Assembly: GCA_019112865.1 (NCBI GenBank)
Contig: DXIN01000036.1
Span: 1-64,000, forward strand
Direction of reading: 5' to 3'
Source of the DNA: Candidatus Helicobacter avicola
GTDB taxonomy: Bacteria; Campylobacterota; Campylobacteria; Campylobacterales; Helicobacteraceae
Length of the DNA: 64,000 nt
Shown: positions 1-64,000 of the stretch, piece by piece
Layout of the letters: the number at the start of each line of letters is the position of its first letter
How positions within the stretch are numbered: the first letter of the stretch is position 1
The notes under the pieces: model-generated
Seen by the model: the letters and a program-made list of their open reading frames with translations, nothing else
What the model was told of the DNA's origin: nothing
Databases searched by the model: none
Program-made: the position numbers and the translations under genes

Positions 1-548
1 ATATTTTTATCAATATTTCTATTTTTTAAATTTTCTTTAAAAGTTTTAAGGTGTTTATCAGAAATGCCAAATGCAACATTGCTGATAAAATAAATATCAA
101 TATCTAATATATCTCCTTTTTCCCAAAGAGAAAAAACTTCTTTGCATTTTTCTTGCAATTTATTGTTGATGCCATTTATGTTTTTATTAAATAAATTTTC
201 AAGAAAAACTAGAATTTTAGTTGCCTCATTTGAAGGAAAATTTTTGTTTGCTTTATTAAAATTCTCTATATATTTGAAGTTAAATAGGGAAACTTTGTTA
301 TCAGCACTGTTAATAACGATGGCATCAATCCCGCTATCATTATCGGAATTTTCATTTTGTGATTTTAAGTATAGTGTATCTGTTATTGCTTCATCAATCT
401 CATCATCTTGAAGATTAAACATATTTTCTAAAATAAACCAACAAAACGCTAGACTCATCTTATTAAACAAATTATACTTTTTGCTATAATCCTTCAAGGT
501 TTTTTCAACACCTGTTTTTATAATGCAAAAATCTTGATAATTTACCAT
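1..548 (-). CDS. AIPR-type abortive-infection protein, N-terminal part (runs off the left edge)
   Basis: Reading the minus strand from an ATG at 546-548 gives 182 open codons with no stop before base 1, so the C-terminal part is outside the window. An AAGGAGA Shine-Dalgarno (about 553-560) supports the start. The stretch GIDAIVIN (residues 73-80) followed by VSLFNFKY (86-93) resembles the N-terminal nuclease-like core of AIPR abortive phage-resistance proteins, where a GIDA-like strand is followed by a strand ending in a (Q/F)xKY-like motif. The gene is very AT-rich, more so than the rest of the window, as expected of a transferred defence gene. It follows an R-M pair on the same strand. The family call is by resemblance only; another PD-(D/E)xK-type defence protein is possible. 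Confidence 0.6.
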   Translation of the reverse strand, partial: MVNYQDFCIIKTGVEKTLKDYSKKYNLFNKMSLAFCWFILENMFNLQDDEIDEAITDTLYLKSQNENSDNDSGIDAIVINSADNKVSLFNFKYIENFNKANKNFPSNEATKILVFLENLFNKNINGINNKLQEKCKEVFSLWEKGDILDIDIYFISNVAFGISDKHLKTFKENLKNRNIDKN

Positions 549-620
549 AATTTCTCCTTCTTATATATTAACATGTGAATTGCATTTATGAAATAAGTTT
601 TTCATTATGCACATTGCCTA

Positions 621-1451
621 TCATATCATGCAAGTTAAATCCTTAATCCTAGCTTCTATAATTTTCCTATTAGAATCCAGCTCTTCTTTTCTCTTAATCG
701 ACATCTGTATAAACTCCATTTCTTTTTCTATACCTATAAATTTTCGTCCTAAAAGATTTGCGGCTATGCCTGTAGTAGAGCTTCCGCTAAAAGGATCGCA
801 AATGAGCGAGTTTTCATCACTTGCCATTAGAATCAAACGCACTAAAAGAGCTAGAGGCTTTTGGGTTGGGTGTTTGCCATTTGCCTTTTCCCAAGGAGCA
901 ATCGCTGGAAAACTCCACACATCACGCATTTGTTTATTATCATTAAGCTTTTTTAAAATTTCATAGTTAAAAATATGCTTGTGCTTAGCACTTTTACGTG
1001 CCCAAATAATTTGTTCTGTGGAATGAGTGAGATAGCGACAGCTAAAATTTGGCGGGGGATTAGTCTTTTGCCAAGTTATGATGTTTAAAATCTTAAAATC
1101 AAGTCTTTGCAAAGCTAGGCCAAGCGAAAAGATATTATGATATGTGCCACTTATCATAATGCTACCCGTGGGTTTTAGGGCAATTTTTGCATTTTGAATC
1201 CAGTGCATATTAAAAGCATCAATTTCATCAATTTTCTCGCCCTTATCCCATTCGCCCTTATTTACGCTTACGATTTTACCACTTTGTATGCTTAAGCCAT
1301 CATTTGAGAGAAAATAAGGTGGATCGGCAAAGATTAAATCAAACTGTCCTTTAAATTGTGGCAAAAGTTCATTGCAATTGCCTTGATAGAGGGAAAATAA
1401 AGAATCGGTGCTTGTGAAAATAGGGCTTTTAATTTCAGTTCTAGCAGTCAT
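621..1451 (-). CDS. Beta-class site-specific DNA methyltransferase (DpnA/M2-like)
   Basis: 276 residues. The catalytic motif DPPY is at residues 43-46 and the SAM-binding motif DPFSGSSTTG comes near the C-terminus, followed by GRKFIGIE. This order (catalytic motif first, SAM site last) defines the beta class of amino methyltransferases. The start overlaps the end of the upstream DpnII-like endonuclease gene by 11 bp, so the two are co-translated and form a type II restriction-modification pair. Size and layout resemble M2.DpnII (DpnA), the accessory methylase of GATC systems that can also act on single-stranded DNA. GATC specificity is inferred from the partner. The protein is complete and no key motif is missing. 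Confidence 0.85.
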   Translation of the reverse strand: MTARTEIKSPIFTSTDSLFSLYQGNCNELLPQFKGQFDLIFADPPYFLSNDGLSIQSGKIVSVNKGEWDKGEKIDEIDAFNMHWIQNAKIALKPTGSIMISGTYHNIFSLGLALQRLDFKILNIITWQKTNPPPNFSCRYLTHSTEQIIWARKSAKHKHIFNYEILKKLNDNKQMRDVWSFPAIAPWEKANGKHPTQKPLALLVRLILMASDENSLICDPFSGSSTTGIAANLLGRKFIGIEKEMEFIQMSIKRKEELDSNRKIIEARIKDLTCMI

Positions 1452-2277
1452 TTTGTGCCTTTTGTATAAAATCTGAAATATTGCTTAAATTATAAATTTC
1501 TACACTTTTATAGGCTTCTTGTAGTTTGTTTTTAGCATTTAACCAACCTTGCCCATCAGTAATCCACACGAATTGTTTATCTTTAAAATTTTCAAATTTT
1601 TGTGCTAATTCTATGTAGGCTCTAGCGGTTTCATTGAGTTTGCTTCCACCACCTGTGTAAAAGTTGCATTCTATAAAGTATTGTTTATTTTTACCAAAGA
1701 TTACAAAATCAAATTTTTTTATATCATCACCAAAACTCTCACGCAAATCTTCAAATTCTTTGACACCGATTTGTTCTTTAAAATACAGATTTGATTCCTT
1801 AAAGATTTTAGCTATCAAAGATTCCATAGCTTTACCACTTCGATTTTTCCTAGCATTGCTATCAAGCCCAACTTCTATGCCAAATACAAAATCATTCAAA
1901 TCCTTTATCTTTTTATCAGCAAAAATTTCTAAAAGCCTACTCTCACAGATAAAATCATACACACCCTGCGGACTTTTTAGATACTCTTGCATACTAGATT
2001 CTGAGCCTAGTTTATCTAACACAATACCTTTAGAATTCCTCACAGCAAGCAAAAGGGGCAAAATCTCAAAAGCCTTTTTATACTCATCAAAAAGTGTGAT
2101 GATAGCTTCTTTTATTTTGACAGAATCTTTGCCAAGCAAGAAATTTAAATGATTAAGACTTATAGAGATTCTATCGCAATTTTTTAAGCATTTATCCCAA
2201 TCCACATAAAAGTTTAAATTTCTATTGGTGGGCTTTAAGCTTTTTATAAAGGATTCAAAATTGAGTGTGTTTTTCAT
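1441..2277 (-). CDS. Type II restriction endonuclease, DpnII/MboI family (probable GATC specificity)
   Basis: 278 residues. The segment from residue 189 to 222 shows a PD-(D/E)xK-like core: D190 in KFDFVIFG, then YFIECNFYTGGG and SKLNETARAY, which closely match the signature of DpnII/MboI endonucleases. An upstream GLDSNARKNRSG block (137-148) is also typical of that family. In known DpnII systems the endonuclease is made with two methylases, DpnM (Dam-like) and DpnA. Here a DpnA-like gene overlaps it directly, while a Dam-like gene lies about 2.8 kb upstream on the same strand, beyond the GuaA C-terminal half. Full length with no disruption seen. Family call firm, specificity inferred. Confidence 0.82.
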   Translation of the reverse strand: MKNTLNFESFIKSLKPTNRNLNFYVDWDKCLKNCDRISISLNHLNFLLGKDSVKIKEAIITLFDEYKKAFEILPLLLAVRNSKGIVLDKLGSESSMQEYLKSPQGVYDFICESRLLEIFADKKIKDLNDFVFGIEVGLDSNARKNRSGKAMESLIAKIFKESNLYFKEQIGVKEFEDLRESFGDDIKKFDFVIFGKNKQYFIECNFYTGGGSKLNETARAYIELAQKFENFKDKQFVWITDGQGWLNAKNKLQEAYKSVEIYNLSNISDFIQKAQNDC

Positions 2278-2296
2278 AGTTTTATGTCCTTGACTT

Positions 2297-2935
2297 TTAA
2301 AACATTATTTTATCATTAAATGATTTTTGTTTTAAATACTCTTCTACATATTTTCTTGATTTTGTGAAATCAAATCTTTTAAATCTTTTATTATTTTCTT
2401 GTAATTCATCGATGATATTTTGTATGGTCTTGTCATACTTTATAAGTATTGTGTTAAGTGTTTTAAAATCGCTTACCGGAGGATTTTTACTTGGATTTTC
2501 ATAAAGTTTTTTTAGAACACTATATATAATATCCATATTTTTTAGTTTCAATCCCTCACATATCAAGTTTGCTAAACAAAAAAGTTCTTTACCTAAAGCT
2601 GTAAAATTTATGTTATTGCTGTTTGTGCTTGAATGATTTGATAATCTTGCGTTGTTAGATTCCTCACTAAAAGGATTAAAAAGTTTTATAGAATCAATGG
2701 AGATATTTAGCATTTGCATTACTTGATGAGCACAATCATAACCAAGAAAAAATTCCTCTTCTTTTGATGTTTTTTTGCAAGTAGCAATGAAATGGTAATA
2801 CTTATCTCTCAATTCACCGCCACATTGATTTTTCCTCGTATTGCCATTAAGCAAAACTCGGTAAGCTAATACCCTAACATTATCATAATTTTGTATAAAA
2901 TCCCTCTTTGCCTTTTCTCCTCTTAAGCTTTGCAT
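2297..2935 (-). CDS. Hypothetical protein within the R-M/GuaA cluster
   Basis: 212 residues from the ATG at 2933-2935, which has a perfect GAGGAG Shine-Dalgarno five bases upstream; a longer reading from 2989 would run into the end of the GuaA half-gene and lacks such a site. I do not recognise the family. It is basic, predicted soluble and mostly helical, with a CGGELRDKYYHFIATCKK segment (two Cys and one His, possibly metal-binding) in the first third, a Ser/Asn-rich linker mid-protein and a Lys/Phe-rich tail. It sits between guaA-C and the DpnII-like endonuclease with short gaps on both sides, so it is probably co-transcribed. A role in the restriction system is possible but not shown by the sequence. 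Confidence 0.65.
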   Translation of the reverse strand: MQSLRGEKAKRDFIQNYDNVRVLAYRVLLNGNTRKNQCGGELRDKYYHFIATCKKTSKEEEFFLGYDCAHQVMQMLNISIDSIKLFNPFSEESNNARLSNHSSTNSNNINFTALGKELFCLANLICEGLKLKNMDIIYSVLKKLYENPSKNPPVSDFKTLNTILIKYDKTIQNIIDELQENNKRFKRFDFTKSRKYVEEYLKQKSFNDKIMF

Positions 2936-2945
2936 TTTTGCTCCT

Positions 2946-4397
2946 CTACTCCCACTCAATGGTTCCGGGTGGTTTAGAAGTGATGTCATAGACTACTCTA
3001 TTTATGCCCGCAACCTCGTTTATTATACGGTTGCTTACAGATTCTAAAAACTCGTGGGGCAGGTGTGAAAAAGTAGCTGTCATTCCGTCTAAGGCTTCCA
3101 CTGCCCTTACGCACACGGTATTATCATAAGTGCGGTTATCGCCCATTACGCCAACGCTTCGCACATTTAAAAGCACACAAAAGGCTTGCCAAACCTTATC
3201 GTATAAATTCCACTTATGCAGCTCCTCGATAAAGATAGAATCGGCTTCTCGTAGCAAGTCTAAGTCCTGCTTCGTAACCTCGCCCATTATGCGTATGGCA
3301 AGACCTGGTCCGGGAAATGGGTGTCTCATAAGCATAGATTCAGGCATACCAAGCTCCCGCCCTAAAGCCCTCACCTCGTCCTTAAAAAGCTCACGCAAAG
3401 GCTCGATAAGCTCAAATTTCATCCATTCAGGCAGCCCGCCGACATTGTGATGAGACTTTATCGTCTTGCTAGGTCCCTTCACACTTACCGATTCTATCAC
3501 ATCGGGATAAAGTGTGCCTTGTGCTAGGAATTTTATCTCGCCCTTAGCATTGTGCTTTTTTGCCTCTCTTTCAAAGACTTTGATGAAAGTTTCACCGATG
3601 ATTTTACGCTTAGTTTCAGGCTCTTTCACACCCTTTAAAAGCCCTAAAAACTCCTCACTCGCATCGACTGTTATCAAAGGCACTTTGAGATTTTCTTTAA
3701 ACATCTTTTCAACCGCTTCTCTTTCACCCTTGCGAAGTAAGCCAGTATCCACAAAGATAGGGATTACATTCTCGCCAATAGCTCGGTAAAGTAAAGTCGC
3801 CACGACACTAGAATCCACCCCGCCACTCACGGCACAAAGCACTTTAGCACCAGAGGGCTTGTCTTTTGAGCTTAAATCGTGGATTTCTTCAACTCGGCGT
3901 GGGTCTATGTCTAATAAACTCCCTTGACTCGTTTCGAAAAAGCCCGATTCTTCATCTAAAATACTTCGCCCTTGAGAATCTTCACTTTTAGAATTTGTCA
4001 TCTTTTGTGCCTGTGCAATTTCTTGGTTTTTCAATCCTGCCGTTTGCAAACCTCTCATGCAGTCTTTGAACACAAAATCAGCTATATCGCCTTGTTCGTC
4101 ATACATTGTATCTATAATCAGCTCTTTAAAATACCAATCTCCAAAGATTGCATCACATTTGGGGCAACCAAAAGATATATAGCTTGTTTGTGTGGTATTG
4201 CTATATCGCTCTTTTACTGTACCCAAAGTGATATGAAAATTATCACTTTGCCACTCTTTGATTTTACTTAGAATCTGCGGGTTAAAAACTTCTGCATGAT
4301 TTATTGTATTGCCTTGTGGAAGCACATAGCACACAAAATATTCAAACCCACATTTCCAACAATTATTTTTAACAAATCGTATAGTTATCTCTTGCAT
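2946..4397 (-). CDS. guaA: GMP synthase ATP-pyrophosphatase + dimerisation half, fused to an N-terminal Cys4 domain
   Basis: 483 residues. From about residue 165 this is the C-terminal two-thirds of GMP synthase, which aminates XMP to GMP with ATP and ammonia: P-loop SGGVDSS (191-197), then [34 protein letters not shown] and the canonical C-terminus PPGTIEWE. All ATP-PPase and dimerisation signatures are intact. The glutaminase domain is absent and is encoded separately at 6891-8228. In its place are about 130 residues with CWKC (C13, C16) and CPKC (C78, C81), probably a zinc-binding module, then a Ser/Glu-rich linker. Start chosen at 4397 (AAAGGA seven bases upstream); the ATG at 4424 has no ribosome site. 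The halves probably work as two subunits, as in archaeal GuaAA/GuaAB. Confidence 0.88.
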
Positions 4398-4425
4398 TCT
4401 TAATCCTTTAATAAAATTTTGCATT

Positions 4426-5028
4426 TCATCGCTTTGCCTCTTGTCTTATGATTTTCTTTTCTCTACTTTGTGCATTTTGCTGAATCAATGCATGTTCATT
4501 TTTTATATCAAGTGGCCAATCCATTCCTTGTTCTTGCACATTCCATTCAGGAAACTTACCATTTTCAAAATTTAAATAATCCTCAATACAACATTGCTCA
4601 ATAAATTTATATGAAATTGCAGCGTTTTTGACCTTTTTTAGCCCAAAAAGCCCCTTGACTTCTTTTTCAAAATTTTCTTGGTAAATCATATAAAATTCAA
4701 TCTTTTTACCCTCTAAAATTGTGTAGTAGAGAAAATACCATACACCAAAGCTTCTAATGCCAGGACGCCCTTTTACTCCACCATCTCGATAAATCTCTAA
4801 GGTGCTTTTTATACCTCCTTTTGCTTGACTACCGCCAATCTTTTTAATCTCGCCATCCACTACTATGAGATACACCCTTGCGACATTTTCGCTTAAGATT
4901 TTTTGTGGTAAAGTCTTGCCATTTTCATCTTTTAGTTCTTTAAGATAATTAAAATTTAGCTTTGTACTACCCTCTACAAACTCTACATCAGCAATTTTAA
5001 AGGCAGTTTTAACTTCACTTATTTTCAT
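4426..5028 (-). CDS. Probable GIY-YIG-like nuclease, likely restriction partner of the adjacent Dam-like methylase
   Basis: 200 residues from the ATG at 5026-5028 (AAGGAG five bases upstream, the same leader pattern as the methylase before it); a GTG six bases earlier is too close to the ribosome site. [16 protein letters not shown] mimics the two strands of the GIY-YIG core (xxY...xIGxS). A following Arg (LEIYRDGG), a long beta segment and a C-terminal Glu-rich helix leading to PEWN resemble the Glu...P-x-W-N ending of GIY-YIG restriction enzymes such as Hpy188I or Eco29kI. It begins three bases after the Dam-like gene. The fold call is by eye and needs a profile search; otherwise it is a hypothetical protein linked to an R-M system. 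Confidence 0.5.
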
Positions 5029-5030
5029 AT

Positions 5031-6095
5031 TCACTCCTTGATTATCAATAGCTCATGTGAGGTTTTTACATTGCTTTCACTCGCTCGCTCTATCCTATTT
5101 TTTCCTATCCTTGTTTCGCCCTGTCCCATAGTGTATTGCCAAGATGGCTCTAAAATTCTAAAGTCCTTATACGTCTCTCGCACGAACTCACAGTCATTAT
5201 AGCTTAGTATAAATTTGCCCTTGTGATTTTTTAAAAGTTCTGCTAAAAGCTCGTGATTAAAGCTATTGTGATGAATGGCAAAGTTTCGCATAGGATAGAT
5301 TCCCTTAAACATCTTAGAATCTCCCTCTAAAAAATAGGGTGGGTCAAGATAGAAAAAATCCTCTGGGTATTTTTCAAAAACAGCTTCAAAGCTTTCACAT
5401 TCTACGCTTAGATTTTTACTATTTGGGTGAAGTCCAAGCTCTTTTATCTTTTCTAAAGCCTTAAGATAACGCCTTTTATCCTCATAAATCTTACTCATCC
5501 AACCTAAAAAGCCCGGTCCATAGCTAAGATTAAAATTAAAATAATAATCCCTTGCTAAAGTTAAAGAATCTAGCTTGAGTAAAGGTTTATTTGCGGGATT
5601 TTTATGCCTTTCATTCCAAAAGGCTTTAAGCTCGTTTTTTATTTGCGTGTAGGTTTCTTGCGTAGGCTCTAGCTTGAGTAAAGCCTCATACAAACCCTTA
5701 GAATCTTTTAGTAAAACCTGCCAAAAATTTACTAAAATATCAAAAACATCAAAGGCTTTTACCTCTAAGTTTAGCTCTAAAGCAGAGGCTAACTCGACAC
5801 TGCCACCGCCTAAAAAGGGGCTAATTACTCGCTTTATATCGCTTGGAAAATGCTCAATAATAAGCCCAACAGCTAGGCTTTTGCCTCCACCATAACGCAA
5901 GGGAGACTTAGTATATCTTTTATAGCTAAGATTTTTGCCTTTAAGAGAATCTAAAAAATGGGTTTTTTTGGATTCTAGAGTATTATGGGCATAAGCAAAC
6001 AATAAATTTTGTGCAATGTATTGAGAATCTTGCCAAGTATAAATCGCCTCTGTGCTAGTTTTTAGTTTAGAATCTCGTGTTCTTTGTATATCCAT
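5031..6095 (-). CDS. Dam-like (D12/alpha class) N6-adenine DNA methyltransferase
   Basis: 354 residues. SAM-binding motif I is PFLGGGSVE (93-101), preceded by the K-x6-GGGKS motif (SPLRYGGGKS, 64-73) that marks Dam-type enzymes; the catalytic DPPY is at 251-254. Alpha-class order (motif I before DPPY) is clear. About 60 residues precede the catalytic domain, longer than Dam of E. coli, and contain an ESK-type linker. The start is the ATG at 6093-6095 with AAGGAG upstream; the GTG at 6101 is only two bases from that site. Flanked by tag (3 bp) and the GIY-YIG-like gene (3 bp). It could protect against that nuclease or act as the DpnM-like methylase of the nearby DpnII-type enzyme. Specificity cannot be read from sequence. 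Confidence 0.85.
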   Translation of the reverse strand: MDIQRTRDSKLKTSTEAIYTWQDSQYIAQNLLFAYAHNTLESKKTHFLDSLKGKNLSYKRYTKSPLRYGGGKSLAVGLIIEHFPSDIKRVISPFLGGGSVELASALELNLEVKAFDVFDILVNFWQVLLKDSKGLYEALLKLEPTQETYTQIKNELKAFWNERHKNPANKPLLKLDSLTLARDYYFNFNLSYGPGFLGWMSKIYEDKRRYLKALEKIKELGLHPNSKNLSVECESFEAVFEKYPEDFFYLDPPYFLEGDSKMFKGIYPMRNFAIHHNSFNHELLAELLKNHKGKFILSYNDCEFVRETYKDFRILEPSWQYTMGQGETRIGKNRIERASESNVKTSHELLIIKE

Positions 6096-6097
6096 TA

Positions 6098-6706
6098 TCA
6101 CTCCTTATTCTCACTATGAAACGCACAGCTTATTAAATGATCACACACAAGTCCCACAGATTGCATAAAGGCATAAATGCCCACGCTTCCTACAAAGCTA
6201 AAACCTCGTTTTTTTAAATCCTTTGCTACCCTGTCAGAAAGCTCTGTGCGTGTGGGAATCTCGCTAAGAGTAGCAAAGTGGTTAATAAGAGGCTTACCGC
6301 CTACAAAGCTCCAAATAAAGCTATCAAAACTTCCAAACTCATCTTGAATCTGCAAAAATCGCTTGGCATTGTTGATAGCGGATTCTATCTTAGCGCGGTT
6401 GCGGATAATCTTAGCATTTGCCATAAGAGATTCTATCTTTGCCTCATCATATTTTGCCACGATACTAGGCTCAAAATCATCAAAAGCCTCCCTAAAAGCC
6501 TCCCGTTTTTTTAATATCGTAATCCACGAAAGCCCCGCTTGCATACCCTCTAGTGTCAGCTGTTCAAAAAGTCGCTTTTCATCGTGTTGTGGCACTCCCC
6601 ACTCAAGGTCGTGATAGTTTTGATAAAGCCTTTGCGTGGCAAAATCTTTAGCATTATAACCTTGATAAATCCACTCACAACGACTTAATGGCACTATCTT
6701 TTGCAT
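6098..6706 (-). CDS. tag: DNA-3-methyladenine glycosylase I
   Basis: 202 residues and collinear with E. coli Tag. It excises 3-methyladenine from alkylated DNA. The zinc-snap ligands are present: C10, H32 in YHDLEWG, H190 and C194 in CDHLISC. The AGLSWITILKKREAFR block and KKRGFSFVGSVGIYAFMQ are hallmark segments. It is the first intact gene of the cassette that separates the two GuaA halves and runs directly into the Dam-like gene, so base repair and DNA modification genes share a transcript. Full length and apparently functional. Confidence 0.93.
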   Translation of the reverse strand: MQKIVPLSRCEWIYQGYNAKDFATQRLYQNYHDLEWGVPQHDEKRLFEQLTLEGMQAGLSWITILKKREAFREAFDDFEPSIVAKYDEAKIESLMANAKIIRNRAKIESAINNAKRFLQIQDEFGSFDSFIWSFVGGKPLINHFATLSEIPTRTELSDRVAKDLKKRGFSFVGSVGIYAFMQSVGLVCDHLISCAFHSENKE

Positions 6707-6916
6707 CTAACTTCTACCCTTAAAATGTGTTTTAGATTCTATCATTTTATCACAACTCTTTTTGGGTTTGAGGTAAGGTCTCTTAGCCCTGCTTTTAGTC
6801 CATACACTTTCTGAATCTACCCACTTAGATTCGCTAGATTCTGTAATGTCTTTGGTGATTTTAGATTCTATATTTTTAGAATCTGCTTTCTTACACATCA
6901 CTTTGCACTTTCTCAC
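6707..6916 (-). CDS. Small low-complexity reading frame between guaA-N and tag (doubtful)
   Basis: 69 residues rich in Lys, Ser, Glu and Asp ([18 protein letters not shown]), with no recognisable domain. It overlaps the end of guaA-N by 26 bp and stops one base before the tag start codon. Three copies of the AGATTCT/AGAATCT heptamer lie in it and account for the repeated ESK/DSE wording. It may be a translational coupler or simply an untranslated spacer with an accidental open frame. Recorded because it fills the only gap in the cassette. Confidence 0.25.
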
Positions 6917-8228
6917 AATCTAGCACTAATGTCAGCATATCCCCGCTAAGTTCGCCTCTTTTAAAACCAAGCTCATCAAAGGCTTTTAAGCCCTTTTTGT
7001 CGTGCTTATCCCACTGTGTTAGGAAGCTTTGTATATCGCTATGTGAGGCTTTTATAGTCCTTAAAAAAGCCTTTGTTAGATCGCTTTGTGATATGCTCCT
7101 ATCGATGAGGTAGCACTCAAAATGACAATGAGAATCCCTTAAATCATAAATCCCAAAAGCCATAATAAAATCTTTAGAATCCTTTTGCACTAAAAAATAT
7201 TTCGCCCTCTTAATACGTTCTTTTAACTCCTTAGCAATGCTTTCTAGCAGTCTTTCGCCCATAAAGTTATGAGCGGTAAAAAAGCTCTCTTTCCAAAGGG
7301 TAAAAATTTGCTCTTTTTCTTTTGTATCTTTGATTTCATAAAAGAGCTTTTGTTGCATTTTCATTCCTATCTCCTCTTGTGCATTAGATTCTAGCCCTGT
7401 GATTTTTCTAATCTTTTCTATCTCATAGCTAATAAAATTTTTCATATTCCAATCTGTGCTTGCCCCGCAAATGCCAACTGCAAAATTCCTTAGAATCTGC
7501 GCTCCGCACTCGCTATGCACGACTTCAGGGTGAAACTGCAAGGCATAAATTTGACGCTTAAAATCAGCTATAACGCAGTAATGTGTGTTGCCAGACTTTG
7601 CTAACTCCACAAAGCCAGACGGAATCTCCTCAACCTTATCAGCGTGAGACATCCAGACTATGCTATCTTGCTTCACTCCTTGGAATAAAGGCGTTGCCTC
7701 TTGGGCTAAAATCGGCGATTGTTCGCCCTCAGCCGATGTGTCATTTTCTTGGCATTCTAAGATTTTAGATGAGAAATCGTTGCTATCAAGCGAGGATTGA
7801 AGGAGCTTACTAGAGGTAAGTGACTGAAAATCTGAGCGTAGATTCAACGATTTATCGCTAAAAGCTGAATGCCCATCCAAGGAGCCATTTCCTATAATCT
7901 CAAGCCTTGCCTTGCCAAATTCTTGCTCCTTTGCCCTTATAACCTTGCCACCAAAATGATAAGCGATGTATTGCATACCGTAGCAAATGCCAAGCACAGG
8001 CACTCCAAGCTCAAAGATTTTAGAATCAGGCTTATAAGAATCCTTTTCATACACAGAAGCAGGACCGCCGCTTAAAATTATGCCCTTAGGATTTTTTGCC
8101 TTTATGCTTTCTAGCTTTTCAAAATAGGGCATTATTTCAGTATAAACGCCAAATTCTCTTAATCTTCTAGCGATGAGTTGGGTATATTGACTCCCAAAGT
8201 CTAGGACTAAAATTTGCACTTGGTTCAT
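6891..8228 (-). CDS. guaA: GMP synthase glutaminase (GATase class I) half, fused to a C-terminal GNAT-like domain
   Basis: 445 residues. Residues 1-278 are the N-terminal domain of GMP synthase, which releases ammonia from glutamine: [15 protein letters not shown], nucleophile C82 in GICYGMQY, and H233/E235 in QFHPEVVH. The domain carries an extra stretch of about 58 residues (roughly 117-175) rich in Ser, Asp and Leu. GuaA homology ends at [12 protein letters not shown]...IEKIRKITG, exactly at the linker to the ATP-PPase domain. After it, residues 290-445 look like a YjaB-type GNAT acetyltransferase ([13 protein letters not shown], then [10 protein letters not shown]). The missing synthase domain is encoded at 2946-4397. 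All glutaminase residues are intact, so a two-subunit enzyme is likely. Confidence 0.88.
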
Positions 8229-8400
8229 AAAACTTCCTTAAAACTTTTTAGCGAAAACTTCACAAAATTATCGTGCAATGATAGCTTATACTTTGTTAAA
8301 AACACATAAGGTGTTTGCATTTGTTAGAAGCGATCTTGTAACTAAAACTAATCAAATTGATTTTAAGGATAAAAGCGAAAGTTCCAAAAGCTAAAAGTAG

Positions 8401-9525
8401 CTATCTGGCACCCTTCTCTCTATTACAAGCCCTACATAGCATTTGGCAGTTTTCTTTTTCCGTCTTACCTCCCTTACTCCAAGGCACTATATGATCGCCT
8501 TCCATTTCCTCTATCTCGCACTCTTTGCCACAGATTTTACAGATTCCCCCTTGTGCCTCATACACTTCCCTTTTTGTTTTCTCATCAAAGGCTCTTAGAT
8601 TCAAATGCTTTTCATTGCCACTTAGCACATATTCATAGATTCCGCTTTTTTTCTGCACCTCATCATCTTGCATAAGCAAAGCCACTTTTGCTTCTAGCTC
8701 TTTAGAATCTAAATCCTTATCTTTATGCGCATTATACAAAAGCCCCCATTCTAAGCCTTTCATCTCTTTTCTGTATTTAGGAAACTTCATCTCCACCCAC
8801 TCTATCACAGTGCTAAAATACGCCCAAAGCGAATCGGCATTCTTACACTCCTTAGCACATTTTGCCATATATTCACATATCGCTTTATCCTCTCTCTTGC
8901 CTACTCTCCACGCTATCACTGTTTCTAGGATTTCCTGCCTTATGCTCACACCCTTTAGATACCTATCGCCTCTTTGCACCGCCTTACAATTTCTCTTACT
9001 AAAAACTCTCTTAGCATCACTTAGCCACACACTCGCATACACAGCGTTTCTTAGCTCTTGCTCTGTGAGTTTTTCTCCTGCTATATTTATCACTCTAAAC
9101 CACTCTAGTTTCTCACTATCCTTACCCTCACAAATATAAATCATTAGCTCATAGTCCAAAAACTGCTTCTTTTTATCCTCTGGTAAGTTATGAAAATACT
9201 GCCCCTCTACACTAAAATTACCCTTAAAATACTCACATATACTGATACTTCTTTGCTGTCCATCTAGCACTTCATACTCAAACTCGGCATTAGATTCTGT
9301 ATTTTTGACCCAATACATCGTATTAAGCGGGAAATTATGCAAGATAGTGCGGATAACCTCATCTCTTTGCTTATCCTTATAGACAAACTCCCTTTGATAC
9401 TTTGGGCGAATATTTAGCCTTGCCTTTTTTGAATCTGCATAGGCTACTACTCCTCCCTCCTCGTCATTGTTTTCATAGCCCTCTACTAGCTCTTTTATAG
9501 GGATTTTTTGTAGTTGTATGTGCAT
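8401..9525 (-). CDS. DUF262 + HNH endonuclease-family protein
   Basis: 374 residues with two parts. The N-terminal half is a DUF262/ParB-like domain: PKYQREFVY (41-49) and the diagnostic DGQQR (88-92). The C-terminus (about 329-373) is an HNH nuclease with two CxxC-type zinc pairs (CKICG, CRAC) around GDHIVPWSKGG. DUF262-HNH proteins are DNA nucleases found in defence islands, including GmrSD-type modification-dependent restriction enzymes. It stands between the toxin-antitoxin pair and the guaA cluster, and a methyltransferase lies upstream, consistent with a defence role. Whether it cuts modified or foreign DNA cannot be told from the sequence. Confidence 0.82.
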   Translation of the reverse strand: MHIQLQKIPIKELVEGYENNDEEGGVVAYADSKKARLNIRPKYQREFVYKDKQRDEVIRTILHNFPLNTMYWVKNTESNAEFEYEVLDGQQRSISICEYFKGNFSVEGQYFHNLPEDKKKQFLDYELMIYICEGKDSEKLEWFRVINIAGEKLTEQELRNAVYASVWLSDAKRVFSKRNCKAVQRGDRYLKGVSIRQEILETVIAWRVGKREDKAICEYMAKCAKECKNADSLWAYFSTVIEWVEMKFPKYRKEMKGLEWGLLYNAHKDKDLDSKELEAKVALLMQDDEVQKKSGIYEYVLSGNEKHLNLRAFDEKTKREVYEAQGGICKICGKECEIEEMEGDHIVPWSKGGKTEKENCQMLCRACNREKGAR

Positions 9526-9534
9526 TGTTTTCCT

Positions 9535-9801
9535 TTATTTAAAAAGTTGGGCGTGGGTGCCTATCCTTGCTAGATATATTATGTCATCTTGGATTTTATA
9601 AATCACTAGCATATCACTACCTATGTGAAATTCTCTGTATTTAGCATATTTCCCTAAAAGTGCGTGGTCTCTTGCTTGTTTTGGTAAAGGCATATCACTG
9701 CCTAAGAGAGCAAGATATGTGATAAATTTGTTAAATTCACTCTCATTTAGTCGCACTTTATCAAAATCTTTAATAAAGCTTTTTTCACGCACAAGATTCA
9801 T
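9535..9801 (-). CDS. YafQ-type mRNA interferase toxin
   Basis: 88 residues, the usual length of the RelE/YafQ superfamily. LVREKSFIKDFDKVRL at the N-terminus, ARDHALLGKYAKYREFHIGSDMLVIYKI in the centre and ARIGTHAQLF at the end follow the YafQ pattern, including the catalytic-type His residues and the terminal Phe. YafQ cleaves mRNA on the ribosome and is neutralised by DinJ. The start overlaps the antitoxin stop by 4 bp (ATGA), so expression is coupled to the antitoxin. Confidence 0.88.
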   Translation of the reverse strand: MNLVREKSFIKDFDKVRLNESEFNKFITYLALLGSDMPLPKQARDHALLGKYAKYREFHIGSDMLVIYKIQDDIIYLARIGTHAQLFK

Positions 9802-10097
9802 TCTCTACCCCATTTCTTTTTAAGCTCTGCATATTCCTCTTTTAGCTGCTCTATGGTAAATTCCTCAAGATTTTCCCCTTTTTCGACATTTTCAATCGCT
9901 CTTTTCGTGGCTTCGTTTGGCACTTTTGCCCCTCTTATAGTAAAGGGCAGTTTGTTTTCGTGTATCACAGCCTTAGCAAAGACATTAAAAGCCGAGCTAA
10001 GATTTAGCCCCATTGTATGGATAATGCGTTCAAACTCAAGCTTATCTTGCTTATTCATTCTAAAAGTTACATTCATCATTTCATCGCTTTTTGACAT
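9798..10097 (-). CDS. DinJ/RelB-type antitoxin
   Basis: 99 residues. The N-terminal ribbon-helix-helix segment MMNVTFRMNKQDKLEFERI, then MGLNLSSAFNVFAKAVI and KLPFTI, match RelB/DinJ antitoxins, which dimerise to bind the operator and wrap the toxin through the acidic C-terminal tail (EKGENLEEFTIEQLKEEY). A clean AAGGAG ribosome site precedes the ATG. Upstream direct repeats probably form the operator. Adjacent to, and translationally coupled with, the YafQ-type toxin. Confidence 0.88.
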   Translation of the reverse strand: MSKSDEMMNVTFRMNKQDKLEFERIIHTMGLNLSSAFNVFAKAVIHENKLPFTIRGAKVPNEATKRAIENVEKGENLEEFTIEQLKEEYAELKKKWGRE

Positions 10098-10106
10098 TTT
10101 TTCTCC

Positions 10107-10138
10107 TTACCATAAATATACAGCATCTTACCATAAAT
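10107..10138 (-). promoter_or_regulatory. Two direct repeats upstream of the antitoxin gene, probable autoregulatory operator
   Basis: The 11-mer TTACCATAAAT occurs at 10107-10117 and again at 10128-10138, 21 bp apart (two helical turns), directly upstream of the DinJ-type antitoxin. Ribbon-helix-helix antitoxins usually repress their own promoter from paired sites with this sort of spacing. Binding is inferred. Confidence 0.45.
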
Positions 10139-10177
10139 TTAAGGTATTTATACTTAAATTTCTATAATCTTTCATTG

Positions 10178-11285
10178 CTACTCCTTTTGGGTTTTTGCTT
10201 TGCGGATTAAGATTCGAGCGTAAATTCGTTTGCCATTTACTACCCTGTCTTGTGGTTTTAAAATTCCCACCACCTCAAATTGTTTAGGATTATGTTTGCC
10301 CAAAAAGGTTATTGGCACACCCATTACGCCTTCATAATCCATAGGAATCTCTGCGACCTTATCGACATTTATCGCATTATAATTATCATACTTTGGGTAT
10401 TTATCTTTGTATTTTTCATAAGTATAGATAGTATCTAGTAGTTCATTGCGTCTTTTGTGTTCTAAATTCGTCATCCAGCAGATATTACCAAAGCTTCGCC
10501 ATTTCTGTCCATTTTCATCAATCCTAAAGCGAGTAGCCCTCTCCTCATAATCAGACGGCACTTTAAATTCTGCAAAGGATAAAACGCCACCCAACCAAAG
10601 TTTGTTAAGTGTAATGAGTTTTGCAATTTCTTTATATGGAATTGCATTTGTATTGCTAATTATCAAAAACTTCTTTTGAGATTCTATAAGCGTAGCGACA
10701 TATTCACGAAAGAGAGAAAAGGGCGGATTGGTTACGACTATATCGCTTTGCCTTAGTAGCTCTAGGCATTCTTGACTACGAAAGTCTCCCGCATTGCCTT
10801 GCCCCTCATCGGCAAAGAGCGTTTGAAGCTCTGCATCGGGTTTGAGGTCTTTGGTGTGATCTTTTAGTTTATGTTTATTTTGCTCAAAGGTTTCTAGTAT
10901 TTTTTTATCTTGCGTAGGCTTACGAGAGAGAGAGAGAGAGTAAGTCGGCAAGTTCGTCTATGCTTTTTATATCTTTGTCGCTGTGTTTGCGTATCCTTAT
11001 GCTATATGCCTTTGTGGGCGAATCTTCTTTGCTGGGATTTCGGTAATTTTGACTTTTGTAGCAAGTAGTGATAAGCTCTTTTAAGCACAAATGTTTAAAA
11101 TTTAAGAAAAAATATGTAAAAAAGTTAGATTCTAAAGGATCATCGCAGTTACATAGCACAACTTTATCTTTAAAATGCTCTTTGTAGTGCTTTAGCTCAT
11201 TTTCTATATCGCTTAACTGCGTATAAAACTCATCTTGTTTATTGCGTTTAGCTTGATGAAGATTTTTATTTTTGCTTTGTGTCAT
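10178..11285 (-). pseudogene. Phase-variable EcoRI-type adenine DNA methyltransferase, currently frameshifted (OFF)
   Basis: Two frames of one gene. The upstream part (ATG at 11283-11285, GGGGG ribosome site) reads KRNKQDEFYTQLSDIENELKHY and CNCDDPLESNFFTYF, typical of EcoRI-family methyltransferases, and ends in LLSLSLS at a stop. The downstream part resumes one base out of frame with SLSLSRKPTQ, then DIVVTNPPFSLFREY (catalytic NPPF), FGNICWMTNL and a normal C-terminus. The junction is a 17-base CT tract (10924-10940). Gain of one CT unit, or loss of two, would join the frames into a protein of about 365-370 residues. Both halves are otherwise free of stops, which fits slipped-strand phase variation better than decay. 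No restriction partner is adjacent, so it may act as an orphan epigenetic switch. Confidence 0.85.
10924..10940. repeat. Dinucleotide (GA/CT) slippage tract inside the methyltransferase gene
   Basis: Eight and a half GA units on the plus strand (CT on the coding strand). The tract sits exactly where the coding frame changes. Dinucleotide tracts of this length are prone to slipped-strand mispairing and are a standard contingency device in Helicobacter. Confidence 0.93.
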
Positions 11286-11338
11286 TAATCGCCCCCTTTT
11301 GCCTATCGTGTCAGTATAGCACAATACTTCTTTAGAAA

Positions 11339-12661
11339 TTATTTTGTAATAACTCTTTTTGCTCTCTCAATATCCCTAAACACACCCAAAAACAATCCCC
11401 ACGCCACAAGCCCTACTAATGCCGCGCTGCCTAGTGCCATATAGGCATAAAAATACCCAAAATACTGCGCCACAAATCCGCCCAAACTCCCGCTAAACGC
11501 CCCACCAATGCCCCCACAAGTCATCACAAAGGCTAATCCGGCGTTGATATGCCCACTCCCACGCAAGATAATTGCCACCAAAATCGGCAAAATCACGCCG
11601 ACAATCCCCGCACCCACGCCATCTAAGATTTGCGTGATAACCATACCCGCTAGGCTTTCAGAGTTTGCCGCGACAATTGAGCGCACACAAAGCCCAAAAA
11701 GCGCGAGTGCCATCAAAGCAAGGAGTGTGCGAAAAACGCGTGAGTTTTGCTTACCTGCACCACTTTTGGTGCTTGAGGCTTCGTGGGGGTTGGTGATGAG
11801 TTTGCCACACAGGAGTGCGACAAAAATCATCGTGCTTTGGGCGATGATAATCGTAGCTGCGGCATACGCACCGCTTGTGTCAATGCCTAGCATATGGGCG
11901 CGCTGGCTCAAAAGTGGCAACATAGCGGCGTTGCTCAAATGGAAGCAAAATACCGCAAGGCTTAGGGTGATGATGCGCTTGTCGGTAAAGACACTTGAAA
12001 GGGGGCGGTTAGAATCTAAAGGCTGCTTAGATTCTCTAGATTCTATAATGTCGCTAGTGGCTGTAGATTCTCCACAATCCACAGCCTCGCTCTCGCCCCT
12101 TGCTATGGCGTGATCAATGGGTGCATTACGCAAAAATGCAAGGCAGATAAGCGAAAAAACGCCCATAAATGCGGTGATGATGAAAATCGCCACAATCCCA
12201 TAATAGTAAGCACACACAAGGCTAACCCCCGCGCTAAAGGCAGTCCCAGCGTGTTTGTAGGCTTCATTTTTACTTGTCTGCTTGGCATACGCACCCCTGC
12301 CGACAATCCCAAGCGTGAGTGCCGCAAAGGCAGGTGCTAGACAAACACCACATAGGGCTATGGAGGCTTGCGCGATGAGTGTAAAGGCAAAGGTGGGATA
12401 GAAATAGTTAAGCAGCACACTGCTAGTAATCGCGAGGATACAAAAGGCGATAAGCGCGCGTTTGTAGCGGGTTTTATCCACCAAAATCCCAAGTGGCACA
12501 CCAAAGGCAAGCGCACAAAGGGCGGTAATAGTGCCAATAAGCCCGATATGCCCCTCCAAAAAGCCGTGGTTTTTCAAAAACACCCCAAGATAAGGACCCA
12601 ATCCATCACGAACATCAGCGATAAAGAAATTTAACCATGCTAGGGCATTATACACATTCAT
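11339..12661 (-). CDS. Major facilitator superfamily transporter
   Basis: 440 residues, about twelve predicted membrane helices, with DRxxR-like GILVDKTRYKRA after the second helix, as in the MFS 2-3 loop. The ATG at 12659-12661 has AAGGCAAG upstream; the GTG one codon earlier is less likely. The central cytoplasmic loop between helices 6 and 7 holds an insertion rich in Glu, Ser and Asp (ESTATSDIIESRESK) encoded by four copies of the AGATTCT/AGAATCT heptamer within 65 bp. Base composition is clearly richer in GC than the island to its left, so this gene marks the return to core genome. Substrate unknown. Confidence 0.82.
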   Translation of the reverse strand: MNVYNALAWLNFFIADVRDGLGPYLGVFLKNHGFLEGHIGLIGTITALCALAFGVPLGILVDKTRYKRALIAFCILAITSSVLLNYFYPTFAFTLIAQASIALCGVCLAPAFAALTLGIVGRGAYAKQTSKNEAYKHAGTAFSAGVSLVCAYYYGIVAIFIITAFMGVFSLICLAFLRNAPIDHAIARGESEAVDCGESTATSDIIESRESKQPLDSNRPLSSVFTDKRIITLSLAVFCFHLSNAAMLPLLSQRAHMLGIDTSGAYAAATIIIAQSTMIFVALLCGKLITNPHEASSTKSGAGKQNSRVFRTLLALMALALFGLCVRSIVAANSESLAGMVITQILDGVGAGIVGVILPILVAIILRGSGHINAGLAFVMTCGGIGGAFSGSLGGFVAQYFGYFYAYMALGSAALVGLVAWGLFLGVFRDIERAKRVITK

Positions 12662-12685
12662 CACTTGCCTTTAATCAATTTCCCC

Positions 12686-13648
12686 CTAATACTCTATCCC
12701 CACTTCTTTTAGTTTATCGCGTATATAGCGCATTTGGATATTTTTATCAAAGCACCATTTTGGCGCGAGCAAGCTCTCATCATGCGCCCCTGCGCTGATA
12801 CGTTGCACCACTACATCAGGCGGCAATCGGCGCAACGACTCCACGATAAGATCCCCAAACATCTCTAAACTAATAGGCTCATACTCCCCATCTTTGTAGA
12901 GCTTGGCTAGTCGCGTGCCACTCACTACATACATTGGGTGAATCTTAATGCTATCAATTCCCCACGAAATCACAGAATCTAGCGTATGGAGCATCATTTC
13001 CCTATCCTCGCCCGGCAGTCCATAGATGATATGCGCACAGACTTTTATCCCTTTTGCACGCGTTTTGGCAAAGAGCTCCCTAGCCCCCTCTATGCTATGC
13101 CCGCGGTTGGTTAGCTCTAAAGTCTTGTTATAGACTGATTGTATGCCATACTCTAGCCAGATCTCCTTGCCAGCGCGCACATAGCCCCCCAACAAATCCA
13201 GCACCTCATCACCCACACAATCAATCCGCGTGCCGATACTCATACCCACGACATTTGGCAAACCAAGCGCACAATCATACAGTGCCTTAAGCGTATCAAT
13301 ATGTGCGTAGGTGTTGGTGTAGGATTGAAAATACACCATATACTTTCCAATCCCAAATTTACGTTGATGAAACTCCGCGTGCCACGCAAACTGCTCCTTT
13401 AGCTGGGTGAGTTGCTTGTCTAAAAGAGGGTTATTTTTAAGTGAAAAATTCATCTTCACTTCGCTACGTTTATCAATCTTCACAAGGCTTGGCGAAAAAG
13501 ATTCATTATCACAATAAATACACCCGCCCTTTGCCACGCTACCATCGATATTTGGGCAAGTAAAGCCTTGTAGTGATATGGGGATTTTGCGCACCCTACT
13601 GCCAAATCGCTTCTTAAAATACCGCCCAATCGTGAGAATTACTCGCAT
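12686..13648 (-). CDS. Radical SAM protein, YhcC/TIGR01212 family
   Basis: 320 residues. The N-terminal GRYFKKRFGSRVRKIPIS is the family signature, followed by an iron-sulfur cluster motif (C30 of FTCPNIDGS, then GGCIYC). Later segments QSYTNTYAHID, VGMSIGTRID, LEYGIQSV and HIIYGLPGEDREMM are the Elp3-like radical SAM barrel strands. Members are widespread in bacteria and of unclear substrate, possibly RNA modification. AAGGAG precedes the ATG. It is 25 bp from purF on the same strand. Confidence 0.88.
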   Translation of the reverse strand: MRVILTIGRYFKKRFGSRVRKIPISLQGFTCPNIDGSVAKGGCIYCDNESFSPSLVKIDKRSEVKMNFSLKNNPLLDKQLTQLKEQFAWHAEFHQRKFGIGKYMVYFQSYTNTYAHIDTLKALYDCALGLPNVVGMSIGTRIDCVGDEVLDLLGGYVRAGKEIWLEYGIQSVYNKTLELTNRGHSIEGARELFAKTRAKGIKVCAHIIYGLPGEDREMMLHTLDSVISWGIDSIKIHPMYVVSGTRLAKLYKDGEYEPISLEMFGDLIVESLRRLPPDVVVQRISAGAHDESLLAPKWCFDKNIQMRYIRDKLKEVGIEY

Positions 13649-13672
13649 ATCTACTCCTTAATGTCTTTGCTC

Positions 13673-15079
13673 CTATTTAGCATTTTGGAGTAAATATTCA
13701 TCGACATATTGCCCATCAAAGCACGCTTTACAAAACTCCTGACTTCCCCCAATACTGCGCAACATTCCCTCGATAGACAAAAAGCCCAAAAAATCCGCAC
13801 CGATATAAGATCGCACCTCTTCTATGCTTTTGTTTGCACAGATGAGCTGATCTTTGTCCGGTGTATCTACACCATAGTAGCATGGCGAGATTGTAGGTGG
13901 CGCAGAGATGAGGAGATAGACCTTTTTTGCTCCCGCTTTGCGCAAAATTTGCACGATTTGTTTGCTTGTCGTCCCACGCACCACCGAATCATCAATCACA
14001 ATGATTTCTTTGCCCTCTATGATACTTGAGATGGGGTTTAGCTTTAGTCGCACTTTGAGTTCGCGCATTCTTTGCAATGGCTCGATAAATGTCCGCCCTA
14101 CATAGTGATTTCTAATAATCCCAAGCTCAAAATCTATGCCACTCTCTTTGGCATAGCCTAGTGCCGCTGCCACTCCAGAATCTGGCACAGGTATGACAAT
14201 ATCAGCTTTTAGCCTATACTCTTTGGCGAGCTCTATGCCCATTTTTTTGCGAATCTCATAGACATTTCTTCCATATACTTGGCTATCAGGACGCGAAAAA
14301 TACATATACTCAAACACGCAAGGCTTAGGAGTAGGTGCAAAAACCTGCACGCTTTTTGGCTCACTACTGCTAAGTGGCGTGTATGCCCCTTCAAATATGA
14401 GCATTTCACCCGGTGCCACATCACGCACATATTCCGCCCCTACAAGATCAAATGCACAAGTCTCACTCGCCACGATGTAGCCCACACTACCATCATCGTT
14501 TTGAATCTTGCCTAAACTCAACGGACGCAAACCATATCGATCGCGCACAACAAACATTTTTGAACGAGAGAGAAATACAAAGCAATACGCACCATCGACA
14601 TAGCCCAACGCATCGATAATCCTATCGACTAGATGTTCTTTTTGAGAATGCGCAATGAGATGAATGAGGTTTTCTGTATCAAGGTGGCTTTGAAAAATCG
14701 CGCCTTTTTGTATGAGCATATTACGCACTGCCTTAGCATTTGTGAGATTACCATTGTGTGCGATTGCCATTTCGCCTAGTGAATAGCGGGCAAAAATAGG
14801 CTGTGCCTCATTGATAGAATCTTCCCCTGCAGTGGAATAGCGATTATGCCCGATACTTGATTTTCCTTGAAGTTTTTTGAGATTTTCCTCATCAAAAACC
14901 TTAGTAACTAGCCCATTACCTTTGAGTGTGGCGATTTTGGTGCCATCAGAAGTGCTAATCCCGCTAGCCTCCTGCCCTCTGTGCTGCATCGCAAAAAGCG
15001 CATAGTAGCTCAAAATCGTGGCATTTTTGACATTATACACGCCCACTACTGCACATTCTTCATTCCAATCTTTCATCAT
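13673..15079 (-). CDS. purF: Amidophosphoribosyltransferase
   Basis: 468 residues, normal length. It catalyses the first committed step of purine synthesis, PRPP + glutamine to phosphoribosylamine. NEECAVVGVYN places the catalytic Cys about nine residues in, so a short propeptide must be removed to free the Ntn-type nucleophile. The glutaminase part includes QHRGQEASGI and GHNRYSTAG; the phosphoribosyltransferase part has the PRPP loop VIDDSVVRGTTSKQI, and YYGVDTPD follows. Two adjacent ATG codons start the gene behind GGGGGC. Confidence 0.95.
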   Translation of the reverse strand: MMKDWNEECAVVGVYNVKNATILSYYALFAMQHRGQEASGISTSDGTKIATLKGNGLVTKVFDEENLKKLQGKSSIGHNRYSTAGEDSINEAQPIFARYSLGEMAIAHNGNLTNAKAVRNMLIQKGAIFQSHLDTENLIHLIAHSQKEHLVDRIIDALGYVDGAYCFVFLSRSKMFVVRDRYGLRPLSLGKIQNDDGSVGYIVASETCAFDLVGAEYVRDVAPGEMLIFEGAYTPLSSSEPKSVQVFAPTPKPCVFEYMYFSRPDSQVYGRNVYEIRKKMGIELAKEYRLKADIVIPVPDSGVAAALGYAKESGIDFELGIIRNHYVGRTFIEPLQRMRELKVRLKLNPISSIIEGKEIIVIDDSVVRGTTSKQIVQILRKAGAKKVYLLISAPPTISPCYYGVDTPDKDQLICANKSIEEVRSYIGADFLGFLSIEGMLRSIGGSQEFCKACFDGQYVDEYLLQNAK

Positions 15080-15268
15080 AAGCCCCCTTGATTTTATTTA
15101 ATGCAAGTTTTGCTAAAACAAAGCTTGCTATCGGCAAGGGGAGTGAGACTCCTCTTGCCTCCACTTACACTATTACACAGAATCCACTACGAGAGTTTGT
15201 ACGACTTGAGATTTATCACATCATCAACATCACTGGATTCTACAACACTGCTGGCAAGTTCAGACTCT

Positions 15269-18118
15269 TTATGTGCTACCCTCCTCTAATGCCACACACA
15301 TTTGTGTGTTCGCGGGATAGATGAGATAGCCTCGCACGCTCTTACCACTTAACTCACGCAAAAATTTCACATACTCCCCAACTTGCGCGAAATGCTCACT
15401 TCTTGGAAGATAAGAGCTCTTATAATCCAGCACGATGAGCTCCCTGTCATTTTGCAATAACGCGTCAATCCTAAAAAACCGCCCATTATACAGATACGAA
15501 ACCTCGGTGTGAATCTCATATGACTCACACAATGCCCGAAATTCCGCATTTTTTATCGTGTGTATAAAACGCGCTTGCACCTGTGCTAAGGCGTCTTGAG
15601 AAAGTGTAAAACCATAGAGATTGCGAGCGATATGGGACATTTCTATTATTTTATCGCAATTTGCTTGTGGCAAATTGGTATCGCTCACGGAGAGTGAATC
15701 TCCGCTCACTCCGCTACGCATAGCCTTGCCTAGTAAATATTCAAAATAGCTATGCAATGCCTTGCCAAACATCACAGATTCTAGGGAAAATTCTCTATGC
15801 TCTTTAGGTTGCTCCACCCTAGTAAAATCGCCTTGCCTACCAAGCACCGGAAGCGATGTGAAAGGACTTGCTAGATTCTGTGTATCTTGGGCTGGAGTAG
15901 GATTTTGAGCGATGGCAGATTCTATCGTGCCTTGTGTGCAAGGCTCTAGTCCCAAACGTTCGAAACGCGATTTTGTAGCCTTGCATACAATCATAAGGCT
16001 TTGCTTTGCCCTTGTGAAAGCGACATAGAGTTGGTTGAGGCTTTCGGTATCACTAAGCGTTGCCATTGCCTCCTTGGCGACTTTATACGCACTATCCAGC
16101 TCCTCTCGTCCCTTGTATGTATAATACACATTGGCAAGCTCTACTCCATCATACTCATACAAAATCCTATCTGTCGAGTTATTACTATCTTTTAGGCAAT
16201 CACTCACAATCAAATGCTTAAACTCCAAACCCTTAGATTTGTGGATTGTCATAATCCTAATGCCATAGGCACTTTCCTTGGGTGCATTCACATCTAGTGA
16301 GGTGTAGTCTTGCAAAAACTCCTCAATGCTCTCATATCGACAAACTTGCTCCAAAAACTGCATTGTCGCCGCACACCCTAGATGTAGGGATTCTATCACT
16401 TCATAGACATATTGCGCACAATGACCTCTATACGCAGGAAGTGGTGGTATCCAAAGCAATTCCTTACCAAGAAGCTTAGCAATATTGCGTTGGTAGAGTG
16501 GATTGTGCGTGTGAGCATAATACAGGGCATTGATAAGGACATTGCATGGGAAAGTATCAAAGAAATTTTGTGAAGTTTCAGCAATGACTTGCAGATTGGA
16601 ATCTTGGAATTTGATAAAATCACGCAAAATCTCGACCTCTTTATTCGTAAAAGCCAAAATCGTGATGTCATCGGGCTTCGCGCCATTTTCTAGCAGCTCG
16701 CACACATTTTCATACACCACCTTACAGACTTCATCGGCTTGCTGCTTGCTCTCTTGTGCATATCGCACCGACACATACCCTTGTGAGTTTTGGTTTTTAG
16801 GCGAGAGTTTTTGAGGGATATAGCTCGCGCCATATTGCGCGCCAAAAGTAGCATTGACAAACTCCAAAACCACCCTACTTGAGCGGTAATTGTAAGCAAG
16901 TTCATCAACTTTGAGCCTACGCGCCATTGCTTCAAATACCGCACTAAAGCCCCCGCGGAAGCCATAGATACTTTGCTTAGTATCACCCACCATAAACACA
17001 CTACGATCCTCAATCCGCCCACTACCGGATAGAATCTCCTCAAGCAATGGCAAAAGAATCTGATACTGCACGATACTTGTGTCCTGAAACTCATCAAGCA
17101 AAATATGCATAATCCTATCATCAAGGCGGAAATAAAAAAACGCACGATCTTGGTGTGTGTAGAGCAACTCTAAGACTTTGTAGGTGATGTCGTTGTAGCT
17201 CAAAACATTTGTTTTGCTTAAATACGCGTTTTTTATCTCCTTAAACCTCGTGATATATCGCGATACACGTGCAAAAATCTCACTCTCTTTACCACACAAA
17301 TACTTTCTTAGCAACTCCCGCAACTGCGCAAACTCTGAATCTAAGTGCTGAAGTTTTAGCTTTTTAAAATACCGATATTCCGAGCCTTTGAGCACCCAAG
17401 TTTTGCTCGCTAAAGATTCTATGCTCTCATAATTAAACGCGTCTATGCCCACCTGAGCAATGCCCTCTATGCTCGTGATACGCTCTCTAAGGGAGGCGAC
17501 TTTAGATTCTATGGTGTCTTTTATTTTCTCCAAATGCGTATGTGGAGAAAATCGCGCAAAAATCTCCTCAAGCTCATCATAACGCCACAAAATCTTTAAA
17601 AACTCGGCAATCTTTTGGCTTGCCCCAAAATACTGATAGCAAAATCGCGCAAAATCGCGCAATTCATTTGGGTTTAATGAATCCAAAAACCGCTCATAAA
17701 CCTCCTCTTGCGGATACCTACCGATTTCAAAATCACTCGCCACACCCACATACCAGCAAAACTTTTGTAAAATCGTATAAAAAAACGAATCAAGCGTGGT
17801 AATGCGTGTGTGAGATTGGGTAAATTCCGCATAAATGCGTGCGATATTTTCTCGCACAAATGTCTCACTGATACCATTTTTTTGGAGCTCAATAAAAAAA
17901 TCAATGCGCGCTAGTGTGCCATCTTGTGCGCCTTTGGCTAGGGCTTTGAGGCTTTGGGAGATTCTGCAGCGCATTTCATTTGAGGCTTTGTTGGTAAAGG
18001 TAAGCGTGAGGATCTCATAGGGCTTTGCACCCTTGCAGAGTAGATACACATAGCGCAATGCAAGAGCAAAAGTCTTGCCACTGCCCGCAGAAGCCCTAAG
18101 TGCTAAATATTGCTCCAT
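15269..18118 (-). CDS. addA: RecB-like helicase-nuclease (AddA of the AddAB recombination complex)
   Basis: 949 residues. UvrD-type helicase motifs in order: Walker A ASAGSGKT (9-16), LTLTFTNKAS, Walker B ILLDEFQDTS, VGDTKQSIYGFRGG, YNYRSS, and MTIHKSKGLEF, followed by LYVAFTRAK. The C-terminus has the RecB-type nuclease core GRFFRIDALLQNDRELIVLDYKSS. AddA processes double-strand breaks with AddB, which is not in the window; in Helicobacter the two genes are often unlinked. The gene ends at the far side of a 189-bp spacer from purF and starts two bases after the DUF2156 gene stops. Confidence 0.92.
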   Translation of the reverse strand: MEQYLALRASAGSGKTFALALRYVYLLCKGAKPYEILTLTFTNKASNEMRCRISQSLKALAKGAQDGTLARIDFFIELQKNGISETFVRENIARIYAEFTQSHTRITTLDSFFYTILQKFCWYVGVASDFEIGRYPQEEVYERFLDSLNPNELRDFARFCYQYFGASQKIAEFLKILWRYDELEEIFARFSPHTHLEKIKDTIESKVASLRERITSIEGIAQVGIDAFNYESIESLASKTWVLKGSEYRYFKKLKLQHLDSEFAQLRELLRKYLCGKESEIFARVSRYITRFKEIKNAYLSKTNVLSYNDITYKVLELLYTHQDRAFFYFRLDDRIMHILLDEFQDTSIVQYQILLPLLEEILSGSGRIEDRSVFMVGDTKQSIYGFRGGFSAVFEAMARRLKVDELAYNYRSSRVVLEFVNATFGAQYGASYIPQKLSPKNQNSQGYVSVRYAQESKQQADEVCKVVYENVCELLENGAKPDDITILAFTNKEVEILRDFIKFQDSNLQVIAETSQNFFDTFPCNVLINALYYAHTHNPLYQRNIAKLLGKELLWIPPLPAYRGHCAQYVYEVIESLHLGCAATMQFLEQVCRYESIEEFLQDYTSLDVNAPKESAYGIRIMTIHKSKGLEFKHLIVSDCLKDSNNSTDRILYEYDGVELANVYYTYKGREELDSAYKVAKEAMATLSDTESLNQLYVAFTRAKQSLMIVCKATKSRFERLGLEPCTQGTIESAIAQNPTPAQDTQNLASPFTSLPVLGRQGDFTRVEQPKEHREFSLESVMFGKALHSYFEYLLGKAMRSGVSGDSLSVSDTNLPQANCDKIIEMSHIARNLYGFTLSQDALAQVQARFIHTIKNAEFRALCESYEIHTEVSYLYNGRFFRIDALLQNDRELIVLDYKSSYLPRSEHFAQVGEYVKFLRELSGKSVRGYLIYPANTQMCVALEEGST

Positions 18119-18120
18119 AA

Positions 18121-19095
18121 TTATCCTTGTATTGTGGCTTTGAATTTCTCAAGCAAAAATGCTGGCTGATAGCTAAGTTTTGCCTTGCGTAAGCCCTCTA
18201 TCCCCAAATCCTCCTCACGATTGACCCACATACAATCACTAAAACAATGCTCCAAAACCTGCTGATTAATCGCCTGATAAATCCCGCGATATTGTGAATC
18301 TGCCTTTTCAATGTGCATCACCGCGACCTTGCCACATCTAGCACAATCGCCCTGTTCGCTAGATTCAGTTCCCTTATTAGATTCTGTGCTTAATTCACTC
18401 TCTAATACACAAGGCAGCACCTCACCGAAGCTAAACGCCACTACCTTACCATTGATAAAAATCACACCACCTTTTAAGCCTAATTTTTCATATGCCATAA
18501 GCGCATCTTTAATTCCAAGATACTCAAACTCCAATCCCGTATTTTTGTTTGGATTTGCCCCAAACCACATCTCATATGTCTCTAAAATCGCTGGAATATT
18601 GCGCGCGCTTATCTCCTCAAACACAAAATGCGGATATTCCTGTAAAAATGCGTTGAGATGATTTTTTTTCTTATGATACTTTCGTCCGCTCAAAGCAATA
18701 AGCTGCGCGACATTGTAGATATAATCAAATTTCTCGCGCACCGGAATGCTCTTAATCCCAAAATGTAAATCTATTATGTTTGCTTGCTCTTTGCTCATTG
18801 AGGCAAGATGTAGCGGCAGATTTAAGCTCGCATAATGCACTTTTAGATTCTCTAACACACGCAATGCACTCTCTATACAATCCGCCCCTATGGGGAAAAA
18901 CACAAATGGCTCACTACCCGCATAGCGCGTCTGTATCACAAGCATATCCTCCAGCACCGCATAAGCAATCTCACGCGCGTGCCGCCACATAAAGCAATTT
19001 GTGAAGTTCATATCAGAAAGCGCAATATTATCCCGTGCCATATACCGCTCAAAAGTCTCTTGCGCGTGCAAAGTAATGGGTGTAAAATCAATCAT
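18121..19095 (-). CDS. DUF2156 (phosphatidylglycerol lysyltransferase C-terminal-like) protein
   Basis: 324 residues. IDFTPITLHAQETFERYMAR, NFTNCFMWRH, EPFVFFPIG and GRKYHKKKNHLNAFLQEYP are the DUF2156 pattern, an acyl-CoA N-acyltransferase-like fold also found at the end of MprF. No membrane segments are present, so it is a soluble single-domain member. An insertion of about 30 residues (CVLESELSTESNKGTESSEQ, then CARC) interrupts the second half and contains an AGATTCT copy; its CARC could bind metal. Substrate unknown; these proteins may transfer amino acids or acyl groups. Confidence 0.78.
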   Translation of the reverse strand: MIDFTPITLHAQETFERYMARDNIALSDMNFTNCFMWRHAREIAYAVLEDMLVIQTRYAGSEPFVFFPIGADCIESALRVLENLKVHYASLNLPLHLASMSKEQANIIDLHFGIKSIPVREKFDYIYNVAQLIALSGRKYHKKKNHLNAFLQEYPHFVFEEISARNIPAILETYEMWFGANPNKNTGLEFEYLGIKDALMAYEKLGLKGGVIFINGKVVAFSFGEVLPCVLESELSTESNKGTESSEQGDCARCGKVAVMHIEKADSQYRGIYQAINQQVLEHCFSDCMWVNREEDLGIEGLRKAKLSYQPAFLLEKFKATIQG

Positions 19096-19107
19096 TGCCT
19101 GCCTTTA

Positions 19108-20217
19108 TTATTCAAAATCAAACCCCGCTACATAGCTCCCAAGCCATTTCAACTCCTCTTTGCGTTTAGCAAAAAGTGCTTGGACATTTTCATCAAGATA
19201 ATGCCCTTTAAAATCGATAAAAAACCCAAAGGCAAAATTATGCTGGGCTTTGATAGGACGCGAATCGATTTTGGTGAGATTAATACCAAAATGCTTAAAA
19301 TCCTCTAAGAGTCTAAAGAGCGCGGCAGTTTCTTTGTAATTGTGTAGGGTTGCAAACACGGAAGTTTTGTCGTTGCCACTTGGAGCATTAACAAAATCGC
19401 TCACCACCACAAAACGCGTGCGATTATCGTGTGTATCCTCAATATTTTCAAACATTATAGGAAGATCATAAATTTTAGCCGCGACTTTAGAGCAAATTGC
19501 CGCACTTGAGCTCTCCTCACTCACAATCTGTGCAGCCTTAGCAGTAGAATCCACAGGCACAAACTCCAACTCATCTAAATTGTGTGATTTCAAAAACTCA
19601 CTACATTGCCCAAAGGCTATATCCTTAGAGTAGATTCTGCGCACGCGCTCAAGATGCTCGCATTTAGAAACAAAACTATGATGGATTGGTAACACCAGCT
19701 CGGCAATAATCTTTAAATTAGAACTACTTAGATTATCAATAGTTGCACCCACCACACCATTTGTATTGTTCTCTATCGGCACGACACCATATTTCACGCG
19801 CTTTTGCTCCAATGCCTTAAACACCGAAGGTATGGTATTGAGCGCAATATACTCACTCATTGCCCCAAATCTCTCACGCGCCGCCTGGTGTGTATAGCTC
19901 CCAATAGGTCCCAAAAACGCGACTTTTTGACGCATCTCAAGATTACGAGAAATAGCAAAAATCTCTTGATATATCGCACTCACTGCCTTTTTGTCCAAAA
20001 AATCATCATCACCCAAATCCGCACTCAAACGCTCAATAATCGCCTTTTCACGCTCCGGACGATAGATTGCACTACCAACTTGCTGTTTTTGCACTCCGAC
20101 TTTATGCACGAGATTCATACGCTCTTTGAGCAATGCTAGAATCTGCGTATCGACTTTGTCAATATCTTTGCGTAAAGAATCTAAAATCTTTTCATCATTG
20201 ATTGTGTTTTTTTGCAT
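19108..20217 (-). CDS. pheA: Bifunctional chorismate mutase / prephenate dehydratase
   Basis: 369 residues. Residues about 1-95 are an AroQ-type chorismate mutase helix bundle (LRKDIDKVDTQILALLKERM, YRPEREKAIIERL). Prephenate dehydratase follows (VAFLGPIGSYTHQAARE, YGVVPIENNTNGVVG, DNRTRFVVVSD), then an ACT regulatory domain (KTSVFATLHNYKETAALFRL with LTKIDSRPIK). It converts chorismate to phenylpyruvate for phenylalanine synthesis and is likely feedback-inhibited by phenylalanine through the ACT domain. Genes on both sides are on the same strand with short gaps. Confidence 0.95.
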   Translation of the reverse strand: MQKNTINDEKILDSLRKDIDKVDTQILALLKERMNLVHKVGVQKQQVGSAIYRPEREKAIIERLSADLGDDDFLDKKAVSAIYQEIFAISRNLEMRQKVAFLGPIGSYTHQAARERFGAMSEYIALNTIPSVFKALEQKRVKYGVVPIENNTNGVVGATIDNLSSSNLKIIAELVLPIHHSFVSKCEHLERVRRIYSKDIAFGQCSEFLKSHNLDELEFVPVDSTAKAAQIVSEESSSAAICSKVAAKIYDLPIMFENIEDTHDNRTRFVVVSDFVNAPSGNDKTSVFATLHNYKETAALFRLLEDFKHFGINLTKIDSRPIKAQHNFAFGFFIDFKGHYLDENVQALFAKRKEELKWLGSYVAGFDFE

Positions 20218-20248
20218 CGCCTACCTTTAAAATCAAATTTTCACCACT

Positions 20249-21535
20249 CTAATTGCCTGTATGTCTCTGCTCTAGTGCCTTAATCTCATCAGCTACCATA
20301 TTTTCAAAGCATTCCATAGGTTTGATGAGAAAATCCTCATCATCTTGCACACCCACTTCTGCGGCACGCGGACGCGTATTGTATGTGTGTGCCATACTAT
20401 ACCCATACGCCCCAACATTTTCAAACGCTACAATATCGCTATGTGCTAGTGGTGGTAGCACAATGTCCTTTGCCAAAAAATCACTAGATTCACAAATCGC
20501 TCCCACAACATCAGCTCTGCTTTGATGAGATTTTATCCCCTCACTAAGACATAAATCCTCTGCACACACGATATTATCCCTCTGCACCACTCTCATTGTA
20601 TGCACCGCATTGTAGAGTGCCGGACGCATTAAGTCATTCATCGCCGCATCGACTATCACAAACCGCTTATGCCCATTGTGCTTTTCATAGAGCACTTTGC
20701 TCACAAGCACGCCACTTTTGCCCACGATATACCTGCCCGGCTCACAGATAATCGTTACATCAAGCCCGCGCAATGCCTCTAAAATCGCCTGTGCGTAGTC
20801 ATACAAAGGGATCTCGCGTTCATCTGTGTAGCGGATCCCCACACCACCGCCTACATCAAAGAATTTAATGTCAATTTTTAATGCCAAAAGGCTATGGGTA
20901 AGCTCGGCGATTTTCATTGCACCCTGTCTGATAGGCTCTAAATCCGTGAGTTGTGAGCCTATGTGGAAATGTATGCCAATAGGCTCAATGTGCGGGGAGT
21001 TTTTGGCAAAGATATACATCTGTTTAGCACTCTGTATATCCACGCCAAATTTATTTTCGTGCAAGCCTGTGGAGATGTAGGGGTGAGTTTTGGCATCGAT
21101 ATTGGGATTGACACGCACCGAGATTCGTGCCACTACCCCCAAGTCTTTGGCAATAGATTCTATGCGCTCTAGCTCTGCTGCGCTCTCGACATTGAGAAAC
21201 AAAATATCGCTTTTGAGTGCCTCACAAATCTCATCATCGCGCTTGCCCACGCCACTATAGATAATCTTGTATTTGGGTATGCCCGCTAGTAATGCGCGCC
21301 GCACCTCACCGATAGACACACAATCCGCACCCGATCCAAGTTTAGCAAGATGATTAATAATACTAAGATTAGAATTTGCTTTGAGCGCATAGCAAATAAG
21401 AGATTTTCGTGCCTTAAAGGCATTTTTAAACGCTTGAAATTGAGTAGTGATAGAGTGGAAATCATACACATACAAGGGTGTGCCATATTTTTGCGCACAA
21501 CGCGCAAGTAGGGCATTATTTAGGGCATTATCCAT
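20249..21535 (-). CDS. lysA: Diaminopimelate decarboxylase
   Basis: 428 residues from the ATG at 21533-21535; an 18-codon longer reading starts at a GTG with no ribosome site. PLP-dependent fold III enzyme: Schiff-base Lys in LICYALKANSN, GGGVGIRY, EPGRYIVGKSG, and the substrate Cys region ICESSDFLAKD, with AYGYSMAHTYN near the end. It makes lysine from meso-diaminopimelate. dapE, an earlier step of the same pathway, is at 58304-59446. Confidence 0.94.
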   Translation of the reverse strand: MDNALNNALLARCAQKYGTPLYVYDFHSITTQFQAFKNAFKARKSLICYALKANSNLSIINHLAKLGSGADCVSIGEVRRALLAGIPKYKIIYSGVGKRDDEICEALKSDILFLNVESAAELERIESIAKDLGVVARISVRVNPNIDAKTHPYISTGLHENKFGVDIQSAKQMYIFAKNSPHIEPIGIHFHIGSQLTDLEPIRQGAMKIAELTHSLLALKIDIKFFDVGGGVGIRYTDEREIPLYDYAQAILEALRGLDVTIICEPGRYIVGKSGVLVSKVLYEKHNGHKRFVIVDAAMNDLMRPALYNAVHTMRVVQRDNIVCAEDLCLSEGIKSHQSRADVVGAICESSDFLAKDIVLPPLAHSDIVAFENVGAYGYSMAHTYNTRPRAAEVGVQDDEDFLIKPMECFENMVADEIKALEQRHTGN

Positions 21536-21626
21536 AGTTCTTAGGGCTCCAAAATATTTGGGGGTTTGATAAGCGGTTATTCTAACCACATAGCTTTAAA
21601 ATAGCCTTAATCAGAATCCAAAATAT

Positions 21627-22538
21627 CTACTCGCCATAGATTCGCACAAATCTCGTATGTTTGGGGATTCCATTCTTGCTAAAACCATTGTATTGATAAG
21701 TGATAATTGTGCCAATTTTTGGGGGATTAGCACGAAGTGCATCATTAAGACCGCTACCAATTTTGAAAGTTATACGCTTATTATGCCATATGCTCGGAAT
21801 TAGGACATCTCTACCGCTTTGGAGCACCTGCTCACACACAAGCGCACCGATTTTACCACGCAAACGCCCATTACCCTGTGTGTAACCTATAATCCTACAT
21901 TCACTATCAGTATAAGCCTTGAGTTTAAACGCATTTTTTGCTCTACCAGCACGATACCCTCGCTCATCAGGACGGATTATCAACCCTTCGCCACCATATT
22001 TTAAAACCTCATTAAGCATTGCTTGCAAGTGTGAATCTAGAGTATGCAAATCTTGTGGCTCCAAGATATGCTGTGTAATGAGGCGCACATTTGGCGGATT
22101 ATGTGTATGCAAAAATATCCTAACCTCTTCCAAACGCTCACTTAAGGTGCATTGCCTATCCTTAATCCCACAGCTAGGCGCATCAAAGACCAAATACTTC
22201 ACATCACGCCACTGCTCACAAGTAGAATCCTGCATATTTGCAAGGCTTTGAATCTCCTCAAACCTCCCATAACCAAGCCACAATTCCCCATCAAGCGCAA
22301 AGGGTGGTAGCTGCTGTGTAAAGCATTTAGGCGCATTGATGGGATTACCCCTTTTGGTCATAAAGTGTTTAGAATCCCACACACCACGAACTCCATCATA
22401 TTTTTCACTCACAAGATAGCGCACAGAATCAACCAGCTCTTGTTGATAGACTCTAAACTCTACAACCTCTAATCCAAAGACATTATATGCACAAACAAAC
22501 ACAAATGCTCTTAAAAAGATAAAAATACGAATACACAC
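21627..22538 (-). CDS. Exported ATP-dependent DNA ligase (LigE/Lig B-type small ligase)
   Basis: 303 residues. Nucleotidyltransferase motifs: adenylation Lys in SEKYDGVRG (motif I), FALDGELW (III), GGEGLIIR (IV) and AFKLKAY (V), followed by an OB-fold with GYTQGNGRLRGKIGALV. The N-terminus (IRIFIFLRAFVFVCAYNVFG) is a cleavable signal peptide, so the enzyme is likely periplasmic. Minimal ATP ligases of this kind occur in naturally competent bacteria such as Campylobacter, Haemophilus and Neisseria and may mend incoming or extracellular DNA. The start is GTG with no obvious ribosome site, 12 bases upstream of the clpA stop in the opposite sense of reading order. Confidence 0.85.
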   Translation of the reverse strand: MCIRIFIFLRAFVFVCAYNVFGLEVVEFRVYQQELVDSVRYLVSEKYDGVRGVWDSKHFMTKRGNPINAPKCFTQQLPPFALDGELWLGYGRFEEIQSLANMQDSTCEQWRDVKYLVFDAPSCGIKDRQCTLSERLEEVRIFLHTHNPPNVRLITQHILEPQDLHTLDSHLQAMLNEVLKYGGEGLIIRPDERGYRAGRAKNAFKLKAYTDSECRIIGYTQGNGRLRGKIGALVCEQVLQSGRDVLIPSIWHNKRITFKIGSGLNDALRANPPKIGTIITYQYNGFSKNGIPKHTRFVRIYGE

Positions 22539-22549
22539 GATAAAACTTA

Positions 22550-24751
22550 CTAAAGCACCTGCAAATGTAATGCTTTATTTTTAAGAGTGATTGCTACCTT
22601 GCCACCTTTTTTGAGTTTGCCAAAAAGTATTTCATCGCTAAGCGGGAGCTTGATTTGTGTATCTATCAAACGTCGTATTTCACGCGCACCTAGTGTGTTA
22701 TCCACACTATGAGTTGCCAAATATTCTAACACTTTAGAATCTGGCAGAAGCGTGATTTTCTTGTCTTTGAGCTGGAGGTTTAGGTCGTCAAGATATTTTT
22801 GTGCAATAAGGCGGTATTCTCGCACGCCAAGCGCATCAAAATGCACTACTCCATCAAGCCGTGATCGAAATTCCGGCGAGAAGAGGTGCTTGATAGCTCC
22901 CTCGCTTTTGCCCTTATTGTCGGCATTAAAGCCCAGAGTGTTGCCCTCTTTGCTACCGGCATTGCTCGTCATAATCACAATGACATTTTTAAAATCTGCT
23001 CGATTCCCCGCATTATCTGTCAAACTTGCAGAATCTAACACTTGCAATAGCACATTATAAATATCACTATGTGCCTTTTCAATTTCATCAAGCAACAGCA
23101 CACAATAAGGATTTTTGCGTATAGAATCCACAAGCAATCCCCCCTGCTCAAATCCCACATACCCAGCCGGTGCACCGATAAGTCGCGATATGGAGTGGGA
23201 TTCCATATATTCGCTCATATCAAACTTTACAAACGCGATACCCAAGGCTTTAGCAAGCTCAATACTAAGCTCTGTCTTGCCTACACCACTTGGTCCTGCA
23301 AACACAAAGCTCCCGATGGGCTTATTAAGTTCGCCTAATCCTGCCTTGTTTTTCTTAATCACACGCACGACTTCTTCAATAGCTTTATTTTGCGAAAAAA
23401 TACGTTTTTTAAGTGTTTTTTCTAAATCTTTAAGCACTCTGCTTTCATCACGATTGACTTGAGTTTTTGGGATATGCACACTTTTTGAGATGATGAGTTC
23501 AATATCCCTTGGCTTGATTGTTGGCAGAGAATCTTTGGTGTTTATTTTAAAATACGCACCACTTTCATCAAGCAAATCAATCGCCTTATCAGGCAAAAAC
23601 CTATCCGTAATATAGCGATGTGAGAGATCTACACACGCCTTGAGCGTGGCGTGCGTGTATTTGACATTATGAAACTTCTCATAAATAGGCTGTAAGCCCT
23701 CCAAAATCTTATAACAATCCTCTATACTTGGCTCTTTGACTTCTACCTTGCAAAAACGTCTAAGCAATGCCTTGTCTTTGTCAAAAGTTTGCTTAAACTC
23801 ATTAAAGGTCGTCGCTCCAATGCAGCGCAGGGAACCATTAGCTAGGGCGGGTTTGAGGAGGTTTGAGGCATCAAGACTTGAGCTATTTGCCGCTCCAGCA
23901 CCCACAATCGTGTGAATCTCATCAATAAACACGATGCTATTTGGAATCTTCTCAAGCTCGGCTAGCACACCCTTAAGACGCTTTTCAAAATCCCCACGAT
24001 ACTTACTTCCAGACACCATAGAAGCTAAATCAAGCATAAATATCTGTGCATCATATAATGCCTGTGGCACGCGTTTTTGACTAATCTCTAATGCAAGTCC
24101 CTCAGCTATTGCACTTTTACCTACACCAGATTCACCAATAAGCACGGGATTATTTTTCTTGCGTCTGCATAAAATCTCACTGATACGCAAAATCTCCTCA
24201 TTGCGTCCAATGATAGGGTCTATTTTGCCATCAATCGCCGCTTGCGTGAGATTCTTAGCAAATTGTGCAAGGTAGCTCTCCTGCCTTTGGTTACTCCCAT
24301 TTCCATTCTCTCGCTGCTGGCTGTCCTTTTCCTGCTCTTGTGTGAGATAAGTAAGCACAGAATATCTATCAATGCCTTGAGAATTCAGAATCTTGGCACT
24401 ATAACAATGCTGTTCCTCAAGAACCGCAGCGATAAAATCCCCAATTTCTGGCTGTCTTTTTCTACCCTGTGCTTGCACATGTCCTATCATTAATCCAAAA
24501 ATCCTCTCTAACGATGGTGTGTGCATAGGAATATTGTCAAGACTTCTTGAGCTTGGAATATAACGTTTGAGATACGCATAAGTGATGCTAGCCATTTCAT
24601 TGACATTGCCTCCAAATTTTCCCAAAAACTCACTACCCTCTTTGCTGTATAAAAGTGCCAAGAATATATGTTCGGTTGTCAAAACATTATGTTGCATTTC
24701 CCTTGCAATTTCTGTCGCTTCACTGATAATAAGTGGCAAATTGTGTGTCAT
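22550..24751 (-). CDS. clpA: ATP-dependent Clp protease ATP-binding subunit ClpA
   Basis: 733 residues. N-domain ([20 protein letters not shown]), then AAA module 1 (Walker A GESGVGKS, Walker [15 protein letters not shown]), and AAA module 2 ([32 protein letters not shown]). No ClpB-type coiled-coil middle domain, so ClpA and not ClpB. Unfolds substrates for ClpP; the adaptor ClpS is encoded immediately upstream, as usual. A Gln/Asn-rich linker separates the N-domain from module 1. Confidence 0.95.
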
Positions 24752-24760
24752 TGTCCGCCT

Positions 24761-25057
24761 TTAAATCTGTTTTGTTTCTACACGAAGTGGATAACCATTT
24801 TGTTTCGCCAAGTCAAGTGTGATTCTTGCCTTGAGCTCTGCGATATCGTAGGGATATACGCCACATATCCCAGAGCCTTCTTTGTGAATCTTGAGCATAA
24901 CCTCCACTGCCTCATCGTTATTTTTCTCAAAAATTCTCATCAATACATCAATAACAAAATCCATCGTCGTCCAATCATCATTAAAAAGTATTACTTGATA
25001 GAGCGTTGGTTCCTCAAGTGCTATATCCGTGGCACTCTCATGGGTAATTTGTGGCAT
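24761..25057 (-). CDS. clpS: ClpS adaptor (N-end rule)
   Basis: 98 residues. LYQVILFNDDWTTMDFVIDVLMRIF and VMLKIHKEGSGICGVYPYDIAE are the ClpS core; the Asp-Asp of FNDD and the Met/His pocket residues that bind N-degron side chains are present. Delivers N-end rule substrates to ClpA, whose gene starts 10 bp downstream. Divergent from the DJ-1 family gene, with a 103-bp shared upstream region. Confidence 0.95.
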   Translation of the reverse strand: MPQITHESATDIALEEPTLYQVILFNDDWTTMDFVIDVLMRIFEKNNDEAVEVMLKIHKEGSGICGVYPYDIAELKARITLDLAKQNGYPLRVETKQI

Positions 25058-25160
25058 TTAAGCTTTCTCCTAAAATTTTTAGCTAGCATTTTACCAAACT
25101 TTGTCTATTTAACAATAAATTTTATAGTTCAAAATACAACATCACAAAGGGGGGCTTTAT

Positions 25161-25760
25161 ATGAAAAAAGTTATTGTGCCAATTGCAAAGGGATTTGAAG
25201 AAATTGAGCTTGTAAGTATCGCAGACATCTTACGACGTTGCCAGATAGCAGTGGAGATTCTCTCACTAGAATCTAGCCTAAGTGTTGTGGGAGCACATGG
25301 CATCACACTGCAAACCGATGGATTCTTTGGGATACAAACATATGAGGATTATGACTGCATTGCTCTAGCGGGTGGTTATGAAAATATGCAAAATATGCGG
25401 ACACACCAAAAACTAGAAGAGGTGTTAAATAATTTTCGCCACGCACATAAGCTTATTGCAGCCATCTGTGCTTCACCTATTGTCTTAGCATACTTTGGAA
25501 TTTTAGAAGGTGATTTTACCTGCTATCCCTCCTGCCAGCAAGAAGCCATAAGCAGCAGCAAAAAAACATTGCATTTTATGAATCAAAAAGTGTGCTTTAT
25601 AGATCGTATCCTTACTTCACAAGGACCAGCTACGGCTATGGAATTTGCGCTAAGACTTGCGGACATCTTACATACACAGGATTTAAGAACGTATCAAACC
25701 AACACAAGTTTTCAAAATCCGATCGTTCAACACATTGCTGATGGACTACTCTATCAGTGA
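25161..25760 (+). CDS. DJ-1/PfpI family protein (YajL/ThiJ-like)
   Basis: 199 residues. KGFEEIELVSIADILRR supplies the conserved Glu (E16) and AAICASPIVLA the nucleophile elbow Cys (C103); the final SQGPATAMEFALRL helix completes the DJ-1 core. Members act as redox-sensitive chaperones or on glyoxal adducts. It is one of only three plus-strand genes in the window, with a strong AAAGGGGGGC ribosome site and TATAGT-like -10 in the short region it shares with clpS. Confidence 0.88.
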   Translation: MKKVIVPIAKGFEEIELVSIADILRRCQIAVEILSLESSLSVVGAHGITLQTDGFFGIQTYEDYDCIALAGGYENMQNMRTHQKLEEVLNNFRHAHKLIAAICASPIVLAYFGILEGDFTCYPSCQQEAISSSKKTLHFMNQKVCFIDRILTSQGPATAMEFALRLADILHTQDLRTYQTNTSFQNPIVQHIADGLLYQ

Positions 25761-25864
25761 TGTGTGAGATCACAACCAAGACATCAAAAGCATAAATTAA
25801 TTTAGCACATAATGTAAGGTGAGTTTTTGAATAAAATAACTGCCAACATAAGAAATATACAACC

Positions 25865-25899
25865 CTCCTAAACTCCCACAAAAATAAAGCTTAGGAGGA
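25865..25899. terminator. Inverted repeat between convergent DJ-1 family gene and fusA
   Basis: CCTCCTAA (25865-25872) pairs with TTAGGAGG (25892-25899) across a 19-base loop, in the gap between two genes that converge. Neither side has a clear T run, so termination would be weak or factor-assisted. Position is the main argument. Confidence 0.3.
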
Positions 25900-25911
25900 A
25901 ACCCAAGTAGA

Positions 25912-27990
25912 TTATGCGTTGCGCTTTTCCATAATCTCCTTAGCAATGTTGCCAGGAACTTCGCCATAATGATCGAATTCCATCGTGTAGGTGCCACGTC
26001 CTTGTGTAGCAGAGCGCAAGTCCGTAGAATACCCAAACATCTCAGCCAACGGGACAAACGCATTGACGATCTTAAGCCCCATACGATCGTCCATAGAGTT
26101 GATCTGCCCTCGTCTGCGGTTTAAATCTCCTATCACATCACCCATATATTCCTCTGGCACTTCCACCTCGACTTTCATAAGCGGCTCTAGTAATACTGCA
26201 TTAGCCTTTCTACATGCGTCCTTAAATGCCATAGAACCTGCAATTTTGAACGCCATTTCTGATGAATCCACTTCGTGATAGCTTCCATCATAGAGCGTTA
26301 CTTTAAAATCCACAACCGGATATCCTGCCAACACACCATTTTGCATAGCTTCTTGGATACCTTTATCGACTGCAGGAATGTATTCCTTAGGAATCACACC
26401 ACCACTAATATTATTCACAAATTCATACCCACTACCGGGCTCTTTTGGTTCTAAACGAATAAACACATGTCCATACTGACCACGTCCACCGGATTGTTTA
26501 GCATATTTGCACTCTTGCTCGACTGCACTTCTGATTGTTTCTCTAAATGCAACTTGAGGCTGCCCAACCTCTGCTTCTACCTTAAACTCTCGCTTTAGTC
26601 TATCAACAATGATTTCTAAGTGCAATTCTCCCATACCACCAATAAGTGTTTGCCCTGTCTCCTCTTGTGTGCTTACTCTAAAGCTTGGATCTTCTTCAGC
26701 AAGCTTCCCTAAGGCAATAGACATCTTCTCTTGGTCTGCCTTCGTCTTTGGCTCAACCGCAATATGAATCACTGGCTCTGGAAACTCCATTCTCTCCAAA
26801 ATCACGGGTTCTTTTTCATCGCAGAGTGTATCTCCAGTAAGCGTCTCTTTCAAGCCCACAAATGCACAGATTTCACCTGCATAAATCTCCTTAATGTCCT
26901 CTCTTTTGTTTGAGTGCATCTTTAAGAGCCTACCAACACGTTCCTTCTTACCTTTAGTGGAATTTAGGACATAACTTCCAGATTCTAACATACCTCTATA
27001 AGCACGCACAAATGTGAGCTGCCCAACAAATGGATCAGTCATAATCTTGAATGCCAAACCTGCAAACGCTCCTTTATCGCTGGATTCTACGCTAATCTCA
27101 CTCTCATCTTTGGGGTTAATACCCTTAATCTCTGCGACCTCTGTCGGTGCTGGGAGGAAATCAACTACTGCGTCCAAAAGGGTTTGCACACCTTTGTTTT
27201 TAAAGCTCGACCCACAAAGCATAGGAATAAGACTCATATTAAGACAACCTATCTTGACACCTTTCTTAATCTCTTCAATGCTAAGATCCTCGCCACCTAG
27301 ATATTTTTCCATTAATACTTCGTCTTGTTCTGCCACAGATTCAAGGAGTTTTTCTCGATACTCTTTTGCTTTATCCATAAGATCTGCTGGAATCTCCTCT
27401 ATGTCATACTTCGCTCCCATAGACTCATCATTCCACACAATAGCTTTCATCTGAATAAGGTCAATCACACCTTTGAAATGCTCCTCGGCTCCAATAGGAA
27501 TATTAATAGGCACGGGGTTTGCTTTAAGACGTTGTTTGATTTGGGATTCTACATTATAGAAATTTGCTCCGATTCTATCCATTTTATTGACAAACACCAT
27601 TCTTGGCACACCATATTTGTTTGCTTGTCGCCAAACGGTCTCACTTTGTGGTTGCACACCACCTACCGAACAAAATACTGCCACAGCACCATCTAACACA
27701 CGCATAGAGCGTTCCACTTCAATGGTAAAATCCACGTGTCCGGGAGTGTCAATGAGATTTATCTGATAATCTTTCCAAAAGCAAGTTGTTGCCGCAGAAG
27801 TAATTGTAATACCCCTTTCTTTCTCTTGCTCCATCCAATCCATTGTTGCCGCACCATCATGAACTTCGCCAATCTTATGACTAACACCAGTATAAAATAA
27901 AATTCGCTCTGAAGTCGTTGTCTTACCAGCATCAATGTGAGCTGCAATACCTATATTTCTAATCCTGTTTAACGGAGTTTGTCTTGCCAT
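25912..27990 (-). CDS. fusA: Elongation factor G
   Basis: 692 residues, normal length. G1 [15 protein letters not shown]3 DTPGHVDF, G4 NKMD; later RERGITI-type switch ([13 protein letters not shown]) and the domain [11 protein letters not shown]. Translocates the ribosome during elongation. Last gene of the str operon (rpsL-rpsG-fusA), 25 bp after rpsG, with AAGGACT upstream of the ATG. Confidence 0.97.
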
Positions 27991-28015
27991 AATCTAGTCC
28001 TTAAAACTCATTTGC

Positions 28016-28495
<480 letters not shown>

Positions 28496-28504
28496 TTAAG
28501 TGAT

Positions 28505-28894
28505 TTATTTCTTCTCGGTGCCACTCTTGGCTTTTTTAGCACCATACTTACTACGCGAAACAGTTCTTTTAGCTACACCCGCGGTATCTAAAGCCCCACG
28601 AACAATATGGTATTTCACACCCGGCAAGTCTCTCACACGACCGCCACGCACAAGCACAATGGAGTGCTCCTGGAGATTGTGTCCCTCTCCGGGTATGTAG
28701 CTAATAACCTCAAACTTCGATGTGAGCTTTACTTTCGCAACCTTTCTAAGTGCAGAGTTCGGTTTTTTTGGAGTAGTCGTATAGACACGAGTGCAAACAC
28801 CCCTTCTTTGTGGGCATTCTAACAATGCTGGAGACTTAGTTTTCTTCAAAACTTTTTTTCTTTCCTTCCTAATTAACTGATTAATAGTTGGCAC
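28505..28894 (-). CDS. rpsL: 30S ribosomal protein S12
   Basis: 129 residues, with [13 protein letters not shown], the streptomycin-site block [16 protein letters not shown] (wild-type Lys) and [19 protein letters not shown] with RGALDTAGV. The start codon is GTG (28892-28894) behind GGAAAGGAA. First gene of the str operon; the promoter lies inside the terminator hairpin of rpoBC. Confidence 0.97.
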
Positions 28895-28919
28895 GTATAT
28901 TCCTTTCCAAAAGTAATGT

Positions 28920-28946
28920 AAAAAATAGTGGGATTATAGCCCACTA
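28920..28946 (-). terminator. Rho-independent terminator of the rpoBC transcript
   Basis: On the minus strand TAGTGGG (28940-28946) pairs perfectly with CCCACTA (28926-28932) over a 7-base loop, followed by six T. It lies 31 bp after the rpoBC stop. The loop contains TATAAT. Confidence 0.75.
28933..28938 (-). promoter_or_regulatory. Candidate -10 element (TATAAT) for rpsL-rpsG-fusA inside the terminator loop
   Basis: TATAAT on the minus strand occupies the terminator loop, 39 bp before the rpsL start. No TTGACA is seen at -35, only AT-rich sequence, as is normal for Campylobacterota housekeeping promoters, which depend on the -10 and periodic A/T tracts. Confidence 0.5.
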
Positions 28947-28976
28947 AAACTTTTATTTATCTTAGAGAAACCAAAA

Positions 28977-37726
<8,750 letters not shown>

Positions 37727-37771
37727 AAAACACAAAAAGCCCAAAACCCACTCTTATGAGTGAGATTGGGC
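37727..37771 (-). terminator. Attenuator-type terminator between rplL and rpoBC
   Basis: On the minus strand the outer stem GCCCAA (37766-37771) with TTGGGC (37739-37744) and inner stem CACTC with GAGTG close a 4-base loop, followed by TTTTTGTGTTTTT. It lies 33 bp after the rplL stop. Because rpoBC must still be made, it is probably a leaky terminator setting the ratio of ribosomal protein to polymerase, as in E. coli. Confidence 0.7.
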
Positions 37772-37804
37772 AACACTTCTTTGAAACTTAAGAAATGTAG
37801 AGGG

Positions 37805-38182
37805 TTACTTGACCTCTACCTTTGCACCTGCTTCTTCAAGTTTCTTTTTGAAGTTTTCAGCATCTTCTTTATTCACACCTTCTTTAAGGGTGCTTGGGGT
37901 ATTTTCTGTAGCGTCTTTAGCTTCTTTAAGACCGAGCCCTGTAATCTCTCGCACAGCTTTAATAACATTGATTTTGTTAGCACCTGCATCAACAAGCACG
38001 ATATTAAACTCTGTCTTTTCTTCCGCACCACCTGCTGCACCACCTACTGCCACTGCTCCAGCTACAACAGTAGGAGCAGCACTTACACCAAACTTCTCTT
38101 CAAAAGCCTTCACGAGCTCTGAAAGCTCCAATACTGAAAGACCACCGATATACTCTAACACTTCTTCTTTTGAAATAGCCAT
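37805..38182 (-). CDS. rplL: 50S ribosomal protein L7/L12
   Basis: 125 residues. N-terminal dimerisation helix ([22 protein letters not shown]), Ala/Gly-rich hinge, and C-terminal domain with [21 protein letters not shown], which contacts translation factors. Immediately after rplJ with AAGGAG before the ATG. Confidence 0.97.
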
Positions 38183-38201
38183 TTTTTGCTCCTTTTTTAT
38201 T

Positions 38202-38684
38202 TTATGCTTCTTCTTTTTGCTTTCTCAAATTATCAAGCCCCGTAACAAAATACCTTGCCGGTGCGCTCCAAACAGACAACAACATACCAATAAGCTCTTC
38301 TTTGCTCGGTAATTTTGACACAGAAACAATATGATCTTTTTGAACAATGTTACCATCAAAATAACCAAACTTCAAAGCAAACTTATCTTCATTCGCATCT
38401 GCAAACCTACAAACTACTTTTGCGAGCTTAACTTGGTCATCGCCCCAAACAAAAATATTTGTTCCCTTAAGTTCTGATTGCGGATATTGTGCATTTTGCA
38501 TGGCAATACCGGCAAGTGTATTCTTAATCACACGAACTTTAATGTTCTCTTCCCTTGCTTTTGTCCGCAAAGATTCTAACTGCGCAACACTTAAGCCCTT
38601 ATAATCGCAAATGATCATAGAACTTGCGTCCCGAAATTCAGCAGTAAGGTTTTGTATAGTCTGAATCTTGTCTTGCTTAGTCAT
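38202..38684 (-). CDS. rplJ: 50S ribosomal protein L10
   Basis: 160 residues, with [17 protein letters not shown] and the [19 protein letters not shown] block, then [11 protein letters not shown]10 anchors the L7/L12 stalk and binds its own leader RNA in many bacteria. AAAGGAGGG precedes the ATG. Start region overlaps no other gene. Confidence 0.97.
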
Positions 38685-38778
38685 GCTTCCCTCCTTTCAG
38701 ACCAAATCTCACATAGGGTTGGTTTTTTAAGCAAAATGCCCCGATGATCTTCGATCTAAGATAAAAGAACTAAGAATT
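38685..38778 (-). promoter_or_regulatory. Candidate L10 autoregulatory leader between rplA and rplJ
   Basis: A 94-bp spacer in an operon where other gaps are 5-35 bp. It contains GATCGAAGATC, capable of a small hairpin, and further A/G-rich sequence before the rplJ ribosome site. L10(L12)4 leaders occupy this position in most bacteria. I could not fold a convincing kink-turn by eye, so this rests mainly on location. Confidence 0.35.
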
Positions 38779-39483
38779 TTATTTTGTATCCATTAACTCT
38801 TGAGAATCTAATTTTACACCCGGACTCATTGTCAAAGATAATGTGCCGCTTTTGATATACTTGCCCTTTGCAGAAGCAGGCTTTAACCTATTGATAGCAC
38901 GCACAAGCTCTAGCATATTTTCTCTAATCTTATCTTCTTGAAAACTTACCTTACCAACAGGAGCGTGGATAATGCCCTTCTTATCTACACGAAAATTTAC
39001 TTGACCGCTCTTTGCATTTGCTACAGCTTTGCTTACATCAGCAGTTACCGTTCCTGTTTTTGGGTTTGGCATCAAGCCTTTGGGTCCCAAAATCCTACCA
39101 ACTTTTCCGACTAATGCCATCATATCCGGTGTAGCTATGACCATATCAAAGTCTGTATTGCCATTCTTAATGTCCTCAGCCAAATCATCAGCACCGACAA
39201 CATCTGCCCCCGCAGCTTTCGCCTCATCGGCTTTCACACCCTTTGCAAAAACGGCAACCCGAATCTTTTTACCTGTCCCATGAGGCAACACTACTGCACC
39301 GCGAATCATCTGGTCGGCATGTCGTGGATCAACACCAAGCCTTAATGCAATCTCAACGGTTTCATCAAATTTCGTTGATGCTAAGGATTTAATAAGACTT
39401 ACCCCACTAGTAACATCATAAACCTTGCTAGCATCTACCTTTGCTTGCAAAGCCTGCAATCTCTTTGTTGTTTTTTTTCCCAT
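38779..39483 (-). CDS. rplA: 50S ribosomal protein L1
   Basis: 234 residues from the ATG at 39481-39483 (GGAG upstream); a reading four codons longer lacks a ribosome site. [42 protein letters not shown] and [16 protein letters not shown] are invariant L1 segments. L1 forms the mobile stalk and represses the rplK-rplA message in E. coli. Confidence 0.97.
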
Positions 39484-39499
39484 TTTGAACTCCAATCAC

Positions 39500-39925
39500 T
39501 TAATCTACGATTTCAACACCCATGCTTCTAGCACTACCAGCAACAATTTTTTTTGCCGCTTCTATATCTACAGCATTGAGATCTTCAAATTTACTCTCTG
39601 CTATTTCTTGTAGCTGTTTTTGTGTAAGTTTGCCAACCTTATTCTTAAGAGGATTATCCGATCCCTTACCCAAATTGATAGCCTTTTTAATCAAATCCGT
39701 TACTGGAGGTTTTTTTGTAATAAAGCTAAAGCTCTTATCTTGATAAACTGTGATAAGAACAGGAATGTTAAAATTTCCCATATCCTTGGTTTTTTCATTA
39801 AAAGCCTTGCAAAACTCCATAATGTTAATGCCTCTTTGCCCAAGTGCTGGACCAACAGGAGGAGATGGATTAGCCTTTCCTGCAGGTATTTGTAACTTAA
39901 GCTCGCCGACAACTTTTTTTCCCAT
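39500..39925 (-). CDS. rplK: 50S ribosomal protein L11
   Basis: 141 residues. [24 protein letters not shown] at the N-terminus, [15 protein letters not shown], and [10 protein letters not shown] at the end are canonical. L11 forms the GTPase-associated centre with 23S rRNA. It lies 35 bp after nusG and 16 bp before rplA. Confidence 0.97.
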
Positions 39926-39960
39926 AGCAATATCCTCTCTTTAAAATGAAATATCAAATG

Positions 39961-40476
39961 TTAAATTATCTTCTCTACTTGTGAATATAGTATCTCTACC
40001 AATGTGTTTCTACTAAAAATAGACACATTAAGCTTCAATTTACGATGCTCAATGTCGTATTCCTCAACCGTTCCTGTAAAATTCGCAAACGGACCATCAA
40101 CAATACGCACCACCTCACCATTTTCAAAGAAAACCTTTGGTTTTGGCTCTGCAGGATTCCTAATCTTATCAAGGATTTTTTCAATATCTACCTCGCTAAG
40201 CGGCGTAGGTTTCTTGCTCTCCCCAATAAAACGTCCAACTCTTGGTAAAGATTGTATCATATGCCACAATTTCGTATCAAGATCAACCTTAATAAACACA
40301 TAACCAGGATATAAACTCCTATGTGTTACTTTCTTTCTATCTTCGTAAATAGCCTCTGTAGGAACGACAATCTGCTCAAATCTATCTTGAATTTTATTTT
40401 CTATAATAAGATTCTCAATAGCTCTTTTTACGGATTGCTCACTACCAGAATACGTTTGTATAGCATACCATTCCAA
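39961..40476 (-). CDS. nusG: Transcription termination/antitermination factor NusG
   Basis: 171 residues. WYAIQTYSGSEQSVKRAIE and YPGYVFIKVDLDTKLWHMI form the NGN domain, which clamps RNA polymerase; FENGEVVRIVDGPFANFTGTVEEYD is the KOW domain, which contacts S10 or Rho. Standard place between secE and rplK. Confidence 0.96.
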   Translation of the reverse strand: MEWYAIQTYSGSEQSVKRAIENLIIENKIQDRFEQIVVPTEAIYEDRKKVTHRSLYPGYVFIKVDLDTKLWHMIQSLPRVGRFIGESKKPTPLSEVDIEKILDKIRNPAEPKPKVFFENGEVVRIVDGPFANFTGTVEEYDIEHRKLKLNVSIFSRNTLVEILYSQVEKII

Positions 40477-40506
40477 AGCCTACCCCTTTTTACCACAACA
40501 CATCAT

Positions 40507-40689
40507 CTAACCTATGATACTAGACACAGAAGCAGATGAGATAAGATCAACCAATGCCAAAAAAAGAGTAATGACAACAACAACAGTAACAACAGAAATA
40601 GAAGCATTTCTAACCTGCTCTTTTGTAGGTCTTATAACTTTATTAAGCTCTTCTTTCGCATTCCTATAATATGTTACAACTTTTCTCAT
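40507..40689 (-). CDS. secE: Preprotein translocase subunit SecE
   Basis: 60 residues from the ATG at 40687-40689. An amphipathic stretch (YYRNAKEELNKVIRPTKEQV) precedes one membrane helix (SVVTVVVVITLFLALVDLI), the short SecE form of non-enteric bacteria. SecE clamps SecY in the inner membrane. Between tRNA-Trp and nusG as in most Campylobacterota. Confidence 0.93.
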   Translation of the reverse strand: MRKVVTYYRNAKEELNKVIRPTKEQVRNASISVVTVVVVITLFLALVDLISSASVSSIIG

Positions 40690-40745
40690 CACTACACCTA
40701 TCTATAACCTCATTTTAGTTCGGTTTTAAACCTACTCTAGCTTTA

Positions 40746-40821
40746 TGGCAGGCCAGGAGGGACTCGAACCCCCAACACTCGGTTTTGGAGACCGACGCTC
40801 TACCATTGGAGCTACTGACCT
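40746..40821 (-). tRNA. trnW: tRNA-Trp (CCA anticodon)
   Basis: 76 nt with encoded CCA. Acceptor AGGTCAG pairs with CTGGCCT; anticodon loop CTCCAAA; T loop TTCGAGT. Between rpmG and secE, as in many bacteria. Confidence 0.96.
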
Positions 40822-40823
40822 AC

Positions 40824-40848
40824 AAAGCTAGGCGTATAGCCTAGCTTT
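40824..40848. repeat. Perfect 10-bp hairpin overlapping the rpmG stop codon
   Basis: AAAGCTAGGC (40824-40833) and GCCTAGCTTT (40839-40848) flank GTATA. The stem includes the rpmG stop codon and ends three bases from the tRNA-Trp 5' end. No T run follows, so it is more likely an RNA-processing or stability element than a terminator. Confidence 0.6.
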
Positions 40849-41011
40849 TGAGTTTTACTTCCTTATGAATAGTATGTTTATTCAATCGAGGAGAAAACTT
40901 CCTAAGCTCCAGTTTTTCTGTATGAGTCTTAGCATTCTTGGTGGTGCTATAATTTATATCACCACATTCTGAACACTTAAGACCTATCTTTACTACATTT
41001 CCTTTAGCCAT
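40841..41011 (-). CDS. rpmG: 50S ribosomal protein L33
   Basis: 56 residues, too short for most ORF cut-offs. [18 protein letters not shown] opens the protein, then [19 protein letters not shown] and [10 protein letters not shown]. One CxxC pair (C13, C16) is present, but the second pair of the zinc-binding form is missing (FSPRLNKH in its place), so this is a partly Cys-depleted L33. Eight bases downstream of tuf. Confidence 0.95.
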
Positions 41012-41019
41012 ACCAAATC

Positions 41020-42219
41020 CTACTCAAGAATCTTAGTTACCACGCCAGCACCGACAGTTCTACCACCTTCACGGATAGCAAAACGAGTGCCTTCTTCAAG
41101 TGCAATTGGGTTGATAAGCTCAACAGTGATCTTTACATTATCACCGGGCATAACCATCTCCACGCCATCAGGAAGCTTAATTGATCCTGTTACATCTGTG
41201 GTGCGCACATAGAATTGTGGTCTATATCCATTAAAAAATGGTGTATGGCGTCCGCCCTCATCTTTAGAAAGCACATAGATTTCGCCTTCAAATTTTTTAT
41301 GAGGTGTAATAGAGCCGGGCTTACAGAGCACCATACCTCTCTCTACTTCTTCTTTTTTTGTTCCTCTTAAAAGAATACCGACATTATCGCCTGCCTCACC
41401 CTTATCAAGCTCTTTTCTAAACATCTCAACGCCAGTTACGGTTGTTTTTTGAGTATCACGAATACCTACGATTTCAACCTCGTCACCAACCTTGATTTCG
41501 CCTCTTTCGATTCTACCGGTTACAACAGTTCCACGACCAGCGATTGAGAACACATCTTCTACTGGCATAAGGAATGTTTTATCCACATCTCTTTGAGGAG
41601 TAGGGATATATCTATCCACTTCTTCCATAAGTTTGAGGATTTTCTCGCCCCACTCACCTACTTTGCCTTCTTTTGCTTCTTCAAGTGCTTTTAGCGCAGA
41701 ACCCGCAACGATAGGTGTGTCATCACCCGGAAACTCATAGCTTGAAAGCAACTCTCTTACTTCCATTTCCACAAGCTCTAAAAGCTCTGCATCATCAACC
41801 ATATCTTGCTTATTCAAAAACACCACAATATACGGCACACCCACTTGACGAGACAATAGAATATGCTCTCTTGTTTGTGGCATAGGACCATCTGCGGCAG
41901 ATACGACGAGAATCGCTCCATCCATTTGTGCAGCACCTGTAATCATATTCTTTACATAGTCTGCGTGTCCAGGACAATCAACATGCGCATAGTGGCGATT
42001 TTCTGTCTCATACTCAATATGAGATGTTGCGATGGTAATACCTCTTTCTTTTTCTTCAGGGGCATTATCGATATTATCGTAGTCTTTAAGCTCTGCAAGT
42101 CCCTTTGTAGCCAATACAGCAGAAATCGCAGCACTCAAAGTAGTTTTACCATGATCCACGTGTCCGATAGTTCCGACATTCACATGCGGCTTACTTCTGT
42201 TAAACTTTTCTTTTGCCAT
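41020..42219 (-). CDS. tuf: Elongation factor Tu
   Basis: 399 residues. G1 [10 protein letters not shown], switch EKERGITI, G3 [22 protein letters not shown]4 NKQDMVDD. Carries aminoacyl-tRNA to the ribosome. TTAGGAGA before the ATG. It is transcribed with the four upstream tRNAs and downstream rpmG and tRNA-Trp, the tufB-type arrangement. Confidence 0.98.
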
Positions 42220-42293
42220 AATTTCTCTCCTAAAATTTTTGTAGTATCAAGAGTATATCTCAAAAATCTTTAAGATTCTCTTTTAAGAAAAAC

Positions 42294-42368
42294 TGGAGCC
42301 CATAAGCGGGATTGAAACGCCGACCTCTTCCTTACCAAGGAAGTGCTCTGCCACTGAGCTATATGGGC
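42294..42368 (-). tRNA. trnT: tRNA-Thr (GGT anticodon)
   Basis: 75 nt with encoded CCA. Acceptor GCCCATA pairs with TATGGGC; anticodon loop TTGGTAA with stem CTTCC/GGAAG. Last of four tRNAs before tuf. The outer pairs of the T stem are weak (GGCGT/CCGCT), which is unusual. Confidence 0.9.
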
Positions 42369-42472
42369 AACACACCTGAACACAAACTATGGAATTGATT
42401 CTCTAAAAACTACTAGAGTATGGCAACAATCTGACACCCACACCCATCTAATGAAGAATCAGCTCCCAGTAA

Positions 42473-42549
42473 TGGAGCGGGAAACGGGGCTCGAACCCGC
42501 GACCCTCAGCTTGGAAGGCTGATGCTCTAGCCAACTGAGCTATTCCCGC
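42473..42549 (-). tRNA. trnG: tRNA-Gly (TCC anticodon)
   Basis: 77 nt with encoded CCA. Acceptor GCGGGAA pairs with TTCCCGC; anticodon loop CTTCCAA with stem TCAGC/GCTGA; T arm GCGGG-TTCGAGC-CCCGT. Confidence 0.96.
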
Positions 42550-42618
42550 ATCTTGCAACAACAAACTATCTCGACTACCATCAACAATTCTAGTAAGCCT
42601 AAGCCAACACGATATTAA

Positions 42619-42703
<85 letters not shown>

Positions 42704-42758
42704 AAACATAGCTAACACTGGTCAAACACTGAAAGCAGAAAACTGCTAGAGTTTGAAA

Positions 42759-42834
42759 TGGAGCTGGTTAAGGGACTTGAACCCCCGACCCTCTGCTTAC
42801 AAGGCAGATGCTCTACCAACTGAGCTAAACCAGC
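42759..42834 (-). tRNA. trnT: tRNA-Thr (TGT anticodon)
   Basis: 76 nt with encoded CCA. Acceptor GCTGGTT pairs with AACCAGC; anticodon loop CTTGTAA with stem TCTGC/GCAGA. First tRNA of the tRNA-tuf transcript. Confidence 0.96.
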
Positions 42835-42870
42835 ACAACATAAAAAATAAGCATAAAAATAAAAGTTCGA

Positions 42871-42899
42871 ATTATTGCAGAAAAACCTGTATTTGTCAA
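42871..42899 (-). promoter_or_regulatory. Sigma-70 type promoter of the tRNA-tuf-rpmG operon
   Basis: On the minus strand TTGACA (42894-42899) is followed after 17 bp by AATAAT (42871-42876), about 37 bp before the first tRNA. A full -35 consensus is rare in Campylobacterota and fits a strong stable-RNA promoter. Confidence 0.7.
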
Positions 42900-42916
42900 G
42901 ATTTATTTGTGTTTTC

Positions 42917-43501
42917 TTACTTTTTCTTACCCAAAATTTTTAAAGCCTCTTTGACGACATCTGCCACCTCGCCATCACTCACATTTTTGAGCACACTCGC
43001 AATATCCGCGCTTTTAAAACCTAGAGATTCTAGTGCCTCACTTGCTTCACGTTTCACATCACTAAAAGCACCTTTTTGAATCCTATCCTCCACTAACTCG
43101 TTAAAAAATCCTGCCAGCTCTACCATAATTTTCCCTGCACTCTTAGTGCCTATACCCGGCACACGTTGCAATGCTTGCACATCTTTATCTTCTAAAATTT
43201 TTGCAAAACTTTGAGGTGTGTAAGTGCTCAGGATTGCTAAAGCAACCTTTGGACCAACACCATTGATTTTTATCAAACGCTCAAAACTCAAACGTTCCAC
43301 TTCATCAAAAAATCCAAACAATGCCTGTGAATCTTCACGAACAATCTGCACACACAATATTTTCACGCACTCATTTGCATATTCTTTTAGTCGCATACTT
43401 GTGTTTAGCGAAATCCCTAGACCATATATCACACCACCCGCATCAACCTCCACAAATGTCGGCTCTAACCTCTCTATCTTACCTCTTAGTGCAACTATCA
43501 T
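42917..43501 (-). CDS. ruvA: Holliday junction branch migration protein RuvA
   Basis: 194 residues. OB-fold N-terminus (IVALRGKIERLEPTFVEVDAGG), two helix-hairpin-helix motifs (LIKINGVGPKVALAILS; LQRVPGIGTKSAGKIMVEL) and a C-terminal RuvB-binding helical domain ending DVVKEALKILGKK. It holds four-way DNA junctions as a tetramer. Normal length; the stop is 17 bp after the tRNA operon promoter. Confidence 0.95.
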   Translation of the reverse strand: MIVALRGKIERLEPTFVEVDAGGVIYGLGISLNTSMRLKEYANECVKILCVQIVREDSQALFGFFDEVERLSFERLIKINGVGPKVALAILSTYTPQSFAKILEDKDVQALQRVPGIGTKSAGKIMVELAGFFNELVEDRIQKGAFSDVKREASEALESLGFKSADIASVLKNVSDGEVADVVKEALKILGKKK

Positions 43502-43509
43502 ATCTCACC

Positions 43510-44097
43510 TCAAGCAAATTTTTTATAAAATCTCTGTGTTGCCAATGCCAACATTTGATAATCCCCTTTAGAATCCCCATACGCATAAATTTCTTGATAT
43601 TGCGATAAATCATAATATGCTTTGATACGCACCACTTTTTGCTCTCCATAACAATTTGGCGTTGCGAACTTACCACTTAGCGTCCCATCTACGACTTCTA
43701 ATCGTGTGGCAAGACATTCTAATCCTAGATTCTGACAAAATGGCTTGAGGTATTCTTCAAAAGTTGCGCTGACCACAACGACAACATCACCTCTGTCTTT
43801 GTGCCACGCAATTTTTTCCATTGCTTGGATTTTAGTAAGCCCACAAAGTGTAGTTTGAAAATTCGCACACAATAAGGCAAACTCTTGCGCACTATACCCC
43901 CTAAAAAAATATCTCATCAATGCCTCTTTGGCATAGGTATTTGAACACAATCCGAACACATAGCCAAGCAAAATCCAAAATCTCGCTCCAAGCCCTCTAT
44001 AAAACCTCCATTTGCCTACAGCAAATTTTACAAACACAAAAAGACTATCTTTTTTTGTTATCGTTCCATCAAAATCAAAAAACGCTATATTACTCAC
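43510..44097 (-). CDS. HAD-IB family phosphatase
   Basis: 195 residues. HAD motifs: nucleophile DFDGT (8-12), VVVSATFEEYLKPF (motif II Ser), and YAYGDSKGDYQML (motif III/IV Asp pair). The helical cap with AVGKWRFYRGLGARFWILLGYVFG places it in the HAD-IB group with SerB-like and lipid or sugar phosphate phosphatases. Substrate unknown; the hydrophobic cap may suggest a lipid-linked substrate. Eight bases before ruvA. Confidence 0.82.
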   Translation of the reverse strand: MSNIAFFDFDGTITKKDSLFVFVKFAVGKWRFYRGLGARFWILLGYVFGLCSNTYAKEALMRYFFRGYSAQEFALLCANFQTTLCGLTKIQAMEKIAWHKDRGDVVVVVSATFEEYLKPFCQNLGLECLATRLEVVDGTLSGKFATPNCYGEQKVVRIKAYYDLSQYQEIYAYGDSKGDYQMLALATQRFYKKFA

Positions 44098-44307
44098 TCT
44101 TTAATCTCCAACACTAATCTGTATCTTTTTTAGAATCTAAAGATTACTTAGATTGAAGCAGTATCGCTAGTGGATTTAGATTCTACTACAAACAGAGAAT
44201 CTAAGCACATAGCCATAAACCTCTCAAGCCACATACAACCACATCGTGGCGATTTTAGAACACATTTCATTAAAATCCCATTAACCCTCTATAATGCTAA
44301 ATCTTGT

Positions 44308-45324
44308 TCAGCTCGTGCGTTTGTTGAGATGCACAAGTTGAGGCAATTCCTCATCAATATATTCCTGCCCAAAAAACTCCTCAATACGCGCACGAGATTC
44401 TATTGGGTCACTCATCGTATTTACGATATTTCGAAACTCGCTTGCACCCGGATAGTTTTTGCTATAAGCGTGGAGATTTTTACGAAACATCACCACACCC
44501 CTTGCTCCATAAAATTCCACCATTTTGTCAAAATGTTCTAAAACCAAATCTTTACGCACAATAGGTGGAATCTCACTCCTATTGTGTCGAATCTGCCAAA
44601 AAATCCAAGGTGCCTTAATCGCTGCTCTGCCTATCATCACACCATTTGCCCCTGTCATCTCCAGCACTCTTTTGGCATCAGCAGCACTTGCGATTTCTCC
44701 ATTGGCAATAAGCGGTATCTTGATGCGTTGCTTGATAGCGGCAATACTCTCATAGTCAATTTTGTCTTTTTTATACCCATCACTACGCGTGCGTCCGTGT
44801 ATCACGACATAATCGACATTGCACTCATTGATGGCTGCAGCAATCTCTAGGGGGATTTTTTTATCAAAACCTAGGCGGAGTTTTAGACTGACATAGGGCT
44901 TGGTGCTAGTTTGTTTGATGAGGTTTGCGATTTTCACAAGAAGCGAGAGATCCTTTAACAAACCGCTACCATTTCCATGATTAGCGACTTTTGGTGCAGG
45001 GCAACCGCAGTTTAAATCGATGATATCTATGCCCTCTTGGGCATTTAGAATCTCCACTGCCAAACGCACGATTTCTGGTTTAGAGCCTGCTATTTGCACA
45101 GCATAGGGGGATTCTATGGGAGATTTTTCTAGCATCTTGAGTGTTTTTTTGTTCGCATACACGAGCGCATGCGAGCTAATCATCTCACTCACGGTAATAT
45201 CCACGCCAAACTTCTTCACCACACAGCGGAAAGGCAAATCCGTGTAACCTGCCAATGGAGCAAGCATAAGCAGATTCTCAAATACAATAGGTTTAGTTGC
45301 GTTGTTTGTAGTCAAGATAATCAA
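44308..45324 (-). CDS. dus: tRNA-dihydrouridine synthase (DusB-like)
   Basis: 338 residues. MLAPLAGYTDLPFR, DLNCGCPAPKVANHGNGSGLLKDL (catalytic Cys in NCGCP), VSLKLRLGF, VVIHGRTRSDGY and LIANGEIASAADAKRVLE form the FMN-binding barrel. The start is TTG behind AAAGGAATT, and the gene overlaps the end of nspC by 32 bp, so translation is coupled. It reduces specific uridines in tRNA D-loops. Confidence 0.92.
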   Translation of the reverse strand: MIILTTNNATKPIVFENLLMLAPLAGYTDLPFRCVVKKFGVDITVSEMISSHALVYANKKTLKMLEKSPIESPYAVQIAGSKPEIVRLAVEILNAQEGIDIIDLNCGCPAPKVANHGNGSGLLKDLSLLVKIANLIKQTSTKPYVSLKLRLGFDKKIPLEIAAAINECNVDYVVIHGRTRSDGYKKDKIDYESIAAIKQRIKIPLIANGEIASAADAKRVLEMTGANGVMIGRAAIKAPWIFWQIRHNRSEIPPIVRKDLVLEHFDKMVEFYGARGVVMFRKNLHAYSKNYPGASEFRNIVNTMSDPIESRARIEEFFGQEYIDEELPQLVHLNKRTS

Positions 45325-46504
45325 ATTCCTTTAGTTTTCGAAACTTACCATTTTCTATGACGCCAAGAGATGGGAGTGGCACGCCGTTGAAAGTGTTGTT
45401 TTTGACAATCGTGTAATGAAGCATATCCTCGAATATGACTTTATCCCCCACACACAAAGGTGTATCAAAGCTAAAATCCCCAATCACATCGCCTGCCAAA
45501 CAAGTAGGACCTCCAAAGCGATAGCGATATGCCCCCACATTCTCTCCCCTATCAGATTCTATAATGCCATTGCTCATCTTGCAAACACTCGGACGATACG
45601 GCATTTCAAGACAATCAGGCATATGCGCGCTTGCACTCACATCAAGAATTGCGATTTGGCTTTGGTTTTGCACAATATCTATAACATTGCCGATGAGAAA
45701 TCCCACCTGCCACCCCACTGCTTCGCCGGGCTCCAAAAACACCTCTACATCATAAGCCACCCTAAAGTCTCGCACAAGCTTTATGAGAAGTTCCACATCA
45801 TAATCTTTGCGCGTAATATGGTGTCCTCCACCGAAATTTACCCATTTTTTACCCTCAAGATATTGCCCAAAATACTTGATAAAATGAGGTAGGGTGCGCT
45901 GCAGAGCATCGGAATTTTGTTCGCAATGTGTGTGAAAGTGCAATCCCTCAATACCATCTAGTCCAAACTCTCGCACACCCTTTGCAAACTCACTAGGGAT
46001 AATGCCAAGCCGAGAGTTTGGCGCACATGGATTATAAATCTCGGGGGTAACCTCACTATAGAGAGGATTGACCCGAAGCCCTATGCTTATGTATTGTGCC
46101 GGATTAGTGGTATTGTGTGCCTCAATTATGGGCTTAAACTTCTGCCATTGTGCGAAAGAATTAAAAATAATATGTGTGGCATAGGATAGGAGCGAATCTA
46201 TTTCTTTATACGCGGGGCTAAATACACACACCTCTTTACCTTGCTCCCTCCCACCTACTTCTTCATAACCCAAACGCGCTTCATATAGCCCGCTTGCAGT
46301 GCTTCCACTCAATGCTTGGCGCACTTCCTCAAAACATCGCCAAAATGCGTAGCCTTTGAGCGCAAGGAGGATTTTGGCACCACTTTCGTGCTGCACAGAT
46401 TCTAAAAGATTGAGATTGGCGATAAGTTTATCACGCTCTAGCACATAGCAAGGCGTGTGCGTGATAGCTCGTAGAGAATCCAAGTCTCTAGTGGATTCTG
46501 TCAT
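45293..46504 (-). CDS. nspC: Carboxynorspermidine decarboxylase
   Basis: 403 residues from the ATG at 46502-46504. PLP-dependent fold III: THTPCYVLERDKLIANL, Schiff-base Lys in LLALKGYAFW, HTHCEQNSD, GGGHHITRKDYD, EPGEAVGWQVG and PSVCKMSNG... then GPTCLAGDVIGDF, all NspC signatures. It makes spermidine or norspermidine by the carboxy route used in Campylobacterota instead of SpeE. No obvious ribosome site in front of the ATG; a GTG three codons upstream is the alternative. Confidence 0.92.
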   Translation of the reverse strand: MTESTRDLDSLRAITHTPCYVLERDKLIANLNLLESVQHESGAKILLALKGYAFWRCFEEVRQALSGSTASGLYEARLGYEEVGGREQGKEVCVFSPAYKEIDSLLSYATHIIFNSFAQWQKFKPIIEAHNTTNPAQYISIGLRVNPLYSEVTPEIYNPCAPNSRLGIIPSEFAKGVREFGLDGIEGLHFHTHCEQNSDALQRTLPHFIKYFGQYLEGKKWVNFGGGHHITRKDYDVELLIKLVRDFRVAYDVEVFLEPGEAVGWQVGFLIGNVIDIVQNQSQIAILDVSASAHMPDCLEMPYRPSVCKMSNGIIESDRGENVGAYRYRFGGPTCLAGDVIGDFSFDTPLCVGDKVIFEDMLHYTIVKNNTFNGVPLPSLGVIENGKFRKLKEFDYLDYKQRN

Positions 46505-46531
46505 TGCAAACACACATAGACAAACGAAGTG

Positions 46532-47494
46532 CTATCGAAGCATAAGTTGCTTGACAGCTGCCTCTATCTGCACAGGATTTGATTTGGAGATAAATTCATC
46601 AGCATTGAGACTACGCGCCATATCTTCATTGCTACTACCACTCATAGAAGAATTCACAACAATCGGAATATGTGCGGTAGTAGCATTTGCTTTAACTTGC
46701 TTAATTACCTCAAAACCGCTAACTTCTGGCATTTCCAAGTCTGTAATAATCATTCCTATGCTATTAATATCTGTCGTTGGTGCAAAAAGATAATCAAGGA
46801 GCTTGCGTCCATTCACAAAGTCATAATGCACCACACCTATACGATTTAAAATCACTTGCATTGTGCGCAAAACACTTGGGCTATCGTCTGCAAGCAAGAT
46901 TGATTTGGTCGCTTGGACTTGAGAAACTTTTTTCATCTCATCTTCTTTTTCTTTTTCTATCCACGGGAATACATCAGTAAGCATCTTCTCAATATCTACT
47001 ACTTGCACCAAACGTCCATCAAAATATCGCGTGCGACTTACCAGTTTGCCATTTTGTCCATTACCACCCACACCCGCGCTCTGCTCAATCTCCGTCCATT
47101 TTTTGTTTAGGATTCTATCTGCTTCGTAGATTCTCACACCTATGGTCCATCGTGAAAATTCACAAATCATAATGATGTCATCTTCGCCTTTGTTGCGCTT
47201 GATAGAATGCGGACGCAAATCCCTGCTCCTTTGTCGTGGGTCATAATAAAACCATTTCTTCATATCAATGAGCGGAATAGTAAGATCACGAATGGTGATA
47301 AGCCCTTCTACAAGAGTGCTTGGCTCATGACTTACAATCGTAAGCGCACCATTATATTTGATTACTTCGCGAATCTTAAAGACATTAACCGCATAAAGAT
47401 CCCTGTCTTTTTCCAAGCGAAAACACAAAAGCTGCAACTCATTATTCTTGTGTAGGCTGGTTACCTGGTCAATCTTAGACATACTAGCAGACAT
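46532..47494 (-). CDS. cheV: Chemotaxis coupling protein CheV (CheW-receiver fusion)
   Basis: 320 residues. N-terminal CheW-like domain (LQLLCFRLEKDRDLYAVNVFKIREVI, GLITIRDLTIPLIDM, ICEFSRWTIGVRIYEADRIL) and C-terminal receiver domain (SILLADDSPSVLRTMQ, phosphoacceptor Asp in MIITDLEMPEVSG, Lys in EFISKSNP). Couples receptors to CheA with phosphorylation-dependent tuning. Helicobacter usually has several CheV proteins. A -10-like TACAAT lies upstream. Confidence 0.94.
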   Translation of the reverse strand: MSASMSKIDQVTSLHKNNELQLLCFRLEKDRDLYAVNVFKIREVIKYNGALTIVSHEPSTLVEGLITIRDLTIPLIDMKKWFYYDPRQRSRDLRPHSIKRNKGEDDIIMICEFSRWTIGVRIYEADRILNKKWTEIEQSAGVGGNGQNGKLVSRTRYFDGRLVQVVDIEKMLTDVFPWIEKEKEDEMKKVSQVQATKSILLADDSPSVLRTMQVILNRIGVVHYDFVNGRKLLDYLFAPTTDINSIGMIITDLEMPEVSGFEVIKQVKANATTAHIPIVVNSSMSGSSNEDMARSLNADEFISKSNPVQIEAAVKQLMLR

Positions 47495-47528
47495 ACTTTT
47501 AGTGCCCCTTTCTCTAAAAAGTTACCAC

Positions 47529-47534
47529 ATTGTA
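47529..47534 (-). promoter_or_regulatory. Candidate -10 element (TACAAT) for cheV
   Basis: TACAAT on the minus strand, preceded by TGC (ATGCTACAAT, extended -10-like), 34 bp before the cheV start. No -35 consensus is seen. The TPR gene upstream stops only 28 bp away on the same strand? No: that gene lies downstream in coordinates and is transcribed away after cheV, so cheV needs its own or a readthrough promoter. Confidence 0.35.
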
Positions 47535-47561
47535 GCATAACATCGGCAAAAAATCACTTAT

Positions 47562-48827
47562 TTACTGACATAAATCAAGTGATCTAGCGTGCTTTACCAA
47601 CTCCTCATCATTAGGAATACTCTCCTTTGGAATCTTCGCAAACACTTCCTTTGCTTTTTTGCAATATTTTTTCTTATAATATCCCCATGCTAGAGAATCC
47701 AAATACGCCACATCATTTGGTGCAATCTCTAGGGCTTTTTTGACATACGCAATGCCCTGCTCTATATCCAAGTCCAAGTCAATAAGCAAAAATCCCGTAA
47801 AGTTATAAAACAATCCGAGATTCTCTTTCTGCAGGCTATCTGGCACACCATCTTTTTGGATAAGCTCAATAGCCTTCTGCATATCTTGTAATACAGGCAG
47901 CACTTCTTTGGGATTGGTTTTGTTTGGTAGAGTTTCAAATCTATAAAGCTGTGCAAACCCCAAATACATAGCTTCCTTAGAGTTTTTATAGACATCTAAA
48001 GCTGTTTTATAAGCATTGCTATAATCTTTGGTTTCTGCATAGAGATTAAACAATAACTTTGGATCAAAGGGATAGCGCGAAGCAATTTTTAACGCCTCGC
48101 TATACTTCTTGCGCAGCGAGTAGATATAGATAAGATTCTGGGCATTGGCGATCGTAGGCTCCTCATTATAACGCTTTTTAAAGAGCGATTCGAGTTTATC
48201 GCCTTGCATAGCCTTGGCATATATTTGTATCGCCATAGCACACAAATCTCCCTCGCACACATTATTTTGTAAATATGAATCTAATAATTCTACGCTTTTT
48301 TGGTATTGCTGTGTTTGCCCATACAAAATTACAAGTTTTTGCAATGCTTCTGGTGCCTGGGTTTGTTCATAAAGGCTCTCAAACTCCCCAATCGCCTTAG
48401 GCAAATCACCAAGGCTCGCATAAATCACACCCAAAATATTATGTATCATTGGTGTATCCTCTTGTCTAGCTATCGCTTGTGCTATGGGTAAAGCCTCGGT
48501 TGGATTATTGGTCTTAATATACACATCAAGGAGGGCTTTATCAATCTCTAAATCTCCCTCTTTTGCCTTTTGTTTGTAATCTCGAATATAGCTCAATACG
48601 ATATTGGGTTGCTCAAAACGCGTTGAGAGCAAAATGCTTTCTTTGAGATATTCAAGTTTTTTGGTCTCATCATAAAGCACGAGGTAGGTATCACGCGCTT
48701 CTTGCACTTTGCCTTGGTCTTGCAAATCTAGGGCTCTAAACATATATTCTTCCTCATCAAACGCCCCAAAAACAACATTTACAACAAGCAATATACTAAA
48801 GAGGATTTTATAGATGTTAAGATTCAA
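47562..48827 (-). CDS. Exported tetratricopeptide-repeat protein
   Basis: 421 residues. Signal peptide (MNLNIYKILFSILLVVNVVFGAF) and then helical TPR-like repeats throughout, for instance FRALDLQDQGKVQEARDTYL, ILGVIYASLGDLPKAIGEFE, and near the end GIAYVKKALEIAPNDVAYLDSLAWGYYKKK. Probably periplasmic scaffold. A CEGDLCAM pair of Cys mid-protein and two more near the C-terminus could form disulfides. It starts inside the end of the YkgJ-family gene (11-bp overlap), so the two are co-expressed. Function unknown. Confidence 0.75.
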   Translation of the reverse strand: MNLNIYKILFSILLVVNVVFGAFDEEEYMFRALDLQDQGKVQEARDTYLVLYDETKKLEYLKESILLSTRFEQPNIVLSYIRDYKQKAKEGDLEIDKALLDVYIKTNNPTEALPIAQAIARQEDTPMIHNILGVIYASLGDLPKAIGEFESLYEQTQAPEALQKLVILYGQTQQYQKSVELLDSYLQNNVCEGDLCAMAIQIYAKAMQGDKLESLFKKRYNEEPTIANAQNLIYIYSLRKKYSEALKIASRYPFDPKLLFNLYAETKDYSNAYKTALDVYKNSKEAMYLGFAQLYRFETLPNKTNPKEVLPVLQDMQKAIELIQKDGVPDSLQKENLGLFYNFTGFLLIDLDLDIEQGIAYVKKALEIAPNDVAYLDSLAWGYYKKKYCKKAKEVFAKIPKESIPNDEELVKHARSLDLCQ

Positions 48828-49209
48828 ATTGCACCCCTATACATTCATTTTGTAAAGCTCTACATTCCTCTAATGTGAGATTCTCCCTCTTGTATCCCTC
48901 CCAGAATGGAAAATCTCTGCACTGCCTAGGGCGGTGAGCATAGATGCCACATTTTCCTTCATTATAAAACACACATGCCAACCCATCATCACAAGGTTTT
49001 TCGACAAAAGAATACCTGTATCCTACCTTGCGCACAAAACTCCCTGTAAATTCTTCAAATTCCATATCAAGCATTTTGGCTATTTCAAGCATTTCATAAG
49101 CACTTACAAAAACATATCCTTCCTTACCTGTGCAGCACTTACCACCGCACATCTCACACTTGTCGGTATCAAAATAAAATCCAAAACCATCTTTTCTAAC
49201 GATACTCAT
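48817..49209 (-). CDS. YkgJ-family cysteine-cluster protein
   Basis: 130 residues. CEMCGGKCCTG, CVFYNEGKCGIYAHRPRQCRDFPF and CRALQNECIG give the CxxCxxxCC...C...C...C pattern of the YkgJ/Fe-S or zinc cluster family. Such proteins are small, cytoplasmic and of unknown function, sometimes linked to metalloprotein maturation or flagellar glycan genes. It overlaps the periplasmic-binding-like gene upstream by about 14 bp. Confidence 0.85.
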   Translation of the reverse strand: MSIVRKDGFGFYFDTDKCEMCGGKCCTGKEGYVFVSAYEMLEIAKMLDMEFEEFTGSFVRKVGYRYSFVEKPCDDGLACVFYNEGKCGIYAHRPRQCRDFPFWEGYKRENLTLEECRALQNECIGVQFES

Positions 49210-50410
49210 CAAAACTCTTTCCAGAAAACTTATAAATCTTGTTTATGTAATTTACCTGATTATCCAGAAATCTTTCACTAAAAAATCGCTCCTGTTCGGA
49301 TAGTTGGGCGCCGAGCAAAAGCTCTACGCCTATGGCAGTCGAATAACTTACCCAATTATACTTTAAATCCCTCCCTAAAAGTGAAGCATATTCCAAAAGC
49401 CGAGGATTAATGCCTGAAATGACATTGACGACATATAACTCCTCCCTGCCACTATATTGCACAGAATTTAGCAATGCCGAATCATAATTAACCTGTGTAG
49501 AAAACATCTTTTTTGGTTTTGCATCGCCAATGAGCATTTGCGAAAGGATAAGTCCAGTGCGTGCTCCAGAGGTATTAAACACCACAACATTAGAGCGAAT
49601 ATATGATTTTTGTTGTCCCATCACGGAGCTAAAACGTTTAGCGGTTGTAGAATCTACGCTCTGCTCATACACAATCTTTGCATTTTTGGAACGCAAAAGC
49701 GAGCCTAGATATTGTCCCATTGGAGAATTATCATTATAAGCGACTACCTTTTCTCCCTGCGCAAGATTAGCAATAAGCTCAATCTGGCTCTCATAATCCA
49801 CACCACCAAAATAAAGATTCTTTGGAATTTTTGCACTACCTACTTGGTGGATATTGATTGTAGGCAAATACACTGGCACACTGATTTTTATATTGTTTGC
49901 AAGCTCCCTCGCACCCTTGGTAGTAAATATCCCAATCACAAAATCACTTTGTGCATCTATGGCGCGCTGGTATGCTTGTTGTATCGCTTGTGTGTCTTCT
50001 GTATCAGTATTAAACACCTCAAAGCTAAAATCCGCACCTCGTGTCATAAGATAGGATAGAATTATATCAATACTTTCGCTAAAATACCGCCCAATGACCT
50101 TTTTTGGCATTAACAAAGCAAGTTTGACTTTAGCCATATTGCCATTTGATGCGTTAGGAATATCAAGTATTGCGAGTTCTTGCAGAGCCAAGGTGAGTTT
50201 AGCACGCAATTCAGGATCTTGCTCATCTTGGAATCTCCCTATGAAAGAAAAATACAATCCCTCTTCATAGAGCTTATTAAGACATCGTTTGTCGCATGAA
50301 CCTGCCTCAAGATTAATAATCTCTTGTTTGGGGAGGGGCAAAGGCGAGATAATATAGCTTTTTGCCCACAATCCCATACACAACAAACAACCTACGACAA
50401 AAATCCTCAT
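49196..50410 (-). CDS. Periplasmic-binding-protein-like protein
   Basis: 404 residues with a signal peptide (MRIFVVGCLLCMGLWAKS). KVKLALLMPKKVIGRY, QSDFVIGIFTTKGAREL, VPVYLPTINIH, EKVVAYNDNSPMGQYLGSLL and VVVFNTSGARTGLILSQM follow the two-lobed Peripla_BP_6/LppC-like fold, although the sequence is far from classical amino-acid binding proteins. No permease genes are nearby, so it may be a structural or sensory member. CDKRC near the N-terminus could form a disulfide. Overlaps the glycosylase gene by 4 bp. Confidence 0.65.
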   Translation of the reverse strand: MRIFVVGCLLCMGLWAKSYIISPLPLPKQEIINLEAGSCDKRCLNKLYEEGLYFSFIGRFQDEQDPELRAKLTLALQELAILDIPNASNGNMAKVKLALLMPKKVIGRYFSESIDIILSYLMTRGADFSFEVFNTDTEDTQAIQQAYQRAIDAQSDFVIGIFTTKGARELANNIKISVPVYLPTINIHQVGSAKIPKNLYFGGVDYESQIELIANLAQGEKVVAYNDNSPMGQYLGSLLRSKNAKIVYEQSVDSTTAKRFSSVMGQQKSYIRSNVVVFNTSGARTGLILSQMLIGDAKPKKMFSTQVNYDSALLNSVQYSGREELYVVNVISGINPRLLEYASLLGRDLKYNWVSYSTAIGVELLLGAQLSEQERFFSERFLDNQVNYINKIYKFSGKSFDEYR

Positions 50411-51120
50411 AGCACTCCCTTAGCTACCAAAAGATGTTGCATAACCTGTGGTTTGAGTGAGGGGTTACGCATAATCTCACCCAATGAATGAGTAAGCAAA
50501 AATGAGCGGTTATTATGCCATAAAATTCTACCATAATCCCTAAAATCCTTCACGCCCTCCAAGCTTTGTCCCAATAAATATTGTGCGCACTCATGCCCAA
50601 AAAGCACAATAATTTTTGGCATAATCTGTTCTAGCTGGGTATGCAAAAAGCCTATGCACGCTGAAATCTCATCAATATGTGGCGTGGATTCTATGGGGCA
50701 TTTCACTAATGAGAGGATTGAGCAGGATTCAAAAGAAAGTTTAAATACATTAGCAATCATATTTTGGAGCATTGTTGCGCTTTTGTTAGCAACAAACTCG
50801 GGCTTGTTGTGCTTGGATTCTGCGAGGGGATTTTGTGTGATAAAACACACGAGACTTTGTGGATTCACAAAGCCACTAATTCTCTTTGGTGTGAGCTTGG
50901 AGCGAGAGCATAAGCTACAAGAAGCAATCATAGAATCTAAATCATTATGATTGACACCACCCATTGCCTTAAACACCGAGTTTTTGCCCTGCAACGCACT
51001 CCCTTGAAGCTGTGTGAATCTCTCTCCACACATTTGCTTAAGATACAATCGCTTCAGAGCCAAAAGTTGCCAGATTTTTGCAGGCATCATAATCCTTTGG
51101 GAACAAAATTTTGTGTCCAT
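50407..51120 (-). CDS. Uracil-DNA glycosylase-superfamily protein
   Basis: 237 residues. CSLCSRSK (CxxC) and LVKCPIEST mark family 4-type iron-sulfur UDGs; VCFITQNPLAE replaces the usual GEAPG motif, and HSLGEIMRNPSLKPQV matches the terminal HPSxLLRN motif with Ser for Pro. The changes in the first motif (FITQNP for VGEAPG) suggest altered or lost activity. A later ATG (51090) is possible. Divergent from pycB with a 128-bp gap. Confidence 0.75.
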   Translation of the reverse strand: MDTKFCSQRIMMPAKIWQLLALKRLYLKQMCGERFTQLQGSALQGKNSVFKAMGGVNHNDLDSMIASCSLCSRSKLTPKRISGFVNPQSLVCFITQNPLAESKHNKPEFVANKSATMLQNMIANVFKLSFESCSILSLVKCPIESTPHIDEISACIGFLHTQLEQIMPKIIVLFGHECAQYLLGQSLEGVKDFRDYGRILWHNNRSFLLTHSLGEIMRNPSLKPQVMQHLLVAKGVL

Positions 51121-51209
51121 TATATTGTAAGTTTGTATAAAATCTACTATTTGACTTAGGATTGTGTGGGAGGTTTGCCAAGATTTATAGATTTTTTATA
51201 AAAACTCCT

Positions 51210-51215
51210 TATAAT
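51210..51215 (+). promoter_or_regulatory. -10 element (TATAAT) of pycB
   Basis: Exact TATAAT, 33 bp before the pycB start codon, in AT-rich sequence; no -35 consensus. This is the expected form for Campylobacterota housekeeping promoters. Confidence 0.6.
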
Positions 51216-51248
51216 GATTTGTAGAATACACAATGAAAGGTGGGATTT

Positions 51249-53048
51249 ATGGTAAAGATTACAGAAAATTCCTTACGAGATGGACATCAATCACTGCTTG
51301 CTACAAGAATGCGCACAGAGGATATGGTAGAGGCTGCGAGACTTTTTGAAAAAGTGGGGTTTTATAGCGTGGAAGTATGGGGTGGAGCGACCTATGATGC
51401 GTGTCTGCGCTATGCTAAAGAAGATCCTTTTGAACGATTAGCTATTTTTAAAGACATCTTTAAAACTACGCCCCTACAAATGCTTTTGCGCGGACAGAAT
51501 CTCATCGGTTATCGCCACTATGCCGATGATGTAGTGCGTGAGTTTATCACGCTTAGCGCGCAAGCGGGTATGGATATTTTTAGAATCTTTGATGCGTTTA
51601 ATGACGCGCGCAATCTCAAGACAAGCATAGAATCTGTCAAAAAAAATGGCAAACACGCTCAAGGTGCGATTTGCTACACGACCTCCCCAGTGCATACCAC
51701 ACAGGGTTTTGTAACATATGCCAAAGAGTTAGTAAAAATGGGTTGTGATTCTATTGCTATCAAAGATATGGCAGGGCTTATCACACCTTTTAAAGCCTAT
51801 GAGCTTGTCAAAGCCCTCAAGGAAGAGGTGGGTGTCAGTCTTAGCTTTCACACGCATTCTACTGCAGGATTTGCCTTTGGTGCGCATTTAAAGGCATTAG
51901 AAGCCGGTGCTGATGTGCTAGATCTCGCTAATGCCGCACTTGCAGAGGGCACAAGCCACCCTTGCACGCAGTCTATGGTAGCCACGCTTAAGGGCACGCC
52001 TTATGATAGCGGATTGGATCTCGCACCTATGGAAGAGGCTAGCGAGATATTGCGCCGCAACCGCCGCAAATACGCGAAGTTTGAATCTGTGTATAACCAA
52101 ATCGACACGCGCGTATTGCTTTCACAAATCCCTGGTGGTATGATTTCTAATATGGCAAACCAACTTAAAGAACAAAATGCGCTTGATAGAATGGACGAAG
52201 TGATGAGGGAAATTCCAAAGGTGCGTGAGGATTTTGGGTTTGTCCCGCTTGTAACGCCTTCTAGTCAGATTGTGGGGACACAGGCAGTGCTAAATGTGCT
52301 TATAGGTGAGCGATACAAAACAATCACGACTGAAACGCGAAATATCGTAAAGGGGCTTTATGGCAAAACTCCTGCGCCTATCTCAAAGGAGCTTATCACA
52401 AAAGTATTGGGTAATGCTAAGCCTGTTGATGTGCGCCCTGCGGATTTGCTAGCTCCCGAGCTAGAGCAGGCACGCGCAGAATCTAAAGACTTTGCCAAAA
52501 GCCCTACTGATGTGATTTCGTATGCAATCTTTGGCAATATCGCCAAAATTTACTTGCAAGAGCGCAATCAAAACAATCTCCAACCAGAAGTGCTAGAAAA
52601 CTTCGAAGATAGGGGTGTAGATAAGCTTCCTAAAGAGTTTGCAATCACCGTCAATGGAGAGCAATACATCATCAAAATTGAGGGGAGTGGAGAGAAAAAC
52701 GAGGGTGTGCGTCCATTTTTTATGCGAATTGACGGGGAGCTTAGGGAAGTGTATGTCGAGAATCTTAACGATGCGGGTGCTAAAGATTCACAAGAGCACA
52801 AGGCTGCACGCACTGGATTGCCACAAGCCACAGGTGTGGGACATGCACAAAGCCCTATGCCTGGCACACTTACCAAAATCAAAGTCAAGCAAGGCGATAG
52901 TGTGAAGGTCGGCGATACGCTTGCTATCGTAGAGGCGATGAAAATGGAAAACGAAGTGCTTGCTGCCGTAGATGGTGTAGTCAAAGAAATCTATGCCACC
53001 GAGGGTATGCAGGTAGGCACAGGCGTGGCGATTATGTTTATAGGCTAA
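51249..53048 (+). CDS. pycB: Pyruvate carboxylase subunit B / oxaloacetate decarboxylase alpha-type
   Basis: 599 residues from the ATG at 51249 (AAAGGTGGG upstream); an upstream GTG would bury the ribosome site. Carboxyltransferase barrel: TENSLRDGHQSLLATRMR, EVWGGATYDACLRY, DMAGLITPFKAYELV, SFHTHSTAGFA and QIPGGMISNM. The C-terminal biotinyl domain has EAMKMENEV with the biotin Lys. The biotin carboxylase partner (pycA) is not in the window; in Campylobacter it is also unlinked. It refills oxaloacetate from pyruvate. Followed 12 bp later by a DUF3343 gene. Confidence 0.9.
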   Translation: MVKITENSLRDGHQSLLATRMRTEDMVEAARLFEKVGFYSVEVWGGATYDACLRYAKEDPFERLAIFKDIFKTTPLQMLLRGQNLIGYRHYADDVVREFITLSAQAGMDIFRIFDAFNDARNLKTSIESVKKNGKHAQGAICYTTSPVHTTQGFVTYAKELVKMGCDSIAIKDMAGLITPFKAYELVKALKEEVGVSLSFHTHSTAGFAFGAHLKALEAGADVLDLANAALAEGTSHPCTQSMVATLKGTPYDSGLDLAPMEEASEILRRNRRKYAKFESVYNQIDTRVLLSQIPGGMISNMANQLKEQNALDRMDEVMREIPKVREDFGFVPLVTPSSQIVGTQAVLNVLIGERYKTITTETRNIVKGLYGKTPAPISKELITKVLGNAKPVDVRPADLLAPELEQARAESKDFAKSPTDVISYAIFGNIAKIYLQERNQNNLQPEVLENFEDRGVDKLPKEFAITVNGEQYIIKIEGSGEKNEGVRPFFMRIDGELREVYVENLNDAGAKDSQEHKAARTGLPQATGVGHAQSPMPGTLTKIKVKQGDSVKVGDTLAIVEAMKMENEVLAAVDGVVKEIYATEGMQVGTGVAIMFIG

Positions 53049-53060
53049 TGCTTTAAAATA

Positions 53061-53360
53061 ATGGTATTTCGTGGATATTGCATTTTTCAAAGCACGAGTG
53101 AGGCGTTTGAGGTCGGGAGGATTTTGGGTAGTCCAAGTTTTAGAGAGTTTGGGCTAGTTTTTGAGCATTGTCCCGCACCGCGCGAGTATTCCACAGACTG
53201 CACATTGGCACTCTATTTTGAAAGCATAGGTGAGGACTACACACCCACAGAGATACACTCCCTCTCTACACGTCTAGATTCACAACTAAAAGCAAAAGGT
53301 TGCACATTTAAACTCGTGTGTTTAGATAAAAATGAGAATCTAGCTAAGTGCAAGGATTAG
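53061..53360 (+). CDS. DUF3343 (putative Se/S carrier-like) protein
   Basis: 99 residues. RGYCIFQSTSEAFEVGRIL, then VFEHCPAPREYSTDCTLALYFES resembles the DUF3343 motif with PxPREIS-x-DCG, here DCT. The family contains proteins linked to sulfur or selenium transfer. A Cys follows near the C-terminus. Just after pycB on the same strand and probably co-transcribed; ends 17 bp before the convergent efflux operon. Confidence 0.65.
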   Translation: MVFRGYCIFQSTSEAFEVGRILGSPSFREFGLVFEHCPAPREYSTDCTLALYFESIGEDYTPTEIHSLSTRLDSQLKAKGCTFKLVCLDKNENLAKCKD

Positions 53361-53377
53361 CACCATTACCAAAATCT

Positions 53378-55111
53378 TTACTTGCCACGATTCTTCCTCT
53401 CCTCCAATATCTCCTTAGGATATTCTATACCACCACCAAGTGCAGCATAGAGATTTACCATAGATTCTAAATACAGACTTTGAGCAGAAATCACACCGAT
53501 TTGAATCTCTAAAAGACTCCTTTGTGCATCAATCACCTCTAAGTATGAGGAATACCCCGTATCATATCGTTCCTTTGCGTGTTCTAGTGCCTTTGTGGCT
53601 GCTGTCTCCTGCTTTTTAAGGCTTTCTAATTCAGAATCTATCCACATAACACTAGAATGTGCGTCTTTTGCTTCTTGATATGCTTTTATCACCACATCTC
53701 TATATATGTATGCTGCCTCATCTCTTTGTGCGTTTGCTATACCAAATGCCCCTTTTAGCTCACCGCCCTTAAAAAGCGGAGCCAAAATACTCCCACTAAC
53801 CCCACCTATGAGTAAAAACTGCGTAAAATCTCGAAGTCCTGCTGCCCCAAAGTTTAGCCCAATATTAAAATCTGGTAAAAAATCTGCACGTGCTTTTTTG
53901 AGATATTCGCTACTTGAGGCTAGCATAAACTCTGCATACAATACATCTGGGCGATTATTGAGAAGTTTCGAAGAAATATAGCTGGGCAATTTTGGGGCTT
54001 GCAAAGCATTAAAGGCATAGGTGGCAGATTCTAAGCGGGGCATAGAACGAGAATCTCGCTCTGTGTATAAACCTGCTTGAGAATCTATATAAGAATCTGT
54101 ATTGTATTTTGCCTTGAAATCCACACGAGAATTGATGTGGGATTGCATTTTGGGATTTTTGTTAGATTCTGTGTGAATGTTTGTGTGAGATTCTGCGGTA
54201 TTTAGATATGGCTTAGAATCCATATATTGCGGTATAAAGCCTTGTTGGTTTAACAATTCTTTTGAATCCACATCAATACCTGTGAGATACTGCAGGGCAT
54301 TCTTTGTCTTAGCAATGGTAAGTGAGGTCTCGGCAATCTGTGTTTTGACAGATTCATATTGGATAATAGCTTGCTGTGCATCATAGGCACTGATATAGCC
54401 CACCTTTTTTCTATCTTCTATGATAGTTTGCTCCTTTTTTCTTGCCTCTAAGGTAGTGTAGAGTAGCTCTAGGCGGGATTGTAGGGCAAGGAGAGTGATG
54501 TAAGTTTTAGCTACTAATACATCAATAGAAAGTCTTGTAGCATGGCTCTGGGCGATGCTTGCTTGCAGGACATAGTATTTGCTTTTTTTAGCATAGTGAT
54601 ACTTGCCAAAAAAATCAAGATGATAAGACACATCAAGGCTACCTTGCGCAAGCCCATAGAGGCTATGGAGAATAGTTTGATTATAAGCTGGAGCGATATT
54701 GGCATCTAGGCTGGGAAAAAGTGCGGCTCTAGCAATTTTTAGGGCATTTTTTGCTGCCTCAATCTGTGTATTGGCAAGTTTGTTTTGTGTATGAAACTCC
54801 CTTGCATTTGTGAGGAGATAGAGCAAAGCAGGATTATGAAAATCCTCCCACCAACGCGTATTTATCTCCTCTTTGGTATCGCTTAGATTCAAAGATACTT
54901 GAGAATCTTGGGGCACATCACTAATACGCGGCACGCAAGCACTAAGCATAAAGAGGCAAGGGATAAGCAAGAGTTTTGCTATGGTTTTCGTTTTTGCAAT
55001 GGGACTTATCCTTTTTGTTGCTTTGTTAAGACTTTCTGTTTTAGATTCTGTGATTCCTAGATTCTCATTCTCACGGATATTTCCTAGTTTCACAAAATCT
55101 CTTGTTTGCAC
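53378..55111 (-). CDS. Outer-membrane efflux lipoprotein, NodT/TolC family
   Basis: 577 residues as read from a GTG at 55109-55111. The lipoprotein signal (AKLLLIPCLFMLSAC, lipobox LSAC) begins about 40 residues in, too deep for a real signal peptide. The region before it is built from ESK-type wording encoded by two AGATTCT copies. An ATT at 54998-55000 has an AAAAAGGAT ribosome site eight bases upstream and would give a perfect signal peptide (about 540 residues). The body has TolC repeats (ARAALFPSLDANIAPAYNQT, PDVLYAEFMLASSSEYLKKA, RYDTGYSSYLEVIDAQRSLL) and a 50-residue low-complexity insertion in the centre (about 300-360). Outer-membrane arm of the EmrAB-type pump encoded upstream. Confidence 0.85.
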   Translation of the reverse strand: MQTRDFVKLGNIRENENLGITESKTESLNKATKRISPIAKTKTIAKLLLIPCLFMLSACVPRISDVPQDSQVSLNLSDTKEEINTRWWEDFHNPALLYLLTNAREFHTQNKLANTQIEAAKNALKIARAALFPSLDANIAPAYNQTILHSLYGLAQGSLDVSYHLDFFGKYHYAKKSKYYVLQASIAQSHATRLSIDVLVAKTYITLLALQSRLELLYTTLEARKKEQTIIEDRKKVGYISAYDAQQAIIQYESVKTQIAETSLTIAKTKNALQYLTGIDVDSKELLNQQGFIPQYMDSKPYLNTAESHTNIHTESNKNPKMQSHINSRVDFKAKYNTDSYIDSQAGLYTERDSRSMPRLESATYAFNALQAPKLPSYISSKLLNNRPDVLYAEFMLASSSEYLKKARADFLPDFNIGLNFGAAGLRDFTQFLLIGGVSGSILAPLFKGGELKGAFGIANAQRDEAAYIYRDVVIKAYQEAKDAHSSVMWIDSELESLKKQETAATKALEHAKERYDTGYSSYLEVIDAQRSLLEIQIGVISAQSLYLESMVNLYAALGGGIEYPKEILEERKNRGK

Positions 55112-55270
55112 AAAAAAGAAAAGGGGTATTCCCCTCTCCCCGCTCTCTCAAGCCACGAAAAGAATAAAGCACCGCTTTTTGGCATTCTAGGATTTGAGAT
55201 TGCCAAATCAATGCGTTTGAATTGTTCAAAATTCTAGTATCTTGCGTAAGAGACGAATTTTTGTGTTGTT

Positions 55271-56326
55271 TCATTTTGTATGCACCTCTACTACCACACT
55301 CATTCCCGCCCTCAAATCCTCTAATCGCTCATTGCTAGGATCTATCTTGATTTTGACTGGGATTCGTTGGATAATCTTGATAAAATTCCCTGTAGCATGA
55401 TTGACTTTTATCGGGCTAAATTCACTGCCGGTGGCTGGGGCGATTTCCTCCACCACACCGCTAAACTTCGCATCATTGAGCGCATCAACGCTAAAGACAA
55501 CCTTTTGTCCGATAGCAACCTTATCCATTTTGGTTTCTTTAATATTGGCAATTACCCAACGCGCTTTAGGCACGATATAAGTAAGTGTGCTTTCTTGTGA
55601 GACAAATTGTCCAATGTGAGCAAGAATCTCGCCTAATTTTCCATCTATTGGAGCTTTAATAAGAGAATTATCTAAATCTATGAGGGCTAACTCCAGCAAG
55701 GCTTGTGTGCGTTTTACCCCTGCTTCTAGCATAGCCTTGTTTGTCTTAAAAGCTTCAAATTCTTGGAGGGATTTTTGGTATTGTGCTTTAGTTTTCGTAT
55801 GAGTAGCTTGTGCGCTTAAAAGCTGGGCTTTGGCATTATCATAATCCCGCTTACTCAAACTCCCTCTTTTAACAAGCGTTGAAACCCTATTGTTTTCGGC
55901 TTGAGCATTTTTAAGATTTGCCTCTGCGGCTTCGATTTGTGCTTGTTTTTCTATAATATCTGCCTCGTGTAAGCGATAGTTTTGCGTATAAGCTTCTAAC
56001 TCACTTGTTGCACTTTGCACATTTGCCTTAGCCTCTTCTACCTTTTGGGTAAAAATCCGCTTATCAATCTGTAAAAGTGGCTGCCCCTTTTTGACAAACT
56101 CAAAATCTTTAACATATACATCAGTTATATAGCCACTTATTTGTGGGGAAAGAAGTGTGGTTTTAGACTGGACATAAGCATCGTTTGTGGCAACGATATT
56201 GATGAAAAAAGGTGGTAACTGCCACGCATAGAGGATAAGCAAAACACCAATAGTAATACCAATAGCGGTTGTAATGATAATAAAAGCTTTGGGCTTGCTG
56301 GGAAGCCATGAGTAGTGCTTACTCAT
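55271..56326 (-). CDS. EmrA/HlyD-family membrane fusion protein
   Basis: 351 residues. One N-terminal membrane helix (IITTAIGITIGVLLILYAW), then TNDAYVQSKTTLLSPQISGYI (barrel-sandwich half-motif), a long coiled coil (about 90-200) and SLIKAPIDGKLGEILAHIGQFV. It bridges the EmrB-like pump to the TolC-like outer-membrane protein. The start overlaps the emrB-like stop by 4 bp. Confidence 0.9.
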   Translation of the reverse strand: MSKHYSWLPSKPKAFIIITTAIGITIGVLLILYAWQLPPFFINIVATNDAYVQSKTTLLSPQISGYITDVYVKDFEFVKKGQPLLQIDKRIFTQKVEEAKANVQSATSELEAYTQNYRLHEADIIEKQAQIEAAEANLKNAQAENNRVSTLVKRGSLSKRDYDNAKAQLLSAQATHTKTKAQYQKSLQEFEAFKTNKAMLEAGVKRTQALLELALIDLDNSLIKAPIDGKLGEILAHIGQFVSQESTLTYIVPKARWVIANIKETKMDKVAIGQKVVFSVDALNDAKFSGVVEEIAPATGSEFSPIKVNHATGNFIKIIQRIPVKIKIDPSNERLEDLRAGMSVVVEVHTK

Positions 56327-57978
56327 TTATTACCTCCTTGTTGTGGTATTAGAGAGTTTTGTGCTCTTGTGAGTTGTTCGAGAATTTTTGCTGTTTTTGC
56401 GTTGTTGTTTATCGAGCGAGTTTTGAGAATATCTAACTCACGTCGCAAGGAGTTTGTTGTGAGCTTAAAATAGATATAACGCACTGCTAAGATTATAAAA
56501 ATCACACTCCCAATCACACCGATCGTAAAAAACAAATCTTCATACGCCAACACTCCGGCTTGTTTGATAACTTCGTCATTAAAATGTGTGCCAAAAAGAG
56601 GGTTTGAAACATTATGATTTATAATGTTTTGTGCATTTTGGGTGGTTTGGAATCGTATAAAATACCCAATGAGTGCCGACCCAAAAAGCCCAAAGACACC
56701 TTGAGAAAAAGTAAAAACCACTGCAAAAGTAATCACATAGTTTGTGCCTCGCGCAAAGCCTAGCACGATACCATTGACAATCAAAGGACCCATAAAAAAC
56801 ACGCTAGCAAAAGCAATAAGGGATTGCCCTAGATAAATATCACTAGGCAACATATCTACTGATAGATTCGTCGAGAGAAAGCTTCCAAGCGGAATGAGGG
56901 CTGCAGCAAAGAGAATCATACCATGTGAGCGTTCGTAATTATAAATAAGGAGACATAAAATCCCACCAAATAACGCCCCTAAAGTTAAGATTCCATAATA
57001 TCCCATAAGCTGATAATCACTAAAACTTAGCACATTGCGAAAAAGCATAGTAGCTCCGGTGCTTTGTTCGGCTAGACACATACGCACAAAGGCTGCAGCT
57101 AGGGAGAGTTCTATAAGCTGGAAATTCATCAAAAACTTTAAGTGAATAAAAGGACGTTTTTTGAAAAACTCGGCGATAAAAAATAGCCCAAAAGATACAA
57201 GTGCAAGGCATAAACCATAAGCAATTGCTTCATAATGCCACCAAATAATATTTCCCACGCTAAAGATGAGGCAACAAAGTGCTGTGCCAAGTGCAAAAAG
57301 AATAACCGTAAAATCTTCTGGAAAAAATGCCTTAGCAGTGTATGAAGGTGGTAACTCAATGAGTAAAAATGTGCAAAATGCAATGAGACAAAATCCTATC
57401 TCAAAGCAATTCATTAAATGCGGATAATCACTGACACTAAAATATGCCACAATAAAGTGTGAGAGGACAGAATCAATTTGAGAAAGTCCTATGCTGGTAG
57501 GAAAAAGAAGGTATTTTTTACTCATAGGAAGCATTTGGATTGTATAAAAAATAGTCAAAACGCTAATACCACCGCCAACAACACCGCCAATGAACCGAGC
57601 AAAAACCACTATCCAAAAATTACTAAACATAAATTCTAAGATTTGAGAGAATAGGAGCACTAAAAAAATGCAAGTAAAAAAGATTTTTAGTCCAAATTGC
57701 TGCCGAAAGCGAAAGAGCATAATGGTTGTCCAAACATTACCCATATAATATGCTGCCGTTACATATGCCCCTTGCGTGGGGGTAAAGCCAAAATCACCCT
57801 GTAAATAGTCAATATAAGCGATGATGAGGTTGTTTTGCAAACTTGCAGCAATAAGCACGACAATAAAAGCTATGCCATAAAGCAGACGTATTTGGTTTGG
57901 TAAGTCTGGTTTAGCCGGGCTACCCCAAATAGATGGCATTTCATTGGGTTTGAAATGCTCTTTTATATCAATAGGCAT
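56323..57978 (-). CDS. EmrB-type MFS drug exporter (DHA2, 14 TM)
   Basis: 551 residues, about fourteen predicted helices. IAYIDYLQGDFGFTPTQGAYVTAAYYMGNV and FARFIGGVVGGGISVLT correspond to helices 1-2 and 4 of DHA2 pumps; a C-terminal cytoplasmic tail follows. GTAGGAGGTGC gives a very strong ribosome site. First gene of the pump operon (pump, fusion protein, outer-membrane channel). Substrate unknown; solvents, bile salts or drugs are likely in an enteric species. No local regulator gene is present. Confidence 0.87.
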   Translation of the reverse strand: MPIDIKEHFKPNEMPSIWGSPAKPDLPNQIRLLYGIAFIVVLIAASLQNNLIIAYIDYLQGDFGFTPTQGAYVTAAYYMGNVWTTIMLFRFRQQFGLKIFFTCIFLVLLFSQILEFMFSNFWIVVFARFIGGVVGGGISVLTIFYTIQMLPMSKKYLLFPTSIGLSQIDSVLSHFIVAYFSVSDYPHLMNCFEIGFCLIAFCTFLLIELPPSYTAKAFFPEDFTVILFALGTALCCLIFSVGNIIWWHYEAIAYGLCLALVSFGLFFIAEFFKKRPFIHLKFLMNFQLIELSLAAAFVRMCLAEQSTGATMLFRNVLSFSDYQLMGYYGILTLGALFGGILCLLIYNYERSHGMILFAAALIPLGSFLSTNLSVDMLPSDIYLGQSLIAFASVFFMGPLIVNGIVLGFARGTNYVITFAVVFTFSQGVFGLFGSALIGYFIRFQTTQNAQNIINHNVSNPLFGTHFNDEVIKQAGVLAYEDLFFTIGVIGSVIFIILAVRYIYFKLTTNSLRRELDILKTRSINNNAKTAKILEQLTRAQNSLIPQQGGNK

Positions 57979-58303
57979 TGCGCACCTCCTACAACTTTTG
58001 GTAACACAACAGAATCTACCAAGTGATGATTTTGAGCCAAAGTAGATTCTCTACGCCAAGACAGAAGCAAGAATCTCTAAAGTCTCAAGACAAACTTGCA
58101 CAGGTATTAATGTATGTAAAATAATCCTAGTCTAGGGCAGTCATAAGGCTGGAGTAGGCTTGGAAAGAAAATTATGGATGCATTATACTCCAAAGTTTGC
58201 TTAAAATTACATTTTTGGCAAAAAATAAAATAATTTTTTACTATTTTGGGGGATTGATGGCATTATTCGCTGCCATATGTTTGCACACACTTGAATGTGA
58301 ATT
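57979..58303 (-). promoter_or_regulatory. 325-bp intergenic region with the efflux operon promoter
   Basis: No gene is apparent. On the minus strand TATAAT sits at 58182-58187, about 205 bp before the emrB-type start, so the leader is long. The stretch near 58200-58250 is very AT-rich. No clear regulator operator or terminator for dapE was recognised. Confidence 0.5.
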
Positions 58304-59446
58304 TCAAATTTCTGCGCTAATTTGTGTCAAAAAACGCATAAAAATCTCATATAATATTTGCACATCTTGTGGCTTGACACGCTCATTTATAGCGTGAATC
58401 GTGTCATTTGGCACACCCACTTCTACCACCGGTATGCCTCTAGCACCAAAAAATCTCGCATCGCTCGTGCCTCCACTTGTGCTAAGCTCTGGCGTGTATC
58501 CACACACAGATTCTATACACGCACTCATCATTGCCACAAGTGGCGAATCGGTCAAAAATCCCACAGAGCTTTGTCTAAGCTGTAAATCAAAATCCAACCC
58601 TTGCAGCACTTTATGCACATAAGATTGCACATCTTCTTTTGTAGTTTGGGGAGAATTACGCACATTAAAGAGAATCTTTAACTCATTTGGCGTTACATTA
58701 ACAACCTCCATACCACCGCGTATATCAGTAATCACAAGCTTGCTTGGGTCAAAATGTGCATCGCCTTTATCAAGATTCACACCAGCGATCTTACCCAGCC
58801 TCGCACCCAAAAGTTCGGTGGGATTTATGCAGTTTTGAGGATAGGCGACATGCCCTTGTTTGCCAAAAATTGTGATTTTACCATTGATACTGCCACGTCG
58901 TCCGACTTTGATTGTATCGCCACAAATTGTGTGTGCAGTTGGTTCAGCCACTATCGCCATAGTAGGCAATAGCCCCCTAGATTCTAACTCATCTAGCATA
59001 TATTGCGTGCCATAAGTCCCCTCACCCTCTTCATCACTTGTGAGCAAAAGTGAGATTTGCAGGTCCTTTGTCGCTTCGGAGTTCTGCGCTAAAAAATCCC
59101 TTATCGCACATACAAACGCACTCACACCGCTTTTCATATCCTGCGCACCGCGCCCATAGAGATACCCATCTCTATGGGTAGGAGCAAATGGATCGCTACT
59201 CCAGCCCTCGCCCGGTGGGACGACATCAATATGTCCAGCAAAGCACAAATGCCGCTGCGCCTTACGAGGCGTGTATAGAAAGATATTTTTCACACCCTCC
59301 TTTTCTTGCGTGATGACTTCAAACGCACCCTCGCCCAAAGATTGTGTGAAAATCTCTTGCACCAGTGTGTATATCCCGCACTCCTTAGGCGTTACACTTG
59401 GATAAGTTATCAGCTCTTGTAGGAGTGAAATCGCACTAAATTTCAT
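58304..59446 (-). CDS. dapE: Succinyl-diaminopimelate desuccinylase
   Basis: 380 residues. M20 metallopeptidase: FAGHIDVVPPGEGW (zinc His), GRGAQDMKSGVSA (bridging Asp), LLLTSDEEGEG (catalytic Glu), STSGGTSDARF and EVGVPNDTIHAINERV. Releases succinate from succinyl-diaminopimelate in lysine and peptidoglycan synthesis, the pathway completed by lysA. Its ATG overlaps the stop of the 62-residue gene at the end of the iron cluster (ATGA), so it may be read through from that operon. Confidence 0.95.
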   Translation of the reverse strand: MKFSAISLLQELITYPSVTPKECGIYTLVQEIFTQSLGEGAFEVITQEKEGVKNIFLYTPRKAQRHLCFAGHIDVVPPGEGWSSDPFAPTHRDGYLYGRGAQDMKSGVSAFVCAIRDFLAQNSEATKDLQISLLLTSDEEGEGTYGTQYMLDELESRGLLPTMAIVAEPTAHTICGDTIKVGRRGSINGKITIFGKQGHVAYPQNCINPTELLGARLGKIAGVNLDKGDAHFDPSKLVITDIRGGMEVVNVTPNELKILFNVRNSPQTTKEDVQSYVHKVLQGLDFDLQLRQSSVGFLTDSPLVAMMSACIESVCGYTPELSTSGGTSDARFFGARGIPVVEVGVPNDTIHAINERVKPQDVQILYEIFMRFLTQISAEI

Positions 59447-59631
59447 TGTTTTTTGTTATACAAACTATGGTGCCAGATACTAAAGCCTACCAATGCCACA
59501 CCCGAGAGTATATGTAAGCTCTTTGCACCTTTGCTGTTCATAAAAAAAGCACTACCGACACAAAGTGCCATAGATGCGGTCATACCAACTTTTGCTAATT
59601 CTCGTTTAGATTCTAATTTTTTGAGTTTCAT
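59443..59631 (-). CDS. Small two-helix membrane protein at the end of the fez-like cluster
   Basis: 62 residues from the ATG at 59629-59631 with AGGAGA upstream; longer readings lack a ribosome site. The start lies 26 bp inside the ATPase gene, so the two are coupled. Lys-rich N-terminus, then two short hydrophobic segments (MTASMALCVGSAFFMN and LHILSGVALVGFSIWHH). Three His at the membrane ends (SLH, WHH) could bind heme or metal. Not recognised as a known family; a membrane role in the iron compartment is inferred from context. Confidence 0.72.
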   Translation of the reverse strand: MKLKKLESKRELAKVGMTASMALCVGSAFFMNSKGAKSLHILSGVALVGFSIWHHSLYNKKQ

Positions 59632-61759
59632 ATTTCTCCTTTTTGTTTTTAAGTATGATAGGTCGCAGAGCGTTAAGGAGCAAGAAAATAGTCGTGCCAT
59701 TGTGCAAAAATGCCGTCTGAATCGGAGAGAGTTTGCCAAAAGTAGCAGATGCCAAAATCGCGCTATTGGTAACCACGGTTATGGTGAAATTTTTATGCAC
59801 CTTTGCAAGGCACTGCATTGCGTATTCTCTCACATCAGCTACCGCCTCTATATCATCTCTAAGAAGCACAATATCTGCGCTCGCCTTTGCGATATCCGCA
59901 CCCTTGTGCATACCTATGCCACTATCTGCCTTGATGAGAGCGGGAGCGTCATTGATACCATCACCCACAAATGCCACCTTTTTGCCCTCGCCCATAATAG
60001 TTTCTAAAATCTCTGCTTTTTGTGTGGGTAGCAATTCTGCATAGAATCTATCAATCCCAAGCGAATCTGCAATTTCTTTGGCTTGTTTGTATCCATCACC
60101 TGTGAGCATAATCACCTCTTGCACGCCGTATTTGCGCAAACGCGTTAAGGCTTCTTTGGCATTAGGACGCAAGGTATCTTTGAGCATAATGACTGCAAGG
60201 AGCTTCTTGTCATATCCGATAAAAAGCGGCGTATGTCCAGAATCTAAAAACCTTGTAATCTCCGCATCGTGCGCACTCATATCCACGCCCTCATCGTCTT
60301 CTAAGAAATGACGATTGCCAATAAGCACTTCCTTGCCATTGATTTGGCTTTTTACCCCGTGTGCGACGATAAATGTAACCTCCTCATGGTGCATATGGAT
60401 AAACTCCTGCTGCTTTGCTGCCCGCACCACAGCTTCTGCCACAGGGTGGAAATAATGCTCCTCAATACTTGCAGAGAGATTGAGAATCTCATCTTTGTGC
60501 CATGCGGGATCAAAGGAATGCACCTCGACCACCTCTAATTCACCATTTGTCAGTGTCCCAGTTTTGTCAAACACAAACACTTGCGCTTGGTTGAGAGTTT
60601 CAAGACTTTTTGCACCTTTGATGATAATGCCATTTTTACCGGCATTAGAAATTGTAGATTTAAACGCCACCGGTGTAGCAAGTTTGAGTGCGCAAGAATA
60701 ATCTGCCTGCAATACAGAGGCGACACGCGTGAGATCACGACTAAACACATAAGAAGCAAGCCCAAGCCCAAGCGTAATAGGCACGAGTTTATCTGCCATT
60801 TTTGAGGCATTAAGCTGGATTGAGGATTTTTGCGAGAGTGTTGTTTGGATATATTCTTTGATACGCGCTGTGGCTGTCTGCTCACCCACGCCCTCTGCCC
60901 AAATTTTGATTTTACCCTCCTGCACAATCGTGCCAGAAAGCACTCTATCCCCACGAGCACGACGAACCGGCGTGGCTTCACCCGTCATTGAAATTTGATT
61001 GACTAATGCTTCTCCAGAGACGATGTGTCCATCAATGAGAATTGTCTGACCCGCACCCACAACCACAATATCCCCCACTTGTATTTGACTACTAGGTGTT
61101 AGCACAAGCTCTGCTTTGCCCTTTATATACTTCTCTACCCATGCATCGCCACCTTGGGGTTTGCTAAGCTCTTTGAGCAAATCATCGCTTTTATACATAG
61201 ACATTTCTTCTATGTATTCACCGAGGGTAAGCATAAAGTTTGTGGAATTTGCCGTGCGATAATCCTGTCGATACAGCGATATAGCTATCGCCATAGCCTC
61301 TAAGACACGCGAAGTGATACCTTGAGAAAAAACCTCTTTTATGCCACTTGTGAGGATAGGGGCGCAAGCAATGAATGAAAAAACAGATTTGAGTGTATTA
61401 GATGGCAAAAATGGCTCGCTCACTAACGCCGTAGCAGAGCGCACAACTTCCATAGAGCTTGGTATCTCACCACGCAAAGCAAGGTAGCTTTCTTGAGAAT
61501 CTTTTTTGTCTGATAAAGTAATGAGATTTTCTAAAACTGCAAAAATTTCTTGCTTGAGTTTTTCAAGGCTACCACTATAAGTGATGATAATATTATGCAA
61601 GATGTCATTAATCCGCACACTTGTGATATGGGGGAGTTTTTCTAGCTCCACACGCAAGATAAGGGCTTGTATCACACTACCTTCAGGACACACATACGCA
61701 AATCGTGCGCGATTATGCGTATGATGAACAACCCTAAGGATAAGCCCTCTCTTTGACAT
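59606..61759 (-). CDS. fezB: P1B-type metal ATPase, FezB-like (ferrosome ATPase candidate)
   Basis: 717 residues from the ATG at 61757-61759, where SKRGLILRVVHHTHNRARF begins; a start 17 codons earlier overlaps the previous gene. All pump motifs are present: TGEATP in the actuator, phosphorylation site DKTGTLT, HP locus in HYFHPVAEAVV, MLTGDGYKQA and VGDGINDAPAL. The helix-4 metal motif is SCALKLATP in place of CPC or SPC. The N-terminus is an HMA-like fold with no CxxC but an HH-x3-RxR motif. These traits, with the small-protein neighbours, fit the P1B-6/FezB group that loads iron into ferrosomes. An ordinary metal exporter is the alternative. Confidence 0.78.
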   Translation of the reverse strand: MSKRGLILRVVHHTHNRARFAYVCPEGSVIQALILRVELEKLPHITSVRINDILHNIIITYSGSLEKLKQEIFAVLENLITLSDKKDSQESYLALRGEIPSSMEVVRSATALVSEPFLPSNTLKSVFSFIACAPILTSGIKEVFSQGITSRVLEAMAIAISLYRQDYRTANSTNFMLTLGEYIEEMSMYKSDDLLKELSKPQGGDAWVEKYIKGKAELVLTPSSQIQVGDIVVVGAGQTILIDGHIVSGEALVNQISMTGEATPVRRARGDRVLSGTIVQEGKIKIWAEGVGEQTATARIKEYIQTTLSQKSSIQLNASKMADKLVPITLGLGLASYVFSRDLTRVASVLQADYSCALKLATPVAFKSTISNAGKNGIIIKGAKSLETLNQAQVFVFDKTGTLTNGELEVVEVHSFDPAWHKDEILNLSASIEEHYFHPVAEAVVRAAKQQEFIHMHHEEVTFIVAHGVKSQINGKEVLIGNRHFLEDDEGVDMSAHDAEITRFLDSGHTPLFIGYDKKLLAVIMLKDTLRPNAKEALTRLRKYGVQEVIMLTGDGYKQAKEIADSLGIDRFYAELLPTQKAEILETIMGEGKKVAFVGDGINDAPALIKADSGIGMHKGADIAKASADIVLLRDDIEAVADVREYAMQCLAKVHKNFTITVVTNSAILASATFGKLSPIQTAFLHNGTTIFLLLNALRPIILKNKKEKYETQKIRI

Positions 61760-61769
61760 AACATCTCGA

Positions 61770-62099
61770 TTATTCTTTATGAGAATCCACTTCCGCCTTG
61801 GCGTCCTCATAACGTTCTTTTAGCTCTTCTATACCCACTTCAAACAGACTAGAAAGCTTGGCAAATCCCTTGAAAATTGCTTTTTGTGCATCTTCATTAG
61901 TTAGGATAAATGTTGCCACCGCTCCGATGATTGCACCCTTGAAAAAATCCTGTTGGGCATTGCCACTATTAAAAAAAGAAGTAAAAAGATTCTGTGTATT
62001 TGTGTTTTGATTTGTAGTGCTTGCATTGGTCTTTGTCTGATTGATGTAAGGATTGTTTTGCACAGAATCGAGATTGTTAAGATTGTCATTTGTTGCCAT
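61770..62099 (-). CDS. YtxH-like single-helix protein of the fez-like cluster
   Basis: 109 residues from the ATG at 62097-62099 (AAGGAG five bases upstream). The first 50 residues are Asn/Thr/Gln-rich and disordered. One hydrophobic segment follows (DFFKGAIIGAVATFILTNED, with GxxxG-like GAIIGA), then an acidic coiled-coil tail (GIEELKERYEDAKAEVDSHKE). Resembles YtxH-type gas-vesicle or membrane-associated small proteins. The stop is 10 bp before the ATPase start and the start overlaps the preceding gene by 14 bp. Confidence 0.75.
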   Translation of the reverse strand: MATNDNLNNLDSVQNNPYINQTKTNASTTNQNTNTQNLFTSFFNSGNAQQDFFKGAIIGAVATFILTNEDAQKAIFKGFAKLSSLFEVGIEELKERYEDAKAEVDSHKE

Positions 62100-62427
62100 C
62101 AAAACTCCTTGTGAAAAAATGTGAAAAATCTATATTTTCAAGCGCATAGCTCCCAGCTACACCTACGAGCAGATATGCACTAGATTCCAAAACATTACTT
62201 AATGCGTTTTGAGGACTTCCAAGCGCATTAGCTATGCCTATGGTGCAAACCCCGAGCAAAGCACCTTGCATTGTGCTTTTGAGCGTATTGCCCAATGCTT
62301 GTGATTGAGTAATCTCTCCTTTTTTATAATGCTGATAATTAGCAATCCCCGCCGCTATAAGTCCAGCTGCCGCACCACTCACAGCATGAGCATTGAGTGA
62401 TCTAGGCATACCCGTATCAAATATCAT
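62086..62427 (-). CDS. Gly/Ala-rich membrane protein of the fez-like cluster
   Basis: 113 residues. LNAHAVSGAAAGLIAAGIANYQHYK is a glycine-zipper helix (GxxxG in SGAAAG and GLIAAG); a second hydrophobic part is QGALLGVCTIGIANALGS and a third is SSAYLLVGVAGSYALE. TTAGGAGT before the ATG. GxxxG-rich small membrane proteins are typical of organelle-forming clusters such as magnetosome mam and ferrosome fez genes. Family not otherwise recognised. Confidence 0.75.
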   Translation of the reverse strand: MIFDTGMPRSLNAHAVSGAAAGLIAAGIANYQHYKKGEITQSQALGNTLKSTMQGALLGVCTIGIANALGSPQNALSNVLESSAYLLVGVAGSYALENIDFSHFFTRSFDGNK

Positions 62428-62452
62428 AAAAACTCCTAATTGTTAATCGCAA

Positions 62453-62734
62453 CTAGAGCGCTGATGTCGTGTTTGTCGTAGCTTGTTTTACACGTCTTGT
62501 GCGAGGTTTTTTTGCACTCTTAGCCTTTGTGCTTGTCGCTTTTTTCACCGGCTTTGTCGCAACCTGTTGCGCAAGTGATTGGACTGCTTTTCTGCCTCTT
62601 TTGCTTGCTTTTTTTACATTTTCTTGTATATCTTGGGTTGCGTTTTGCAGTGTTTTGGAAATCTTTTCTCGATTATTGTAAGCAATCACAGCCCCTCCGC
62701 CTAAAATCAATCCCGCAAGAAATGGTAATGCCAT
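62453..62734 (-). CDS. Small single-helix protein with a basic Lys/Ala/Arg-rich tail (FezA-like candidate)
   Basis: 93 residues. MALPFLAGLILGGGAVIAYNNR is a membrane helix with a GLILGGG glycine motif, followed by a long basic tail (KKASKRGRKAVQS, then repeated KKATSTKAKSAKKPRTRR) that resembles histone or polylysine tails. The tail could coat an acidic or phosphate-rich mineral. AAAAGGAG before the ATG and 3 bp from the next gene upstream. No family is recognised, so the FezA comparison rests on architecture only. Confidence 0.7.
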   Translation of the reverse strand: MALPFLAGLILGGGAVIAYNNREKISKTLQNATQDIQENVKKASKRGRKAVQSLAQQVATKPVKKATSTKAKSAKKPRTRRVKQATTNTTSAL

Positions 62735-62737
62735 AAA

Positions 62738-63469
62738 CTACTCCTTTTTTGTGTATAAAAATTCATTTGCAATGATAGCACAAAAACTCCCCAGGATACC
62801 CCCACCAACAAGAGAAAAATTGACTTTTTCTAAAAATTGTGTCAATTCTTGATGAGAAATTTGCTTGTTTTGGAGTTTTTGCACGATGTCTTGAATCTCT
62901 TTCATAGAAGTTTGTAGGGGTGCGAGAACCTGTGCGATATTTTGTTGTCCTAGCAGTGCTTGGAGATGAGATAATAGCGAGTGAGAATCTGTGCAAGAAA
63001 GCAATGAATGCAAAAGCGGTATATGATGGTTATAACTCAATGCTTCAAGGCGATAGAGCATATCTAAATAGGAATCTTGCTCTAGTTTTTGTGATTGTAA
63101 TTTGAGAAAAATATCACACATATGGATATGGTTTGTCTCCATACCAAGTGCGATATAAAGACTTTGTGTCAAATCAAAATTATGCACACAAATCTCCTCA
63201 CAAAGCGTTGAAATATCAGGCAAAATGTATTGTTTTGGCACTAGATTCTGCAATGCTTGCAAATTTTGGCAACTCTCCTGATAGATGTCTCGCGGATAGA
63301 GACTAGAAGCTTGCTGGAGCAACTCTTGCTCTTGTGTGAGAAGAGATTTTAGTGCCTGCGTTCTCGTATCTGTGTGAAAATGTCGCACTAAAAAATCATA
63401 CAATTCCACCCCCTGTTTTCTTGTGCGCAAGACAAGAGCAAGCAGTTCATCGTATGTCTGTGTAATCAT
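62738..63469 (-). CDS. Helical protein, possibly degenerate ferritin-like, of the fez-like cluster
   Basis: 243 residues from the ATG at 63467-63469; the 22-codon longer reading starts in the spacer. The first 180 residues are amphipathic helices (TYDELLALVLRTRKQGVELY; LKSLLTQEQELLQQASSLYP; ETNHIHMCDIFLKLQSQKL; DMLYRLEALSYNHH) with a spacing that recalls the four-helix ferritin-like fold, though the metal-binding ExxH pairs are not clear. One membrane anchor is at the end (SLVGGGILGSFCAIIANEF, glycine-rich). It may bind iron or shape membranes. Unknown family; ferritin likeness is tentative. Confidence 0.6.
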   Translation of the reverse strand: MITQTYDELLALVLRTRKQGVELYDFLVRHFHTDTRTQALKSLLTQEQELLQQASSLYPRDIYQESCQNLQALQNLVPKQYILPDISTLCEEICVHNFDLTQSLYIALGMETNHIHMCDIFLKLQSQKLEQDSYLDMLYRLEALSYNHHIPLLHSLLSCTDSHSLLSHLQALLGQQNIAQVLAPLQTSMKEIQDIVQKLQNKQISHQELTQFLEKVNFSLVGGGILGSFCAIIANEFLYTKKE

Positions 63470-63639
63470 CGGACTTTCTTTATATTTTGATGCAAGTTTT
63501 GTGTAGTAAAACCTGTGTGTCGGTAATGTGAGCAAAGCCCCTCATTGCCTCTGCTTCGCGCACATACATTTTCTGAATCCGCCCGCTTAGATTTATCACT
63601 CCTGCGGTATTGTTGGTGATTTTGGATTCTATACATTTT

Positions 63640-64000
63640 TCACGATTCACTAAGCAGTGTATTAAGCCTAGCTTGGAGTGCTTGGAGGTTTTCTTTTTTG
63701 ACCCAAGACTCCCACAAACTCGGTTCAAAACACATCTTGTCATAACGGATTGTGGCACTCCCCACAACCGCATTTATTTTAATATCTTGTATAGCCGGTA
63801 TGCGTTTTAAAAGCGCGAAGATAATCTCTTGTGTGTCTTGTGAATCTGGGAGTAATGCCTTTAAAGGTGTGTTTTGCGCCCATTTTTTAGCGGCAGGTAA
63901 TGCAGAGAGATTGGCACGGATTCTGATTCTACCGGGTATGTGATGCACGATATGAAAAAACTCCGCAACCTGTTCGATATCTTGGAGTGAGATGTGTATT
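63640..64000 (-). CDS. HMA-like protein, FezC-like candidate (5' end beyond the window)
   Basis: The frame is open from the stop at 63640-63642 to base 64000, so at least 120 residues; the GTG at 63948 is internal. The part upstream of it reads HISLQDIEQVAEFFHIV. Then comes HHIPGRIRIRANLSALPAAKKW, an HMA-type (ferredoxin-like) domain without CxxC, and IQDIKINAVVGSATIRYDKMCF. The HHxxGRxRxR motif mirrors HH-x3-RAR of the ATPase, which fits HMA-containing FezC proteins. 170 bp upstream of the helical protein gene. Confidence 0.65.
   Translation of the reverse strand, partial: IHISLQDIEQVAEFFHIVHHIPGRIRIRANLSALPAAKKWAQNTPLKALLPDSQDTQEIIFALLKRIPAIQDIKINAVVGSATIRYDKMCFEPSLWESWVKKENLQALQARLNTLLSES

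Follow-up and report, generated by a model that had tools for sequence, protein, structure and literature searches.

The 64,000-nucleotide stretch of Candidatus Helicobacter avicola DNA analysed here (the window) contains an EcoRI-type adenine methyltransferase gene, designated M, which is split into two frames at a CT repeat. The question raised by this locus is whether M is a dead gene, a solitary switch of genome methylation, or one half of a restriction-modification system that can be turned off without harm. From the genomic comparisons described below, the last of these is the probable answer: the locus would encode a phase-variable two-gene restriction-modification system, in which the nuclease depends on the methyltransferase and the OFF state is safe.

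M extends over positions 10178..11285 on the minus strand, with the ATG start at 11285 and the stop at 10178. The N half, running up to the tract and carrying the DEFYTQ and CNCDDP region (10920..11285, minus strand), matched the Pfam profile PF13651 (EcoRI_methylase) at profile positions 1-118 of 345 with E=1.6e-36. The C half, with the NPPF motif and two variable, recognition-like cassettes (10178..10951, minus strand), matched positions 86-324 with E=1.3e-82. Both matches are far above the cut-off and cover most of the model, and the assignment to this family by the first-pass annotation is therefore sound. Its reading of M as OFF also agrees with the two halves lying in different frames, with the junction at the CT tract and no other break in the gene. 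The tract itself, (CT)8.5, lies in a low-conservation loop of M at 10924..10940 on the minus strand (17 bases; the CT of the coding strand is GA on the plus strand). Coordinates and open reading frames confirmed that it sits at the sole frame break, and the arithmetic is consistent with restoration of the frame by gain of one unit or loss of two. A second inactivating change, named beforehand as evidence that would speak against the switch, was not seen in the window M. A fold search of M gave methyltransferase matches only, all weak, and no solved structure matched M significantly by sequence. A promoter and terminator scan gave scores near background.

The repeat is exceptional in this genome. 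Under a first-order model, dinucleotide tracts of at least 17 bases are expected about 4e-5 times per 64 kb and about 0.001 times per genome, and a chance origin of the CT tract was rejected because this expectation is far too low. Genome-wide repeat statistics were obtained as pattern counts, and in the 1.76-Mb assembly the only CT tract of 17-base length was that in M. It is also the only perfect dinucleotide tract of at least 10 bases in the window. Poly-G is abundant in the genome (93 overlapping nine-G windows on one strand and 92 on the other). In the window M, a slippage-prone repeat sets the reading frame.

Such repeats are not restricted to the window. A PF13651 search of 121 genomes of the family gave matches in 39, and wider searches gave more. 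In a survey of one genome per species, 14 Campylobacterota species including that of the window had a repeat in one common segment of M, at about nt 290-425, and M was OFF in ten of them and ON in four. The OFF genes contain (CT)8.5 in the window, (TC)10.5 in G053, (CT)5.5 in G058 (Helicobacter labetoulli), (CACAA)17.6 in G063, (CACGAAA)9.3 in G035, (TC)9 in G144, (CT)9.5 in G377, (GA)16 in G395, (CT)8 in G152 and (GA)8 in G420. The ON genes contain (AG)13.5 in G349, (G)10 in G249, (G)11 in G222 (Campylobacter sp. MIT 21-1684) and (CT)7 in G433. The in-frame share of 4/14 fits the one third expected for random tract length. The sister species G152 and G433, with 95% identity in the M body and 91% in the nuclease, differ by one CT unit between near-identical flanks and have M in opposite states. 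At a shared site, the GA unit is present 16 times in G395 and 4.5 times in G186. An invariant tract length in all relatives, which the first-pass annotation had regarded as grounds for refutation, was thus not found at the level of one genome per species; both length and unit vary, and ON and OFF genes coexist.

Five kinds of unit (CT, GA, poly-G, CACAA and CACGAAA) occur at this one site, which points to repeated acquisition of the M repeats rather than inheritance of a single one. In a tree of the conserved parts of M, the repeat-bearing genes fall in one Campylobacterota group, interspersed with repeat-free intact members. Conservation within M is lowest in the repeat-bearing segment, which is 32 to 129 residues long in the alignment and which, in a structure model of the intact M of G076, is a low-confidence region between ordered parts. 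The loop probably tolerates the residues encoded by the repeat when it is in frame. Short inverted repeats (e.g. GAGCGGCTTCGCCGCTC) were observed immediately before the CACAA, CACGAAA and GA tracts in L059, L060 and L095, and are possibly linked to the origin of the repeats.

The first-pass annotation had stated that no restriction gene is fused or adjacent to M, and this did not stand. Beyond two small genes lies the conserved partner of the family, an intact gene for a DUF262 (GmrSD_N)-HNH nuclease of 374 aa (designated R; 8401..9525, minus strand), with domains identified by Pfam and a full-length match to the PADLOC Type II restriction enzyme model REase_II (E=3e-132). In the genome collection, R is beside M in 40/46 loci, many in other phyla, and is downstream of M in all 40 apart from that of Riemerella, which has R upstream. 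Among all the loci measured, 21 have a 4-base overlap of M and R, which are also adjacent and overlapping on a Lactiplantibacillus pentosus plasmid; the distance between them is 652 bases in the window and 1059 bases in G377. The DGQQR and HNH residues are invariant in the R alignment. M was therefore rejected as an orphan methyltransferase, and since R is a conserved partner, neither the orphan reading nor the phasevarion resting on it is established. An 835-aa frame reported for G433, considered as an M-R fusion, has no corresponding open frame in the fetched DNA. In a fold search of R, the HNH and ParB/Srx-like domains that came up had weak E-values, and SspE and BrxU ranked low. As known from its sequence, R does not fit a GmrSD-type Type IV enzyme: its HNH domain is PF01844, not DUF1524, and its methyltransferase partner is conserved.

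If R were autonomous like R.EcoRI, the loss of M should be lethal. In nine of the ten OFF genomes, R is a full-length single frame, the exception being G058. M has two strongly variable cassettes in combinations that differ between species, while R is evenly conserved, at a mean column identity of 53%, against 36% for M. Over 11 loci (55 pairs), the divergence of R was uncorrelated with that of the M cassettes after allowing for the M body; in G053 and G152, the R proteins are 93% identical and the cassettes only 22% and 12%. In addition, repeats were present in 14 of the 25 M genes beside a DUF262-HNH gene and in none of the seven beside an R.EcoRI homologue (L048-L051, L053, L085 and L086, all of the same class), with a Fisher p value of 0.01 that ignores shared ancestry. 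For the sole broken M with EcoRI cassettes, that of G028, the fetched flank contains no R.EcoRI homologue. From the intact R genes in OFF genomes, the independence of R from the cassettes and the confinement of the repeats to M genes paired with DUF262-HNH, we argue that R is conditional on M. A precedent is SspE, a well-studied DUF262-HNH effector that is licensed by the DNA mark of its partner system and is reported to be harmless without it (PMC9646914; PMC13251355), although growth arrest by SspE in the absence of its modification is cited in a review (PMC12707154).

The proposed sequence of events is as follows. Slipped-strand mispairing at the CT tract would shift the reading frame of M within a dispensable loop, between the N-terminal part and the NPPF catalytic part. 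Lineages would then alternate between full-length (ON) and truncated (OFF) M, and the assembly would have caught the OFF state. R, presumably lacking site specificity of its own, would be licensed by M or by its mark, as SspE is by phosphorothioate, so that cells losing M are not killed. ON cells would both methylate and restrict, and OFF cells would do neither and be open to foreign DNA. We infer switching in vivo, the loss of activity in the OFF state, the dependence of R on M and the biological role from the genomic comparisons.

Type II nucleases are usually autonomous, and PADLOC classes both M and R as Type II. An alternative is that the pair forms a conventional Type II system whose nuclease is autonomous, and that the OFF state is tolerated only because a truncated M leaves R untranslated through coupled translation; R silenced in this manner would make the OFF state safe with no dependence on M. 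The 4-base overlaps speak for such coupling, and R has a Type II model of its own in PADLOC. However, R does not diverge with the M cassettes. Coupling is at its weakest as an explanation for two loci with an OFF M and an intact R, those of the window and G377, because the two genes are so far apart there; in the window, a toxin-antitoxin pair even intervenes between them. We consider this alternative unlikely.

Another possibility is that the main role of M is epigenetic, as a switch acting on many genes, with restriction secondary or absent. According to a review (PMC3936762), ON/OFF methyltransferases of H. pylori and other bacteria alter how several genes are expressed, and H. labetoulli (G058) keeps the M repeat alongside a frameshifted nuclease gene. 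On the other hand, regulation alone needs no nuclease, yet R is conserved and intact nearly everywhere, and repeats are absent where the partner is R.EcoRI. A primarily regulatory role of M is improbable on these grounds, and a phasevarion based on an orphan enzyme is no more likely than ON/OFF switching of a restriction-modification system. It is very improbable that the frame break merely marks a simple pseudogene with a dead mutation or a repeat miscalled in assembly: the assembly is a draft of 42 contigs and M copies have decayed in some relatives (G061, G186 and G126), but a 17-base tract is short relative to sequencing reads, the window M has no other lesion, 13 further species have a like arrangement, in some cases on a long contig (2.07 Mb in G053), and the ON:OFF ratio among species is that expected of free slippage.

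Beyond the phase-variable system with a dependent nuclease, a broader proposal can be made, which we regard as tentative and slightly less probable than an even chance. These loci may represent a distinct kind of restriction-modification, in which M would give all the specificity through two exchangeable cassettes and would license an NTPase-nuclease free of specificity. The loss of M would be harmless, hence the recurrent unrelated repeats in the loop. Certain lineages would instead have a repeat near the C-terminus that switches the recognition end of M rather than its ON/OFF state.

With the EcoRI system the pair shares the methyltransferase family: M.EcoRI of an E. coli plasmid can be aligned with the window M over the full C half and is about 53% identical over residues 55-256. 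However, the partner in the window is DUF262-HNH and not R.EcoRI, no R.EcoRI homologue was found in the fetched window locus, both variable cassettes differ from those of M.EcoRI, and the window M has a slippage repeat. EcoRI proper was rejected on account of the partner and the cassettes, and because the recognition-like cassettes differ, the target of the window M is probably not GAATTC. With SspABCD-SspE and GmrSD/BrxU, R shares a DUF262 N domain with DGQQR and a C-terminal HNH-type nuclease, and its licensing is probably linked to modification. It differs in that its HNH is PF01844 instead of DUF1524 and its partner is a base methyltransferase; in sequence, R matched BrxU only marginally and SspE not at all. 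The H. pylori gene hpyAVIBM (PMC3411764) likewise has a dinucleotide repeat of strain-variable number within a Helicobacter Type II methyltransferase gene, but it encodes a cytosine-5 enzyme of another family, described as solitary, with AG x4-5. In the Type IIG enzymes JHP1272 (PMC3936762) and C. jejuni Cj0031 (PMC4889913), slippage toggles restriction and methylation jointly, and JHP1272 of H. pylori can in addition change its specificity at the C-terminal end (PMC3936762). Those enzymes are single fused polypeptides with poly-G, whereas the window has two genes of another family, and M in its relatives has several kinds of repeat.

A Campylobacter phasome survey describes nine phase-variable restriction-modification groups, and neither 'EcoRI' nor 'DUF262' occurs in its main text (PMC6321876). 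In the main texts of the open-licence literature, we found no description of phase variation of the M family or the M/R pair, nor of the recurrent M repeats or the difference between M genes with DUF262-HNH and with R.EcoRI partners. Phase variation of methyltransferases is well known in itself; what looks new is the recurrence of the repeats and the logic of a conditional nuclease. If the proposed system is correct, phase-variable restriction-modification gains an EcoRI-type, two-gene member. Natural experiments are provided by the OFF genomes that keep an intact nuclease and by the sister species separated by a single repeat unit; they bear on the dependence of DUF262-HNH nucleases on their own methyltransferases, and also on why some restriction-modification systems switch safely and the R.EcoRI type is apparently not switched.

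The two small genes between M and R encode a YafQ-like toxin (9535..9801, minus strand; PF15738, E=3.7e-25) and a RelB-like antitoxin (9798..10097, minus strand; PF04221, E=8.9e-13). This RelB/YafQ pair (9535-10097) separates M from R in the window, and such a pair lies just upstream of M in G063 (L134:6054-6604); a toxin-antitoxin pair is thus recurrent at the M/R locus, in differing positions. M was found in none of the five other genomes of the genus. In G086, of the same genus, the MFS gene and guaA are separated by genes for an aldo/keto reductase-like protein and one further protein in place of M-RelB/YafQ-R. Because the five other genomes of the genus are without M and this interval holds other genes, the M-RelB/YafQ-R stretch of the window looks like an accessory insertion.

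The neighboring region has further features. The GMP synthase of G086 (L156:6257-8932) is one 891-aa frame, in which a TagA-like 3-methyladenine DNA glycosylase (PF03352) is embedded between the amidotransferase and synthetase parts. Positions 2946-8228 of the window have the same order in separate frames, with the synthetase half preceded by genes for a D12 methyltransferase and an unknown protein. At 4426-6101, a D12-class methyltransferase overlaps by 4 bases with a 202-aa protein, which had no Pfam, PADLOC or NCBIfam match and whose position suggests an undescribed partner endonuclease. A second restriction-modification pair is located at 621-2277, where a DpnII-type restriction endonuclease (PF04556) is beside an N6/N4 methyltransferase (PF01555).

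Repeats were also observed near the 3' end of M in other lineages. In Riemerella columbina (L003:4674-5852 and downstream), a (GAGAA)12.6 tract is followed by three frames, each of which ends in the conserved terminal motif of the family (YRRILIR, YARITIR and YKRVLIR), against a background of 0.7% per frame. This suggests that the tract acts as a three-way switch of the C-terminal cassette, not as an ON/OFF switch. At L011:6560-7146, a (GACA)6.8 tract is followed by repeated extra C-terminal M cassettes in different frames.
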